Translations under genes and position numbers: made by a program
The notes under the pieces: model-generated
What the model was told of the DNA's origin: nothing
Seen by the model: only the letters and a program-made list of their open reading frames with translations
The model's database searches: none
NCBI RefSeq assembly: GCF_031583595.1
Contig: NZ_CP134145.1
Location: forward strand, 868,001 to 932,000
Reading direction: 5' to 3'
DNA length: 64,000 nt
Origin: Thalassotalea psychrophila
GTDB taxonomy: Bacteria > Pseudomonadota > Gammaproteobacteria > Enterobacterales > Alteromonadaceae
Shown: positions 1 through 64,000 of the stretch, piece after piece
How positions within the stretch are numbered: position 1 is the first letter of the stretch
How the letters are laid out: every line of letters starts with the position of its first letter

Positions 1-72
1 TGGAGTTTATTAGGATTAACTGCCCAATTCATCAGATACTTTAATGGAGAACTTGCCGATTTTGAGGCTTGA
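1..72 (+). CDS. possible 3' end of an unidentified CDS
   Basis: Frame 1 is open from the window edge to a TGA at 70-72 and would encode a 23-residue C-terminus ending in GELADFEA. It is too short to identify. The last third resembles the tRNA 3'-fragment repeats found at 5583, 9309 and 13858, so it may be a chance open frame. Low confidence. Confidence 0.25.
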   Translation, partial: WSLLGLTAQFIRYFNGELADFEA

Positions 73-227
73 ATGGGATAGCCTGCTGATAATGAAAACT
101 TGTGATGTTTGGTCTTCGCGGAGGCTTGTACGTGAAGGAAAGCGAGTTAGGTGCAAATCCGCCTAACTATTTACACCTGAAATATTGGGTACTAAAATTA
201 TTCCTATATAGGAGTAGGAGAAATACT

Positions 228-746
228 ATGAAAAAACCATTAGCACTAATACTAATTATGCTATTAGCATCGTGCTCAAACACAACTGTAGAACCAAAAA
301 CAGTATCAGCAACTGATGGATTAGCTACAGTAAGACTGGTTAATCCTCATGATTTTACTGACATAGAAACCGGTAATTTTGGTATACAGTCTGATTTCGA
401 GCAGAGTGTAGCTAACAAGTTGGCTGAGGCATTAGCAGACCACTTTAAAGAAACTGATGGAACTATTGATATTACATTCACTAATATTGATTTAGCAGGC
501 GAAACTAGGTTCAATACGCAGGAAATACGTGTATTAAAAGATTTATATATCCCACGCATGTCGTTCGAGTATGTATTCAAAGATGTAGCAGGTAACGTTA
601 TGCTAGCTGATACCGTTGATATTAAAGATATGGGCTATCTATCCAAAAGACTAACGGGTAGAGAAGCTAATGACTCGATAGGATACGACACGCGTATGCT
701 AATAGAATACTTTGAGGAAGTCTTAAAAAAGGTTAACAAAACATAG
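228..746 (+). CDS. DUF3016 family lipoprotein
   Basis: A 172-residue predicted lipoprotein of unknown function. The N-terminus (MKKPLALILIMLLASCSN) is a lipoprotein signal with lipobox LASC, so the mature protein should be anchored by Cys16. The body matches my memory of DUF3016 proteins: a conserved DLAGETRF segment, then RVLKDLYIPRMSFEY, then a DIKDMGYL stretch near the C-terminus. An open frame runs upstream to 102, but the ATG at 228 is chosen because the lipoprotein signal starts there and a purine-rich ribosome site (ggagtaggag, 211-220) sits just upstream. It stands alone, with about 340 bp before the next gene. Confidence 0.8.
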   Translation: MKKPLALILIMLLASCSNTTVEPKTVSATDGLATVRLVNPHDFTDIETGNFGIQSDFEQSVANKLAEALADHFKETDGTIDITFTNIDLAGETRFNTQEIRVLKDLYIPRMSFEYVFKDVAGNVMLADTVDIKDMGYLSKRLTGREANDSIGYDTRMLIEYFEEVLKKVNKT

Positions 747-1086
747 GCTATGTATTTAATAGTATTTTAACCCAGAATTACAGCATACTTGTTAGGTCAG
801 GTTATGTGCTTGCTTCGCACGAATAACATGATCATAACCACATCCATGATATCGCATTAGCATTTTGATTTATGATAATGAAACTTACTTATGTAAAATA
901 ATTTATTCGTCAAACAAACAATTCATTAGTATAAATGACTAATAATCAATAAATTATGCGCGCTTAACATTGTCTTTGCATTTATCTAATTGTTTTTTAA
1001 CGTTTTTATTTTTGGCGCGTTACTTGCTATATATCTTTCAATAAATATACGAAATTTAAGTTAGATAATTGTATCAAGGATATAAA
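747..1086. other. intergenic, no gene seen
   Basis: An AT-rich spacer between the DUF3016 lipoprotein and the DUF2306 gene. No convincing ORF or RNA gene is visible. A weak hairpin-like stretch (gttatgtgcttgcttcgcac and following, about 800-830) could end the lipoprotein transcript but lacks a T-run. The 3' part should hold the promoter of the next gene. Confidence 0.5.
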
Positions 1087-1917
1087 ATGACCCAAGCAGC
1101 AACAACAACCGGTAACGATTTATTTGCCCACTCATCTAGTAATAATTGGTTAAGTCACAGCGCTAAAATGTGGTTTTTAGTGACGGTGCTCGGCCAATGG
1201 ATGTTTGCATTTTATGTCGCGATGTTTTACGGCGGAGTTTCCTTAGATGGTGACTTTGCCCAATGGAATAAAGTAATGCCTCATGGCTATATAGCTGGCG
1301 ATACCATCGGTAATATTGCCGTCGGAGTGCATCTGCTTCTTGCCTTAGTCGTTTTAATTGGTGGGCCATTACAGCTTATCCCTCAAATTAGAAAATTAGC
1401 GCCAAGGTTTCACCGCGTAAATGGCCGAATTTATATATTAACAGCACTGATTTTAAGTGTTGGCGGGCTATTTATGGTATGGACTCGCGGGGTAGCAGGT
1501 GGTGATATTGGCAAATATAGCATTAGCTTAAACGCGATTTTAATCATTGTATTTGCAAGCTTAGCTGTTTATTTCGCAATAAAGCGGGATATAAAAACAC
1601 ACCGCCGTTGGGCAATTAGACTTTTTATTGTTATGGGAGGAGTGTGGTTTTTTCGCATTGGTTTAATGTTGTGGTTAATGATTCATCAAGCACCAGTAGG
1701 GTTTGATCCTAAAACATTTGAAGGCCCATTTTTAACATTCTTAGGCTTTGCACAATACCTTATCCCGTTAGCAGTTACGCAGTTATACTTTAAAGCTGCT
1801 GAAAGCAATAACAGCCAGAATAAGATAATAATGTCTGTTGCTCTTATCGTATTAACTTTAGCAATGGCTGGTGGTATTTTTTCTGCGACAATGGGAATGT
1901 GGTTACCACGAATTTAG
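1087..1917 (+). CDS. DUF2306 family integral membrane protein
   Basis: A 276-residue membrane protein with about seven hydrophobic helices. It has the features of DUF2306 proteins: a loop with QLIPQIRKLAPRFHRVNGRIY after the second helix and KRDIKTHRRWAIRLF later, which supply His/Arg residues facing the membrane. The family is functionally uncharacterised; some members resemble cytochrome-b561-like or respiratory accessory proteins, but nothing here proves haem binding. The ATG at 1087 is preferred over an upstream TTG at 1069 because aagga lies 7 nt before it. It converges with the nucleotide transporter gene on the other strand. Confidence 0.8.
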   Translation: MTQAATTTGNDLFAHSSSNNWLSHSAKMWFLVTVLGQWMFAFYVAMFYGGVSLDGDFAQWNKVMPHGYIAGDTIGNIAVGVHLLLALVVLIGGPLQLIPQIRKLAPRFHRVNGRIYILTALILSVGGLFMVWTRGVAGGDIGKYSISLNAILIIVFASLAVYFAIKRDIKTHRRWAIRLFIVMGGVWFFRIGLMLWLMIHQAPVGFDPKTFEGPFLTFLGFAQYLIPLAVTQLYFKAAESNNSQNKIIMSVALIVLTLAMAGGIFSATMGMWLPRI

Positions 1918-2104
1918 TTTATTTATCACTGATATAATTACGTGAATATATTTGTGGCGTTTGTTGGTTTGGACTTAGTCTTAATATTTGGTGAACCTGC
2001 TTGAAAGTTAACTTTGAAGAGGCTGGCGGTAAGCTACCGCCCAGTCTATTGATTAGTATGTGCTAATAGATTTTCTCGTATTCTTAGATCTAGATTCTAT
2101 ATTT

Positions 2105-2139
2105 AACTATTAACTATTAACTATTCACTATTCACTATT
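2105..2139. repeat. heptamer tandem repeat at the 3' end of the transporter gene
   Basis: Five consecutive 7-bp units: three aactatt followed by two cactatt. Read on the minus strand these are AATAGTG/AATAGTT units. The array overlaps the stop codon and last residues of the transporter gene that ends at 2128. A related AATAGGG array overlaps the end of glnE at 58068. Confidence 0.9.
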
Positions 2140-3468
2140 GTATTTTCTTTGATAATGTTTACCAATAAAAAATGCCAATATGAGCATAAGTAAAGTCAAG
2201 AACAGGTTCAGAAATAGAAATTTTTTCGGCAAAATATTTAACAGATTCAAACCTATAAACACAGTGGCAGCTTGCAATAAATCGCCAATTCGCCAACAGA
2301 CAGTATCAATAACGGCCCTAGCTTCATACTGTTGCCTACGTGTCGTTGGTAAGAAAAGTATCTGCAAAGTCGTTTTCTGCAATGAATAATTTAGGCCATT
2401 TTCGGATATTTTTATGACTTTAAATAGCGTAACTAAAGGAAAGAATGCTAGTAGACCATAGCCCATAAATATCAATAAAGGTGTAACTATAAAAGCGATA
2501 TTAAACCCTGCCCATTTGATCAACCGTGAAACGATAAAAAACTGTATAAATAAACCAATTAAATTTACCCAAAAATAAAATTCGCTGTAAAACTTACCAA
2601 TATAACTTTCTTTTGAGTCGACCATGTTACCCATCTCTATCCCTTGCTGATAGAACGTTTCAACCAATACCGCCATTAAGTATTCTCCAATGCTACTGCA
2701 CCAGTTCATTAAAATTACAAAAATAGCAATCAGCAGTAAGTAGCGGCTTTTGATTACCAGTGAAAAACCGCTTAACAGAGAAGGCTGTTGCCTAGTTGGA
2801 GTTGGTGCAACATTAAAACCTGTTGTGTTGTATATCTTTACATTTGCGGCCAAAAATGCAGAAACTAGTAATGGAATAATACTTATCAAAAGCATATGGA
2901 AACTGTCAAAGTAATCCATTAACATCCTCGATATTGCTGAGCCTACCCAAGCACCTAAACTGGCACCTACGGCAACAAGAGCAAACAATCTTTCTCCAGA
3001 CTTTTTGTTATAAACTTGAGAAGTAAAAGCCCAGAATTGTGACACCATGAGCACCCCAAAAGCACCAAGCCAAAGAAAGAAAGGAATCGAAAGTTTGTAT
3101 CCTGCTTGTCCTAAGATATAAAATAATAAAAGGTTGCATGAAAAGAACACTGCAATGCAAATCATGAAAGTACGACTGCTGAATTGACGTGAAAATACTC
3201 CGTAAATGGGAAGTAAAATAACAAGGACTATTACTTGTAGAGCAACAGCATAACTACGCGCTTCTGCGCCGCCTTCCACTAAAATCAGAGTATCCCGTAC
3301 AGGCTTTAATAGATAAGCTGTGAGTAGTAAAAAAAACAACGACCCCATCAACAATATAATATTCCAACCTTCACCTGGCTTAATATCAGCACCATTTGCT
3401 AACAATCGTTCAATCCAAGTTAATGGTTTATAGTTATTATGTGATTGTGAGTTATTGGGTTTATCCAT
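2128..3468 (-). CDS. Npt1/Npt2 (Tlc) family nucleotide transporter
   Basis: A 446-residue polytopic membrane protein with about 12 hydrophobic helices, resembling the Npt/Tlc ATP:ADP and NTP/NDP exchange family. Supporting features are the N-terminal cytosolic segment, KPVRDTLILVEGGAEAR in the first helix-loop region, and SGERLFALVAVGASLGAWVGS in the middle. Family members in Rickettsia and plastids exchange nucleotides across membranes; the substrate of free-living marine homologues is not established, and some databases label them MFS transporters. The gene lies 28 bp downstream of the phosphatase-kinase fusion, same strand, so co-transcription is likely. Its 3' end is overlapped by a heptamer repeat, so slippage could alter its last residues. 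Confidence 0.75.
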   Translation of the reverse strand: MDKPNNSQSHNNYKPLTWIERLLANGADIKPGEGWNIILLMGSLFFLLLTAYLLKPVRDTLILVEGGAEARSYAVALQVIVLVILLPIYGVFSRQFSSRTFMICIAVFFSCNLLLFYILGQAGYKLSIPFFLWLGAFGVLMVSQFWAFTSQVYNKKSGERLFALVAVGASLGAWVGSAISRMLMDYFDSFHMLLISIIPLLVSAFLAANVKIYNTTGFNVAPTPTRQQPSLLSGFSLVIKSRYLLLIAIFVILMNWCSSIGEYLMAVLVETFYQQGIEMGNMVDSKESYIGKFYSEFYFWVNLIGLFIQFFIVSRLIKWAGFNIAFIVTPLLIFMGYGLLAFFPLVTLFKVIKISENGLNYSLQKTTLQILFLPTTRRQQYEARAVIDTVCWRIGDLLQAATVFIGLNLLNILPKKFLFLNLFLTLLMLILAFFIGKHYQRKYNSE

Positions 3469-3496
3469 TAACTACATACCCTATAATTATCACCAT

Positions 3497-5434
3497 TTAA
3501 GGACTGGTAGCGGTTGATAATATTAAGTCTCTGCGCTTTAAAATCGCTTTGATTTGTGAGCTGCTTAGTAAGTCATCAAGCACTTTGTTTAATTTTTCAT
3601 AGGTTAGGCTTGTTAATTTTTTTCTAAACAATGACGACAGTTTCAGGGTTGTTTTCTTATACATATCTGGTGGGTGTTGGGATATACCAAAGGCGATAGA
3701 ATGATCGATAAGGTATAGCATAAAGTCTTTTCTAGAGAAGTTTAAATTAGTTTGATTTCTATCATCGTTATATATCAAAACATCGAAGATATAACGAGTG
3801 ATATATTGTTCTAGCCGTGGGCAATAACTATCGAAGACAATGCCTTGTTCTTCTCTTTCTTTTTCGCTGATCAAGTCATTAACCCAATATTGCAACAATC
3901 CATATTTCCCGTCGATTTTTCTACGCACTGCTACAGGAACCAGATTTAAGTCGAGCATACGGTCAATACGAAATGCGGCTATTTCATAATGGTATCTGTC
4001 TGCTACATACCTTTGATTTGGATATCGACCGTTGTCCAATCTAGGGTCTGAGTCGTGGGTTTTAAACAGTGCCCTGATCTGTTTACCATCTTTTGTTAAA
4101 GATAATATGTTGGATTTGGTTATGCCCACACCTATTGGCTCTGAATTGATGACTTTAGCGGTTAACAAAAAGTCTTTAATTTGTTCATCTGTCATCGAAC
4201 TAGAGCCGACGCTGAAGCGATTAGTTTCGCTTATTATTGGCTGTAAGCTATTTGACTCTAACGTTTGAACTTTTATCATATCGCCATCGATAACAACCGC
4301 TCTGGCGTTGCCTTTATAAACATTTTTTAACATGCCGGTGTCGGCGAGAATGACTTGTCCAGATAAACGACTATTCACCTCTTTGTATAACGGAGTGTGT
4401 CCCACTACTATGCGTTTAGCTCCGAGTTTTTTGAGTATGCGTTCAGTGTTGAAGGATTCACTATAAGGATGGCAATAGGCATTACCTCTATACCACATTG
4501 GACTCTTATCGGAAAACGCAAAGCTACTTTGCAATTCGTGTAAACGAATTAAATCCTTGTACCATTTAGGTATTTTATTTCTAGAGTTTTTTTTATTTTT
4601 ATCAATATAGGGCTGTATTGCTTTGTTAAGGTAATCAATTCGATTCCAAAAATCAGCAGTTTCAGCAAGTATACCTTTTGCTTGTAAAGCGGCGACAATC
4701 TCCTGATATTCCCAAACAGGCTCAATTATTTTGTTTATCTCTGTCAAATCCATGTCATGCAGATCTGATGATAAGCCGCCATGAACAAAAACAGAATCAT
4801 TGATCTTGATAACTGGTCTAGCTGAACGAAGCCAGCGTCCATACTTTCCGTTCGGTAAAAAAGCCGCAACAAAAGCACTGAACCCTGGTGGATGTTGCGA
4901 GGTAAAATTTGCTGCCAAAACATCTTCACTTAAGTTAGGATGGTTGGCATTAAACTGAGTCTGTAAATTTACTCTTTGCTGCTTAGTTTCTTCTGGTATA
5001 AACGCGGAAAACTCTTCCTTTGATACATATCTAAGATCACCAGTTGTCACCATTAGTTCGTGATTACCTAGCACCTGCAATACCATTCCGCCACTTTTCG
5101 GGGCTTGTTGTTGCAGTTTGATCAATAGATCCATAACTTTGCGCGAATCTGCCCCTCGATCAAGCAAATCGCCTAAGCTAATTAAATATGTATTACCGCC
5201 AATCCAATCAGCATTATCATTAATCAGTTTAAGTTTTGTTAAAAGAGCATGAAATTCTGGATAAGCACCATGAATATCGCCGATAGCAATAACTTTATTC
5301 GCGGTTTTATAAGTAGCTGAAAAATTAGTTTTCGCTGATACGGTGCTTATAAAAAAGCCGAGTATAACCAATTGCACGCATATGACTTTCTTTAGCGGTA
5401 ATTTATTCAACAAAATATTCAAAGCCCTATACAT
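3497..5434 (-). CDS. secreted metallophosphoesterase fused to a Fam20C/HipA-like kinase domain
   Basis: A 645-residue exported protein. Residues 1-34 are a signal peptide ending in VSA. Residues about 46-370 are a calcineurin-like PPP phosphoesterase: GDIHG (52-56), GDLLDRG (88-94), GNHE (123-126), VHGG (217-220) and GHTP (345-348), all metal-binding motifs intact. Residues about 430-640 look like an atypical kinase: a lone Lys in ALFKTHD (K458), a helix with YHYEIAAFR (E484), then IYNDDRNQTNL (D557/D558, N563) and LIDHSIAFG (D577). This spacing resembles the catalytic loop and DFG equivalent of Fam20C/HipA-type kinases. The phosphatase call is firm; the kinase call is inference from motif order. 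It is first in a likely operon with the nucleotide transporter. Confidence 0.75.
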   Translation of the reverse strand: MYRALNILLNKLPLKKVICVQLVILGFFISTVSAKTNFSATYKTANKVIAIGDIHGAYPEFHALLTKLKLINDNADWIGGNTYLISLGDLLDRGADSRKVMDLLIKLQQQAPKSGGMVLQVLGNHELMVTTGDLRYVSKEEFSAFIPEETKQQRVNLQTQFNANHPNLSEDVLAANFTSQHPPGFSAFVAAFLPNGKYGRWLRSARPVIKINDSVFVHGGLSSDLHDMDLTEINKIIEPVWEYQEIVAALQAKGILAETADFWNRIDYLNKAIQPYIDKNKKNSRNKIPKWYKDLIRLHELQSSFAFSDKSPMWYRGNAYCHPYSESFNTERILKKLGAKRIVVGHTPLYKEVNSRLSGQVILADTGMLKNVYKGNARAVVIDGDMIKVQTLESNSLQPIISETNRFSVGSSSMTDEQIKDFLLTAKVINSEPIGVGITKSNILSLTKDGKQIRALFKTHDSDPRLDNGRYPNQRYVADRYHYEIAAFRIDRMLDLNLVPVAVRRKIDGKYGLLQYWVNDLISEKEREEQGIVFDSYCPRLEQYITRYIFDVLIYNDDRNQTNLNFSRKDFMLYLIDHSIAFGISQHPPDMYKKTTLKLSSLFRKKLTSLTYEKLNKVLDDLLSSSQIKAILKRRDLILSTATSP

Positions 5435-5582
5435 TATTCTTTACTTCAAAGCTTAGACAAAGATATAAGGCGTTGCAAACAGGTAATGTTTTTTGGGCCG
5501 TTTGGGCTTTTGTGGGGCTTATTTAATATTAAATTGGTGATATAAAAATAGACGGTTTAGGGCGTCATTATTGTTTCTAAAT

Positions 5583-5623
5583 GTTGCCCCCTTGACTTGG
5601 ATAGGGGAGCTGCCGATTATGAG
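5583..5623 (-). repeat. degenerate tRNA-Ile2(CAU) 3'-half fragment
   Basis: About 41 bp similar to the 3' half of the intact tRNA at 15944-16020, in the same orientation, ending in the anticodon loop (tgccgattatgag is exact). The T-arm region has several substitutions. It is the most divergent of the three convincing copies. Confidence 0.65.
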
Positions 5624-5689
5624 GGATACAGCTAACAAAAAATTGAAATGTATATTGATTTCAGTATGAGAATAAAACCACTTTTCAGG

Positions 5690-5726
5690 CATAAAAAAGC
5701 ACCACGCAGTAACTACGTAGTGCTTT
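5690..5726 (-). terminator. rho-independent terminator of the S8 protease gene
   Basis: On the minus strand an 11-bp stem (aaagcactacg with its complement, one wobble pair) closes a short loop and is followed by a run of six T. It starts 14 bp after the protease stop codon. Confidence 0.85.
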
Positions 5727-5740
5727 GAACTCTTAGTGGG

Positions 5741-8700
5741 TTAATCGTTTTGTATATTAACTAAGGTACGTTTAAATACACTACCGTCACTATGGGTAAT
5801 AACCCCTAGATATTTTTTAGCATCTAATCCTTCCCATTCTACTGTTATAGTTTCTGTTGTACCTAACACAGCTGATGTAGGTGCTGTAACAGTCATATTA
5901 TCCTCATCTGCTGCGGGGGCCCAGCTAAATAAACTGTAGTTAGCCTCAACACCATCGGTTTGCCATCCGTGCACGGCAACCAGATAAAAGGGACTACCAG
6001 CTCCTGCAATATCAACTTGTTCGGCACTGGTACCATTACCTGAACTACCAACAAATTTCTCCTCAGCATCCCAAACGTATAAATCAAGATCATCTACGCC
6101 ATCAGTGTATTCATCAAATAATGAAATACGAACCATATCAGCGTCGACTGAAGCTAATACTACATGCCAAGTAATACCTGTACAGACAAATGGGAAGCCT
6201 CCATCAAAATCGCATGTTTGTATTGCTACATTGAAGTCGTTTGAAGGATCATCTTCAACATTGCCATCGATAGTTGCCGCAGGTACTAAGCCAAGGGGCA
6301 TAGCAGAATAGTTACCACTATAACCAAAAGTAATATCGAAACTTAGAGAACCTTCGGCACCATCGCTAAACACTTCAGCAGGGGCCGCTAATTTTACTGG
6401 TTTAATAGCAACCGGACTGCGCACAATTTGTGTACCATCTACCCATGAAATACCACCTGTTGCATAGGTATCAATAGCAGCATCAACATTACTAAAGGTA
6501 ACTTCATAGGTGACACTTTCTCCAGGAAGAATTTTAATAACTTTAGGATCAAAACTTACCATTATGCCCTCAAGACCATCAACGACAGGAGTGTAAACTG
6601 CATAAGCATCAGACACACTTGTAACTGTTCGAGTTACGGTTTGATTACCAGCCAATGAGCCAATCGCTATCGACGGGTAGTTCATGTTACTTGGATCTGG
6701 CGAGCCTGGGGGACAAATGGTTGGGATTGCCCCTGTACCACACAAAAACCAGAACCAATCATTCCAACCAGCATCATAAACTAAGCCTGGGTTTACCGCC
6801 TTATTAGGTTGTACTGCACCTGCACCATAGGCAAATGGAGTACCTGGAATAAGGTTACCTTCATTAGTCGTTTGGGTTGCAGTCGTCATAAAGGCTGATT
6901 TAATCGCCGCAGGTGACCAAGTAGGGTGTGCTTGTTTCATTAAAGCCGCTAAACCGGCCATATGCGGACTAGACATAGAAGTACCACTATAAGCAGAGAA
7001 ACTTTCACCACCATTTCCTGGTGGAGAAACTGCTGCAATAACATCAACGCCTGGTGCCATAATATCAGGCTTTAATAAATCACCAGAGCCTGCAAGTGCA
7101 GGGCCTCTTGATGAAAATTCAGCAACCATTGGTGCTTCATTAGTGACTGCTGAGCCAGCGCTTAAGCTACCACCATCTGTACCATTATTGATGGCATACG
7201 CTCTTAGTATATTGCCAGTATCAACATCTACATGAATACTAGGAACTGAATGAAAATCTGCATTAAGTGAACTCGGTGAAACGTTAGCCAATACCATGCC
7301 AATACCGCCGGCCATAGCTACCGCCTTACTTTTATCAACTCGAGCAATTGAACCACGATCACAAACAACAATTTTTCCTGCAACAATTTCCGCATCTAAT
7401 GTACCAGGGAAACATTCTCGCACCTGCTCTAGATCTTTTCCGTCAGCAGCAGCTTTAAGAGAATAAACCATTTCAGCAGGACCTACACCATCGCCTAATG
7501 ATACACCTTCATGCTCTACGCCATCGCCATTGGTAGTAATAATAGCTCCCCAACCACGGTCGTGTGTACTGGCTGCCACAGTTGTTAACCATGGGCTATT
7601 GTGTGCAACGGTACTCGCATCAGGTCCGCTGTTACCTGCTGAAGCGGCAACAAATATACCTGCGTCAGCAGCAAATAAAAATGCAATTTCTACCTGATCC
7701 ATAAAGCTAGTACTTGAACCACTAATTGAAAAGTTAAGCACATCCACACCATCGGCAACCGCCTGATCTATTGCAGCTACGCTGTCGCTACCAAAACAAC
7801 CACCTTCGCCTGAGTAGCCCCAGCAGACCTTGTATGCAGCGACTCTTGCGCGAGGTGCCATACCTGTTGCAACACCGATATTAGTGCCATTTATTGATAC
7901 TTCTACTTCACTATTACCTGCGGCGGTACTCATTGTGTGTGAACCGTGTCCTGCAGCATCGCGCGCTGAAGCATATTCATATGGCAATTGAGATTTTACT
8001 AATTTGTCGCCGCCAAAGCCTGAATTAAACCACTGCGCACCAATGAGTTTTTGATTACAACTAGATGCAGGAAATGACTCTCCAGGAGTACATTTTCCGT
8101 GCCAACCAGGTATTTGCTGATAACTTAATTTATTTGATTTATTGTTTTTATTAGTTCCTGTGCGGTCTGAAAAACTCTCTGACTCAGGCCATACACCGGA
8201 ATCAATAATACCGACAATAATATCTTCACCTGCGAAGTCTTTACCTCCGAGGTGCTCCCACAAACCATCACTATTGATACCATCAAGTTGCAAAAATGAG
8301 GCTGTAGATACTGTATCTGGTTTAAGTTTCTCATCTGCGACTACGCTTAAAACATCTGAATTAGAGTTCAATTTAGCGACTTGGCTTGAAGTTAACACTG
8401 CAGAAAAACCGTTATAAGCATACTTATAACTGTAAATTTTCTTGGGTGAACCAAGTTCTTTTAATAACGTATCATGTTGATTCGTTAGGTAATCACCATA
8501 AGCGATAACATGTTTACTGTTTGGATTGAACTTTTTATTTGGTTTAGGTTTTGTCGCTTTTAATCCCTTTATACCGCCGTTATAAGCCGCAATAGGATTA
8601 CCTTTTAAGCGAATTAGATATACACCATTTTCGGGGCTTTTTTTAACTGATGAGATGCTTTTTATGAGCGAGTCGGCATCAATTGCTGGTATGTTTTCAG

Positions 8701-8818
8701 CTAATGCTGAACTACTTATTAAGCACGATATGGTGAGTACAAAAGCAAAACTTATTTGATATATTTGAGGTACAAATTTAATACTGGTTTTATTTAAATG
8801 CTTGAAGAAAATATTCAT
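5741..8818 (-). CDS. secreted S8 family serine peptidase (subtilase) with PA domain
   Basis: A 1025-residue secreted protease. Residues 1-40 form a signal peptide (cleavage near ALA-EN); about 60-165 look like an inhibitor I9-type propeptide. The catalytic triad is visible as D206 (GIIDSGVWPES), H291 (GHGSHTMSTAAG) and S614 (SGTSMSSPHMAG), with oxyanion N396 (SAGNSGPD). A PA domain is inserted at about 440-560. After about 700 there are Fn3-like and prepeptidase-type beta-sandwich regions, the latter resembling a PPC domain. The architecture is like the large extracellular subtilases of marine Alteromonadales. It sits alone between two tRNA fragments and has its own terminator. It has no GlyGly-CTERM tail. 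Confidence 0.92.
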   Translation of the reverse strand: MNIFFKHLNKTSIKFVPQIYQISFAFVLTISCLISSSALAENIPAIDADSLIKSISSVKKSPENGVYLIRLKGNPIAAYNGGIKGLKATKPKPNKKFNPNSKHVIAYGDYLTNQHDTLLKELGSPKKIYSYKYAYNGFSAVLTSSQVAKLNSNSDVLSVVADEKLKPDTVSTASFLQLDGINSDGLWEHLGGKDFAGEDIIVGIIDSGVWPESESFSDRTGTNKNNKSNKLSYQQIPGWHGKCTPGESFPASSCNQKLIGAQWFNSGFGGDKLVKSQLPYEYASARDAAGHGSHTMSTAAGNSEVEVSINGTNIGVATGMAPRARVAAYKVCWGYSGEGGCFGSDSVAAIDQAVADGVDVLNFSISGSSTSFMDQVEIAFLFAADAGIFVAASAGNSGPDASTVAHNSPWLTTVAASTHDRGWGAIITTNGDGVEHEGVSLGDGVGPAEMVYSLKAAADGKDLEQVRECFPGTLDAEIVAGKIVVCDRGSIARVDKSKAVAMAGGIGMVLANVSPSSLNADFHSVPSIHVDVDTGNILRAYAINNGTDGGSLSAGSAVTNEAPMVAEFSSRGPALAGSGDLLKPDIMAPGVDVIAAVSPPGNGGESFSAYSGTSMSSPHMAGLAALMKQAHPTWSPAAIKSAFMTTATQTTNEGNLIPGTPFAYGAGAVQPNKAVNPGLVYDAGWNDWFWFLCGTGAIPTICPPGSPDPSNMNYPSIAIGSLAGNQTVTRTVTSVSDAYAVYTPVVDGLEGIMVSFDPKVIKILPGESVTYEVTFSNVDAAIDTYATGGISWVDGTQIVRSPVAIKPVKLAAPAEVFSDGAEGSLSFDITFGYSGNYSAMPLGLVPAATIDGNVEDDPSNDFNVAIQTCDFDGGFPFVCTGITWHVVLASVDADMVRISLFDEYTDGVDDLDLYVWDAEEKFVGSSGNGTSAEQVDIAGAGSPFYLVAVHGWQTDGVEANYSLFSWAPAADEDNMTVTAPTSAVLGTTETITVEWEGLDAKKYLGVITHSDGSVFKRTLVNIQND

Positions 8819-9308
8819 ATATTTATCCTAAACTTTATAATTTGTATTTTTTACATGCAAAGACATAAAAAACATACACTATAAAACCGTTGATTTTTCA
8901 AACCGGATTGCGTGACGTTGCAACTAAAATAGTTTTAAAATCAATACATCAGTGAAATATGTAAAGCACTATTTTGCGGAATTGTTAAATGAGAGTTTAT
9001 GCTGAAGCCATTTAATCCCTAAATTTGTTAATTAGCTTAGACGGTAATATGACTTTTGCAATAAACATGCAAATAAACATATTCTCTAATGATTAAGTCG
9101 ATTAGTTTTCAATGGTAAATTAAGTGGGCAACATGAGAAAACTAAATGAATAGCTGAAATTTTCTCGAACAAAATGAATAGAAAAATTTGGTTCTTAGGC
9201 TATATATACCTAATTTATATGGAGAGAGATATGGTAATAGATACGAGTCTGACCAAAACCGAATAGCACGGATGGTCTGAGATAAATCGAAGAAATGTAA
9301 GATGAAAA

Positions 9309-9352
9309 TGGTGGTCCTCCCTGACTTGAACTGGGGACTTGCCGATTATGAG
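9309..9352 (-). repeat. tRNA-Ile2(CAU) 3'-half fragment
   Basis: A 44-bp segment matching the tRNA at 15944-16020 from its encoded CCA end (tggtgg) to the anticodon loop (gattatgag) with a few substitutions and one deleted base. The orientation is the same as the intact tRNA. The similarity stops in the anticodon loop, as expected of an attachment-site copy. Confidence 0.8.
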
Positions 9353-9589
9353 GCCAACGGAATTGCCTTTTTACGTGTCGTAAGTGTAGGAAAAATAACG
9401 TTTTTCACCATCCGGAAATGCAAGGCCAGTCGGCACCGAAACCCTACCGAGCCTCGGTCACTTGGTCCGACGAAAGCGATATGCTAACACGAAGAATTTT
9501 ATGCGTTTTTATCGACCGAACACCTAACTTTTACCGAACGCTGGAGCTTGTGTGAGGACGAGTGAAGCGTTGAAGAGTGCTCGACACTC

Positions 9590-9690
9590 AGCCAATTTTA
9601 GGCAAACGGTCAGTCGTCGTGGCTGATATTGTAGGTTAGGCTTTGTTTTTTAGGATTAGGTACTTTGCCACATTGGGCTTTCTTGATGAT
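9590..9690 (-). repeat. degenerate coding-like repeat, partner of 11515-11778
   Basis: Read on the minus strand, one frame gives KKAQCGKVPNPKKQSLTYN before a stop. The region at 11690-11778 gives NKSQCGKISSPDKPTLTYN. The two share the Q-C-G-K and L-T-Y-N anchors at the same spacing, so they are probably copies of one decayed gene or of a dispersed repeat that happens to be open. Confidence 0.4.
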
Positions 9691-9707
9691 GTTGAAGCTC
9701 ATAGGTT

Positions 9708-9744
9708 CCTCTCTGGGTATCTTCATATAAGATACCCAGAGAGG
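9708..9744 (+). terminator. perfect 16-bp inverted repeat, terminator-like
   Basis: Arms cctctctgggtatctt and the exact complement enclose a 5-nt loop; agtac and six T follow on the plus strand. It lies 23 bp beyond the stop codon of the minus-strand FAD oxidoreductase. The T-run is on the wrong side for that gene, so it may act mainly on plus-strand transcripts or be a mobile-element end. Confidence 0.6.
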
Positions 9745-9767
9745 AGTACTTTTTTATCATTGTTTAT

Positions 9768-11342
9768 TCAACCAATATCTCGAATAATTTCTTTCGCCGC
9801 ATTATGCCCTGGCGCACCAGTAACTCCTCCTCCGGGATGAGTTCCAGCACCACACATATATAATCCTTTAATCGGTGCACGATAATCTCCATGACCTAAC
9901 ATCGGACGAGCACTGAACATTTGATCGAGACTCAAAGCACCGTGCATAATATCGCCTTTGACCAAACCGAATTTTCTTTCTAAATCGAGCGGACTTAAAA
10001 CCTGCTTGCCAAGCACACTTGATTTAAAGCCCGGCGCATAGACTTCTATCGTGTCGATAATTAGTTCAGCAGCTTCATCTCTGTGTTGATCCCAATCAAT
10101 ATCAGGATCAAACTGTTGACAAAACAAACTGGCTACATGCTGTCCCGGTGGCGCTAAGCTGTCATCCAACGTAGAGGGGATTAACATTTCAATCAATGGT
10201 ACTTTAGACCAACCGTATTCTCTCGAGTCGCGATAGGACTGGTCTAAAAACTTAACTGTGGGGCCAAGAACAATGCCACCAGTTAGATGATCGTTACTTG
10301 CTCTCGGTTGATTTTTAAGACAGGTAAATTGTGGTAATTCTGATAGCGCCACGTTCATTCGAAAAGTGCCGGAACCATTTTTATAATGTTTAATGCGTCG
10401 TGCGAAATCTTCTGGTAAATGTTGTTCGTCTACCATCTTATTAAATAACAAACTTGGGTTTACATTGGCTGCTACAACTTTAGCATGAATCGTTTTTCCG
10501 TCTGTTAACTCCACCCCAATAGCTTTTCCATTTTCGACAATTACACGTTTTACCGATTGATTCACTTCTATGGTTACGCCTTTTTCTAAAGCAGAAGCAG
10601 CCATAGCCTGTGTAATTGCACCCATACCACCTACGGCATGACCCCAAAGACCTTTTTTGCCATTGACCTCACCAAACGCATGGTGCATTAAAACGTAAGC
10701 CGAACCTGGTGTATACGGGCTAGCGTAGTTGCCAACTAAGCCATCGAAGGCAAAAGCGCCTTTAACATATTCATTCTCGAAATATAAATTCAGAAAATCA
10801 TCGACACTCTTGGTGAAAATATCCATGACAACACGATTTTCTTCAACTCTAAGTTTTCTAGCACGATTGCCTAGCGTGAGAGCTTTTAAAAGATCCCGGA
10901 TCCCACCGCCGACATTCGGAGGCGTTTGCAAAAGGAAATCACGGATTAAATCGGCAACTAATTCTATATCACGCAAATATAAATCGAGTGACTTAGCGTC
11001 ATTTTCTGAATAACGAGCGATCTCCTTTTTAAGGTTTTCACTTCCTACAGTAAACGCTAAAAAGTCGCCTTCAGGATTCGGCCAGAAATTATTAACTTTT
11101 CGTTCTAATATTTTTAAGCCATGACGGTGCAATTCAAGATCATTAATAACTTTGGGATTAAGAAGACTAACCGTATAAGAAGCAACAGAGTTTTTAAAAC
11201 CAGGATGAAATTCTTCTGTAATCGCAGCGCCACCTACGATTGGATTACGCTCCAAAATAGTAACTTGCAAACCCGACTTGGCCAAATAGTTTGCACAAAC
11301 CAAACCGTTGTGTCCGCCGCCAATTATTAGTACATCAGTCAT
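9768..11342 (-). CDS. FAD-dependent oxidoreductase, PYROXD2/phytoene-dehydrogenase-like
   Basis: A 524-residue flavoprotein of the phytoene desaturase/amine oxidase superfamily. The N-terminal dinucleotide-binding motif VLIIGGGHNGLVCANYLA (residues about 4-21) is followed by LERNPIVGGAAITEEF, typical of this family. The C-terminus has GLYMCGAGTHPGGGVTGAPG, the second FAD-contacting segment. Overall resemblance is to the PYROXD2 branch rather than to true carotenoid desaturases, and no carotenoid genes lie nearby, so the substrate is unknown. The protein appears full-length and cytosolic. It occupies a module bounded by tRNA fragments at 9309 and 13858 together with the lipoproteins. Confidence 0.85.
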   Translation of the reverse strand: MTDVLIIGGGHNGLVCANYLAKSGLQVTILERNPIVGGAAITEEFHPGFKNSVASYTVSLLNPKVINDLELHRHGLKILERKVNNFWPNPEGDFLAFTVGSENLKKEIARYSENDAKSLDLYLRDIELVADLIRDFLLQTPPNVGGGIRDLLKALTLGNRARKLRVEENRVVMDIFTKSVDDFLNLYFENEYVKGAFAFDGLVGNYASPYTPGSAYVLMHHAFGEVNGKKGLWGHAVGGMGAITQAMAASALEKGVTIEVNQSVKRVIVENGKAIGVELTDGKTIHAKVVAANVNPSLLFNKMVDEQHLPEDFARRIKHYKNGSGTFRMNVALSELPQFTCLKNQPRASNDHLTGGIVLGPTVKFLDQSYRDSREYGWSKVPLIEMLIPSTLDDSLAPPGQHVASLFCQQFDPDIDWDQHRDEAAELIIDTIEVYAPGFKSSVLGKQVLSPLDLERKFGLVKGDIMHGALSLDQMFSARPMLGHGDYRAPIKGLYMCGAGTHPGGGVTGAPGHNAAKEIIRDIG

Positions 11343-11745
11343 ATTTTAATTCTCATTGTTGTTGTGCTAAAAACGCAATATTTCATTGCTTTTAATCTTT
11401 TATTTAACCAATAGAAGTATTATTTATCCATAACAATACCATTTAAATATCAACACTTTACACTGTAATAATCAATTAAAATTGAAAAGATATCAAGCCA
11501 CTTTTTTCAGATCATTATATTTCTGGCGTGGTGTACTTGTAGGGTAAAAATGGCTTTTCAGCTTCCTGGGCCGCCGCGAGGAAGCCTGAGTTGTTGGCAC
11601 TCTTGGACTCAAACAGTTCGGTGAATATATTGGCATTAAACGTACTACGGTTTTTGACTGTCTGGACTATCGACGACAGTGCTATCCATTCATGTGAAAA
11701 GAAGCCGCCGTTGTTGTAGGTCAGGGTAGGTTTATCGGGGCTTGA
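11343..11745. other. intergenic, mostly a start-less open frame on the minus strand
   Basis: Upstream of the FAD oxidoreductase. 11343-11514 is AT-rich and should carry that gene's promoter. The rest is the coding-like remnant described at 11515-11778. Confidence 0.5.
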
Positions 11746-11778
11746 TATTTTGCCGCATTGGGATTTATTGAAGATAGC
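11515..11778 (-). pseudogene. start-less 87-codon open frame, coding-like remnant
   Basis: The minus strand is open for 87 codons from a stop at 11779-11781 to a TAA at 11515-11517, with no ATG, GTG or TTG seen in frame. The translation has ordinary protein composition, with segments such as YNNGGFFSHEWIALSSIVQ and FLAAAQEAEKPFLPYKYTT. Its N-terminal part matches a decayed copy at about 9590-9690. I do not recognise the family. It may be a broken gene or a dispersed repeat that is open by chance. Confidence 0.4.
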
Positions 11779-12041
11779 TTAGATGTCTTCACATTTGATG
11801 CGCGCGAAAGCGTAGATACCGATGATGACGGTGATGGCTATAAAGATGCCGATGAAAAAAAACAGGTACCGATCCACTCGATAGTACTAGTAATCCAAGT
11901 CAAAACACTGATAATGGCGAACTTGATGAGAATAGCATCAATGAAAGGTCAGGTGGTTCGTTTCATTATCTATATCTACTACTTCTGGCTGTTTTATTGG
12001 TAAAGAGAAAAGAGTGGATTTGCATACATTCTGCAGACTAA
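11746..12041 (+). pseudogene. C-terminal remnant of a Ca-binding GlyGly-CTERM protein, frameshifted
   Basis: The first frame encodes a thrombospondin type-3-like calcium loop (ESVDTDDDGDGYKDADEKK). Translation then leaves frame at a run of eight A. Adding one A would restore TGTDPLDSTSNPSQ, a usual continuation of such loops, and then a complete GlyGly-CTERM tail: SGGSFHYLYLLLLAVLLVKR, that is Gly-Gly, a hydrophobic helix and basic residues. The stop in the restored frame is at 12039-12041. There is no signal peptide or upstream body, so only the C-terminal end of a longer secreted protein survives. A sequencing or slippage error in the A-run could explain the frameshift but not the missing N-terminus. 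Confidence 0.7.
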
Positions 12042-12298
12042 AAATCTATTATTAGCCAACTTAGACTAACATTAGGTGTAAAGCTCAGAACCGAACTGAC
12101 AGTTACCAACTTTTCATTGGGTAACTGTCAGTTTTAATTCGAGGTAGATCCTTTTCTGCCCACATCGTTTTCCTTCAATGACTGCTTCAAATAGCGTTAT
12201 GTCAAACCAAATTTCTTCCTTGATGAGTTATAACAACTTTCCTGACTTGAATAAAACCCACGAAGTAGTTAAGTGGGCATTATATTTTTCAAAAGACT

Positions 12299-13039
12299 TT
12301 ATTTAATCATGATATTTGTAAATGAGAAGTAACCATTGTCAGCTTGATAGATTAGTCCTTTCTGAGGAACATCATAATCAATTTGAACATAAGTCGCTAG
12401 GCCATTAAATTTACCATCGTAACGATTTCCACAAGAGCTTATCGTAAAATTAATTACATACACATTAAGTGTGTTATCAGGGTGTGTTATTTCACCATTA
12501 TACTGGCAGCCATTTGCATCAGAACCACTGATAAAACCTTCAGAGTCAATTGCTATTGATGAGTTGTAATCTAGTGTAGTGAAATTTCCAGACAAATCGC
12601 TTAAGGTTGTCACATCATTGCTTGATTCAGATTTAAAAAATTCGAACGAACTTGTGTTCACATTATCAAAATAAGCTTTACCTTGGATTTCGCTATCAGA
12701 ATGACCTCCTTGAATATAACCTTCACCATAAAAATTACCAAAAACATCAAACGCAGTTCCATCAGCGGTATAATTCTCGTCATTTAATGATATTTGATAT
12801 TTATCTTGCTCACCTGTTTCTAAGATAAATCTCGCCTCGCCAGTCGATGAAATTATACCTAAAGCAGCTATTGGTCGTTCACCAGTATATGTAACCTCTC
12901 CCTCCCATAACCCTGATGGCATTTTAGCTGCTGGAGGAGTTGGGGTTGGAGTTGGGTTAGATTCTTTATTAGAGCCACCGCCTCCACCGCCACAAGCAAC
13001 AGTTAATAAACTCAATAATACAATTATGAATTTTTTCAT
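12299..13039 (-). CDS. lipoprotein with Gly-rich and Pro-Thr linker, function unknown
   Basis: A 246-residue predicted lipoprotein. The signal MKKFIIVLLSLLTVAC ends in lipobox TVAC, then a GGGGGG run and a flexible PTPTPTPP linker (residues about 17-37), which should let the globular part extend from the membrane. The rest is beta-rich with repeated SGNF/DGKF-type strands and resembles small outer-membrane-associated lipoproteins of unknown role. It lies 14 bp downstream of the PEGA-like lipoprotein gene and is probably co-transcribed with it. Confidence 0.75.
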   Translation of the reverse strand: MKKFIIVLLSLLTVACGGGGGGSNKESNPTPTPTPPAAKMPSGLWEGEVTYTGERPIAALGIISSTGEARFILETGEQDKYQISLNDENYTADGTAFDVFGNFYGEGYIQGGHSDSEIQGKAYFDNVNTSSFEFFKSESSNDVTTLSDLSGNFTTLDYNSSIAIDSEGFISGSDANGCQYNGEITHPDNTLNVYVINFTISSCGNRYDGKFNGLATYVQIDYDVPQKGLIYQADNGYFSFTNIMIK

Positions 13040-13053
13040 TTAATTTCCTAATC

Positions 13054-13452
13054 TTACTCAGCGATTTTTACTTGGCTTTCTTCAGCTTCGCAAATTGGTG
13101 AAACGGTATATATAGTTGGGTATGCTTTCCATGCTGCTCCACTTATAAGATCTACAGGGATTGATATAACTCCCCAGTCAAGCAAGATCCCTAACAATGA
13201 TGTAGCATCAAATTTATCGCCAGTTTCAATAATCACTGGTTCACAACCTTTTTTTACAACTTTTATAGTATGAGTTTCCCCTCGATCTATTTGAACTAAA
13301 GCATCATCAATGCCGCGCTTAACACCATCGACGTAGATTCTTGTTCCTGGCTCCACTGATGTAATTGTAATATTGTCACTCGTACCATTAATAATTCCCG
13401 CACAACCAGACAAGAACAAAGACGCAGTTAATGCGCAAACTAATTTTTTCAT
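13054..13452 (-). CDS. PEGA-like lipoprotein
   Basis: A 132-residue lipoprotein with signal MKKLVCALTASLFLSGCAG (lipobox LSGC). Residues about 28-70 have the pattern of a PEGA-type domain: SVEPGTRIYVDGVKRG followed by beta strands and HTIKVVKKGCEPV. The C-terminal third has a hydrophobic segment (LLGILLDWGVISIPVDLISG) typical of small lipoproteins that carry such a domain. It is the first gene of a two-lipoprotein unit. Role unknown. Confidence 0.75.
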   Translation of the reverse strand: MKKLVCALTASLFLSGCAGIINGTSDNITITSVEPGTRIYVDGVKRGIDDALVQIDRGETHTIKVVKKGCEPVIIETGDKFDATSLLGILLDWGVISIPVDLISGAAWKAYPTIYTVSPICEAEESQVKIAE

Positions 13453-14011
13453 TTCAAACTCTCATATACTTAAATGGACAATCCATTACATTCGCTAAAC
13501 ATTTGATTACATATTTACACAATATTACAGTTTGAAATATGAACTGTTACAATTCAAAAAAGGCTGTGAAAAGTAAGTTAACAGGATGAATGTAATGACA
13601 TTTTTTTATATCTAAATGACTAGTTTATGAAGTGTTTGGTAACAATTATTTAATGTGTGACTTTGTAATAGCTTATTAAAAATAAGCTATTTAAATAATA
13701 ATTCTTGAAAATAAAAATGATTCGGAATGCTATGAGCTGGCAAATAAAGTTAAATAAATTATAGAGAGAGTCAAACAGCACTACAAACGATACTATAAAG
13801 TCTATTTTACATATGATGTTAGTGTGTATTTACTGTGAAGTCTTTTAGAAAGTGATGCCCTCCCTGACTTGAACAGGGGACCTGCCGATTATGAGCGCCT
13901 ATATTATCCTAGTTAGTGATAAAACGTGAAATAAATAAGGAATTAAGAAGCTATTAAAAGCCGACTAATAGGGTAATACCCAATTAGCCGGGTTTATATT
14001 TTTCTGCCATT
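13453..14011. other. intergenic with tRNA 3' fragment
   Basis: About 560 bp of AT-rich DNA upstream of the PEGA-like lipoprotein. Besides its likely promoter, the only structure seen is the exact 38-bp tRNA fragment at 13858-13895. No ORF or RNA gene is supported. Confidence 0.6.
13858..13895 (-). repeat. exact 38-bp copy of the tRNA-Ile2(CAU) 3' half
   Basis: Identical to 15951-15988 inside the intact tRNA over all 38 bp, same orientation. The identity runs from the acceptor stem's 3' strand through the T arm and variable loop and stops in the anticodon loop. This is the youngest-looking fragment and the one nearest the tRNA. Confidence 0.95.
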
Positions 14012-15805
14012 CTACTCTTGCCAAGTAAAGCTAATAGATGAAGTGTTTTGCCATGTTGAATTAAATAAATTGGCTTTAAATCGGTCGGGCTCAGCTTCAA
14101 GGAACTCTTGGTATCCATTTAAGTCATTGAAACTGGTTAAATTTAACTGGTACTGGAAATTATCAAGTAATTCGAATTCTTTTACTGAGATAAAATCGAA
14201 TACATCAAAATTATCTTGATTTGGTACTTTGCCTGTTACCGGTGCGTAGATGTTCCAATCGATCAATTTATCTTGGACTGTACTCATTTTTATATTGAAC
14301 CAAAATACATCTATTGAAGCGTATGATCTAAAGTCATAATCTAAATTATCACTCTGCACAAAATCCAACAGGTCTTGCGCTGACTCTAAAGGCAGTTTTA
14401 TATCAATTGTATTTTGAGGCTGATCAGTAAACTGACGACTGTATCTTTGTATCATCGGGTTAGTCATCCCTATTATCGCTTGATGCTCTATGCTTAGTGT
14501 TTCAATTTTATAAAATGATGTAGTTAGATCTGGAAAATAAAAAACATCACTAGTCATATCTATGCTTGGCCATGGAACAATTAGTTGGCGCAGCTGTTGA
14601 TTACCTTCGATATCACCTGTAGCAACTTTTAATACATTTAAATTTTCATCATTAATTGTTATTGAAAATGCAGTACCGGGCTTATCTAAAATTAAATCCT
14701 GATTTGGAACATAGTCTGCGATATAGGTAGCATAGGCTTGATCGTTTACACTAAAACTAGCGGTCGCTGAAACTGCAGGCCAGTTTTCATTTTCATCACG
14801 GCAAATTTCATAATCTGTCATTAATGTTTCACCACCAAGTATACCTAGGAATGACGGTCCATCGCCTTGGATGAAACCTGTTAGCATTATAAATCCTGTA
14901 TTAATCATATCACTGGCCATATCAGGTACTTTTACAGAAAAATTTGTAAGCTCGCATACGCAGCCTTGCGTGGTGTCACTTTGATGATAAAGTATTTTCA
15001 TATCAGTCATTGGTTGATTCATGAATGTTTTGGCAATAAGCTTGGATGCATTTGGGTCATCCCCCTCGGAGAATAGTATCGAAATGTCGGCGTGCGTTTG
15101 AGCCGTATAATATTCGATTAATCCCTGCTCATTAATCTGAACTTTAGTTTTGGTAGAAAAATTGGCATTGTGCACAATAAGTTGGGCATCATCTGCAAAT
15201 ATTTCAGCGCCGCATTTAGTTACAATGATAGGGGTTATAGATAATAGGTAATTAACCATAATATCAAGGCAATGTTTTATAGAGCTTTGTTCGCTATCGG
15301 TAACGGTTAAACATACATTATAGCTACCGCCATTGATGTATTGATGCATTGGGTTTTGCTGGTCAGACGTTGTTTCATCGCCGAAGTCCCAAGACCAACT
15401 TGCGATACTACCATCATCGGTACTGGTATCGGTAAAGATGACCAGTTGTTTGTTTTGTTCATTTGTAAAATTTGCTACAGGAGGTGTATTTATTGATGAA
15501 CGGGTATTGTCTAAAGGGAAGTCATCTTCAGTGTCAGGTACACCATCGTTATCATCATCCGTATCAGCATTATTGCCAATACCGTCGTTATCGGTATCTA
15601 CAGTCTCAGTACTATCAAGCGGAAATGCATCTTCAGCATCCTCTACACCATCATTGTCATCATCAGTGTCAATATTGTCAGGCGTACCGTCAGAGTCGGT
15701 ATCAATTGTTTGAGTTTGATTTGTAGTTGACGATTTACTTCCGCTACTTCCACCGCATCCAAATAAGAAAAGAACTACTAGAACTAAGATTAGGTTTTTA
15801 AACAT
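14012..15805 (-). CDS. lipoprotein with thrombospondin type-3 calcium repeats and a PKD domain
   Basis: A 597-residue surface lipoprotein. The signal ends in lipobox LFGC followed by GGSSGS. Residues about 34-105 form an Asp-rich calcium-binding array (DTDSDGTPDNIDTDDDNDG and repeats ending EDAFPLD). Residues about 108-190 are a PKD domain (SWSWDFGDETTS, NVCLTVTD). The remaining 400 residues are not recognised; four Cys near CGAEIFADD, GCVCELTNF and ICRDENENW could form disulfides. It is the only gene between the intact tRNA and the nearest tRNA fragment, so it may be the cargo of the most recent insertion. Confidence 0.75.
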   Translation of the reverse strand: MFKNLILVLVVLFLFGCGGSSGSKSSTTNQTQTIDTDSDGTPDNIDTDDDNDGVEDAEDAFPLDSTETVDTDNDGIGNNADTDDDNDGVPDTEDDFPLDNTRSSINTPPVANFTNEQNKQLVIFTDTSTDDGSIASWSWDFGDETTSDQQNPMHQYINGGSYNVCLTVTDSEQSSIKHCLDIMVNYLLSITPIIVTKCGAEIFADDAQLIVHNANFSTKTKVQINEQGLIEYYTAQTHADISILFSEGDDPNASKLIAKTFMNQPMTDMKILYHQSDTTQGCVCELTNFSVKVPDMASDMINTGFIMLTGFIQGDGPSFLGILGGETLMTDYEICRDENENWPAVSATASFSVNDQAYATYIADYVPNQDLILDKPGTAFSITINDENLNVLKVATGDIEGNQQLRQLIVPWPSIDMTSDVFYFPDLTTSFYKIETLSIEHQAIIGMTNPMIQRYSRQFTDQPQNTIDIKLPLESAQDLLDFVQSDNLDYDFRSYASIDVFWFNIKMSTVQDKLIDWNIYAPVTGKVPNQDNFDVFDFISVKEFELLDNFQYQLNLTSFNDLNGYQEFLEAEPDRFKANLFNSTWQNTSSISFTWQE

Positions 15806-15943
15806 GCTCTATTCCCACATAAAAGTTGTGGAAATAAGTATAGGTTAATATTTATTATTTGAAAGTTTGTACAATTTACTCTGGAAAAAGCCAGATAAAT
15901 ATTTAGGAAAAATGATTGTTCAGGAGAGTTTTGTAGTAAAAAA

Positions 15944-16020
15944 TGGTGGCCCCTCCCTGACTTGAACAGGGGACCTGCCGATTATGAGTCGGATGCTCTA
16001 ACCAACTGAGCTAAGGGGCC
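15944..16020 (-). tRNA. tRNA-Ile2(CAU), lysidine type
   Basis: A 77-nt cloverleaf on the minus strand with encoded CCA. The acceptor stem GGCCCCT pairs perfectly with AGGGGCC, the T stem CCCTG/CAGGG closes TTCAAGT, and the anticodon loop is CTCATAA with CAT anticodon. Acceptor stem and T loop match my memory of E. coli ileX rather than elongator tRNA-Met, so the C34 should be changed to lysidine by TilS. One end pair of the anticodon stem (27-43) is mismatched. The possibility that it is tRNA-Met is not fully excluded. Partial 3' copies lie downstream at 13858, 9309 and 5583. Confidence 0.9.
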
Positions 16021-16147
16021 ATCTAGATGTGCTGCTTGATTTGTTATTAGTGATAATAACCAAAAGCGGCGGCAAGTATAAGCATTTTTTATTTTATTGT
16101 CACCACTTGTTGTTTAAAAAGTTTTAGTTTTTGTTTGTTTGTTGCTT

Positions 16148-18541
16148 TTATGAGCAAGTTGTTGCTTTTCTTTTACAAATTGCTGCGGCGATAAGCAATA
16201 ATCCATAATAGTAACTGCCACCACCGGAGCTTGGTAACTCGGGCGTTATGATAATTGTTTCTATTTCTACAGTTACACTCACAGAATCACTTGCACTTAA
16301 ACCTGTGGCGTCTGTTGCGGTGAAAGCAAAAGTTAAAATGTCGTTTGTTTGCGGAGCAGTAAAGTTTGCCTGTAATTGATCGCTATTGTTAATACTAACT
16401 GATGCACCTGACAATTGTTGCCATTGATAGGTTAATGCATCGTTGTCTAGGTCGCTGGCACTGGCAATTAAGTTTACGTTGTTGCCGGCTTGTGCATTTT
16501 TGTTTGTGCCTGCATTAACTTGTGGTGTATTTTCCCCGTCGGTTGCCGATATTGTTATTGCTGCCAAGTTCGGTTGGCTTAGTGTCGCACCATTTTTAGG
16601 ATCGAAAAGTCGGATGAAAAATATTTCGTTTGGCTCTGCCAGGTTATCGGTGGTAATTTCTATATTAATGCTTTTGTCTGTACTATCTTGATCTTCCCAA
16701 GCTAGAGTGCCATTAGCCAAAGTAAAATCATCAATGTTTGCCGAGCCTGTCACTAACTCCCAGTTAACCTCTATATTGTCTTGTGCTTGATCATTTCTGC
16801 GAATATTTACTTGTATGGTTTGGCCTTCGCTGGTTGAGTAATTTTGATTGGTAAAACTTAAACTTCCTTGGTCAACATCTAAAGTATTGTCTTTTAAAAT
16901 GTATAAACCACTGTTGATATCACTGGCTAATATGTTGCCACTAGGCAGAAATGGATACACTCCCCAGGCACCATGAAATGAGGGATTGTTTGAAATAGGG
17001 TAGGTATCAAAAAAGCCGGCTTCAACAGGCTGGGTAGGATCGGTTATATCAATGACCGTAATGCCACGCTCATAATTAGACATATAGTATCGATTGCCAC
17101 GTACATAGCCATTATGGTCAATTGCCTGAGTGTCTCCTGTCCAGGTAGATAATAAACTTGGTGCGGTTAAGTCAGTGATATCAAATAATCTTAACGTGGT
17201 ATTTAAGTTAAAGTCTTGTTCATCAAGTTCATCATGAACGAGCATTAATAGTTTATCTTCAGTGTACCAGCCGGAGTGTACATATGAGGCATTGCTATAA
17301 CTGGTGGTGCTTAGTTTTGTAGGGGCACTATTTAGGGTTTTATCCCATAATTGGAAATCGTTCTCATTAAAGTCGAACATTATTTCGCAATGCTCGGTGC
17401 CATTAACGCATTGGCTGTCTTTCCGCTCATCATTAATCACCATAGAGGAAGCGTCGTGGCTATATTGACTGCGATTGTTTGCTGGTTTGTAAACGCTGAC
17501 CAAACTGGTTGGGTCTTCAAGGCTATAGGTATTAAAACCGCCACCATTTTGATTCGAACCTGCTATGTGCAGGTAGGGTTTCATCCCTGTAATTGTAACT
17601 CCTGTAGAGTAATCGACATTACTTAAATACACATTATGAGCACTTAAATCTGTTTTATCGCTAGCTTTGATAGTAACGGTATTAGGTAATTGACTTAAAT
17701 CTAAAATTAACAAACCTACATCAGCATTATCGGCTGTTACATAAGCATAGCTTTGCCATTTATTAATAGTAATATCGAAATATTGATAAACTTTGATATC
17801 ACGCCAAATTGTTTGTTCGCTTGCTATCGTGGTTATAACAACGGGGGCTGAAGGTGCTGTAACATCAACAATACCAATACCATTACTTAAGCCTATTAAC
17901 GCGTATTCTTTATTATCATTAAGATCGTAATGGCCCCAAATATCATTGCCTTCAGCGGGGTTTGTTGAAAACTGGTTAAGCGGAATATGAGCTAATAAAT
18001 CTAATTTATTACAAGCGTGATCTCCAGCATAGCCATTACTACAAATAGTATTAACTTGCTTTTCTTGTAAACGATTAAAAGTCGCAAGTTTGGCTTTGAT
18101 TATATTTTTTGTTGTGCTGCTCTCTGCTGATTTTTTATCAGCTATTACAGTGAAACCTTTGTCAGTTAGAGTTTGGACATAATCATAAGGTACACCAGTA
18201 AGGTAGGTGATATTACTAGTTTGTTTGTGGCTGAAATTGTCTTCGGTTCGATAATTACCGCGAATGGGCACTAAATCGCTTAATAAATAAAACAGCGTAT
18301 CAACGTTTTCTATATGATAACTGCCTTTGCTTAGTAATATTTGATCGCCTTTGTTGGCGTGTTGGGCAGCATAATTTATTGTTTTGCACGGTGTTGTTAC
18401 TATGTCACAACGGCCAGAATCAATACCATTAGAGGCTACATACCTCGCTTTATCGTGCTCGGCATGACTTAGGGCCTTATCATTATGAGTTGCTGTGATA
18501 AGTACCAATAAAAATACGCTTAGTTTAAATATATTATGCAT
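16148..18541 (-). CDS. choice-of-anchor B (LVIVD) surface protein with Calx-beta domain and GlyGly-CTERM
   Basis: A 797-residue secreted protein. Residues 1-24 look like a signal peptide. About 30-90 have a short beta-helix-like start (IDSGRCDIVTTPCKTINYAA). About 180-560 carry LVIVD-type propeller repeats, seen as GIGIVDVTAPSAPVV, VDYSTGVTITG and GITVIDITDPTQPVEAG. A Calx-beta domain (about 565-670, YSTSEGQTIQVNIRRN) and a PKD/Ig-like domain (about 675-765) follow. The C-terminus SSGGGSYYYGLLLIAAAICK is a GlyGly-CTERM sorting signal with a basic end, processed by rhombosortase in characterised species. Export is therefore expected through type II secretion followed by surface anchoring. Confidence 0.85.
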   Translation of the reverse strand: MHNIFKLSVFLLVLITATHNDKALSHAEHDKARYVASNGIDSGRCDIVTTPCKTINYAAQHANKGDQILLSKGSYHIENVDTLFYLLSDLVPIRGNYRTEDNFSHKQTSNITYLTGVPYDYVQTLTDKGFTVIADKKSAESSTTKNIIKAKLATFNRLQEKQVNTICSNGYAGDHACNKLDLLAHIPLNQFSTNPAEGNDIWGHYDLNDNKEYALIGLSNGIGIVDVTAPSAPVVITTIASEQTIWRDIKVYQYFDITINKWQSYAYVTADNADVGLLILDLSQLPNTVTIKASDKTDLSAHNVYLSNVDYSTGVTITGMKPYLHIAGSNQNGGGFNTYSLEDPTSLVSVYKPANNRSQYSHDASSMVINDERKDSQCVNGTEHCEIMFDFNENDFQLWDKTLNSAPTKLSTTSYSNASYVHSGWYTEDKLLMLVHDELDEQDFNLNTTLRLFDITDLTAPSLLSTWTGDTQAIDHNGYVRGNRYYMSNYERGITVIDITDPTQPVEAGFFDTYPISNNPSFHGAWGVYPFLPSGNILASDINSGLYILKDNTLDVDQGSLSFTNQNYSTSEGQTIQVNIRRNDQAQDNIEVNWELVTGSANIDDFTLANGTLAWEDQDSTDKSINIEITTDNLAEPNEIFFIRLFDPKNGATLSQPNLAAITISATDGENTPQVNAGTNKNAQAGNNVNLIASASDLDNDALTYQWQQLSGASVSINNSDQLQANFTAPQTNDILTFAFTATDATGLSASDSVSVTVEIETIIITPELPSSGGGSYYYGLLLIAAAICKRKATTCS

Positions 18542-18602
18542 ATTTATAGTTTAGGTTAGTTGCTTCTATACTCCTAGCTTATGGCAAATAAGTACTGTGC
18601 AG

Positions 18603-19235
18603 TTAAAATCGGTAAGTTACCCCTGCTGTAAATTCACCTTGCAACCACATGTTACTGTTGGTTCTCATCACACAGCCTTTATTACCTGAACAGAATAGGT
18701 AACCATCACTATCGAAGAATGTGGCATAGCCTCTAGCGTCTACTCTAAGGGAAATACTTTCATTGAAAATAAACTTTGCCCCTATACCAAGGTTTGCTGA
18801 TGGTCGAGTTTCAGAGTCTAAAGTTTTATCTCCGGGTTCAAGATGGACAGCACCTAGGCCACCACCGATATAAATGGGAACTTTGCCTTCGCCAGTTGTT
18901 ACAGTTCCACCAATATGTAGGTAAGTAATACTTATTTCCATGTCATCTAGCTGAACATCACCGTCGAACTCAGTGCTTGAATGGCTTAAAAGTAACTCTC
19001 CGGTGCGATTATAGTCAAATTCCCATCCAAGGATGATGCCAGCACTAGCATCGTTGAGAAAATCAACTTCGAATGCTTCTTCACCTTCTTCTAAGTCTTC
19101 ATCATCTTCAAGGTTATCTGAAGTTCTTTGACCAGCAAAAATGGTGATATCCCAATAGTCATCAGAATTGCTTTGTGCAAATGAATATGGAGAAAAAAGC
19201 ACACAGGTAAGTAAGGCAAGTAAGTATCTTTTCAT
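18603..19235 (-). CDS. outer-membrane beta-barrel protein
   Basis: A 210-residue protein with a signal peptide (cleavage near SFA-QS) and alternating amphipathic strands ending in an aromatic residue (GVTYRF), the usual signature of an 8-stranded OmpW/OmpA-like barrel. Two Cys in FCSGNKGC may form a loop disulfide. An acidic loop (EDDEDLEEGEEAFEVD) follows the first strand. Function unknown. It lies 61 bp upstream of the LVIVD gene on the same strand, which makes co-transcription possible. Confidence 0.75.
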   Translation of the reverse strand: MKRYLLALLTCVLFSPYSFAQSNSDDYWDITIFAGQRTSDNLEDDEDLEEGEEAFEVDFLNDASAGIILGWEFDYNRTGELLLSHSSTEFDGDVQLDDMEISITYLHIGGTVTTGEGKVPIYIGGGLGAVHLEPGDKTLDSETRPSANLGIGAKFIFNESISLRVDARGYATFFDSDGYLFCSGNKGCVMRTNSNMWLQGEFTAGVTYRF

Positions 19236-19554
19236 TAGCTTTATTTTTGTTGTTGAAGTTATTGATATGGTATGACTTTATGATATGCAGGGATTAGCAT
19301 TGTCGCAAGTATATTGTTGATAAAGTTCCAAGTATCCAGTTAAAGATGCTGCCTCTACCTTTTATTTTAGTGATGTTTTATGCGATTTTTTTGAGGCAAT
19401 AATTATCAGAGCAATACAAAGCTAAGAGCAATGACAAACTGGTATTTAAGAACTACAAGCGAATGGTTAAGTGTTGTTGCTTAATTTATAATCACCCCTT
19501 GACAGTTAAATATTGCTAAGTAAATATAAAATAAAACGAACATATGAGGTTTAC
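19236..19554. other. divergent intergenic region, nothing specific seen
   Basis: About 320 bp between the barrel protein gene (minus) and the M28 peptidase gene (plus). It must hold both promoters, but no clear box, hairpin or repeat was recognised. Confidence 0.5.
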
Positions 19555-21030
19555 ATGGATATTTTTCATAGAGTGATCGTAACAATACTGGTCTGTAGCG
19601 TATTTCCCGCCTTGGCTGAAAGTAATGATATTGACAAATTGATTCATGCAATGAAAAATCAAACACCTATTATTGAAGACTTACAACAGTTAACTGATGA
19701 GATAGGCCCAAGACTTACGGGTACAAAAGCAAATGAACAATCACTCGATTGGGCAATCAAAAAATTTAAACAAGCGGGAATTCAAGCACAAAAAGAGTCT
19801 TTTGAAATGCCAAAATCATGGAGTGAGCAGAGCGCTTCAGCAATAATTTCTGGTAAAAACATTCATTTCTCCGCTCGTGTGGCAGCTATGCCTTTTACAA
19901 AAGGCACTTCAAGTAGTGGATTAACGGCCGCTATTGTAGATATTGGCAAAGGTGATCTTGCTGCATTTAAACAGTCACACAGCTTAAAAGATAAATGGTT
20001 ACTTGTTGAAACCGCAATACTTGACGATAAAGCAGGTATCCATGGATTATTTCAAGAGTATGTAGATTCAGTCGGCATTGAGCAGCGCGCTATAGATGCA
20101 CAAGCCGCAGGGTTAATCTATATGTCGTCTCGCCCGAAAAACCTACTGTACCGACATCTTCCAAGCAAAGGAGCAGATAGCAAACTAACCATAGTGGTTA
20201 TGGAGCGGGAGCAAGCTTTAAAGGTTAAGCGCTTATTAAGTAAACACCAGCCTTTAGTCTTGAATGCAAAACTTGATATTACCAGTGAAAATACTTATCA
20301 AACACATAATGTTATCGCAGAAATAAAAGGCTCCACTCATGCAGATGAAATTGTCTTAATTGGTGCGCATATTGATTCTTTTGATTTGGGCACAGGCGCT
20401 CTAGATAATGGTTCAAATGTCGCATTAGTTATTGATATAGCAAGGCAAATTAAAAAATTAAATATTGCTCCAAAGCGTACGATTCGATTCGCCCTTTACA
20501 ACGGAGAGGAACAAGGAATATACGGTTCATGGGGGTATACTAAAACTCATATTGAAGAATTAAATAAACACGTTATGACCGCAACCATTGATATTGGTAC
20601 AGGAAAAATCAGCGGCTTCTTCACCAACGGTAGGGCAGATATTATTCCCGCACTGAATAAGGTACTGCAACCTGTTGTAGAGCTTGGCCCGTTTGAGCAA
20701 ATCAATGTACATGTAGTAGGAACAGATAATTATGACTTTATGATGAATGGTGTAGCAAATATTGTTGCCAACCAACAAGATGCCAATTATGCTTCAAATT
20801 ATCATGCCCAATCAGATACATTTGATAAAGTTGATCAAAAACAGTTAAAGCTTAATGCGGCTATTATGGCTGCGATGACATTAGGTTTTGCCAACTTAGA
20901 AAGTATAACTTGGAAACAACAAACAACTGAACAAGTCGAAGCAATGGTTCAATTGCTTGATATTGAGGCATCGATGAAAACGTTTGGTTTATATAAAAGT
21001 TGGAAAAATAAAACTCGCCCGGTTAGATAA
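19555..21030 (+). CDS. secreted M28 family zinc metallopeptidase
   Basis: A 491-residue exported peptidase. The N-terminus (MDIFHRVIVTILVCSVFPALA) is a signal peptide. A PA-like insertion covers about 120-240. The two-zinc site is visible in GAHIDSF (His and Asp), GALDNGSNVALVI (bridging Asp) and NGEEQGIYGS (catalytic Glu plus zinc Glu); a later Asp in VGTDNYDFM and His in NYHAQSDTFD complete the set. This resembles the plasma glutamate carboxypeptidase branch of M28. The ATG at 19555 is chosen because the signal peptide begins there and tgagg lies upstream; an upstream TTG frame from 19513 is unlikely. Confidence 0.9.
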   Translation: MDIFHRVIVTILVCSVFPALAESNDIDKLIHAMKNQTPIIEDLQQLTDEIGPRLTGTKANEQSLDWAIKKFKQAGIQAQKESFEMPKSWSEQSASAIISGKNIHFSARVAAMPFTKGTSSSGLTAAIVDIGKGDLAAFKQSHSLKDKWLLVETAILDDKAGIHGLFQEYVDSVGIEQRAIDAQAAGLIYMSSRPKNLLYRHLPSKGADSKLTIVVMEREQALKVKRLLSKHQPLVLNAKLDITSENTYQTHNVIAEIKGSTHADEIVLIGAHIDSFDLGTGALDNGSNVALVIDIARQIKKLNIAPKRTIRFALYNGEEQGIYGSWGYTKTHIEELNKHVMTATIDIGTGKISGFFTNGRADIIPALNKVLQPVVELGPFEQINVHVVGTDNYDFMMNGVANIVANQQDANYASNYHAQSDTFDKVDQKQLKLNAAIMAAMTLGFANLESITWKQQTTEQVEAMVQLLDIEASMKTFGLYKSWKNKTRPVR

Positions 21031-21051
21031 CCCTAATCATTAAGGCATTTG

Positions 21052-21221
21052 ATTCGTTCCATGAATTACAAATCTAAAGCCATGATTTATACGATGTAAT
21101 GAATGCCGTGAACACAGGGATGTGAAGGAACGGTCCATGGCGATTTGCATTCCATCATCCCTGAAGCAAACAGAATTTAAACCATCCATGGCAATTCAAA
21201 GTTAATTCGTTCCATGAATTA
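21052..21221. repeat. dispersed intergenic repeat with 17-bp direct repeats
   Basis: The 17-mer attcgttccatgaatta occurs at 21052-21068 and 21205-21221. Between them, ccatggcgatttgcattcc and a further 17 bp (about 21135-21170) recur with about five changes at about 39555-39590 in the leuA leader. This marks a small repeat family of the genome. It lies between the M28 gene and the rpoD terminator. Confidence 0.6.
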
Positions 21222-21223
21222 AA

Positions 21224-21245
21224 AAAGCCTGCAGAAGCAGGCTTT
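21224..21245 (-). terminator. rho-independent terminator of rpoD
   Basis: A nine-bp perfect stem (aaagcctgc and complement) with a four-base loop, flanked by A and T runs on either side. It is 26 bp after the rpoD stop codon on the minus strand and could also stop plus-strand transcription from the M28 gene. Confidence 0.85.
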
Positions 21246-21271
21246 AATTAAATTTTGAATTACTTCTCGAC

Positions 21272-23098
21272 TTACTCGCCGTCTAAGAAACTCTTAAGTT
21301 GCTCAGAACGAGAAGGGTGGCGAAGCTTACGTAATGCTTTAGCTTCGATTTGACGAATACGTTCACGTGTAACGTCAAATTGCTTACCAACTTCTTCTAA
21401 TGTGTGGTCGGTATTCATATCGATACCAAAACGCATTCTAAGAACTTTAGCTTCGCGGGCTGTTAGGCCAGCTAACACTTCGTGAGTAGCATTTTTAAGG
21501 TTTTCAGTGGTTGCAGCATCAACTGGCAATTCACCGCTACCATCTTCAATAAAGTCACCTAAGTGCGAATCTTCGTCATCACCAATTGGTGTTTCCATTG
21601 AGATTGGCTCTTTAGCAATTTTTAAGACCTTACGAATTTTATCTTCAGGCATAACCATACGTTCTGCTAATTCTTCAGGAGTAGGCTCGCGACCCATTTC
21701 TTGAAGCATTTGACGTGAAATACGGTTTAGCTTGTTGATCGTTTCAATCATATGTACCGGGATACGAATAGTACGTGCCTGATCGGCAATTGAACGAGTA
21801 ATTGCTTGCCTGATCCACCATGTAGCATAAGTTGAGAACTTATAACCACGACGGTATTCAAACTTATCAACGGCTTTCATCAAACCAATGTTACCTTCTT
21901 GGATTAAATCTAAGAATTGTAAACCACGGTTGGTGTATTTTTTAGCAATTGAAATAACAAGACGTAAGTTAGCTTCAACCATTTCTTTTTTCGCTCGGCG
22001 AGCTTTCGCTTCACCAATTGACATACGACGGTTGATGTCTTTAATGCTTTGTACGCTTAAAAACGTTTCTTCTTCAAGGTGCGTAAGTTTGTAAACACAA
22101 CGCTCAATGTCGAAAGAAACCATTTTTAATTTTTCTGAATATGAGTGACCGGCTGCTATTTCAGCTTCTAACCATTCGGTTTCGGTTTCATGACCAGGGA
22201 ATATTTTAATGAAATGAGTTTTTGGCATACCAGCGCCAACAACACAGTGCTTCATTATTAAACGTTCTTGAACACGTACTCGGTCCATTACATCACGCAT
22301 GCTTTTAACTAAGCGATCAAATAATTTTGGAATTAAACGAAATTCTTTAAAACATTCTGATATTTCATTAATTGCTGCAACCGAATCTTGATGATTGCGA
22401 CCTTTAGCTTCAATTTCTTTATTGGCAGCTTCGTAGCGTTTACGTAATTCGGTGAAGTGTTCACGAGCTAGTTCAGGATCTGGCCCTGTATCTTCCTCTT
22501 CTTCATCTTCATCATCATCTTCATCATTAAGCTCTTCTTTTGAAAGCTCAGAGCCAACGTGAGTTGCTGTTGGTGCAACCTCATCTGGTGCATCTGGGTC
22601 TAAGAAACCAATGATGATGTCAGTTAAACGTAACTCTTCAGCTTCAAAATTATCCCATTGCTCTAACAAATAGTTAATTGCAGGTGGATATTCAGAAACA
22701 CTACGTTGTACTTCTCTGATCCCTTCTTCGATACGTTTGGCGATAACAATTTCGCCCTTACGAGTAAGAAGTTCTACAGTACCCATTTCTCGCATATACA
22801 TACGGACAGGGTCAGTTGTGCGACCAATTTCACTTTCTACAGTGGCTAATGCTTGTGCTGCAGCTTCGGCTGCATCTTCATCAGTATTGGCTTCGGCCAT
22901 CATTAATTCATCGGCATCAGGTGCGTTTTCAAACACTTGAATACCCATGTCGTTAATCATGCGAATAATATCTTCAACTTGATCAGAATCTATTATGTCT
23001 TGAGGGAGGTGATCATTCACCTCAGCAAAAGTTAAGTACCCTTGCTCCTTACCTTTAGTGATAAGTTCTTTTAGTCTAGATTGTGGGGCTTGAACCAT
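21272..23098 (-). CDS. rpoD: RNA polymerase primary sigma factor RpoD (sigma-70)
   Basis: A 608-residue housekeeping sigma factor. Region 1.1 occupies the N-terminus ([19 protein letters not shown]), region 1.2 has [18 protein letters not shown], and a non-conserved acidic stretch ([16 protein letters not shown], about 192-210) follows. Regions 2 to 4 are intact: [18 protein letters not shown] (2.1-2.2), [17 protein letters not shown] (2.3-2.4), and [20 protein letters not shown] (4.2, binding the -35 box). Length and motifs match E. coli RpoD (613 aa). It is last of the conserved rpsU-yqeY-dnaG-rpoD series and ends at its own terminator. Confidence 0.98.
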
Positions 23099-23224
23099 TG
23101 ACGAAAGTCCACCTATTTGGCTATCAAAATACGAACAGTAAAGGACGAAATTATAGCAAGTCGAATAAAGAAACGCCAGTTTAGATAACTAAAACAATTT
23201 ATAAAATTGTTTAAAATCGTATAT

Positions 23225-24985
23225 TTAGCTCTGTGCGTTAAGCAAAGACTGAAGTTCTTGTTTTTCCAACGAGTTTAATTGTCCCAAACGGGCTTTTTGT
23301 AACAGTAATTCTGTACGATTTTCTACAAATGTGTTAATTATTTTTTCTAAAATATCACTAAACACATCTTCAGCAGCGTTACTATCGATATGATGTTCCC
23401 ATACGAGTAGCTTCGCTAATATCTTTCCTTGCTCAGTACCGCGCCAACTTTCGATTATTTGGCTGCTAGTGATGCCTTTCCTGGCTTTGCATTGCTGCAT
23501 AAGCTCTTTAAATAAATTTATACCAGGTAACTCTATCGGCTCTAAAATCGATAAGTCTGGTAGAACTTCTACTAAATGGGGATGCTCAAGCAATAATGCA
23601 ATAGCTAATCGAATAGGAGTTACTTTTGTTTTTGATTTACTTGCTTGTTTCTGTGCAGGTGATTGATTTTTATTTAGTTTTGCAAGCTGCTGTTCAGAGC
23701 CTGTACCGAATTTATTTGCTAATTCATTTAAAATAGAATCTTTTAAGGTACTGTCTGGCAATTTTTGTAAGTATGGTTGAAAAGACTCAAGCAACGCAGC
23801 TTTACCTTCGAGTGAACCTACATTAACTTGGCTAAGAAGATGTTCAAATAAAAACTGCGATAGTGGTTTGGCTTCATCTAGAATTTTCTCAAACTCTTGC
23901 TGACCTTTTTTGCGCACTAACGTGTCAGGGTCTTCGCCGTCGGGAACAAATACAAATTTTAAAGAAATGCCATCTCGTATTAGTGGCAGGGCATTATCCA
24001 TAGCGCGCCATGCGGCCTCTCTGCCTGCTCTGTCACCATCGTAGCAACAGATAACTTCTTTTACCGTGCGGAACATGGTTTGAAGCTGTTCTTCAGTTGT
24101 TGATGTGCCAAGTGAAGCAACCGCATAATTGATACCATGCTGGGCTAAAGCGACTACATCCATATAACCTTCAACAACTACTAGCCGATTAAGGTTTTTA
24201 CAATGCTGCCTTGCTTCATAGAGGCCATATAATTCCTGACCTTTATGATATATTCGAGTTTCGGGAGAGTTTAAATATTTTGGCGTACCATCGCTTAATA
24301 CTCGGCCGCCAAAACCAATAACACGCCCGCGCTTATCTTTAATAGGGAACATAACCCGACCGCGAAAGCGATCGTATGGACGATTTTTATCACCCTGTAT
24401 TGCCATACCTAAATCGACGAGTTGCTTTGAGTTTTGGCTAGAGTTACCAAACACATTCATCATGTCGTCCCAGCTATCGGCACAGTAACCAATGCCAAAT
24501 TGTTTTACTATTTCGCCGGTAAGTCCACGGCCTTTTAAGTAATCGATTACCGTTTTAGAATCAGCATGAGTCTTGAGGTTTTTTTGATAAAACTGGCTTA
24601 TTTTTCCCAGTAATTCATAGTCGTCTTGTTTTTGTTTATGAGCTATTTGCTGGCGTTTTTGTTCTGCCGGTGATTGGGTGTTTTGTTCTCGTTCAACTTC
24701 TATACCGTTATGACTGGCAAGCTCTTCAATGGCATCGACAAATTCTAATCGGTCGTATTCCATGATAAAACTAATTGCATTGCCATGAGCACCACAACCA
24801 AAGCAATGGTAAAACTGCTTATCTCTGCTTACCGTAAATGATGGGCTTTTTTCACCATGAAAAGGGCAACATGCCTGATAATTTTTACCTGCTTTTTTTA
24901 ATGGTACTTTGCCATCAACAAGATCAACAATATCAGTACGAGCTAATAAATCGTCGATAAAAGTACGTGGGATCATACCGGCCAT
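23225..24985 (-). CDS. dnaG: DNA primase
   Basis: A 586-residue primase that makes RNA primers at the replication fork. The N-terminal zinc ribbon is visible (CCPFHGEKSPSFTV and YHCFGCGAHGN). The TOPRIM catalytic core contains VVVEGYMDVVALAQ (the glutamate) and CCYDGDRAGREAAWRA (the Asp-x-Asp). The C-terminal part after about 430 is the DnaB-binding domain. The start MAGMIPRTFIDDLLAR matches the family. It lies 126 bp upstream of rpoD and 132 bp after yqeY, same strand. Confidence 0.97.
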   Translation of the reverse strand: MAGMIPRTFIDDLLARTDIVDLVDGKVPLKKAGKNYQACCPFHGEKSPSFTVSRDKQFYHCFGCGAHGNAISFIMEYDRLEFVDAIEELASHNGIEVEREQNTQSPAEQKRQQIAHKQKQDDYELLGKISQFYQKNLKTHADSKTVIDYLKGRGLTGEIVKQFGIGYCADSWDDMMNVFGNSSQNSKQLVDLGMAIQGDKNRPYDRFRGRVMFPIKDKRGRVIGFGGRVLSDGTPKYLNSPETRIYHKGQELYGLYEARQHCKNLNRLVVVEGYMDVVALAQHGINYAVASLGTSTTEEQLQTMFRTVKEVICCYDGDRAGREAAWRAMDNALPLIRDGISLKFVFVPDGEDPDTLVRKKGQQEFEKILDEAKPLSQFLFEHLLSQVNVGSLEGKAALLESFQPYLQKLPDSTLKDSILNELANKFGTGSEQQLAKLNKNQSPAQKQASKSKTKVTPIRLAIALLLEHPHLVEVLPDLSILEPIELPGINLFKELMQQCKARKGITSSQIIESWRGTEQGKILAKLLVWEHHIDSNAAEDVFSDILEKIINTFVENRTELLLQKARLGQLNSLEKQELQSLLNAQS

Positions 24986-25065
24986 ATAAAAGGATATTGT
25001 CCAAGAAGGTTAATAAAATGAGTTCTGAATTAACTATATCAAATAGCAGTTTAAATGATATAAAA

Positions 25066-25094
25066 AAACCGCAATAACTAAGTTACTACGGTTT
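25066..25094 (-). terminator. terminator-like hairpin after yqeY
   Basis: On the minus strand a 14-bp imperfect stem (aaaccgtagtaact with two wobble pairs) is followed by seven T. It lies between yqeY and dnaG and could reduce transcription into dnaG-rpoD, as the terminator between rpsU and dnaG does in E. coli. Confidence 0.75.
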
Positions 25095-25117
25095 TAAATT
25101 TGCTATGTCGAAACTGA

Positions 25118-25564
25118 TTATGCGTTTAAGGTAGCTCTTACTTGACCACTAACTTGGCCTAAGTCTGCTTTTCCTTGCATTTGCGGTTTTAATATTGCCA
25201 TTACCTTACCCATGTCAGCCATAGAAGCTGCACCGGTTTGAGTAATAGCAGTTGAAATTAGCTGAGCTATTTCATCCGCACTTAGTGCTTGTGGAAGAAA
25301 TTCTTCCAACACTACAATTTCGGCTTCTTCACTAGCTGCTAATTCGTCACGCCCACCTTGGGTGAACATGGTTACAGATTCTTTGCGTTGCTTGATCATT
25401 TTAGTGATTAGCGCAAGGATCTCTGTTTCAGACATATCTTTTTGATTGTCAATTTTAGCGAGCTTAATAGAAGACAATGCCATACGTATAACGCCAAGAC
25501 GAGGTTTGTCTTTGGCACGCATGGCAGTTTTCATCTCTTCGTTGAGTTGGCTTTGCAAACCCAT
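25118..25564 (-). CDS. yqeY: GatB/YqeY domain-containing protein
   Basis: A 148-residue protein of the YqeY family, related to the C-terminal domain of the amidotransferase subunit GatB. It has the family start (SQLNEEMKTAMRAKDKPRLGVIRMALSSIK, split here only as a pattern of helices) and a C-terminal GKADLGQVSGQVRATL. Precise role is unknown; tRNA binding is inferred for the family. It is placed 23 bp downstream of rpsU, an arrangement common in gammaproteobacteria. Confidence 0.93.
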   Translation of the reverse strand: MGLQSQLNEEMKTAMRAKDKPRLGVIRMALSSIKLAKIDNQKDMSETEILALITKMIKQRKESVTMFTQGGRDELAASEEAEIVVLEEFLPQALSADEIAQLISTAITQTGAASMADMGKVMAILKPQMQGKADLGQVSGQVRATLNA

Positions 25565-25587
25565 AACTAAATCTTATTACCTAAGAT

Positions 25588-25803
25588 TTAGTATAAACGA
25601 ACGCGACGAGCGTTTTCGCGAGAAACTTTTTTAGCGTGACGCTTAACAGCTGCTGCTTTCTTACGCTTACGTTCCCAAGTTGGTTTTTCGAAAGATTCGC
25701 GACGACGAACTTCAGAAAGGATACCTGCTTTTTCACATGAACGTTTAAAACGACGTAGTGCTACGTCAAACGGTTCGTTTTCTCTTACTTTAATTACTGG
25801 CAT
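25588..25803 (-). CDS. rpsU: 30S ribosomal protein S21
   Basis: A 71-residue, very basic ribosomal protein ([20 protein letters not shown] to [12 protein letters not shown]), identical in length to E. coli S21. The frame is open further upstream to 25854, but the ATG at 25803 is chosen by the conserved N-terminus and the ribosome site (gaggtgagg, about 8 nt upstream). It leads the macromolecular-synthesis operon rpsU-yqeY-dnaG-rpoD, divergent from tsaD. Confidence 0.98.
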
Positions 25804-25876
25804 TTGTGCCCTCACCTCTAGTGAATACTGCGACGCTTGGAAATATTTAACCAAGCCGATTAAAATTGGTGCAGCA

Positions 25877-25905
25877 TTTTAATCCGAACCTTGAGTAGAT
25901 GTAAA
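25877..25905 (-). promoter_or_regulatory. candidate sigma-70 promoter of rpsU
   Basis: On the minus strand TTTACA (25905-25900), a 17-nt spacer, and TTAAAA (25882-25877). The position, about 75 bp before the rpsU start, fits. Prediction by eye only. Confidence 0.55.
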
Positions 25906-26006
25906 GTTTTAAATGGCTTTTTTATTTAAAACGGTGGTTAAATTTTGATTTGAACGCTATGATCCGCATAATTTCCTTATTAATGTAATTTTTTGGTTAA
26001 CACTTT

Positions 26007-27020
26007 ATGCGAATTTTAGGTATAGAAACCTCATGTGATGAAACTGGCATTGCAATTTTTGATGATGAAAAGGGCATTTTAGCACATCGTCTTTATTCTC
26101 AAATTGCCGTGCATGCAGATTATGGTGGAGTAGTGCCTGAATTAGCCTCACGCGATCATGTAAGAAAAACTATTCCTTTAATAGAAGAAGCATTAAGTGA
26201 AGCCGGTTTAACACCACAAGATCTAGATGGCGTTGCTTATACTGCCGGTCCTGGTTTAGTTGGCGCATTATTAGTTGGCTGCTCTATCGGGCGATCTTTA
26301 GCTTATGGCTGGGATTTACCTGCTGTGCCTGTGCATCACATGGAAGGGCACTTGTTAGCACCCATGCTAGAAGATGATGTTCCTGAGTTTCCATTTGTTG
26401 CCCTTTTAGTTTCCGGCGGTCATACCATGTTAGTACGTGTTGATGGCATCGGTGAGTATGAGCTACTAGGCGAATCAGTGGATGATGCGGCCGGTGAAGC
26501 ATTTGATAAAACGGCAAAACTTTTAGGCTTAGATTACCCCGGTGGTCCAGTGTTAGCTAAAATGGCAGAGCAGGGTACACCTGGCCGGTTTAATTTTCCA
26601 CGACCAATGACTAATAAGCCGGGTTTAAATTTTAGTTTTTCAGGACTTAAAACGGCTGCTAGCCTAACCATTCGTGCAGAGGATGATAGCGATCAAACTA
26701 AAGCTGACATAGCTTATGCTTTTCAAGAAGCTGTAATTGATACCTTAGCGATTAAATGTAAACGAGCATTGAAACAATGTGGTTTAAAACGCTTAGTTAT
26801 TGCAGGTGGTGTAAGTGCTAATACTTCATTGCGTGAGCAGTTAGCTGTATTAACTAATAAGCTTGGTGGCCAAGTTTACTATCCTCGCCCTGAGTATTGT
26901 ACTGATAACGGAGCAATGATTGCTTATGCGGGAATGCAACGTTTAAAGTCTGGAGTTACTTCTGATTTAACTTTTAAAGCAAATCCGCGCTGGCCGTTAG
27001 ATACCTTGCCGCCTGTATGA
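26007..27020 (+). CDS. tsaD: tRNA N6-threonylcarbamoyltransferase TsaD
   Basis: A 337-residue enzyme that transfers threonylcarbamoyl to A37 of ANN-decoding tRNAs, working with TsaB/TsaE. It has the ASKHA-fold motifs: [13 protein letters not shown] at the N-terminus, the metal-binding [19 protein letters not shown], and the C-terminal ATP-binding [12 protein letters not shown] and [11 protein letters not shown]. Length matches E. coli TsaD. It is divergent from rpsU, as in most gammaproteobacteria. Confidence 0.97.
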
Positions 27021-27048
27021 GCATAATACCAAGTTAGTAAAAATACAC

Positions 27049-27115
27049 CGTCATTCCGTGATGTTGTTGCACGGAACCTCCATGCTTGACAGTGAGCAGC
27101 CGCAACGGGATGACG
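27049..27115. repeat. short inverted-repeat element downstream of tsaD
   Basis: Outer arms cgtcattccgt (27049-27059) and acgggatgacg (27105-27115) are complementary with one mismatch; the inner 45 bp has further short pairings. The cgtcat-ccg type ends recall dispersed palindromic elements of proteobacterial genomes, and 29695-29822 has a similar flavour. It lies in the tail-to-tail gap of tsaD and plsY. Confidence 0.45.
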
Positions 27116-27216
27116 TAGTTAATTGTTTCAGATATTGGTTGGTCTGAACTTGGTTGGTCTGAATTTATTCGGACGTTATTCTCGAAGAGCGGACGTAATC
27201 CCCGAAGGGGAATCAT

Positions 27217-27804
27217 TCAGCTGGATAGTTTATCTTCGGTGCCTTTTATTAATCGTACTATATTGCTGTGATGTTTAATTAATATTAAAATTGAAAGCAT
27301 CGTTACTGAGTTGGTATACAAAGGTTTTAATACCCAAGTATAAAGAGGAGCTAATGAAACGGTTACTATTGCTGCTAGTGATGAATACCTAGTGGTTTTA
27401 GCGACAAATACCCACGTAACTATTAATGCTAAAGCAAATCCCCAACTTATTGGTGCTAACGCCCCAAAAGCAGTAGCTACTGCTTTACCGCCTTTAAAAT
27501 TAAAAAATATTGGATGCATATGTCCTAAGCAAGCTGAAATAGCAATAAAACCTAGATATATAGGTTCTACTCCTAGTTTGAATGCACCATAAACAGGAAT
27601 TGCTCCTTTTAACACATCAAAAATTAATACTGCTAAAGCGGTTGGCTTGTCACTCATTCTTAAAACATTAGTTGCACCAGGGTTTTTAGAGCCTTGAGTT
27701 CGAGGGTCGGGTAACCCTCTTAATTTGCAAATTAAAATAGCGCTGGAAATTGAACCGAAAAAATAAGCCGCAATGAATATACAAAGTGCTAAAAATAACA
27801 TCAT
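27217..27804 (-). CDS. plsY: glycerol-3-phosphate acyltransferase PlsY
   Basis: A 195-residue inner-membrane enzyme that acylates glycerol-3-phosphate from acyl-phosphate, the first step of phospholipid synthesis. It shows the five-helix pattern and the conserved [31 protein letters not shown], and [16 protein letters not shown] motifs of the catalytic loops. It is convergent with tsaD and divergent from folB, as in E. coli (ygiH). The first ATG and the second Met are adjacent; either could be the start. Confidence 0.96.
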
Positions 27805-27956
27805 AATTGCTCCTTATTTATAAAATTATATGGTTAAAAAATCGTCATCTGCTTTATTCTGCCATTCTAACAATCTATTTAGTAGTTTTTCTACCGTACA
27901 ATGAGGTAAAATTTAGACTTATTTGTTTTAATATAAAAATTTCGGTGATTTTTAGT

Positions 27957-28331
27957 ATGGATATAGTGTTTATTGAAGGTTTGCAAGTACAAACTACCAT
28001 TGGTTATTACGAATGGGAAAAGAAGATCAAGCAACTTTTAGTGTTTGATTTGCAAATGGGCACTGATATAAGAAAAGCCGCTGAAGGTGATGAGTTAGCA
28101 AAAACCTTAGATTATGCTGAGATCTCGACATTAATTGATAAATTCGCTAATGCCAATGCAGTTGATCTAATTGAAACATTAGCGGAACGTTTAGCTACTC
28201 ATTTAATGACAGAGTACGGCATTAAGTGGTTAAGGTTAAAGATATCTAAACCAACAGCGGTTAAAGAGGCTAGTGCCGTGGGTGTTATTATTGAGCGTGG
28301 CAGTAGATCAAGTAATGGTTGTTGTGCGTAA
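27957..28331 (+). CDS. folB: dihydroneopterin aldolase
   Basis: A 124-residue enzyme of folate synthesis that cleaves dihydroneopterin to hydroxymethyl-dihydropterin. The start MDIVFIEGLQVQTTIGYYEWEK matches FolB; ALKDTLDYAEIS-like sequence (AKTLDYAEIS) and LRLKISKPTAVKEAS follow. The frame is open 50 codons further upstream (to 27807), but that extension is AT-rich, not conserved in the family, and the length with the internal ATG agrees with FolB. Its stop codon overlaps the start of folK by one base. Confidence 0.95.
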   Translation: MDIVFIEGLQVQTTIGYYEWEKKIKQLLVFDLQMGTDIRKAAEGDELAKTLDYAEISTLIDKFANANAVDLIETLAERLATHLMTEYGIKWLRLKISKPTAVKEASAVGVIIERGSRSSNGCCA

Positions 28332-28822
28332 TGGCTGTTGTTTATATTTCAATTGGCAGTAATATTGACCGCGATGCACAAATTGTTATTGCTGTTAATT
28401 CCTTGAAAGCTGAATTTGATCAAGTAGAATTATCGTCAGTATATGAATGTGCACCTGTTGGTTTTATCGGCGATAATTTTTACAATTTGGTTGCTAAAGT
28501 TGAAACCGATAATTCACCAGCTGATATTGGCGAGTTGTTAAAGCAACTAGAAAAACAACAAGGCAGAGTCGACTTTTCTAAAAAATTTAGTGCGCGAAAA
28601 ATGGATTTGGATATTTTACTTTATGATGATTTGATCATGGACAGTCCTGTGCAAATCCCGCGAGACGAAATACCTAAAAATGCTTATGTATTAGAGCCTC
28701 TTGCTGAATTAGCTCCTAATATAACCCATCCGGTATTAAAAATTACTTATCAAGAAATGTGGAAAAGCTTTAATAAGAGTCTACAGTTTTTAAAAAAAGT
28801 ACCATTTAAATGGCCGGCTTAA
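28331..28822 (+). CDS. folK: 2-amino-4-hydroxy-6-hydroxymethyldihydropteridine pyrophosphokinase
   Basis: A 163-residue enzyme that pyrophosphorylates the product of FolB. It begins VVYISIGSNIDRD and has the signature GRVDFSKKFSARKMDLDILLYD, containing the ATP/metal-binding residues, and PRDEIPKNAYVLEPLAELAP. The ATG at 28331 shares a base with the folB stop (TAATG), so the pair is translationally coupled. An upstream start at 28319 would add only four residues and is less likely. Confidence 0.95.
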   Translation: MAVVYISIGSNIDRDAQIVIAVNSLKAEFDQVELSSVYECAPVGFIGDNFYNLVAKVETDNSPADIGELLKQLEKQQGRVDFSKKFSARKMDLDILLYDDLIMDSPVQIPRDEIPKNAYVLEPLAELAPNITHPVLKITYQEMWKSFNKSLQFLKKVPFKWPA

Positions 28823-28852
28823 ATGAAGGTCATCAAGAAATAGAGCAATAAA

Positions 28853-29650
28853 ATGTCAACGATAGAAATTATTATCTTAGCGTTAATTCAAGGCTTAACT
28901 GAATTTTTACCAATCTCGAGCTCGGCTCACTTAATTTTACCTTCACAATTACTGGGTTGGGCTGACCAAGGATTAGCGTTTGATGTTGCTGTACATGTAG
29001 GTACATTACTTGCCGTTATTCTTTATTTTCGCAAAGATGTTAGCGCAATGTTTTTTGCTTGGACCAACTCTATCGTTAAAAAAGAACATAATGGTGAAAG
29101 TGCATTAGCCTGGTGGATTCTATTTGCGACTATCCCTGCAGGCTTGTTTGGGCTATTTGGTAAAGATTTTATTGAAGATCATTTGCGCTCAGCAGCCGTG
29201 ATTGCAATTACTACAATAGTTTTTGGTTTATTACTTGGTTATGTAGATATTAAAGGTAAGCAAACCAAAGAAATTAAAAGCTTAGGAATAAAAGGGGCAA
29301 TGTACATAGGCTTAGCTCAAGCGGTAGCCTTAATTCCAGGAACATCTCGCTCAGGTATCACAATGACTATGGGGTTGATGTTAGGTTTAACTCGAGATGC
29401 TGCTGCTCGATTTTCATTTTTATTATCAATTCCAGCTATTGCAATGGCAGGTAGCTATTTAACCTTGAAATTAGTACTAGAAGCTAACGGTGTTGATTGG
29501 CAAGCAATTGCTTTTGGATCGGTAGTTGCGTTTTTTAGTGCTTACGCCTGTATTCATTATTTCTTAATTTTATTGGATAAGCTTGGCATGATGCCATTTG
29601 TGATTTATCGATTGCTACTAGGTGCGTTTTTGATTTGGTTTGTTATTTAA
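28853..29650 (+). CDS. uppP: undecaprenyl-diphosphatase UppP (BacA)
   Basis: A 265-residue inner-membrane phosphatase that recycles undecaprenyl pyrophosphate for peptidoglycan and surface polysaccharide synthesis. Two catalytic motifs are visible: [16 protein letters not shown] near the N-terminus and [15 protein letters not shown] in the middle, with about eight membrane helices. It follows folK by 30 bp on the same strand, as in E. coli folB-bacA. A short heptamer repeat lies immediately after its stop. Confidence 0.97.
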
Positions 29651-29651
29651 A

Positions 29652-29671
29652 AACGAGAAACGAGAAACTAG
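29652..29671. repeat. short heptamer repeat after uppP
   Basis: Two aacgaga units followed by a degenerate third (aactagt), starting just after the uppP stop codon. It has the same period as the arrays at the ends of the transporter gene and glnE. Confidence 0.55.
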
Positions 29672-29694
29672 TCGATAAATAAACACAGTCTAGT

Positions 29695-29822
29695 CATCCC
29701 AGGCTACGTCATGCCCGACTTGTTCGGGTATCCATTATGGATTCCCGTCTCGGCTCTGGCATCCTGCTTCGCACTACCTTCTCCATCCGTGGAGTCGTTC
29801 ACGGGAATGGCAGCGTCATCGT
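29695..29822. repeat. palindrome-rich intergenic repeat between uppP and cca
   Basis: The segment contains cccgacttgttcggg (a small hairpin), attcccgt near 29743 paired with acgggaat near 29803, and ends in cgtcat-type sequence. It fills the tail-to-tail gap, has base composition richer in GC than its neighbours, and probably belongs to a dispersed repeat family. It may also act as a bidirectional transcription stop. Confidence 0.45.
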
Positions 29823-29828
29823 TTCAGT

Positions 29829-31079
29829 TTACATCTTCTGCTTCTTCACTAATGTAATTGCCTCTACTTTGGCTTTATCAATGGCATCTTTAATGTCTTT
29901 ACCCTTTAATCCTTGTTCAACAAACTGTTTAGGGCTTATTTGTTTGCAGGCTTTAAATGTTTCTCGTAAGTAGTTTGCTTGCGGATAATCTGAATTTTCT
30001 TGTCCTAACCGGCCAGAGCTGTCTGCTTCACAACTCAATAAAAAGAGTTCAAAATCATCAGGCTTTCGCCAAACATCAAGCTTATTGAACATAGCTAAAA
30101 TTGTATCTGGTCTAAGCTCAAACGCTCTATGACAATGCAAATGGTATTCACATACTATTAAACTTATTCGTTTAACCTGATTGGGTACTTTTAGTTTTCT
30201 ACATATATTTTCAACTAAGGGTAAACCAGATTTTTCATGCCCATGATGAGTTGGCCATTTTGATTGTGGCGTCAATCCTTTGCCTAAATCATGAGTAAGC
30301 GCCGCAAACCGCACGCCTATATCTTGGCTCAATTTAACGGCTTGTTGTAAAACCATTAACGTATGAATGCCAGTATCTATTTCACCATGATGGGCCTCTG
30401 GGTTTGGTATACCCCAAAGTTTATCCAAGTCAGGCCAAAGTGCTTTTAAAGCCCCTGTTTTACGAAGGACTTCAATGAATACTTCTGGATTATCTTCGCC
30501 CAAACTGCGAGAAAATTCCTTCCAGACTCTGTCAGCTGTTAAGTTTTCAAGTTCACCTTCAACAACCATTTCTTGCATTAACGTAATGGTTTCGTCGGCA
30601 ACGGTAAAGCCAAGGTAGTGATACCTTGCGGCGAAACGAGCTACTCGCAAGACTCTAAGTGGATCTTCTGAAAATGCGGTTGAAACATGGCGAAGGAGCT
30701 TTGATTTTAGATCTTGTTGGCCATTAAAAGGGTCAATGATTTTGCCGCTATTATCTAGCGCCATTGCGTTTACGGTGAGGTCTCTTCGTCGTAAATCTTC
30801 TTCAATGGTAACATCTGGCTGGGCATAACAGACAAAGCCCGTATAGCCTTTTCCTTGTTTGCGTTCAGTACGGGCAAGGGCATATTCTTCTTTCGTTTCA
30901 GGGTGTAAAAAAACAGGAAAATCTTTACCAACCTGCATAAATCCAAGGGATAACATTTTGTCTACACTTGCGCCAACGACTAAGTAATCGCGTTCAACAA
31001 TCTTTCTGCCGAGTAGTTGATCTCGTACCGCACCACCGACTAGGTAGGTATCCAATGTAGATGTGTTTTCTTGATTCAT
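29829..31079 (-). CDS. cca: multifunctional CCA tRNA nucleotidyltransferase
   Basis: A 416-residue enzyme that builds or repairs the 3' CCA of tRNAs; the HD domain adds phosphatase and phosphodiesterase activity in the multifunctional gammaproteobacterial form. The nucleotidyltransferase head has YLVGGAVRDQLLGR and ERDYLVVG, then LRRRDLTVNAMA; the body has ED-x2-R-x2-RFAAR (EDPLRVLRVARFAARY); the HD domain reads VRFAALTHDLGKG. The length is near that of E. coli Cca (412). It is convergent with uppP, an order shared with E. coli. Confidence 0.97.
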   Translation of the reverse strand: MNQENTSTLDTYLVGGAVRDQLLGRKIVERDYLVVGASVDKMLSLGFMQVGKDFPVFLHPETKEEYALARTERKQGKGYTGFVCYAQPDVTIEEDLRRRDLTVNAMALDNSGKIIDPFNGQQDLKSKLLRHVSTAFSEDPLRVLRVARFAARYHYLGFTVADETITLMQEMVVEGELENLTADRVWKEFSRSLGEDNPEVFIEVLRKTGALKALWPDLDKLWGIPNPEAHHGEIDTGIHTLMVLQQAVKLSQDIGVRFAALTHDLGKGLTPQSKWPTHHGHEKSGLPLVENICRKLKVPNQVKRISLIVCEYHLHCHRAFELRPDTILAMFNKLDVWRKPDDFELFLLSCEADSSGRLGQENSDYPQANYLRETFKACKQISPKQFVEQGLKGKDIKDAIDKAKVEAITLVKKQKM

Positions 31080-31215
31080 TTTTAAATAAAAACAGCCATT
31101 TGTTTATAGTTTGTAAGTTTATCGTATAAACTGGTGTTTAAACAGCGTCTAATTTTGACTTATGCATATACACAAGGTAATTTCTTTAGTGTGTTCATTA
31201 AAATAGTTTTTCTTT

Positions 31216-32829
31216 ATGTATAACGGCTACACAGGTTATTTTGGCCTGAACGATATCCCATTCTCAATTGCTCCTAATCCACATTATTTATTTATGAGTG
31301 GCCGTCACCAAGAAGCACTTACTCATTTAACCTATGGGTTAGGTGACGCTGGTGGTTTTGTTTTGCTAACTGGCGAAGTAGGTACTGGCAAAACAACCGT
31401 ATCAAAATGCTTATTAGAACAGCTTCCTGAAAATACCCAAGCAGCATTTATTTTAAACCCTACATTGTCAGCTAAAGAATTATTGGCAACTGTCTGTGAT
31501 GAGTTATCGATAGACTACGATAGTGGTAATGCTACATTGAAAACATTTACTGATATTATTTTACAGCAGCTACTTAATAATCATCAGCAAGGTAAAAATA
31601 CGTTATTAATAATCGATGAAGCTCAGCACTTACAACCTGAAGTATTAGAACAATTAAGATTACTAACAAACCTAGAAACTCATACTAAAAAATTATTACA
31701 AGTTATTCTAATTGGGCAACCTGAATTACAAGAACTTTTAAAACGTCGAGATTTACGACAACTTGCGCAACGTATTACCGCTAGATATCATTTATTACCG
31801 TTGAACCAAAAAGAAGTTTCTCTATATATTAAGCACAGATTAAGTATTGCAGGATGTACTAATCCACTTTTTAAACCGTCAGCCATAGCGCTAATTCATA
31901 AAATAACAGGCGGAGTCCCTCGGTTAGTTAACTTGATATGTGATCGGGCATTATTAGGTGCGTATTCACAAGAAAAACAACAAGTTGATAAGTCTATAGT
32001 CAAGCAATCGGCAAAAGAAACCTTAGGTTTAGATACAAAAACATTAAGTTTTTGGCATAAACCGATGGTGAAGAATCTATTGGTAACAGCTTCTATGGTG
32101 ATTTTTGCGTTTACAGGGTTTAGTGTCGCTAAGCAGCAAAGTGATAATATTGCACAAGTGCAATTGGCTCATCAACAAAGTATTGAATTAAATAATCAAA
32201 AAACCATAGAAAAACAGTTAAATTCTATTGAGAATACTCTAATTAATACTAGCCGAAACCTTGATGACGCATTTGCGCATTTATTTTATAACTGGCAAAT
32301 TCAAACGTTTAACCAAGAGAGTAGCTCGGCCCCTAATGGGACTACTGCTTGTGAACGTGCATTAACCTATGAGTTGCAATGTTATTGGTATCAAGGCGAA
32401 TTAAAGCGTTTATTAACTCTTGGTTATCCGGCAACATTACAGTTGTTTGATGAAAACGGTGATGCTTATTATGCCACTGTCACCCAACAGCAAAATGACA
32501 AAGTTTTGCTTAAATTTAATAAAAACTCTAAATGGTTGAGCACAGCTTTTATTGAACGGCATTATCAAGGAAGCGCTGTTCTACTTTGGCGCAGTCCACA
32601 AGGTTTTATTGACCGTATAGATGAAAGTAGTGAAATACACTTAGTGCAATGGTTAGAAGGTAAACTGAGTATTCAGCAGCAGCGCCCTACAAGACATATT
32701 AAACAGTTTGATGCTTTACTTACTAACCAATTAGGGCAGTTTCAACAAACCCGTGGTTTAGCGGTTAACAACTTAGCTGATACCGAAACGGTTATGGCCT
32801 TGCTTACAAATGCAAAGGAGAGTAATTAA
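31216..32829 (+). CDS. gspA: type II secretion ATPase/peptidoglycan-binding protein GspA (ExeA-like)
   Basis: A 537-residue inner-membrane AAA+ protein. The N-terminal start (YFGLNDIPFSIAPNPHYLF) and Walker A GEVGTGKTTVSK with Walker B LLIIDEAQHL define the ExeA/GspA ATPase. A single membrane helix lies near residues 290-310 (LLVTASMVIFAFTGFSVA). The periplasmic part ends in a C39/PG-binding-like segment (DALLTNQLGQFQQTRGLAV). In Aeromonas and Vibrio, ExeA/GspA with GspB binds peptidoglycan and helps assemble the type II secretin. The gspB start codon overlaps its stop. MSHA protein MshM is a relative, but the C-terminal region and the partner gene favour GspA. Confidence 0.88.
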   Translation: MYNGYTGYFGLNDIPFSIAPNPHYLFMSGRHQEALTHLTYGLGDAGGFVLLTGEVGTGKTTVSKCLLEQLPENTQAAFILNPTLSAKELLATVCDELSIDYDSGNATLKTFTDIILQQLLNNHQQGKNTLLIIDEAQHLQPEVLEQLRLLTNLETHTKKLLQVILIGQPELQELLKRRDLRQLAQRITARYHLLPLNQKEVSLYIKHRLSIAGCTNPLFKPSAIALIHKITGGVPRLVNLICDRALLGAYSQEKQQVDKSIVKQSAKETLGLDTKTLSFWHKPMVKNLLVTASMVIFAFTGFSVAKQQSDNIAQVQLAHQQSIELNNQKTIEKQLNSIENTLINTSRNLDDAFAHLFYNWQIQTFNQESSSAPNGTTACERALTYELQCYWYQGELKRLLTLGYPATLQLFDENGDAYYATVTQQQNDKVLLKFNKNSKWLSTAFIERHYQGSAVLLWRSPQGFIDRIDESSEIHLVQWLEGKLSIQQQRPTRHIKQFDALLTNQLGQFQQTRGLAVNNLADTETVMALLTNAKESN

Positions 32830-33815
32830 TGTCTTATTTACTCGATGCACTTAAAAAGGCAACCTCTGTCAATTCAACCGAACCTAAATTGAATAACGAT
32901 GATTTACATAAACAGCTAACCTCAAGCGATTCAGAACAACCTAGTGGCAAAAATTTACCTAAAGCTTTAGCGAGTTATGCATTACTAGCTTTCGCTTTTG
33001 CTATTGGAGGCTTTGTGCTTGGTGATGGGGCAGAAATTATTGTGAATTATCAAAATGACTCAAACGTCAATAAAATTGAAACGGCAAAACCGATACCTGA
33101 TGAAACTTTGATCCCTTTTTATGGCGCTACACATGATAGTGCAAAATATTTCGCTACGCCTAATGAATATAATCAGCAATTAATATCGTTGAAAACAGCA
33201 CAAGCAGAGCAGCTAAAAAAAGAAATTCTTGCTCAACAAAAAGCTGATGAAAAAGCCAAGAAGCAATTAATGGAACAACAAATTCAAAGTTTGCTTAGTC
33301 AACAAAACATCCAACAAGCAATCGTTGCTAATAAAGCGACTAAAACACCAACTGAAAAAGTGTCATCTACTAATGCAAATGGCCCAGTGAAGCTTAGCCT
33401 TAATAGAGATGAACTTGGCGATGTATCTCCTGAGCTGTTAAAAGCATTTGAAAACGCAATAGATGATACTAATAACTCTTCAGTTAATGACGTTGTAGAA
33501 GAGCCCGAGATCGATTTAAGCAAGCACTTTGCTGAACCAGAGATTGAAGTTGATTTGCGCAATCGCCAATTGATACCAGCGAAACCATTAGCACAGATGC
33601 CACAATGGTTACAAAATGAAGTACCAAGTTTGCACTTCTCATTGCATATGTATACATCAGAAGTTGCGAGTAGCTGGGTAAGGCTAAATGGCCAAGATTA
33701 TTATACGGGTGGAATGACTAAAGATGGTGTAATCATTGAAGAAATACAGCCGCAAACGGTTATTTTGCAATTCCAAGGGCAGCGTTTTAGTTTAAAAGCT
33801 TTGTCGAGTTGGTGA
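32829..33815 (+). CDS. gspB: general secretion pathway protein GspB
   Basis: A 328-residue partner of GspA. It starts with MSYLLDALKKA, a hallmark of GspB/ExeB, has one membrane helix (about 49-71, ALASYALLAFAFAIGGFVLG), a long Gln/Lys-rich coiled-coil (about 115-165), and a C-terminal GspB domain (PQWLQNEVPSLHFSLHMYTS to the end) that is thought to contact the secretin GspD. The start overlaps the gspA stop (TAATG), so translation is coupled. The rest of the type II system is not in the window. Confidence 0.9.
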   Translation: MSYLLDALKKATSVNSTEPKLNNDDLHKQLTSSDSEQPSGKNLPKALASYALLAFAFAIGGFVLGDGAEIIVNYQNDSNVNKIETAKPIPDETLIPFYGATHDSAKYFATPNEYNQQLISLKTAQAEQLKKEILAQQKADEKAKKQLMEQQIQSLLSQQNIQQAIVANKATKTPTEKVSSTNANGPVKLSLNRDELGDVSPELLKAFENAIDDTNNSSVNDVVEEPEIDLSKHFAEPEIEVDLRNRQLIPAKPLAQMPQWLQNEVPSLHFSLHMYTSEVASSWVRLNGQDYYTGGMTKDGVIIEEIQPQTVILQFQGQRFSLKALSSW

Positions 33816-33887
33816 TGTTTAAGTCTTTTTTACTCATTATTCCATAACTTTATTAAGGCTCTAGTACTTTTCTAGAACTTAATAAAA

Positions 33888-33908
33888 AAGGGTGCCTTTT
33901 GCACCCTT
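33888..33908 (-). terminator. rho-independent terminator of the WaaE-like gene
   Basis: An eight-bp perfect stem (aagggtgc/gcaccctt) with a five-base loop and, on the minus strand, a T-run (ttttttatt). It is 12 bp past the stop codon of the glycosyltransferase and faces gspB, so it may act in both directions. Confidence 0.85.
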
Positions 33909-33920
33909 ACTCAGAAAGGC

Positions 33921-34706
33921 TTACTTATTAACAGTATTCTTGATTTTTTCAGATTGTTCTAAATACCATAAACCGGCATATTTATTAAAAGACGATTGAG
34001 AAAACACTATCGCCATCATTAATCCTCTACTTCCATCTAAAAATCCTAATCTGAATATATAAATTAACAAGAATGTATACAGGGCTCTAAACACCGCAAG
34101 AGGTATACCATAGCTTGGTTTTTTATTATTAAAGTATTTTACTGACGTTTCCCAAGAGTATAGGCGCATTTTAGTCATTAAATGATCGAAGCCTCTTAAT
34201 GAGTTATGCATTAAAAAACCTTTTTTTAAAACACCAACCTTCCCTTTAGTAGGGACTGAGCCGTGAACTTTTACTTTTGTATAAGCAGCGCCTTCTCTTA
34301 AGAATAAGCGTTTAATCGCACGAGATGAACGTCCATATTTAAGTTGTTTGTTGAGAATTACGTTACCCCACGCTAACTTAAAAGCTTGTTCTTTAATTGT
34401 TTCTTGAGATAAAACAGCTCTTATCTCATCTTTCATATTTTCATCAAGCCATTCATCGGCATCGATATTTAATACCCATTCGCATTGTGCTTTCTCAAGA
34501 GCTCTTTGCTTTTGAAAACCATCGCCTGGCCAGTCTTCGGTTATCCAAACCTTATCCGTGTATTTCCTTACAATTTCAACTGTTTTATCTGTACTACTCG
34601 AATCAAAAACAATAATTTCATCAGCAAAATCTTTAACTGATTCTAAACAGGGGGTGATTCGATCTTCTTCATCTTTTGATATTATAATTACAGATAAAGT
34701 TCGCAT
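33921..34706 (-). CDS. family 2 glycosyltransferase, WaaE/KdtX-like
   Basis: A 261-residue GT2 enzyme of the LPS core type. It opens with VIIISKDEEDRITPCLESV, the nucleotide-sugar-binding fold, and has the DxD equivalent in LNIDADEWLDE. The C-terminal half has amphipathic and hydrophobic stretches (FRALYTFLLIYIFRLGFLDG) that would associate with the membrane, and shares this end with the GT2 encoded at 43650. WaaE adds a sugar to inner-core heptose in Klebsiella; the substrate here is unknown. It is a single-gene unit between gspB and the leu operon. Confidence 0.85.
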   Translation of the reverse strand: MRTLSVIIISKDEEDRITPCLESVKDFADEIIVFDSSSTDKTVEIVRKYTDKVWITEDWPGDGFQKQRALEKAQCEWVLNIDADEWLDENMKDEIRAVLSQETIKEQAFKLAWGNVILNKQLKYGRSSRAIKRLFLREGAAYTKVKVHGSVPTKGKVGVLKKGFLMHNSLRGFDHLMTKMRLYSWETSVKYFNNKKPSYGIPLAVFRALYTFLLIYIFRLGFLDGSRGLMMAIVFSQSSFNKYAGLWYLEQSEKIKNTVNK

Positions 34707-34791
34707 TATTTTTTACCACAAATAAAATTAAAAACTCATAAATAGTCTAATAGTTTATGAGTCGATAATCAAAGCATAATTAATGCTTAGT

Positions 34792-35388
34792 CTATTGCCA
34801 AGCGGGAAGTTTATCTTCAAAGCTATTAATTTTATCGGCAATTTCTAATGTCCAACCAACAGCATCGACACCATTTTCTAAACAGTATTTTTGAAATTCA
34901 GTAAGCGTAAATGGATATTGTTTGTCACCATTAGTTACAACCATTTTTACAATATCTACTGTCAGTTCTAATTGACCTTGAGCTGCTTGATTAAATAAAT
35001 CATCAATAACTGATTCTTCTAATACAACCGGTAACATGCCTATATTTATGCAATTACCATAAAATATGTCAGCAAAGCTTGATGCCATAACCACTTGAAA
35101 ACCAAATTCCTGAATAGCCCAAGGTGCATGCTCACGACTTGAGCCACAACCAAAGTTTTCACGCGCGAGTAAAATACTTACGCCTTGATATTCAGGTTTA
35201 TTTAAAATAAAACTTGGATCAGGCTGTAAACCATCATCATCTAAAAAGCGCCAGTCGTGGAATAAATGCTGGGCAAAACCAGTGCGAGTTGTTTTTTGTA
35301 AAAACTGCTTTGGTATTATTTGGTCGGTATCTATGTTGGCGCGATCAAAAGGGACAACAGTACCTGTATGTTGGTTAAATTTTTCCAT
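34792..35388 (-). CDS. leuD: 3-isopropylmalate dehydratase small subunit
   Basis: A 198-residue subunit that, with LeuC, isomerises 2- to 3-isopropylmalate in leucine synthesis. It begins [26 protein letters not shown] and contains [14 protein letters not shown], the substrate-binding swivel-domain signature. It is the last gene of leuABCD, 10 bp after leuC. Confidence 0.98.
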
Positions 35389-35398
35389 GAGTTTCTCC

Positions 35399-36793
35399 TT
35401 ATGCGTTCACGTCAGTAAAATGACCAGCTATTGCTGCGGCTGCTGCCATTGCTGGGCTTACTAAATGAGTCCTGCTTCCACGGCCTTGTCTACCTTCAAA
35501 ATTACGATTACTGGTTGAGGCACAGCGATCACCTTCTTTTAATTTGTCATCGTTCATACCTAAACACATTGAACAACCGGGTAAGCGCCATTCAAAACCA
35601 GCCTCGGTAAAGATTGCAGCTAAACCTTCAGCTTCAGCTTGCTCTCTTACTCGGTAAGAGCCAGGAACAACAATAGCAGTAACTGAGTTAGAAACTTTTT
35701 TACCTTTAACAACTGATGCAGCCACACGTAAGTCTTCAATACGAGAGTTAGTACATGAACCGATAAATACGTTGTTTATTTCAATATCAGAGATTTTAGT
35801 GCCAGGGGCTAAATCCATGTATTTAAGGGCGTTGACACAAGATTCACGTTCTACCGGATCGCTGAAATCTTCAGGTGCTGGTACTACTGAATCGATACTT
35901 ATTACTTGTCCAGGGTTTGTACCCCAAGTAACTTGAGGTTTAATTTCTGTTGCATCAATAACTACGGTTGTATCAAACTGAGCAGTGCTATCTGTTTGCA
36001 ATGTTTTCCAATCAGCTATGGCTTGCTCAAAAATTTCACCTTGCGGAGCATTTTCTTTATCTTTTAAGTAATCAAATGTTGTTTGATCTGGGGCAATAAT
36101 GCCTGCCTTAGCACCAAATTCGATACTCATATTACACACAGTCATACGCTCTTCCATGGTTAAATTACGGATAGCTTGACCGGTATATTCAATTACATAG
36201 CCAGTAGCACCAGAGTGACCAACTTTGCCAATAATCGCTAAAATAATATCTTTCGCGCTGATGCCAATATTAGCTTTCCCTTCAACTGATATATTCATGG
36301 TTTTAGCTTTATTTTGGCGCAATGTTTGTGTTGCTAATACATGTTCAACTTCAGACGTACCAATACCAAATGCTAGTGCGCCAAATGCGCCATGAGTGGC
36401 AGTATGAGAATCGCCACATACAATTGTTTGACCCGGCAAGGTAAAACCAAGCTCAGGTCCCATAACATGAACAATACCCTGATTTTTATGGCCCATACCG
36501 TATAATTTAACGCCAAAATCGTCACAATTTTGTTCAAGAGTTTTTAATTGATTTGCGCCATTTGCTCCTGCAGCATCGATATCACACTTTTTAGTTGAGA
36601 TATTATGATCCATCGTCGCGATAGTACGATTAGGGCTATGAACGGGGCGATCATGAAACTTCAAATTCGCAAATGCTTGTGGTGAAGTAACTTCATGCAC
36701 AAGGTGGCGATCAATAAAAATCAATGGCGTTTCACCTGATTTATCTTCTACTAAGTGTCGTTGCCATAATTTTTCATATAAAGTGGAAGACAT
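35399..36793 (-). CDS. leuC: 3-isopropylmalate dehydratase large subunit
   Basis: A 464-residue aconitase-family subunit carrying the 4Fe-4S cluster. Cluster cysteines are visible in FIGSCTNSR and GCSMCLGMN; substrate residues in [19 protein letters not shown]. The frame runs 13 codons further upstream, but the start [15 protein letters not shown] (36793) is chosen from family alignment and because it leaves one base between it and the leuB stop. Second to last in leuABCD. Confidence 0.97.
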
Positions 36794-36794
36794 G

Positions 36795-39462
<2,668 letters not shown>

Positions 39463-39594
39463 CGTTTTGGCCTTTATTTAAGCTAATTCATGCTTTGTGT
39501 TGATATTGTTTTTTCTAACTATTGATCACATTCAAGTAACAAATCTATTTCCATCCATGGTGATTTGCATTCCTTCTTCCTTGAAGTAAAAAAA

Positions 39595-39618
39595 AACCCG
39601 CAATGTGATTTGCGGGTT
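39595..39618 (-). terminator. leu operon attenuator
   Basis: On the minus strand a nine-bp stem (aacccgcaa/ttgcgggtt) with six-base loop is followed by nine or more T. It lies between the leader peptide and leuA, not after a gene, which is the position of a transcription attenuator. Confidence 0.88.
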
Positions 39619-39640
39619 TTTGTTATTCGATTAATTTATT

Positions 39641-39718
39641 TTAAACAATAGAAAAACGCCCGCTATTTGAATCTAGCAGGAGGTTAAGTAAAATGCGTTG
39701 TTTAAAATATTTATTCAT
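39641..39718 (-). CDS. leuL: leu operon leader peptide
   Basis: A 25-codon open frame starting at 39718 with five Leu codons in seven residues (ILLNLLL), read from TTA, CTT, CTC, CTG and CTA. It is followed after 22 bp by the attenuator hairpin. The arrangement is that of the E. coli leuL leader, where ribosome stalling at Leu codons prevents terminator formation. No strong ribosome site is seen, which is a weak point. Too short for routine ORF detection. Confidence 0.82.
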   Translation of the reverse strand: MNKYFKQRILLNLLLDSNSGRFSIV

Positions 39719-39754
39719 TTTATTGAATTTTTATTCGTTAGAGTAATTATCCTA

Positions 39755-39783
39755 ACAATAAGATTTTTGAATTCCACTGTCAA
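39755..39783 (-). promoter_or_regulatory. candidate sigma-70 promoter of leuLABCD
   Basis: A perfect TTGACA -35 box (39783-39778), a 17-nt spacer and TATTGT as -10 (39760-39755). Transcription would begin near 39748, about 30 nt before the leader peptide start. Confidence 0.75.
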
Positions 39784-39802
39784 TAGCTAGTTTATAAAAA
39801 AC

Positions 39803-40540
39803 TTAATAATTAAACTTGTCATAATCTTCTTTATATCTTTTTAATACTTTTTCTTTTAATTTACTGTCTATTTCACGAGTCGGTTTACTTTTGGACTCAT
39901 TTTCTTGTTTCATTTCAATATTGAACCCTTTGCTATTTAAATCTTCAAACAGTTGATTTATTTTTTCTAGCTTATAAATTTTTGGATTGCAATTATGATG
40001 CTTATAAATCCAAAAGTTCTGAGGGACAATATGAACATTTAGCATTCTATTTGGTATGTTTTTGATTGTATCGATCAGCTCTAATGCAGACATATCAAGC
40101 TTAAATATCCCGTTTAAATGCTTTTTGAATTCGAAACCTTGTTTAGAGATTTTAGAATGATCTTTAAATTTGTTATAATGTGCAGATATAAATCTGTCGG
40201 TTGGCTCTCGAACAACTGAAAATAAGAAGTATTCATTCCATTTATTATCCCATTTTTTACGAGAGTAATGCTTAAGGGATTTCTTTCCATGAACTAAATA
40301 AGGATTGCTAGGATCATTGAATTCAGATTCAGGGATACCTTCAGCCCTAAGAATCATTTGTTTTATTGACGTATTTCCTGCTTTAGCTACTGGCACATAA
40401 ACTAATTTCAATTTGTCAGATACGAAATACTGCTTGCCGTGAATGCTTGAACGAAGATGTAGAAATGTAGCAACTTCTCTGAAACGGTAATTGAATGGAG
40501 ACCATCGATTGAAAAAGTTTATAGCGTGTCTGATGAACAT
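39803..40540 (-). CDS. sulfotransferase family 2 protein
   Basis: A 245-residue enzyme likely to transfer sulfate from PAPS to a glycan. The 5'-phosphosulfate loop reads VYVPVAKAGNTSIKQMIL (about 48-65), and the 3'-phosphate-binding segment VVREPTDRFISAHYNKF (about 110-127). There is no clear signal peptide, so it probably acts at the cytosolic face. It lies beside LicD and phosphoglycerol genes, which suggests sulfation of the same surface polymer. AT-content looks higher than in the leu genes, consistent with transfer. Confidence 0.8.
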   Translation of the reverse strand: MFIRHAINFFNRWSPFNYRFREVATFLHLRSSIHGKQYFVSDKLKLVYVPVAKAGNTSIKQMILRAEGIPESEFNDPSNPYLVHGKKSLKHYSRKKWDNKWNEYFLFSVVREPTDRFISAHYNKFKDHSKISKQGFEFKKHLNGIFKLDMSALELIDTIKNIPNRMLNVHIVPQNFWIYKHHNCNPKIYKLEKINQLFEDLNSKGFNIEMKQENESKSKPTREIDSKLKEKVLKRYKEDYDKFNY

Positions 40541-40699
40541 ATACTGACTCTTGTAATAATTAAATATATTTTAGGCTGCATCTTTGTAATAGAGGCGGCG
40601 TACAATTATAAAGCCGTTTTAAATTAAGCGTAATATATATTATTTAAAATTTGGTGGCTAATTTTAAGTACTACCAAAATTAAACGTTTTAATTGTCAT

Positions 40700-41464
40700 C
40701 TAAGTGGGCTTGTCTACATTAAATTTAAGTTCAATTACATCATGAAGTCTTCTTTCATGTTCTTCGGGTATCCTCATATAGTCACCATATTTATTTTCTA
40801 AATAATGTTCAATATTATTGGGGACACATATTTGAATGTCCTCAAAAGGCAATGTTTGAATTGGATAAAGGTTCTCAAAATCAAAACTGTCATTAGCTTG
40901 AATTGAAACAAATTTGTTTGTATTAGCGGATGTGTTGCGCTTAATTAATGATTCTAATTGAGCGAATGCTTGGGTCGGATTGATAAATCCATACGCCATC
41001 CAATACAACCATTTTTTAGGTGAGTTTTTTACCAGTCTCCTAAATTTGTTTTCTTGTTTGTTGACCTTTTCACTTATTTTATCATTTAAGTTAATTTGAT
41101 CAAGCGGGAAAATGTCTATAAAAATACCCTGATGCATATCTTGATTTTTAAATCTTCTTTCAACAAACTTAGTGTTATCCAGGCGCACTTTACTGAAATA
41201 TAACGGATAGTGTTTATCGGTATTATAGTTTTGGATAAACAAATTATCCGGTAATTCATTTTGTAGAGTTAAAAAGGTGTCGTAATCTTTTCGTGGCATG
41301 GCAATATCTATATCATCATCCCATGGTATAAACGCATTGTGACGAAAAGCGCCCAGTGCAGTACCTCCTACTGCGATGTAGTTAAGACCATACTTTTCAA
41401 TAACGCTAATTACTTCTTTTAAAATTGAAAGTTGAAATTGTTGGATTTTTTTTATATCAGACAA
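40700..41464 (-). CDS. LicD family phosphotransferase
   Basis: A 254-residue LicD-like protein. The family core is visible near the N-terminus: YIAVGGTALGAFRHNAF followed by IPWDDDIDIAMPRKDYD, whose acidic residues bind metal. LicD enzymes transfer phosphocholine or related phosphodiester groups to cell-surface glycans. Which group is transferred here is not known; the neighbouring CDP-glycerol genes make phosphoglycerol-type decoration plausible. It is divergent from the YrbL-like gene at 41593. Confidence 0.85.
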   Translation of the reverse strand: MSDIKKIQQFQLSILKEVISVIEKYGLNYIAVGGTALGAFRHNAFIPWDDDIDIAMPRKDYDTFLTLQNELPDNLFIQNYNTDKHYPLYFSKVRLDNTKFVERRFKNQDMHQGIFIDIFPLDQINLNDKISEKVNKQENKFRRLVKNSPKKWLYWMAYGFINPTQAFAQLESLIKRNTSANTNKFVSIQANDSFDFENLYPIQTLPFEDIQICVPNNIEHYLENKYGDYMRIPEEHERRLHDVIELKFNVDKPT

Positions 41465-41592
41465 AATTTAGGTTCTTCTAAAGTTTATGCATTAGTAGTG
41501 AGTTTACCCTTAATTATATTTGTAAAAAAGTTATAATTAAATTTGATAGGATATAATCATATCTTAATACATTAAAACAAGTTAAAGGATGC

Positions 41593-42192
41593 GTGTTGAT
41601 TGAACTTGATAATACATTATTGGTTGGGAAGGGCGCTTTTCGAGAATGTTACCGCCACCCAGACAATAACGGCTTGTGTGTAAAAGTATTATTCCGACAG
41701 GATATTTACCAAAAAGCAATAAGAAGAGAAATTGAATATTACGAGCGTTTAATAAAACGAAACGTCGATTTTTCTATGCTGTCCCGTTATTACTCGGCAA
41801 CTGAAACAAATATTGGTCGAGCACATGTATACGAACTCATCTGTGATTCAGATGGACAAGTTTCACAGTCTTTAGAATATTATTTACAGTCTGAAGAGTT
41901 ATCAAAAAAGTATTTTGAAATAATTTTAATGTGTTTGAAAAACCTAAAAGAATATTTAATCAAACAGAAAATTTTGACTCTAACCTTATACCCAAGAAAC
42001 TTAGTTTTGCAATTAGTTGATGAACCAAAATTGGTTATAATTGATGATATTGGCAATACTGAATTTATTAGGTTTTCTGAATTTATTTCATACTTAGCTA
42101 TTAAAAAAGTAAATCGTAAATGGGGACGTTTTGTTGAATTTCTACAAATAAACTATCCTAACAACCCATTAATTGACAAAATTGAAGACTAA
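41593..42192 (+). CDS. YrbL-like kinase-fold protein (first copy)
   Basis: A 199-residue protein of the YrbL family (PhoP-regulated in Salmonella). A glycine-rich loop (LLVGKGAFRECYRHPDNN) precedes CVKVLF with the expected Lys, and IREIEYYE gives the helix Glu. The catalytic-loop position reads LTLYPRNLVL, keeping Asn but replacing the usual HRD Asp; the DFG equivalent is IIDDIGNTEF. It may therefore be a weak or non-canonical kinase. It starts with GTG, supported by aaagga 5-10 nt upstream, and heads a run of four surface-polysaccharide genes. Confidence 0.78.
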   Translation: MLIELDNTLLVGKGAFRECYRHPDNNGLCVKVLFRQDIYQKAIRREIEYYERLIKRNVDFSMLSRYYSATETNIGRAHVYELICDSDGQVSQSLEYYLQSEELSKKYFEIILMCLKNLKEYLIKQKILTLTLYPRNLVLQLVDEPKLVIIDDIGNTEFIRFSEFISYLAIKKVNRKWGRFVEFLQINYPNNPLIDKIED

Positions 42193-42207
42193 TTTAAAAG
42201 GGCACTT

Positions 42208-42606
42208 ATGCGAATTATAACTTTTGGTACTTTTGATGTGTTTCATGTTGGTCATGTCAATATTCTTGAGCGTGCGAAATTGCATGGAAGCCATCTTATT
42301 GTTGGTGTTTCATCTGATGCATTAAACATGTCTAAAAAACAGCGTTACCCTGTTTATACTGAAAACGACAGAACACATATCATCCGCTCTTTACGTTGTG
42401 TTGATGAGGTGTTTTTGGAAGAGTCACTTGAATTAAAAGCAGAATATATTAAACATTATAATGCTGACATTTTGATTATGGGCGATGATTGGGAAGGTAA
42501 GTTTGATCATCTAAAAGACATATGTGAAGTAGTTTATTTACCAAGAACACCATCAGTGTCGACTACTGAGATCATTGAAATTGTTAAAACTCATAGAGTT
42601 AGCTAA
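42208..42606 (+). CDS. TagD-like glycerol-3-phosphate cytidylyltransferase
   Basis: A 132-residue nucleotidyltransferase that would make CDP-glycerol from CTP and glycerol-3-phosphate. It has GTFDVFHVGHVNIL with the HxGH motif and a C-terminal SVSTTEII, the equivalent of the ISTT motif; length equals that of TagD. The relatives include ethanolamine-phosphate enzymes, so substrate is inferred from the next gene, a CDP-glycerol glycerophosphotransferase. Its stop overlaps the start of that gene. Confidence 0.88.
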   Translation: MRIITFGTFDVFHVGHVNILERAKLHGSHLIVGVSSDALNMSKKQRYPVYTENDRTHIIRSLRCVDEVFLEESLELKAEYIKHYNADILIMGDDWEGKFDHLKDICEVVYLPRTPSVSTTEIIEIVKTHRVS

Positions 42607-43637
42607 TGTTGGATTATAAGTTTCTATTTTATATAGAACAGAACTACTCTTTTGAAATATTACGCCCGTTACAAAGTGTTATGAAAGCTCATGGCTATTC
42701 TGTTGCATGGTTGGCTATTGGTAATGAAGTAAATATAAACTTATTTCATGCTGACGAAGAGGTGCTTAATGATATTCAATCTGCAATTGAATTTCAGCCC
42801 GATGCCTGTTTTGTTCCAGGGAATATAATTCCTAATTTCATCTCGGGTTTAAAGGTGCAAGTTTTTCATGGTCTGGAATGGAAGAAGAAAGGTCACTTTG
42901 TGATTCGTGGCTGTTTTGATTTGTATTGTACTCATGGACCTGCGACTACTGAAAGATTTAACCAGTTAGCGAATGAACACGGTTATTTTGATGTGGTTGA
43001 AACAGGTTGGCCAAAACTTGATCCTTTATTTACTACTGAGCCGTTTAAGCTTGATGTAAAAAATAAGCCGGTAATTTTATTCGCTCCGACATTTTCACCA
43101 AAACTTACTTGTGCTGGTGTTTTATTTGAACAAATAAAAAACTTAGTGAATAAACAAGACTGGCTTTGGCTTGCAAAATTTCATCCTAAAATGAACCCTG
43201 AACTAGTGCAATTATATCAAAGCATCGAATCTGATAATTTTAAAGTCATTGATACGTCTGATATAGCCTCTTTATTGCAAGTAGCAGAAGTTATGGTTTC
43301 GGATACTTCATCAGTAATTGGTGAATTTGCATTATTGAACAAACCTATTGTTAGCTTTAAAAACTCTGAACCAGGTAACTACCTGATTGATATTGATGAT
43401 CCTGTGTTATTAGAGGGTTCTATTGTAAATGCATTAACGCCTGCAGACGATCTTAAAGGTTATATTGCTGATTACGCAAGAGAACTTCATCCTTTAATCG
43501 ATGGGTTAGCATCTGAGCGGATATTAGCTGATGTTGTAGATAAATTGAATCATGGTATTCAAGCCAAACGGGACAAGCCACTGAACTTGTTTAGAAATTT
43601 AAAACTTCGAAAGCAATTACATTATTGGAAATGTTAA
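42606..43637 (+). CDS. CDP-glycerol glycerophosphotransferase family protein
   Basis: A 343-residue TagB/TagF-type enzyme, expected to transfer glycerol-phosphate from CDP-glycerol to a glycan. The family segments are QVFHGLEWKKKGHF, TGWPKLDPLF, and near the C-terminus VMVSDTSSVIGEFALLNKPI. No membrane helix is seen. The ATG shares a base with the preceding stop (TAATG). A second such gene is at 46729. Confidence 0.85.
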   Translation: MLDYKFLFYIEQNYSFEILRPLQSVMKAHGYSVAWLAIGNEVNINLFHADEEVLNDIQSAIEFQPDACFVPGNIIPNFISGLKVQVFHGLEWKKKGHFVIRGCFDLYCTHGPATTERFNQLANEHGYFDVVETGWPKLDPLFTTEPFKLDVKNKPVILFAPTFSPKLTCAGVLFEQIKNLVNKQDWLWLAKFHPKMNPELVQLYQSIESDNFKVIDTSDIASLLQVAEVMVSDTSSVIGEFALLNKPIVSFKNSEPGNYLIDIDDPVLLEGSIVNALTPADDLKGYIADYARELHPLIDGLASERILADVVDKLNHGIQAKRDKPLNLFRNLKLRKQLHYWKC

Positions 43638-43649
43638 TTAGGAATTATT

Positions 43650-44411
43650 ATGAGTCAAAAATTATCAGTATGTATTATTTGTAAAAATGAAGAAGATAAA
43701 ATAGAGCGATGTTTATCATCTTTAACATTTGCAGATGAAATTGTACTGCTAGACTCGGGCAGTAGCGATAAAACTTTAACCATAGCAAAAAAGTATACCG
43801 ATAAAATATATGTTCGTGAAGATTGGTTGGGCTTTGGAGAGCAGCGCAGACGAGCAGAAGAATTGGCGACTAATGATTGGATTTTAGCCATTGATGCTGA
43901 TGAAGTTGTTCCTGAAGCTTTGCAAATAGAAATTAAAACTTATATGCAATCAATTAATGCTAATGAAGTGTTGGTACTCAATCGATTAACAAGTTTCTGC
44001 GGAAAGTTTGTCCATCATAGTGGCTGGTACCCTGATCCTATCGTGCGCATCTATAATCGGACAAAATATCGATATAACGGAAACCTAGTCCATGAATCGG
44101 TAAGTTGTAAAGGCTCGAAAAAGATCCAATTAAAAGCAAACCTTATGCACTACACCTTTGATAATTTAAAAGACTATCTGGTCAAACGTTGTGGGTATGC
44201 CGAAGCATGGGCTGAAGAAAGATACAATAAGGGAAAAAAATCATCATCGATTAAAGCTGTGGCAGCTGGCCTATTTGCATTCATTCGACATTATGTTTTT
44301 TATCGCGGATTTTTAGACGGTAGAACAGGCTTTTTAATTTCAGTAATTCAAATGCAATATACGTTTAATAAATACATGTTACTTGTATTGAAAAATGACC
44401 AAAATAGATAA
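43650..44411 (+). CDS. family 2 glycosyltransferase, WaaE-like
   Basis: A 253-residue GT2 enzyme. It begins LSVCIICKNEEDKIERCLSS and has the DxD-type LAIDADEVVPE; the C-terminal region (HYVFYRGFLDGRTGFLIS) resembles the membrane-associated end of the GT2 at 33921, so the two are paralogues. It is 12 bp downstream of the CDP-glycerol transferase and closes the four-gene unit. Confidence 0.87.
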   Translation: MSQKLSVCIICKNEEDKIERCLSSLTFADEIVLLDSGSSDKTLTIAKKYTDKIYVREDWLGFGEQRRRAEELATNDWILAIDADEVVPEALQIEIKTYMQSINANEVLVLNRLTSFCGKFVHHSGWYPDPIVRIYNRTKYRYNGNLVHESVSCKGSKKIQLKANLMHYTFDNLKDYLVKRCGYAEAWAEERYNKGKKSSSIKAVAAGLFAFIRHYVFYRGFLDGRTGFLISVIQMQYTFNKYMLLVLKNDQNR

Positions 44412-44467
44412 CCCATTAATTGAGGTACCTGTACATAGGGTTGCTTAATTAATTGAATGCGGAGATA

Positions 44468-45922
44468 TTAATATCTAAATGCAAGACTTGCTCGCAAGAA
44501 CTGATCCCCTAAAATATCTTTACCTATATGCAGTTTACTCGTGTAAAAATAGCTTTTATACGCATTATTCAATGTGAATTCTAGCTCATGTGAACGTTTG
44601 TAACTATTCTTAGGTGGTAGAAAATTATTCTCAGCTGTTTCTATATCGGCTGTTCGATACATAATTTGTAATTGCGATTTCTGATCAATATTATAATCGA
44701 TTCGTAAACTCCAAGATGTACCACCGTTTTCTTCATCTGCTGGCTTTATATCACCCCACCAATGGCCCATTCTAGTGCCATCGTTTGTATAGCCATCATT
44801 ATAAATAAAGTGGGTATACCATTTATGCATAAAGTTTGCGTGTTCAACATTTAAAGATATAGTTTCAGTTAAATAAGGAAAAAATAAACCGTAATTTAAA
44901 GCTATGTTGCCTAAGGCTGTATTTTTATGTTGTTTTGTATCTTCCCCTGCATATTCATGATAAAAACTCATTGGCATTTCAAATAACCTAAAATCAAATT
45001 TATTGGTAATAGAAGCCATTTGATTGCCAACTTCGGAGTCTCGATCACAATTACTCTGTCCTTCGCCACAGTTATCGCTACTAGCTGGATCTTTGATAGC
45101 ATTCCATACATCATCAAATGAAATGCTTCTATCACCACCGCCGAACATTAATGTTCGATTAAAGCCAATAGTCCAAAAATCAAGTGGCTGTAAACTACCA
45201 TGCATGGTAATAAAACCTACCTCGCCACTGGTAAAACCATCGTCAAATAAGATATTTTCTGTATCATCAAGTAAGCCTACTGACATTTCATAGCGAATAT
45301 TCATCCAATCGAAAGGGGTTGGGTTACTAATGGTAACATTAATAGGTGGCTTAGCTTGAGTAGACAGTAATAACGCACCGTCTTGATGCGGTGACAACCA
45401 GTGCTCTTTATAGCCAACATCAACTTGCAACCAATCAAAGCCGAAGCTTAAATAGCTATGGTTTGGAATAAAGTCACCATCTTCATAAAAAGTACCGCCA
45501 ACGTTAGCAATTATATACTTATTTACTTGCCAAAATGCAGCAGCAGAAACTTGATAATGACTGTCTATTTGCTGTCCACGAGCATTTGCTAATGTCTGAT
45601 TTTCTTCAAAAGAGTTCGCGCCAGAAAAATTAAAGTGTGTGATTGATGCCTGCTTTTTATATCTTTTTAAATAACTATTGATCCTATAGTGTAAAACTGG
45701 ATGAGATTCTTCTATCTTAGATAGGTATTCTAATACTGTTGCCGCATGATATGGCTTATTCAATACCGGCATTTTGGCCAAACTTGCCAACCGCTCTATT
45801 TCTAGCTCTATTAGGGGATCTGTTTTTAGTGGTAAATAGGGAGAAACGCCGCCTGCAAAAACAGATGCGCTAAAAAACGAGCATGTGAAAATAATTTTTT
45901 TTAGTAATTTGAAAAGTATCAA
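44468..45922 (-). CDS. wzi: capsule assembly Wzi family outer-membrane protein
   Basis: A 484-residue protein of the Wzi family, an 18-stranded barrel which in E. coli fixes capsule to the surface. A signal peptide (LLKKIIFTCSFFSASVFAGG) leads into an N-terminal helical segment (LIELEIERLASLAKMPV) then long alternating strands, ending in an aromatic residue (LAFRY). The family segment KEHWLSPHQDGALLLSTQAKP is present. I prefer a TTG start at 45922, 12 nt behind ggag, over the longer frame from 45973, because it places the signal peptide at the N-terminus. Confidence 0.82.
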   Translation of the reverse strand: MILFKLLKKIIFTCSFFSASVFAGGVSPYLPLKTDPLIELEIERLASLAKMPVLNKPYHAATVLEYLSKIEESHPVLHYRINSYLKRYKKQASITHFNFSGANSFEENQTLANARGQQIDSHYQVSAAAFWQVNKYIIANVGGTFYEDGDFIPNHSYLSFGFDWLQVDVGYKEHWLSPHQDGALLLSTQAKPPINVTISNPTPFDWMNIRYEMSVGLLDDTENILFDDGFTSGEVGFITMHGSLQPLDFWTIGFNRTLMFGGGDRSISFDDVWNAIKDPASSDNCGEGQSNCDRDSEVGNQMASITNKFDFRLFEMPMSFYHEYAGEDTKQHKNTALGNIALNYGLFFPYLTETISLNVEHANFMHKWYTHFIYNDGYTNDGTRMGHWWGDIKPADEENGGTSWSLRIDYNIDQKSQLQIMYRTADIETAENNFLPPKNSYKRSHELEFTLNNAYKSYFYTSKLHIGKDILGDQFLRASLAFRY

Positions 45923-46107
45923 GTACGGAACTCCAGAATCGCTTATATAATTTTTTGCTTGATAAGTTAACAATTATAGTGAGTTATTTTTATAAAGTAC
46001 TGTTTTTTTGGTTATTTATTCTATTATTTTATGTTCGCATTAGGAGTTTGTTTGCATTTATATTATATTGGGAGACTGTTGCTAGGTATTCAGTAAAAAT
46101 ATTTATT

Positions 46108-46737
46108 ATGTTAATTATCGATAAAGAACTATTTGTTGGGAAAGGGTTTCATCGAGAGTGTTATCAGCACCCACAGGACCATACAAAATGTCTCAAAATA
46201 ACTTTCAAGCAACCAAAGAAAGGAGGGAAAAAAGGAGTTGCGAAAGCACTAAAGAGAGAAGTGGACCAGTATAAAATTTTAAATAAAAGAATTACTGATT
46301 GGAGTATGCTTTCTAATTATTATGGCGAACAAGAAACTAACTTAGGCAAGTGTAGTGTGTTTGAATTAATTAGAGATGATAACGGTCAAGTATCTAGAAG
46401 TTTAGAGCAGTATTTACTAGAGCCAAACCTAACTGAAACCGAACTAATTCAAATTAAACAATGTATCCCATTACTTAAAGCTTACCTTATTAAAAATAAC
46501 ATTATTACGCAAAAAATTCTTGCTAGAAATATTGTTTTTCAACGTTCCAATACACCTTTTCTGGTAATAATTGACGATATTGGTAACTCAGATTTTCTTC
46601 CTTTAGCTAACTATGTAAAAACCGTTGGGGAGAAAAAAATAAACAGAATATTCTCCCGTTTTATTAAGCATTTAAAAAATACCTATATTACAGAGCGATC
46701 TCCCAAGAAAGTTAATGAAATGCTACGCTCATTGTAG
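46108..46737 (+). CDS. YrbL-like kinase-fold protein (second copy)
   Basis: A 209-residue paralogue of the protein at 41593. It shows LFVGKGFHRECYQHPQDH, CLKITF, and IIDDIGNSDFLPLANYV, but the catalytic-loop position reads QKILARNIVF, again lacking the HRD Asp while keeping the Asn. The frame is open upstream to 45955 and would add a hydrophobic 51-residue stretch; the ATG at 46108 is chosen because it aligns with the start of the other copy. It ends overlapping the end of the next gene on the opposite strand. Confidence 0.78.
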   Translation: MLIIDKELFVGKGFHRECYQHPQDHTKCLKITFKQPKKGGKKGVAKALKREVDQYKILNKRITDWSMLSNYYGEQETNLGKCSVFELIRDDNGQVSRSLEQYLLEPNLTETELIQIKQCIPLLKAYLIKNNIITQKILARNIVFQRSNTPFLVIIDDIGNSDFLPLANYVKTVGEKKINRIFSRFIKHLKNTYITERSPKKVNEMLRSL

Positions 46738-47808
46738 TTTTTTTCCATTAAAGTCATTTAGATAATCAACAACTCTTTTGCTTGCTTTACCATCAGTACT
46801 GCCAACGAATTTTTCACAAAAATCATTTTTTATATTTATGTCAGAGCCTGCTAGGGATAATTTTTTATCAATGGCAGTTTTTAGGTGTTTAAAATGTAAT
46901 ACTGGCTCTGAAATCTGTTCGTAGAATAAGAAATCATCGCTCATTCTTTTAAAGTATCTGTACTTCAATGGGCCTCTATAATTCCATTTTAGTTTTAAAA
47001 ATTTACATAAAATTATTGGTTTATTTAGAGATAAAAACTCTAAAATTGTCGAAGAGGTGTCACTTACTAATATATCACTACTCTTCATGAATGGAATAAT
47101 ATTAAACTCTATTTCTTGTGACAGATAAACATTGTCAAATTGAGACCAAGTTAATAATTTATCCTTGTGTTTTTTATATTTTTCTTGGCTTAAAGAAAAC
47201 TGATGAGGCTTGATTAATATATTATAGTCACTAAATACACTCGGCCAGTTATCAGGAAACTTTTCCAGGCTACTAGGATTAAATGTGGGAGCATAAAGTA
47301 TTGTTTTTTTATTTGGATCTAAACCTAATTTTATTAAATCTAGTCCTTGCTCGGTATGATTAAAAAGAGGATCTAATTTACTGTAACCCACATCAACAAA
47401 ATGATCCTTAGGGAACAAGCTTTCTAGTTTTTTTAATCTAAACTGTCCTTCAACAAACCTAACTGTCATTGAAGTGTTTGATATACCGTAATAGGCTCTT
47501 TTAGGACCAATACCATGACCAAGTTGCGCTGATTTTGTGAATTTGTGCAATACTTTTAAGAATTTATATCGATTTCCAAAAATAACCCAATCAATAGTCT
47601 TATCCTTATAAATATCTAAAGCCTTTTCACTCGACTCAACCCAAGTGGTCGTCAGGTTATATTGATCAATAATCTTATTTTGTAAATCATCATTATTACT
47701 AAAATAGAATACAAAAGTCACTTCGTGACCTTTTTGTATCAACTCTTGATAAACAGGTAAATAACCAGGCAGATAATATAAGTGTCTTACATCAAAAATG
47801 ACTTTCAT
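46729..47808 (-). CDS. CDP-glycerol glycerophosphotransferase family protein
   Basis: A 359-residue TagB-type enzyme, paralogous in fold to the one at 42606 but distant in sequence. It has AQLGHGIGPKRAYYG, FVDVGYSKLDPLFN, LIKPHQFS and SDILVSDTSSTILEFLSLNK, covering the nucleotide-binding half. Substrate inferred. It is 14 bp downstream of the SH3 gene (ygiM-like) and overlaps the 3' end of the YrbL-like gene by nine bases. Confidence 0.83.
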   Translation of the reverse strand: MKVIFDVRHLYYLPGYLPVYQELIQKGHEVTFVFYFSNNDDLQNKIIDQYNLTTTWVESSEKALDIYKDKTIDWVIFGNRYKFLKVLHKFTKSAQLGHGIGPKRAYYGISNTSMTVRFVEGQFRLKKLESLFPKDHFVDVGYSKLDPLFNHTEQGLDLIKLGLDPNKKTILYAPTFNPSSLEKFPDNWPSVFSDYNILIKPHQFSLSQEKYKKHKDKLLTWSQFDNVYLSQEIEFNIIPFMKSSDILVSDTSSTILEFLSLNKPIILCKFLKLKWNYRGPLKYRYFKRMSDDFLFYEQISEPVLHFKHLKTAIDKKLSLAGSDINIKNDFCEKFVGSTDGKASKRVVDYLNDFNGKKLQ

Positions 47809-47822
47809 AATATTTTAAGCAC

Positions 47823-48416
47823 TTATCCCCAAGAAGAGTAGTTGCTCTTCCGGCTAGCAAATCTAGGTAATATTAACCCAAGGATTAACCCCAGAACTAA
47901 AACTCCTGCACCATAAGTAAACCAAGTAAGCTTTATATCTAAATCTTTTTCATCTAACTCGCTGCTTACTTGCTCAAACTTTTGGGTGGTTTCTTTATTT
48001 TCTTTTGTTATTTGTAAGTTCTGCTGCTTTAAAGTATTGAGTTGTTTGTTGGTTTCACTCATTTTGCTTTGTAGGTTACCAAGTTGTGCTGTTTTGTCGG
48101 CTAATTCTTCATTGAGCTCGGCTAATACAACTCGTAATCCTGGTGTGGCAGATATATATTTAGCATCTACCCAGCCTTTGCGATTCTGCACATCTTGTAC
48201 TTGTTGGTACTCATTTTCGACAGCACCTAACAATTGTACTTCTTCACCAGCGTTAATGCTGCCTAGAATACGGTACTGAGTGCCAGGCCCTGAATGAAAG
48301 TAGATAAATAAATCATCACTAATAAATGCTGTTTTATTTTCAAGACTTTCTTGTGCTATTGCTGAGCAAGAAATTGTAAGGATCAATAGGCTAATTATTT
48401 TTTGAATAGTGTTCAT
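47823..48416 (-). CDS. ygiM: TIGR04211 family SH3 domain protein (YgiM-like)
   Basis: A 197-residue envelope protein. A signal peptide (MNTIQKIISLLILTISCSAIA) is followed by an SH3b domain (about 28-90; FHSGPGTQYRILGSINAG, RKGWVDAKYI), a coiled-coil (about 95-155, KTAQLGNLQSKMSETNKQLN) and a C-terminal membrane helix (WFTYGAGVLVLGLILGLI). This is the domain order of YgiM. Function unknown; a periplasmic role at the cell wall is inferred. In E. coli ygiM neighbours cca; here they are separated by about 17 kb. Confidence 0.92.
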   Translation of the reverse strand: MNTIQKIISLLILTISCSAIAQESLENKTAFISDDLFIYFHSGPGTQYRILGSINAGEEVQLLGAVENEYQQVQDVQNRKGWVDAKYISATPGLRVVLAELNEELADKTAQLGNLQSKMSETNKQLNTLKQQNLQITKENKETTQKFEQVSSELDEKDLDIKLTWFTYGAGVLVLGLILGLILPRFASRKSNYSSWG

Positions 48417-48647
48417 TACTGACTTCTAAATGATGGTAAAAAATACGGTAATTATTAACTTTAAATATTAGGTGTTTGTGCAAGGGATAGCAAGATTAAC
48501 TCACTGCATCGGTGCTTATTTTTTGATTTAATTAGTAATTATATTGGTGTAATTGAAAAATTGTTCAATTTTTGATTGAAAGGCTTATCAAGCTTTTGTA
48601 TGGTTAACAATTGACTAACTATATTATGAGAATGTAAACACACTTTA

Positions 48648-50150
48648 ATGGACACTGAAATAGAACTGAAATATTTAGTTTTAGGTGACAATATACCTGC
48701 TGTTATTACTAACCTTTTAACCCAATTAAAACATCCGTTTTCTTGCGAAACTAAAACTCTTGCTAACTGTTATTTTGACACCCCAGACTTAGCGCTCAGA
48801 AAGGCTGACATTGGCTTGCGTATTCGCCAAAATAATAAAGGTGAAATTGAGCAAACAATTAAAACTGCAGGAGTTACTGTTGGTGGATTGCATCAGCGAC
48901 CCGAATATAATATTACTTTAGAGTCTGCCGATGTTAATTTAACTTTATTTAACCAAGAAATATGGCCAACTGGTTTTGATGTTAAATCAGTGCAAGAACA
49001 ACTCTCGCCATTGTTTGAAACTAACTTTAAGCGTATGACTTGGTTAATCACTATGCCTGATAACAGTCAAATCGAGCTAGCATTTGATCAAGGTGAAGTT
49101 CGCTCAAGTCAGAGTAGCGAGGCTATTAATGAAATAGAGTTAGAGTTAGTTAGTGGCAATGAAAATTCAATTTTTACTCTTGCTCATTCGCTAATATCTG
49201 TAATTGAAATACGACCTGGTACTTTAAGTAAAGCGGCAAGGGGATACGGTTTAGTGTTTGGCCGAACGGAATCTCATATTAGTAGTGGTAGTACAGTGTT
49301 AGTCATTGAAAATGGCATGACTATATCTGAGTCATTTAAAGCCGGATTTAGTGAATGTTTAACACAACTACAGCAGTTGGTGAGTCAATTTGTTACTAAA
49401 CAAAACTTACAAGTATTGAAAGAAATATCAGATACTTTGGCTCTAGCTAGACATGGACTCTGGTTATATAAAGATTATTTACCAAGCGATAAATCTGATT
49501 CGATCCGTAAGCAAATTAAAGCCGTTTTAGCTGAATTAGTTTGGGTTGAACCAGCATTACAAATCCGAGAATTAACCACTAAGAAAGGCAATTACAGGAA
49601 AAAAATTGAGTACAGTAAAAGTCTTTTAGCCGAGCTTAAAAATGAAAAGCATCAATTGATAGACTTTCAACAAATGCTTAAATTACTTCATGCCGAAGCG
49701 TTCAATAAATTACAATTAAGTATGTTGGAGTTTATTTTGAATGACCTAGACGAAGTGCATTCAACTGAGCTTTTAGATTTAGCGCCCAGTTGGCTTTCGT
49801 TAAATTTAGATACATTAGATAAAGCTATTCATCGAGATAAACCATTAACGTCTGCTGAATATATTGAAAATCACCATTTAATTATTAGAAGTTTATTAAC
49901 CGGTAGTTGGTTTGGTGGTTTATACAGTGTTGATAAACGAATGGACTTTAGAGGGCCTTGGTTAGACATTCATTTAGGTATAGATGAGCTTGAAACATTG
50001 ACTTTATTAAAGGGGCATCTGCAACAAAGTAGTGAAGATATTCCACAAAAACTTGTATGCTGGTTAGATGATAAAGTTGAAAATTTGCTATGTGCCTTAG
50101 AGCACTGTAAGGCGGCAGCGTTAAACTTACAGCCTTACTGGTTAAAATAG
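48648..50150 (+). CDS. ygiF: CYTH and CHAD domain inorganic triphosphatase (YgiF-like)
   Basis: A 500-residue enzyme. The N-terminal CYTH domain starts with MDTEIELKYLVLG, where ExExK coordinates metal, and contains LADIGLRIR-type arginine-rich strands (RKADIGLRIRQNN); the E. coli homologue hydrolyses tripolyphosphate. Residues about 225-500 form a helical CHAD domain (RHGLWLYKDYLPSD), believed to bind polyphosphate. In E. coli ygiF directly precedes glnE; here the yjf locus lies between them. Confidence 0.92.
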   Translation: MDTEIELKYLVLGDNIPAVITNLLTQLKHPFSCETKTLANCYFDTPDLALRKADIGLRIRQNNKGEIEQTIKTAGVTVGGLHQRPEYNITLESADVNLTLFNQEIWPTGFDVKSVQEQLSPLFETNFKRMTWLITMPDNSQIELAFDQGEVRSSQSSEAINEIELELVSGNENSIFTLAHSLISVIEIRPGTLSKAARGYGLVFGRTESHISSGSTVLVIENGMTISESFKAGFSECLTQLQQLVSQFVTKQNLQVLKEISDTLALARHGLWLYKDYLPSDKSDSIRKQIKAVLAELVWVEPALQIRELTTKKGNYRKKIEYSKSLLAELKNEKHQLIDFQQMLKLLHAEAFNKLQLSMLEFILNDLDEVHSTELLDLAPSWLSLNLDTLDKAIHRDKPLTSAEYIENHHLIIRSLLTGSWFGGLYSVDKRMDFRGPWLDIHLGIDELETLTLLKGHLQQSSEDIPQKLVCWLDDKVENLLCALEHCKAAALNLQPYWLK

Positions 50151-50209
50151 TTTAAAGCGTCATTTACATAGAAAATCTGGATCAACCTGCTATTAAATCA
50201 GCTAAAAAT

Positions 50210-50686
50210 TTAGCTGATTTTTTCTAAAACTTTTACTAAAGAATCTACTTTTCTTTCAAGCATTTTATTGCGCTCGATTATCTCCGCGTTTTGTTTACGC
50301 AGCTCACGATTTCGAACATCTGTATTTGAAAATCCAATGAATGAACCTAGCACTTTAGTAACAATAAAACCCACTAAACCAAAGCCGATATAAAACATTA
50401 AAGTAGCAATGATTTTTCCGCCTGTAGATACAGGATGGAAATCACCGTAGCCAATAGTGCTAGCGGTCATTTGTAAGGTCCAAAAAGCTTCATAAAACGT
50501 GGTTATGTTGGCATCGACATGAGCACTTTCAAAATGTAACAAGGCGCCAGAGAACAGGAACATTATTACGTATAAAATGGCAAAGGCCATGCCGATAAGG
50601 TAACTGTTATGATAATTTTTAACGCCGAATTCATCGACTTTATAAAAACGTGCTTTGCGGATAATAACTAGCATAAAAATTGACAC
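50210..50686 (-). CDS. two-helix potassium channel family protein
   Basis: A 158-residue protein with two membrane helices around a selectivity filter TIGYGDFHPVSTGGK, the Ion_trans_2 signature, and a C-terminal coiled-coil (NRELRKQNAEIIERNKMLER). It should form a tetrameric K+ channel. It is the last gene in the series starting at 52966, separated from the RHH gene by about 80 bp. Confidence 0.87.
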   Translation of the reverse strand: MSIFMLVIIRKARFYKVDEFGVKNYHNSYLIGMAFAILYVIMFLFSGALLHFESAHVDANITTFYEAFWTLQMTASTIGYGDFHPVSTGGKIIATLMFYIGFGLVGFIVTKVLGSFIGFSNTDVRNRELRKQNAEIIERNKMLERKVDSLVKVLEKIS

Positions 50687-50769
50687 TCTTTAAACTGACT
50701 AATACCTGCTTATTCTACCTTTATAAGTTGAAAAATGTAGTAACGAGTTGTAATCAATTAACGATAGGT

Positions 50770-51093
50770 TTAATTTTCATTAACATATTCGATTAACTCA
50801 TCCATTAATTTGCGCTTAATCTCTAGCTGCTTTGTAGGTGGTATGCCGTACTTTTCCCCTAGTACTTGATAGTCTTCACTACTCAAGGATACGGTTAAGC
50901 GTGGACGCTTTGGTTTTTTATGTACAGCTAAACCTAATATCATTCTGATTTGATCTGAGGGGCTAAGGCTAGCTTCTACCGCTGCTTTTCGAATTTCTTT
51001 TTGTACTTTCTCATCCATATCAAAAGCAACTTGTACAGCTTTTACAGCCTTAATATTAGACTGCCACTTTTCAGGTACCTTTCTAATCGTCAT
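50770..51093 (-). CDS. small protein with two ribbon-helix-helix-like units
   Basis: A 107-residue basic protein. Residues about 18-55 (AVQVAFDMDEKVQKEIRK, then SPSDQIRMILGL) give a strand, a helix, a turn and a helix, as in ribbon-helix-helix (RHH) DNA-binding proteins. Residues about 63-105 (RPRLTVSLSSEDYQVLGEKY, then a second helix) repeat the pattern. Such a tandem could bind DNA as a one-chain pseudo-dimer. It starts two bases after yjfK stops. The 13-bp palindrome upstream of this operon is a candidate target. I do not recognise a named family. Confidence 0.6.
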   Translation of the reverse strand: MTIRKVPEKWQSNIKAVKAVQVAFDMDEKVQKEIRKAAVEASLSPSDQIRMILGLAVHKKPKRPRLTVSLSSEDYQVLGEKYGIPPTKQLEIKRKLMDELIEYVNEN

Positions 51094-51094
51094 C

Positions 51095-51736
51095 TTAGCT
51101 CCCTGGATAATATTCTTTAATATCAGATGTTGGGCGATATAAATTCAAAAATACGTCGGTGTCACCATCTTGCCAAATTTGAATGTCAATTGAATATTGA
51201 TCATCAACACCACGCAAACTATATAACTCAAATGCTTCGCCAGAATCTTCACCTTCAAACTCCGATGGTTTATTAGAACGATGATCTTGACGATGAAAAT
51301 AACCCATTTGAGCAAAGGTAGTTTGCTGATATTGCTCACTTGTCCAACCCGCTGTTTGTGAGGAATCAACAAGTTTTGTTAATAATGCATTGCCTGGCTC
51401 ATCGAATATTTCGGAGAATTCATCAAGATTAAACAGTTCTTCAATACAGCTATCAGCAACTTTTATTGTTAGCTTTAAGTATTGTTGTTGCCCTTGTTCA
51501 AGGCTTAAGTAAATTCGTTGATTTGCTGAGCCATCGAGTTGCCATTCGGTAATTTGATTATGTTCAAATTCATGGGTATTTATATTGGCTACTTGGAACT
51601 GTGTGTTGCGCAGGTTTTCGGGTAAAGCGAAGCTGTCAGAAAAAATAATGATATCTTTAATCATTAAATCTTTAGGTTGGGTTAATTGACGTTGTTTGTT
51701 GCTGTCTTTATTAAACAGCTTTTTGAAAAAGCTCAT
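51095..51736 (-). CDS. yjfK: DUF2491 family protein (YjfK-like)
   Basis: A 213-residue protein without membrane segments. I identify it mainly from context and length: in E. coli yjfI-yjfJ-yjfK-yjfL encode DUF2170, PspA/IM30, DUF2491 and DUF350 proteins, and here the same types occur in the same locus. Visible features are MSFFKKLF at the start, a SLEQGQQQYLKLTIK strand and a conserved YSLRGVDDQYSIDIQIW near the C-terminus. Function unknown. Confidence 0.7.
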   Translation of the reverse strand: MSFFKKLFNKDSNKQRQLTQPKDLMIKDIIIFSDSFALPENLRNTQFQVANINTHEFEHNQITEWQLDGSANQRIYLSLEQGQQQYLKLTIKVADSCIEELFNLDEFSEIFDEPGNALLTKLVDSSQTAGWTSEQYQQTTFAQMGYFHRQDHRSNKPSEFEGEDSGEAFELYSLRGVDDQYSIDIQIWQDGDTDVFLNLYRPTSDIKEYYPGS

Positions 51737-51803
51737 CTGTTACCATTAAATTCAGAATGATTAATCAGGCATTAGTAAACTAATGCCTTTTCAGTATATT
51801 TTA

Positions 51804-52493
51804 TTACTTTTGCTTCGCTTTAATGCGTTCAAGTACTGAGTTTGCGCTATTATCTTGGCTACCGATACCAGCAGCTTTAAGTTGTGCTTCTAAAGAGCTA
51901 TCAGAGTCTTCTGCATCTAGTACTTCAGCTGCTTTTAATTGATCATCAAATTTTTGCTGTTTAGCTTTAATGCGCTCAAGTGAATCTTTTGCGTTTAGCA
52001 ATTTAGAGCTACTAGATGAAAAGTTATCGGTAATTGCCGATGTAGCTTTTTGCACGCTATCGGTGGTTTTAACCATAGAAAGCTGGCGTTTATATTCAGC
52101 TACTTGGCGTTCACCTTTTTTGACTAGATCTTTCAATCTATCAGCATTGGTACTAAAACTATCTAACGCTTGTTGACCTGTGCTTAACTCATTTTCTAAA
52201 CTGGCAATTTTTTCTGCAACTTGTAGAGCTAGTGCTTCATTATTTTTTTCTAACGCTTGCGTGACAAAGCCTTCATGCTCGGCAATGTCGCGTTTCACTT
52301 TATCAACATCGCGGCTTGATGCCATTTGCTGCGCCATTACTGAAGTTAAATCACGCTTTGCTTTGGTTAGATGATTTTCAGCATCTCGAATTTCTTGTTC
52401 AAAAATACGGGTAGCATTAGCGTCTACTATGCCTTCGCCCATTTCAGTTGCGCCACCGCGAATGGCGGTCATAATCTTTTTAAAAATACTCAT
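51804..52493 (-). CDS. yjfJ: PspA/IM30 family protein (YjfJ-like)
   Basis: A 229-residue coiled-coil protein of the PspA/IM30/Vipp1 (ESCRT-III-like) family. It begins SIFKKIMTAIRGGATEMGEG, has helices with FEQEIRDAENHLTKAKRDL and a long heptad pattern to about residue 190. A linker follows, then a short terminal helix (SVLERIKAKQK). Members bind or remodel membranes under stress. It is second in the yjfI-yjfJ-yjfK operon. Confidence 0.9.
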   Translation of the reverse strand: MSIFKKIMTAIRGGATEMGEGIVDANATRIFEQEIRDAENHLTKAKRDLTSVMAQQMASSRDVDKVKRDIAEHEGFVTQALEKNNEALALQVAEKIASLENELSTGQQALDSFSTNADRLKDLVKKGERQVAEYKRQLSMVKTTDSVQKATSAITDNFSSSSSKLLNAKDSLERIKAKQQKFDDQLKAAEVLDAEDSDSSLEAQLKAAGIGSQDNSANSVLERIKAKQK

Positions 52494-52552
52494 AAGTACT
52501 CCATTAATTCTTTACTAGATAGTGATAGTTTGTTGTTTATCGCATTTTGCTT

Positions 52553-52966
52553 TTAAACTAAAAACTCATCCATATCGTCTATTACTTCAATAGCATTATT
52601 ACTAAGCACGGCTAATTCATGTTCAATATCATCAAATGAAGAACCAATTGAAAGTGCACCGAAAATGACATATTTATCGCCTATTTTCGAGAATGATGAC
52701 AGTGGCATTGGAATATTCATTTCAAGCATTGCTTCTAACATTTCTACACGTTTTTCGCTTTCTACTTCTTCTTCACCCCATAGGTAGGTGATGCAAAGAA
52801 TTTGATCATCGGTAACCGAGACAAATATTGGTAACTCTTCACGATCGGTGATAGTTATTTGTAAAACATCAACGTCACCTGATATTGGTTGGCAATCAAA
52901 CGTTAGTCCTGTTGCCGACTGGTCAGCTAATACATTTAGATGATCAGCTATTTTATGAATGTTCAT
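52553..52966 (-). CDS. yjfI: YjfI family protein (DUF2170)
   Basis: A 137-residue soluble acidic protein matching the DUF2170/YjfI type: strands ITITDREELPIFVSVTDDQI and a conserved MPLSSFSKIGDKYVIFGALS followed by an acidic tail. Function unknown. It is first in the operon, 59 bp upstream of the PspA-like gene, and its promoter region contains two copies of a 13-bp palindrome. Confidence 0.87.
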   Translation of the reverse strand: MNIHKIADHLNVLADQSATGLTFDCQPISGDVDVLQITITDREELPIFVSVTDDQILCITYLWGEEEVESEKRVEMLEAMLEMNIPMPLSSFSKIGDKYVIFGALSIGSSFDDIEHELAVLSNNAIEVIDDMDEFLV

Positions 52967-53053
52967 GGTTATCCTTTTCTAAATAAATCTGCTTCGCATT
53001 TTTATAAGTACCACGTCGTGGCGTTAAAAGTTAAAAGAGTGAAGCACTGGCAT

Positions 53054-53066
53054 GACATAATATGTC
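53054..53066. promoter_or_regulatory. operator palindrome, copy 1
   Basis: Exact inverted repeat gacataatatgtc. It lies about 5-17 bp downstream of the predicted transcription start of the yjfI operon, where a bound protein would block RNA polymerase. Confidence 0.7.
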
Positions 53067-53077
53067 GCGCTAAGTTG

Positions 53078-53105
53078 AATTTAGCACAATGACATAATAT
53101 GTCAA
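53078..53105 (-). promoter_or_regulatory. candidate sigma-70 promoter of yjfI
   Basis: TTGACA -35 (53105-53100), 16-nt spacer, and TAAATT -10 (53083-53078). The second operator copy lies across the -35 box and spacer. Confidence 0.6.
53091..53103. promoter_or_regulatory. operator palindrome, copy 2
   Basis: The same 13-bp palindrome, 37 bp from copy 1, overlapping the predicted -35 box. With flanking bases it reads as a longer imperfect palindrome (tgacataatatgtca). Confidence 0.7.
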
Positions 53106-53187
53106 ACTTTAATTGTTAGGGCTGTAACGCTTTAAGGCCGCAAAGCTGCAGCGCCTTGACTCCTTACTGCCTTATAGCCTTGAAACC

Positions 53188-54090
53188 TTAAAGCATTAAC
53201 GCTGTTAAGATTAATGCGATAGAAATGCTTACTGCCATTTCAACACAGGCAACACCAACATTATGTTGTTGGTCTACTTCTTCTGCCATGTTAATCCCCC
53301 ATAAAACTATGCGCTTAGCAATAGACGTTAACACTGATACAACAACAGTCATTATCAGGCCAAATACTAGCCAGCCCATTAAGTTTTCTACAATAGTTTC
53401 TGGAGTATAAATTAGAAAATAACTCGCTGCGGTAACAGCAAGTGATGTTGAAATGATCTGACCACTATAACGAATCGCCAAAGCCACTTGCCCGCGGGTT
53501 AACGCTTCTTGCATACAGTCTTTTTGATTGTTTTTAGCGAAATGTACCTCGCGAATACGAGTGACTAGCACCAGTATTATTTGCGAAACCACAAAGCCAC
53601 TACCTATGGCTACAAAGGTATAAACGTCTAATCCATCAACCCAGATTAAAACCGCACGAATCACTATAGCAGTAGCTATTACGCTCGCAGCATCAACAAT
53701 GCCTACAGAAATATTTCGCTTTTTAATTTCGGCCATTTTGTCTAGCTGGTGTAGTGCAAATTTATCGTGAATTAAGCGTCCTAGCTTGATCAATATCAAG
53801 CCAAATAAGCCATATGAAAACATGCCTATAGCTTCAACTTCATAACTTGCCGAATGTTCACCAGTAATTGCACCAGTCATTACAATACCTAAGGCGGCGA
53901 CAGAGCCTGCCACACTTACACCAAAGGCAAAATTGTCCTCTTTGGCTAGTTCGTCAGTAGTATTTACTTTAGCTGATAGGCCGGCAATAAAACGCATTGC
54001 AGACAATAGCAAAATTGCGATGCCTATATCGATGGCTAGTATGATAAGAATGTGCTGATCAATGGCAGCAAAATTTAATAAGTTATCCAT
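53188..54090 (-). CDS. yjfL: DUF350 family membrane protein (YjfL-like)
   Basis: A 300-residue membrane protein with about eight helices in two similar halves, each resembling a DUF350 unit (AFGVSVAGSVAALGIVMTG, VVSVLTSIAKRIVLWGIN). E. coli YjfL has one such unit, so this is a doubled form. Function unknown. It lies 11 bp after the lipoprotein gene and starts its own segment of the yjf locus. Confidence 0.85.
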   Translation of the reverse strand: MDNLLNFAAIDQHILIILAIDIGIAILLLSAMRFIAGLSAKVNTTDELAKEDNFAFGVSVAGSVAALGIVMTGAITGEHSASYEVEAIGMFSYGLFGLILIKLGRLIHDKFALHQLDKMAEIKKRNISVGIVDAASVIATAIVIRAVLIWVDGLDVYTFVAIGSGFVVSQIILVLVTRIREVHFAKNNQKDCMQEALTRGQVALAIRYSGQIISTSLAVTAASYFLIYTPETIVENLMGWLVFGLIMTVVVSVLTSIAKRIVLWGINMAEEVDQQHNVGVACVEMAVSISIALILTALML

Positions 54091-54101
54091 AATTTTTCCT
54101 A

Positions 54102-55082
54102 TTATCTTCTGCGTCTAAAGCCGCGAGATATGAATGATTTTCTTTTTTGACGAAAGCGCGGTTTAGTGGCTTGTTTTGAGTATCTTGATTTATTACTAAA
54201 TTTAGATTTATTTGAGCCATTACTTCGAAATCTACTTGCCGTTTTTTGTGCATTTTGGCTTTGTTTTGATAAGCCAGATGAACCTTTACGGTTTTTGCTG
54301 TAAGTGCTAGTAAATTTTTGACCTTTGCTCTCAAATGACTTGCGGGTTCTAGTTTCTACTTGTGATTGCTTGCGCATATCCCTAGGGGAGGTATATCGGC
54401 TTCGACCATAATCATTATAATAACTGTAGCCTCTATTTTGTCCCCAGCTACCGTAATGTATGCGGTTGCCCCCAAACATGTTGCCCATCATTGAGTACAT
54501 GCCATACCAAGCCCAAAAAGATGTACCTGAACTGCCAGTTTGCCAGCTACCATAGGAGGGATTGCCAACTAACTGGGAGCCAACACCAAAATCTTGAGCG
54601 TTATTATCAAGTAAACCTTGTTCTTTACTTACAGAGTTTATTCTAGGTAAGGCGCCATCAGACATATCAGCTAATACGTTTAATGGATCGCTTAATGCAT
54701 CAGAGTATAAAACCGGATCGGCAGCCTGATAAATATTAAGCAATTCTTGATAAATCGCTTTATTACTCTCAAACATTTGCGGTTGATTTTGTACTGTATT
54801 AATTCGGTCTAATAATGCCAGGTACATCGGGCCCTTAACTGTTGCATCTTTTTTAAATTCAGCAACAAGGGGCTCCATGTCGGGTTTTATCGATAGAATT
54901 TTTTCTGCGTATTGACTAATCAAGTTTGCATTGCGAACTTGACCACTTTCTAAGGCATTACCAAGTTGAGCAATACGTTGCTCGGTAATTGGCGTTTGGC
55001 CTTTTATTTGCTGTATATATGGATCGCTACAACCCGTTAAGGTTACGGCTATCATTAGCAATATAATTTTTATTGATTGCAT
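54102..55082 (-). CDS. lipoprotein with long basic Ser/Arg/Lys-rich tail
   Basis: A 326-residue lipoprotein (lipobox LTGC after MQSIKIILLMIAVT). Residues about 20-150 look helical; a Gly/Trp/Tyr-rich segment (TSFWAWYGMYSMMGNMFGGN) follows, reminiscent of DUF1190 proteins YgiB/YjfM, and the last 100 residues are strongly basic (SRYTSPRDMRKQ to RGFRRRR). The tail could bind anionic polymer or lipid. The frame runs further upstream to 55217, but the ATG at 55082 is chosen for the lipobox and the ribosome site aggaatg-like ggagag. Unknown function. Confidence 0.72.
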   Translation of the reverse strand: MQSIKIILLMIAVTLTGCSDPYIQQIKGQTPITEQRIAQLGNALESGQVRNANLISQYAEKILSIKPDMEPLVAEFKKDATVKGPMYLALLDRINTVQNQPQMFESNKAIYQELLNIYQAADPVLYSDALSDPLNVLADMSDGALPRINSVSKEQGLLDNNAQDFGVGSQLVGNPSYGSWQTGSSGTSFWAWYGMYSMMGNMFGGNRIHYGSWGQNRGYSYYNDYGRSRYTSPRDMRKQSQVETRTRKSFESKGQKFTSTYSKNRKGSSGLSKQSQNAQKTASRFRSNGSNKSKFSNKSRYSKQATKPRFRQKRKSFISRGFRRRR

Positions 55083-55143
55083 TCCTGCTCTCTTTCCTTC
55101 AAAAATGCTAAGGTTATGGTGTAAGCGTATTAATACCACTAAC

Positions 55144-55156
55144 GACATAATATGTC
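55144..55156. promoter_or_regulatory. operator palindrome, copy 3
   Basis: A third exact copy of gacataatatgtc, between the lipoprotein gene and glnE. It overlaps the predicted -10 box of the lipoprotein promoter. Confidence 0.7.
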
Positions 55157-55174
55157 TATTTTCAATTGTTTCAA
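55147..55174 (-). promoter_or_regulatory. candidate promoter of the lipoprotein-yjfL operon
   Basis: TTGAAA -35 (55174-55169), 16-nt spacer, TATTAT -10 (55152-55147) inside the palindrome. Start near 55140. Confidence 0.6.
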
Positions 55175-55211
55175 TTTGTTTGCTAAAATTTATCATTAAT
55201 GGAATTCGACA

Positions 55212-58082
55212 GTGCAAGATATAAGTTCAACTAGTATGCAAGACATACTGCTGCAGCAACAAAACTCTCACTTTTCACGTTTTGCTGAAAATGCCCCTGA
55301 AGTACTACAAACACTTACTGCGAAGCAGATATCATTATTAAAACATGCCTTTGCAATGAGTGATTTTGTCGCCGAAGGGCTAATCAGTAAACCACATTGG
55401 GTGGTTGATATTATTGGTCAGAGCTCATTCAATTTTTCTGAAATTATTAATGTTAAAACTTATATTTTTGAACAAATTGATCATTGCAAAAGCGAAGATG
55501 AACTACACCAAACCTTAAGGAAAATACGCAATAAGTTTTTAATTGCTATGGCAATAGCCGACCTTTGCCAAAATTGTGCATTGAAAGTGTCATTGGCTAA
55601 CTTATCTCACCTTGCCGATACCCTTATTGAAGGAGCATTAAGTTGGCTCTCAAAGTATTGCCAATCACTTTGGGGCCAGCCACAAAATGCAGATGGCGTT
55701 GAGCAGCCTTTATTAGTTTATGGTATGGGAAAACTTGGTGGTAAAGAATTAAATTTTTCCTCTGACATAGATCTGATTTTTGTATATCCACAAAGCGGTG
55801 AAACGAAGGGCGCAAGACGTAGCATCGATAACCAGCAATATTTTACTAGGCTTGGGCAAAAACTTATTGCCGCTCTTGATCAAGTAACCAAAGATGGTTT
55901 TGTGTATCGAGTAGATATGCGCTTGAGACCTTTTGGTGACAGTGGTCCTTTAGTATTAAGTTTTGCTGCTATAGAAAATTATTACCAAGATCAAGGCCGA
56001 GATTGGGAACGATATGCCATGTTAAAAGCTAGAATAATTGGTGAATCCCCTTATAAACAACAGCTTAGCAATTTACTTAAACCTTTTATATATCGTCGAT
56101 ATATCGATTTTAGTGTGATTGAAAGTTTCCGAAAAATGAAATTTATGATTGCCCAAGAAGCCCGTAGGCGGCAATTACAGCACAACATTAAATTGGGCGA
56201 AGGTGGTATTAGAGAAATTGAGTTTATTGCGCAAGTATTTCAGCTTATCCGCGGTGGCAGAGTCCCTGAATTACAACAACGAAGTTTATTAATAGCATTA
56301 AATTTATTGGTAGAATATGACTGTATTGAAAAGTCATCTAAGCAAGTATTACTCAAAGCCTATTATTTTTTACGACGCAGTGAAAATGCTATTCAAGCGT
56401 TTAATGATCAACAAACTCAGCAATTACCCGAGGATGAAAAAAACCAAGCTCGCCTTTGTCATTTATTAGGGTTTGAGCAATGGGGTGAATACTTAACTCA
56501 ATGTCAGCAACATATGCAGGCAGTGAATCACGAATTTAGTATGCTGATCGGCGAAGATAATGAAAAAACTAATAGTGTAAATCAACATTGGGTAACTCTG
56601 TGGTTAGCAAACTGGGAGGCCGAAGAGTCAATAAGTTGGATTTTAAAATTACAACCTGATTGGCCCGCAGAGCAGATTAATAAACAATTATTTCATTTTA
56701 AAGCAGAGGTACAAAAACGCAGTATTGGTAATCGCGGACGATTAGTTATTGATAAATTAATGCCGGTAATTATTGAGCAATTAACCGAAGAGCCAAAGCC
56801 GGCAATTACATTAGAGAGAACCTTACAAGTTTTAGCTAAGGTGGTTACAAGAACCGCTTATTTAGAATTACTTTATGAAAATCCACCTGCGTTTAAGCAG
56901 CTATTAAAGTTATGTCGTGCCAGTGCATGGATTAGCGAGTATTTATCAAAATTCCCAATTTTGTTAGATGAATTGATTGATCCAAAAATATTATATTCAA
57001 TACCTTCACTCAGTGATTATAAAATTAAATTAACTGAGCATATGATGCGTATTCCTGAAGATGATCTTGAAGCGCAAATGGAAGGATTAAGACAGTTTAA
57101 GCAATCTAAACAATTAAAAATTGCTGCCGCTGACATTACTGGCATTTTACCCGTGATGGAAGTCAGTGATCACTTAACAGCGCTAGCCGAAGCGATCATC
57201 AACGAAGTAGTAAATATGGCATGGCAACAAATGGTTCATAGATATGGTCAGCCAAATTCTACATTGGGCACTAATGATAAAGGCTTTGCTGTTATAGGTT
57301 ACGGCAAGTTAGGCGGTTTTGAATTAGGTTATGGCTCTGATCTTGATTTAGTGTTTGTTCATAACCGAGATAAAAGTGATGAAACCAGTGGGGTGAAATC
57401 TATTAGCGCTAGTCATTTTTATTTAAAAATGGCGCAAAGAATTTTGCATTTATTTAATACGCGTACCGCTAACGGAACTCTGTACGAAGCTGATATGCGT
57501 TTACGGCCTTCTGGTAATTCTGGGTTGATGGCCGTTCATATTGATACGTTTGAACATTATCAAAAAACAGACGCTTGGACATGGGAACATCAAGCACTAG
57601 TGCGAGCAAGAGTTGTTTATGGTGAGGAGAACCTTACCGGTAGTTTTGCTGAAATTAGGCATGCTATATTGACCAATAAACGTAATTCCGACTCACTTCG
57701 AGAAGATATAATAAAAATGCGAACACGCATGCGAGATCATTTAGACAGCAGTTCTAGTGACGTTATTGATATCAAGCAAAGTATAGGTGGCTTGGCTGAT
57801 ATTGAGTTTTTAGCGCAGTTTTTTGTATTAAATAACAGTCATAAATATCCACAGTTAACTACTTTTTCAGATAATGTAAGAATATTTGAATTACTGCAAC
57901 AACATCAATTGCTAAGCGTTGAAGAAGAAACACAGTTAGTGGCCAGTTATTGTGAATTAAGAGATACAGGTCATGCGTTAGTATTGCAAAATTTGCCCAC
58001 ACAAATGGATGATGAACAATTGCTTAAAGAGCGAGAGCAGGTAAGCGAAATTTGGAATAAATACCTTGGGAATAGGGAATAG
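55212..58082 (+). CDS. glnE: bifunctional glutamine synthetase adenylyltransferase/deadenylase
   Basis: A 956-residue enzyme that adenylylates and deadenylylates glutamine synthetase. Two nucleotidyltransferase domains are visible: GGKELNFSSDIDLIFVYP in the N-terminal half and GGFELGYGSDLDLVFVHN in the C-terminal half, with helical linkers. Length is close to E. coli GlnE (946). It begins with GTG (ggaa 8-10 nt upstream); an ATG eight codons later is an alternative. Its last codons and stop are part of a 7-bp tandem repeat, so the C-terminal residues may vary. Confidence 0.96.
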   Translation: MQDISSTSMQDILLQQQNSHFSRFAENAPEVLQTLTAKQISLLKHAFAMSDFVAEGLISKPHWVVDIIGQSSFNFSEIINVKTYIFEQIDHCKSEDELHQTLRKIRNKFLIAMAIADLCQNCALKVSLANLSHLADTLIEGALSWLSKYCQSLWGQPQNADGVEQPLLVYGMGKLGGKELNFSSDIDLIFVYPQSGETKGARRSIDNQQYFTRLGQKLIAALDQVTKDGFVYRVDMRLRPFGDSGPLVLSFAAIENYYQDQGRDWERYAMLKARIIGESPYKQQLSNLLKPFIYRRYIDFSVIESFRKMKFMIAQEARRRQLQHNIKLGEGGIREIEFIAQVFQLIRGGRVPELQQRSLLIALNLLVEYDCIEKSSKQVLLKAYYFLRRSENAIQAFNDQQTQQLPEDEKNQARLCHLLGFEQWGEYLTQCQQHMQAVNHEFSMLIGEDNEKTNSVNQHWVTLWLANWEAEESISWILKLQPDWPAEQINKQLFHFKAEVQKRSIGNRGRLVIDKLMPVIIEQLTEEPKPAITLERTLQVLAKVVTRTAYLELLYENPPAFKQLLKLCRASAWISEYLSKFPILLDELIDPKILYSIPSLSDYKIKLTEHMMRIPEDDLEAQMEGLRQFKQSKQLKIAAADITGILPVMEVSDHLTALAEAIINEVVNMAWQQMVHRYGQPNSTLGTNDKGFAVIGYGKLGGFELGYGSDLDLVFVHNRDKSDETSGVKSISASHFYLKMAQRILHLFNTRTANGTLYEADMRLRPSGNSGLMAVHIDTFEHYQKTDAWTWEHQALVRARVVYGEENLTGSFAEIRHAILTNKRNSDSLREDIIKMRTRMRDHLDSSSSDVIDIKQSIGGLADIEFLAQFFVLNNSHKYPQLTTFSDNVRIFELLQQHQLLSVEEETQLVASYCELRDTGHALVLQNLPTQMDDEQLLKEREQVSEIWNKYLGNRE

Positions 58083-58116
58083 GGAATAGGGAATAGGGAA
58101 TAGGGAATAGGGAACA
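58068..58116. repeat. heptamer tandem repeat at the 3' end of glnE
   Basis: Six perfect gggaata units and one gggaaca, starting inside glnE and including its stop codon. Slippage by one unit shifts the frame, but stops follow soon, so only the last residues would change. Related to the arrays at 2105 and 29652. Confidence 0.95.
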
Positions 58117-58153
58117 GGTTTAAGGGCTAAGGTATTAGGTTATTTCGTAACTC

Positions 58154-58201
58154 CGAATACGCTGCGCTTCGGATACGTTGCACTTCGAATACGCTGTGCT
58201 T
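58154..58201. repeat. 16-bp tandem repeat downstream of glnE
   Basis: Three consecutive 16-bp units based on cgaatacgctgcgctt, with two to four differences between units. They lie in the tail-to-tail gap of glnE and rluA, after the heptamer array. Confidence 0.85.
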
Positions 58202-58255
58202 CGATAACTGTTTCGTGATTCGTGACCAAGTAAATCTAGTTAACTAAAAGGGCGC

Positions 58256-58924
58256 TTATTCAAAAGGGCAGTCTGCATCAAATTCAATTCGTTCACCGGT
58301 TCTAGGGTGAAAAATAGCGTAAAACTGCGAGTGTAAACTCATCCGCTTTCTGCCTTTCGTTGCCTCTTTGGGGGCGTATAACCGGTCACCCATTATTGGA
58401 TGACCAAGTTCACGCATATGTACCCTTAGTTGGTGAGTTCTACCGGTTACTGGCTTTAACTTTACTAAGGTCGTATGTTTATCTTGGCTTAGCACTTGAT
58501 AATGAGTTTGTGCCTGTTTACCACGTTCATAACACACCATTTGTATTGGTCTATTGGGCCAATCACAAATTAACGGTAGGGTAATTTCACCTATTGGCTC
58601 TTTAATATGACCAAGTACTCTGGCGATATAATACTTTTCAGTTTGACGCTGTTCAAACTGTCTACTTATCGAAACATGACTTGGTTTATTAAGTGCCATA
58701 ATAATAATACCCGAAGTGGCCATATCTAGGCGGTGTACTATGGTTGCTGTTGGAAATACTCGGCAAACTCTGGTTTGTAAGCAATCTTGGTGTTCGGGCA
58801 AGCGGCCAGTCACAGACAATAAACCACTTTGTTTATTCAGCACCACAATGTCCTCATCCTGATAAATAATTTCAAGATAAGGATCCATAGGTGGCTCATA
58901 AACAAATGCTGGGTTAGCACTCAT
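58256..58924 (-). CDS. rluA: bifunctional tRNA/23S rRNA pseudouridine synthase RluA
   Basis: A 222-residue enzyme that modifies U746 of 23S rRNA and U32 of some tRNAs. The catalytic Asp is in TIVHRLDMATSGIIIMAL; KLKPVTGRTHQLRVHMRELGHPI is the second conserved segment. There is no S4 domain, and the length fits RluA. It follows rapA by 12 bp on the same strand, a frequent pair. Confidence 0.95.
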   Translation of the reverse strand: MSANPAFVYEPPMDPYLEIIYQDEDIVVLNKQSGLLSVTGRLPEHQDCLQTRVCRVFPTATIVHRLDMATSGIIIMALNKPSHVSISRQFEQRQTEKYYIARVLGHIKEPIGEITLPLICDWPNRPIQMVCYERGKQAQTHYQVLSQDKHTTLVKLKPVTGRTHQLRVHMRELGHPIMGDRLYAPKEATKGRKRMSLHSQFYAIFHPRTGERIEFDADCPFE

Positions 58925-58936
58925 GTTTTGATACTT

Positions 58937-61846
58937 CTAATGACTTACTACAATTAAGCGAATCGCTTCAAATTTTAACTGCGCATTACTAATAAAGTGA
59001 GTTAACTCTGTTTGCTGATGACGAATAAAATCGAGCTCTGATTGACGAATATTAGGATTTATTTTTGCTAATGCAGTCAGTCTTTGGTGTTCATCATCTA
59101 AGGCAACATTCATTGATGCTAATGCTTTTTGCTGAATATCATTAATTTTAAGTTGGCTAAAGCCTTCAGCTTTTTCAACAAGGCTTGGTATTTGCCCTTT
59201 GAGAGCTTTGACTAATTGTAAACCAGTTTGCTTTTTCACCGGTGACAATTGATTGTCAAAAACACTTTCACCAACTTTATCAGACAAGTTGTTGCCGTTT
59301 TTATCTAATAGAATACGAACCGGCGTTGTTGGTAAATAACGACCCAACTGCAATTGACTTGGTGCCATAGCCTCTAGGGTGAAAATGTTTTCAATGAAGA
59401 ATGTACCAATCGGAATAGCCGGGTTTTTCAAAATACCAATACTGGCATTACCTATTTCATCACTTAAAATCAAATCCATAGCGCCACGCACCATAGGGTG
59501 ATCCCAAGTTAGCATTTGATAATCTTCATTGCTAAGTGCAGATTGACGATCAAACGTAATAGTTGCACCATCCTCAGGTAAGCAAGGGAAGTTTGCGCTA
59601 AGCATGTGTTCACTTGGTTGTAAGGCTATAGCATTATCGGCCTTATCATCTTGCTCTAAACCAAATACGTCAAACACTGAGAACATGTATTGTGCTAATT
59701 CGTGTTGGTTATCTAGAGTGTCTATATCATTAACGAGTTGCTCGGCTTTACCTTGGCCTGAAGAGTTAAGCTCTAACAATTTGTCGCGACCTGATTCTAA
59801 ATCGGCTTTGATTTTTAAATGCAATTCATGCGAAGCGCTCACGATGTTACTAATGGCATCGTCTTGCCACAAACCTTGCAAAGCTGTTTGCATCATCGCA
59901 GTACCAAATTCATCATATACTGCTCTTGCGGTTACACAGGTGTGTTCAAACGCGTTTAGGCCTTTATGATACCAATTAAGTAACAAGGCTTGTGGAGAGT
60001 TAGCAAAGTAGGGTACGTGCAAACAAATCGTTTCTGTTTGACCAATTCGGTCTAAGCGACCAATACGTTGTTCTAATAAATCTGGGTTACGCGGTAAATC
60101 AAATAACACTAAGTGATGAGCAAATTGGAAGTTTCGTCCTTCCGAGCCAATTTCAGAACATAACAGTACTTGCGCGCTATCTTCTTCTTGGGCGAAGTAA
60201 GCGGCAGCTTTATCGCGTTCAAAAATACTCATCCCTTCATGGAATACAGCGGCGCGAATGCCTTCCTTAACACGTAGGGCTTGTTCTAAATCTTTTGCTG
60301 TTTGCGCATGGGCACAAATAACTAGTACTTTTTGTTGACGATTTTCATTGAGCAAATTAATTAAAAAATCTACTCTAGGATCAAAATCTACCCACTCTTG
60401 CTCTTGGTGATTTAAGTGAAATAAGGCTTCAGGGGTGAAGATATTTTTACTTACCGCACTTTCTACTAAGTTCTCATCATCGTCACTACAAATATATTCT
60501 TGTAAACTTTGATGGTACTGCTCTGGCAGAGCTAGCTCTGTGGCAAACAACTTTCTTTCCGGGAAGCCTTTAATGGTGTTACGTGAGTTTCTAAATAAAA
60601 TACGGCCAGTACCGTGGCGATCAAGTAATTGAGAAAGTAACTGTTTGCGTGCTGGTTTTTTAATCTCATCATCTAAATCATTACTTAGCGTATTAATGGC
60701 GCTACTAACATCAGATTCACTTAATAGAGTAGTCAGCGTTTGTTGCTGAGCTTTATTTAAATTCGTACCAGATAAAATAGAGTTGGCTGCATCGGCAACT
60801 GCACCATATTGTTCTTCTTCTTTAATAAACTCACTGTAGTTATAAAAGCGATTAGGATCGAGTAAACGCAAGCGAGCAAAGTGACTTTCATGACCAAGTT
60901 GATCTGGAGTAGCAGTTAACAATAAAACTCCAGGAATACTCTCAGCTAAAATTTCAATACACTGATATTCAATTGATGGGTTGTCTTGTGACCAAGTTAA
61001 ATGATGTGCTTCATCAACAATCATTAAATCCCAATCTTCATTGGCGATATTTTCAAATTGATCTGGGTTGTTTGCTAAAAAGTCTAAATTAACTAATACC
61101 AGTTGTTCGCTGCTGAAAGGGTTTTCGCCTTCTTCATACTGTTGGCAGCGCTCGGCATCAAAAATACTAAATTTCAAATTAAAGCGGCGTAACATTTCAA
61201 CCAACCATTGATGCATTAATGATTCGGGCACAACAATTAATGCTCGCTTAGAACGACCTGATACAAGTTGTTGATGCAGTATTAAGCCAGCTTCAATGGT
61301 TTTACCTAATCCCACTTCATCAGCAAGCAATACTCTAGGGGCGAAACGTTTGCCGACTTCTTCTGCAATATATAACTGATGTGGGATTAAACTAACACGG
61401 CCGCCAACTAAGCCTGTTAATTCAGATTGCTGTTGTTGGTATTGAATATTTAGCGATGTTTTTCTTAGCTGATACCAATCTAAACGATCGAATTGCCCAT
61501 TCAGTAAACGGTCATGAGGTTTATTAAATTTAATGAAATGATCAAGCATCATTTCTTTTAAATCGATTAATTCATTATTATCAACACGGTGACCAATATA
61601 AGTATATAAATTATTATTCTCTACCACTTCGGTAATGGTAATTGAAAACCCTTCATGTGAAGGCACAACATCACCTTCGTTAAATACTACGCGAGTTAAT
61701 GGTGCATCTTTTATGGCATATTGGCGAGACTCACCGGTAGCGGTGAACAAAATAGTGACAAATCTCCCAGCTAAATCAACAACGGTACCCAATCCTTGAT
61801 CTGATTCTGTATCGCTGATCCAACGTTGACCTAGAAAAAATGACAT
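58937..61846 (-). CDS. rapA: RNA polymerase-associated ATPase RapA
   Basis: A 969-residue Swi2/Snf2 ATPase that recycles RNA polymerase. N-terminal Tudor-like domains (FFLGQRWISDTESDQGLGTV) bind polymerase; motif I is LLADEVGLGKTIEAGLIL, motif II VDEAHHL, and motifs V-VI lie in GSEGRNFQFAHHLVLFDLPR and EQRIGRLDRIGQ. Length is that of E. coli RapA (968). First gene of rapA-rluA. Confidence 0.97.
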   Translation of the reverse strand: MSFFLGQRWISDTESDQGLGTVVDLAGRFVTILFTATGESRQYAIKDAPLTRVVFNEGDVVPSHEGFSITITEVVENNNLYTYIGHRVDNNELIDLKEMMLDHFIKFNKPHDRLLNGQFDRLDWYQLRKTSLNIQYQQQQSELTGLVGGRVSLIPHQLYIAEEVGKRFAPRVLLADEVGLGKTIEAGLILHQQLVSGRSKRALIVVPESLMHQWLVEMLRRFNLKFSIFDAERCQQYEEGENPFSSEQLVLVNLDFLANNPDQFENIANEDWDLMIVDEAHHLTWSQDNPSIEYQCIEILAESIPGVLLLTATPDQLGHESHFARLRLLDPNRFYNYSEFIKEEEQYGAVADAANSILSGTNLNKAQQQTLTTLLSESDVSSAINTLSNDLDDEIKKPARKQLLSQLLDRHGTGRILFRNSRNTIKGFPERKLFATELALPEQYHQSLQEYICSDDDENLVESAVSKNIFTPEALFHLNHQEQEWVDFDPRVDFLINLLNENRQQKVLVICAHAQTAKDLEQALRVKEGIRAAVFHEGMSIFERDKAAAYFAQEEDSAQVLLCSEIGSEGRNFQFAHHLVLFDLPRNPDLLEQRIGRLDRIGQTETICLHVPYFANSPQALLLNWYHKGLNAFEHTCVTARAVYDEFGTAMMQTALQGLWQDDAISNIVSASHELHLKIKADLESGRDKLLELNSSGQGKAEQLVNDIDTLDNQHELAQYMFSVFDVFGLEQDDKADNAIALQPSEHMLSANFPCLPEDGATITFDRQSALSNEDYQMLTWDHPMVRGAMDLILSDEIGNASIGILKNPAIPIGTFFIENIFTLEAMAPSQLQLGRYLPTTPVRILLDKNGNNLSDKVGESVFDNQLSPVKKQTGLQLVKALKGQIPSLVEKAEGFSQLKINDIQQKALASMNVALDDEHQRLTALAKINPNIRQSELDFIRHQQTELTHFISNAQLKFEAIRLIVVSH

Positions 61847-62227
61847 AAATATACTCCAAATGAAAATACTAACCCAAAAGTAAAAAGCTGGATTGGAAAA
61901 GGGCGCTATGGTAACGATTTCTCATTGCTATTTCATCAATTAATTGTTCCATTTATCTGTATTTATTGAATAAGTTAAACAGAGCTAAGTAGTGTCAAAA
62001 AAGAACCCTGCATATAAGGATAGGATAAATGAAAAAAAATTCATAAATCAGTGTTGAAACAATGTAAATAATCTGCGAAAGTGGTTTTAAGGATATGTTG
62101 TTAAAGGAGTAAAGTTACAGACGCGCAACAATAAATTTAGCGAACAATGCTATGTGTAAGTTATTGAATAATATCAAACTAACGCAACAATGTTCAGTTG
62201 AAACAATAGCCAGCTGTAGGACAAATT
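61847..62227. other. divergent intergenic region between rapA and the PhoH gene
   Basis: About 380 bp, AT-rich, holding the promoters of both flanking genes. No conserved RNA, repeat or palindrome was recognised. Confidence 0.5.
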
Positions 62228-63610
62228 ATGAATGACGAAAGCACTATCTATGTTTTAGACACCAATATTCTTCTCCACGAACCCTTTGCATTTTTATCGT
62301 TCCAAGAACACGAAGTGGTTATCCCAATGACCGTCTTGGAAGAGCTCGATAGCATTAAAGACAGAAATAAAGATGTAAGCCGCGATGCTCGAGTTGCCAT
62401 TAGGGCACTTGAGGATACTTTAAGGGATGCTAGTCCTGAAGATGTATTAGCCGGTGTTCCACTACCCAATCAAATTGAAACCCAATCCGAACCCGGCACT
62501 TTAGCCATTTTTAATGATTTTAATTTAGAACAAAAAGCCGGTTCTTTATCTGATAACGAAAATGATAATCGCATTATTAATACTGCGTTGTATTTACAAG
62601 AAAATCGAACAGATATGCGTGTTGTCTTAGTAACTAAAGACATTAATATGCGTTTAAAAGCAAAAGGTGCAGGCCTTGCTTTTGTTGAAGATTACCGCAC
62701 AGATCAACTCGTTGATGATATTAAATTTTTAACCAAGGGCTACCATAAATTTTCCGGTGACTTTTGGAAGCAAGTGACTAATTGTGATAGTGAAACTGAT
62801 GGTCGCTATACTCAGCATATGATGGATAAGTCGTTAATTCCTGCCGCCTACATCAATGAATATCTTATTGATGAAGACAAAACTTTCGCCGGTAAAATTA
62901 TTGGTGTTGAAGAAGACAAAATGGCGGTGATGGACTTAGGCTATGAGCGCTTAATGGGTCGCAATGCCTGGGGGATTCATCCGAAAAACATTTATCAGGG
63001 TATGGCGATGGATGCTCTATTAGATCCTGATATAGATTTGGTTATTTTAACCGGTCCAGCAGGTTGTGGTAAAACATTATTGGCTCTTGCTTCAGCTCTT
63101 GAGATGGTGGTTGAACGTGGTGTTTATGATAAAATCATTGTGACTCGCTCTACGCCTGAAATTGCTGAGTCAATCGGCTTTTTACCCGGTACCGAAGAAG
63201 AAAAAATGGCACCATGGTTAGCGGCTATTACTGATTCACTTGAAGTATTGCATAAGCAAGACGAGAGTATGAGTGGCAGTATGAATTACATCATTGAAAA
63301 AGCCAATATTCAGTTTAAATCAGTAAACTTTATGCGCGGTCGTAGTATTCAAAATGCCATTGTTTTACTCGACGAATGTCAAAACTTAACTGCAGCTCAA
63401 CTTAAAACTATTATTACTCGTTGTGGTGAAGGTACTAAACTAGTGTGCTCGGGTAACTTAGCTCAAATTGATAGCAACTATCTAACCGCACTTACCTCTG
63501 GTTTAACCTATATAGTTGAGCGCTTTAAAGATTTTCCTGGCAGTACAACGGTTAATCTAAATGGCGTAGTTCGCAGTAAGTTAGCAAGATTTGCCGAAGA
63601 AAATTTGTAA
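62228..63610 (+). CDS. PIN domain-PhoH ATPase (PhoH2-like)
   Basis: A 460-residue protein with an N-terminal PIN nuclease domain (IYVLDTNILLHEPFAF, EELDSIKD, VTKDINMRLKA, supplying the acidic catalytic residues) and a C-terminal PhoH ATPase (Walker A GPAGCGKTLLAL, Walker B IVLLDECQN). PIN-PhoH proteins unwind and cleave RNA in characterised actinobacterial members. It is monocistronic here as far as visible, with a hairpin at 63630. Confidence 0.93.
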   Translation: MNDESTIYVLDTNILLHEPFAFLSFQEHEVVIPMTVLEELDSIKDRNKDVSRDARVAIRALEDTLRDASPEDVLAGVPLPNQIETQSEPGTLAIFNDFNLEQKAGSLSDNENDNRIINTALYLQENRTDMRVVLVTKDINMRLKAKGAGLAFVEDYRTDQLVDDIKFLTKGYHKFSGDFWKQVTNCDSETDGRYTQHMMDKSLIPAAYINEYLIDEDKTFAGKIIGVEEDKMAVMDLGYERLMGRNAWGIHPKNIYQGMAMDALLDPDIDLVILTGPAGCGKTLLALASALEMVVERGVYDKIIVTRSTPEIAESIGFLPGTEEEKMAPWLAAITDSLEVLHKQDESMSGSMNYIIEKANIQFKSVNFMRGRSIQNAIVLLDECQNLTAAQLKTIITRCGEGTKLVCSGNLAQIDSNYLTALTSGLTYIVERFKDFPGSTTVNLNGVVRSKLARFAEENL

Positions 63611-63915
63611 TTTTTAACCGTTCTTTCACAATCATTAAGCGAGTCTATCGGCTCGTTTAATGATTGATAATCACCCCTTATTAAGCTTTTCAATTAATTC
63701 TGACTTTTCACCTTCGTTTACATACTAAATTCAAGTTAACTGAACGAAAAGATAACTATAATTCTCTTATTGCCTATTTTTAAACTTTACAATTTTGTAT
63801 TTATATTGCATTATTCAAACAAGTGTTTTAATTGTTAGTTTGAATTGGCTGTATAAAAACCTGATTCTTCCCAATGATGCTAGCAATAACCAACTAAATT
63901 ATACCGGAGACCAAC
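63611..63915. other. intergenic region after the PhoH gene
   Basis: About 305 bp. Apart from the hairpin at 63630-63665, which would end the PhoH transcript, it is AT-rich and should contain the promoter of the acyl-CoA dehydrogenase gene. No ORF is supported. Confidence 0.5.
63630..63665 (+). terminator. hairpin downstream of the PhoH gene
   Basis: A 16-bp stem (aatcattaagcgagtc with two wobble pairs) and four-base loop 19 bp after the stop codon. No T-run follows, so rho-independent function is uncertain. Confidence 0.55.
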
Positions 63916-64000
63916 GTGGCTGAATATAAAGTACCGTTAAGAGATATGAACTTTGTTTTGTTTGATGTGTTCAAAGCCGAACAATTGTGGCAAGACATTC
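63916..64000 (+). CDS. acyl-CoA dehydrogenase, N-terminal fragment (runs off the window)
   Basis: The first 28 codons of a gene that continues past the window end. It opens with GTG six nt after ggaga, and the start AEYKVPLRDMNFVLFDVF is the typical N-terminus of a branch of large acyl-CoA dehydrogenases of fatty-acid oxidation. The remainder is not visible, so the assignment rests on this segment. Confidence 0.75.
   Translation, partial: MAEYKVPLRDMNFVLFDVFKAEQLWQDI

Follow-up and report, generated by a model that had tools for sequence, protein, structure and literature searches.

The window, meaning the whole 64,000-nucleotide stretch of DNA that we analysed, is from Thalassotalea psychrophila, a member of a marine genus. 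Two neighbouring genes on its minus strand encode a phosphatase-kinase fusion and a transporter of the NTT family. Both open reading frames lie where the original prediction had placed them, and the 28 bp that it gave for their separation agrees with our measurement. The features of the pair are as follows.

3497..5434, minus strand: coding sequence of the phosphatase-kinase fusion, 645 amino acids (open reading frame list, Pfam, homologues)
5333..5434, minus strand: signal-peptide-like start, residues 1-34, with cleavage-like VSA/KT (inspection and a simple rule)
4250..5302, minus strand: PPP-type metallophosphoesterase domain, residues 45-395, active-site residues present
3500..4234, minus strand: predicted Fam20/PI4K-like kinase-fold domain, residues 401-645
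4061..4063, minus strand: K458, candidate ATP-binding lysine (58/59 alignment rows)
3761..3763, minus strand: D558, candidate catalytic aspartate (57/59 rows)
3746..3748, minus strand: N563, candidate metal-binding asparagine (55/59 rows)
3704..3706, minus strand: D577 of the IDH motif, candidate metal-binding aspartate (59/59 rows)
3469..3496, minus strand: 28-bp gap between the fusion and NTT genes, in which no terminator-like site was found
2128..3468, minus strand: NTT (Tlc/Npt, ATP/ADP-carrier family) transporter gene, 446 amino acids (PF03219; profile A2)

Scans for promoters and terminators returned fewer sites than were present in shuffles. When the pair was compared with a copy from the same genus, third codon positions accounted for 127 of 186 differing positions in the phosphatase part, 88 of 146 in the kinase part and 172 of 250 in the NTT part. 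A DUF3016 lipoprotein-like gene (PF11454, 1.1e-24) is found near the pair, at 102-746 of the window on the plus strand. By eye, a DUF3016-like gene also adjoins the fusion in locus L032 (9203-9715, minus strand). Elsewhere in the genome, at G000:C1:2640849-2641685, another phosphatase stretch of this type lies in a 389-aa frame that has no kinase part.

The N-terminal half of the fusion is an intact PPP metallophosphoesterase, as had been proposed. It matches PF00149 at 51.1 bits (cut-off 21.5) over residues 47-348, and residues D53, H55, D89, N124, H218 and H346 are all present. This set is complete in 55 of the 59 rows of alignment A1, which has the window protein as its first row. The protein also looks exported, as proposed. 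By inspection, residues 1-34 resemble a signal peptide, with a Lys-containing basic start, a hydrophobic core and the cleavage-like site, and do not point to a cytosolic location. The simple rule for signal peptides fires on 137 of 152 kinase open reading frames, but also on 245 of 591 controls.

The C-terminal region is more divergent from known families. Matches to Fam20C (PF06702, 18.7 bits, cut-off 26.8) and HipA_2 (PF20613, 17.9 bits, cut-off 27) fall below threshold. A search with this region found 70 homologues at E <= 1e-3, and the reading is therefore not a product of chance. All but two of the 70 are 482-705 amino acids long, and a precomputed PF20613 match is recorded for 17. Free-standing kinases could not appear, because the search admitted only proteins of 0.55-1.75 times the query length. 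The predicted fold is a kinase fold and Fam20 is its nearest relative; in the structural ranking HipA was more distant than both Fam20 and PI4K-II, and CotH was not the nearest fold. Thus, of a domain originally described by its Fam20C/HipA-like order of motifs, the predicted kinase fold and the Fam20 likeness hold, with HipA further away. The domain is a candidate kinase. A HipA-type toxin was set aside since Fam20 is nearer both by structure and by profile. An anti-phage system was likewise rejected, as PADLOC gave only a weak match, to PDC-M66A (2.6e-6 over 41 residues).

By alignment, K458, D558, N563 and D577 would be the equivalents of Fam20 residues. D558, N563 and D577 are retained together in 55 of the 59 A1 rows. 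D577, in the LIDHS motif proposed as a metal-binding equivalent, is invariant. K458 is conserved as well, and E484 is E in 43 rows and D in 16. The original prediction had named D557, a position that is T in 22, D in 16 and E in 14 of the 59 rows; the conserved aspartate is its neighbour, D558.

The downstream protein is an Npt/Tlc-type transporter, in agreement with the original prediction. It matches PF03219 (TLC) at 47.5 bits, over a cut-off of 21, and profile A2, built from 37 transporters, matches the solved ADP/ATP carriers 9j3n (1.8e-42) and 9j3j (4.7e-33). Among the best 120 of 731 matches, close relatives are named NTP/NDP exchange transporter, ADP,ATP carrier protein or hypothetical protein. 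ATP and ADP are the putative substrates of this carrier, and ATP export is its presumed direction. For the subclade of the window NTT, which is from other bacteria, we know of no tested substrate. The passages of a phylogenetic survey that bear on this family report NTTs in many free-living bacteria and leave their role there open; outside the classical clade, one NTT carries NAD and another failed to carry nucleotides (PMC5381601).

Fusion and transporter adjoin each other in many genomes, the outcome that the original prediction called for. Our first sample, consisting of the best 80 of 409 confirmed stretches, is therefore weighted towards sequences closely related to the window protein. 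It gave 81 loci in which the kinase was matched, including two copies of the window, and 33 of the 81 had an NTT-type open reading frame. We called a kinase degenerate if the residues aligned to D558, N563 and D577 were not D, N and D; L076 falls in this class, in the first-sample count only, because its contig ends there. With the window's own kinase left out, 84 kinase open reading frames from these best 80 of 409 stretches were counted, and an NTT was in the locus for 29 of 47 intact kinases versus 7 of 37 that were not intact. A second sample was drawn from other families. Twelve places already in the first sample were omitted from the start, and of the remaining 55 rows another 12 were dropped as >= 97% identical to first-sample rows. 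The combined set, non-redundant at 95% identity and with the best 80 of 409 as its first part, had an NTT within 1.5 kb of 33/55 intact and 7/56 degenerate fusions with enough flank. For rows < 97% identical to the first sample, the counts were 8/14 and 0/26. Rows with < 1 kb downstream and no NTT were excluded (8 in the pairs test described below; 6 after removal of redundancy), and the counts cover fusions, with free-standing kinases absent.

The NTT closest to the fusion follows it downstream, on its own strand, in 13 of 35 cases, with gaps of -1 to 128 bp; in the others it is convergent or upstream. Adjacency involves several NTT subtypes, and both Gammaproteobacteria and Acidobacteria. 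The Desulfatiglans fusion GX654_07775 and NTT GX654_07770 have neighbouring locus tags, this NTT being among the best 120 of 731; a second protein list comprised the best 120 of 650. Within the window's own family, a full fusion occurs in 3 of 147 genomes and an NTT adjoins it in all three, while the other 144 genomes yielded an NTT-type gene in 3. This tally omits three weak partial matches to kinase profile A3 (2.5e-7 to 2.4e-4) and two profile A2 matches to an Ig-like domain alone.

A strict rule that an intact kinase needs an adjacent NTT was rejected: 22 of the 55 non-redundant intact fusions have none within 1.5 kb. Where the kinase was intact and the locus had no NTT, 17 of 18 genomes contained some profile A2 match. 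Several that we inspected belong to a clade not linked to kinases. PF03219 is a weak probe for the NTT subclade, finding it in 23 of 48 genomes compared with 44 of 48 for profile A2, in sets that differ by three genomes; profile A2 also catches an Ig-like domain of giant proteins.

We also considered shared ancestry. A tree of the phosphatase domain requires at least 10 changes in kinase integrity and at least 15 in NTT adjacency. The correlation between an intact kinase and an NTT was not significant in a phylogenetic pairs test, because there were too few independent contrasts. Only 1 independent pair on starred branches, or 9 on all branches, differed in kinase integrity, so significance is out of reach for a sign test. 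A single family supplies many of the degenerate rows; 79 of its 107 genomes have a kinase-domain match. The non-significant pairs test, and the many homologues with degenerate kinase residues beside an intact phosphatase, would suit an account in which lineage inertia, not function, keeps the genes together. The phosphatase would then be the only part that works, and the kinase-fold domain would serve for binding. We regard this as very unlikely, given the variety of orientations, NTT subtypes and bacterial lineages, the retention of D, N and D in most of A1, and the existence of split and subfunctionalised versions.

Such versions may account for the exceptions. All seven degenerate fusions with an NTT share their cluster with another exported-looking gene, whose product aligns at the kinase D, N and D. 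In L034 and L043 this second gene encodes a fusion-type protein with degenerate phosphatase residues. In L032 and L085/L167 it is a free-standing kinase homologue, whereas L066 and L072 have a more distant relative; PF00454 is below cut-off in both groups. In L042 it is a member of family A5 (see below), which we tentatively count as kinase-like. Phosphatase and kinase may therefore share a single chain or be divided between two, or paralogous chains may each retain just one of the residue sets. L082 has three separate genes in a row, for phosphatase, NTT-HEAT and kinase. The genome of L004 has a fusion without an NTT, plus a second fusion-type protein that adjoins one (L183).

Many fusions with a dead kinase are without an NTT and near a gene of family A5; like the intact fusions that have no adjacent NTT, they speak against a strict reading of the association. 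A5 proteins are exported-looking, unannotated and about 350 amino acids long, with RTRG, GNTD.S, CCHN and PYDFD motifs. In the first sample (best 80 of 409), an A5 gene was present in 16 of 34 degenerate-only loci and in 0 of 45 intact loci, and 15 of the 16 had no NTT in the locus. Fourteen of the 16 are rows of the A5 alignment.

A5-type loci: L033, L036, L038, L040-L042, L049, L051, L052, L055
A5-type loci, continued: L057-L059, L063, L064, L071

L057 is titled a Klebsiella pneumoniae MAG; its fusion resembles those of uncultured Gammaproteobacteria and the label may be wrong. A5 had no significant match in Pfam or the PDB, and its link to the kinase profile is weak (hhalign probability 36%). 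A5 may be an undescribed exported kinase, and its distribution looks like a replacement of the degenerate one. Should A5 proteins prove to be kinases, a neighbouring NTT would be dispensable.

In a tree of 77 NTTs, a sample that is uneven because we chose the places to fetch, 39 neighbour a kinase and 30 of these 39 are in one clade of 38. A sister clade of 24 has no kinase neighbours. Of the 8 NTTs in the linked clade that do not neighbour a kinase, 7 belong to genomes that encode an intact kinase at another place; L169 does not. Some members of the subclade carry a C-terminal Ig-like or HEAT part. In the longer NTTs of L009 (4521-6161) and L028 (15388-17064), the extra part is a He_PIG/dystroglycan-type Ig-like domain, just under the Pfam cut-off, which would suggest that the C-terminus is outside. 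Giant open frames of 4893, 4437 and 2197 amino acids (G164:C1:3250900-3256575, G055:C220 and G118:C200) match this Ig-like part, with tandem copies in G164. NTT-HEAT genes adjoin kinase-phosphatase genes in L061 (6697-9998) and L082 (1683-4454), and the L061 locus also holds a cyclic-nucleotide-binding gene. Kinase-phosphatase proteins may thus be partners of the NTT-HEAT family, which is uncharacterised.

The unlinked NTT clade adjoins genes that, by eye, look metabolic. Such genes, which appear unrelated and adjoin other NTT-type genes of the same genomes, would fit a transporter that imports a nucleotide or phosphorylated metabolite (for instance NAD or scavenged nucleotides) and exports no ATP, with the fusion preparing or regulating uptake. 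We consider this unlikely. Most kinase-linked NTTs fall in a single clade, adjacency tracks either an intact kinase or another gene that resembles one, and nearly all degenerate fusions without an NTT have kept their phosphatase residues. Moreover, an exported kinase would still need a source of nucleotide.

The reading that we prefer, with a probability of roughly 0.55, is that the window pair is a periplasmic module for reversible phosphorylation. It builds on how the genes are laid out and how often they recur together, on the signal-peptide-like N-terminus and the predicted fold, and on the conservation of catalytic residues in both enzymes. The periplasm is generally regarded as lacking ATP, and an exported kinase therefore needs a nucleotide supply. 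The fusion would be exported to the periplasm. There, the Fam20-like domain would move phosphate from ATP to an envelope target, be it protein, glycan or lipid, and the N-terminal phosphatase would remove it from that same target. The NTT, in the inner membrane, would trade cytosolic ATP for the ADP released by the kinase, allowing an ATP-poor compartment to support phosphorylation. A specifically non-protein target, either an envelope glycan (as for Fam20B) or a lipid (as for PI4K-II), is distinctly unlikely in our view; the role of the carrier would be unchanged.

No description of a fusion-NTT pair appeared among the papers listed in our literature search. If the module operates as proposed, one clade of the NTTs that lack an explanation in free-living bacteria would serve periplasmic phosphorylation, as some NTT-HEAT proteins perhaps would too. 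Two questions would be addressed together: what NTTs do in free-living bacteria and how an exported kinase obtains ATP. The NTT clade linked to exported-looking kinase-phosphatase genes offers a concrete two-gene test.

Several known systems resemble parts of the module. The animal Fam20 kinases have a bacterial relative in the kinase-fold domain of the fusion. Compared with Fam20C, the Golgi casein kinase, and Fam20B, a xylosylkinase, the window protein differs in being bacterial, fused to a PPP phosphatase and below the PF06702 cut-off. Its DRNQTN loop differs from the animal Fam20 motif, and the D-N-D order of residues is shared with HipA/HipA_2 and HipT. The cold-active Shewanella PPP phosphatase (1v73/2z72) has chains of 331 and 338 residues, too short for a kinase domain. 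CotH, an atypical bacterial kinase of the spore coat, is described as similar in sequence to Fam20C (PMC12189002). The window transporter shares PF03219 and the 9j3n match with the ADP,ATP carriers Tlc and Npt. A parallel in function would be phosphorylation in the lumen of the Golgi and ER, where a lumenal kinase is fed by the ATP/ADP exchanger SLC35B1. SLC35B1 and NTT are unrelated carrier families. The window module would work alike, but in bacteria. It is conceivable, though we hold the odds to be somewhat short of even, that free-living Gram-negatives have an ATP-driven, reversible periplasmic phosphorylation with its own inner-membrane ATP/ADP exchanger, as a counterpart to that of the Golgi.
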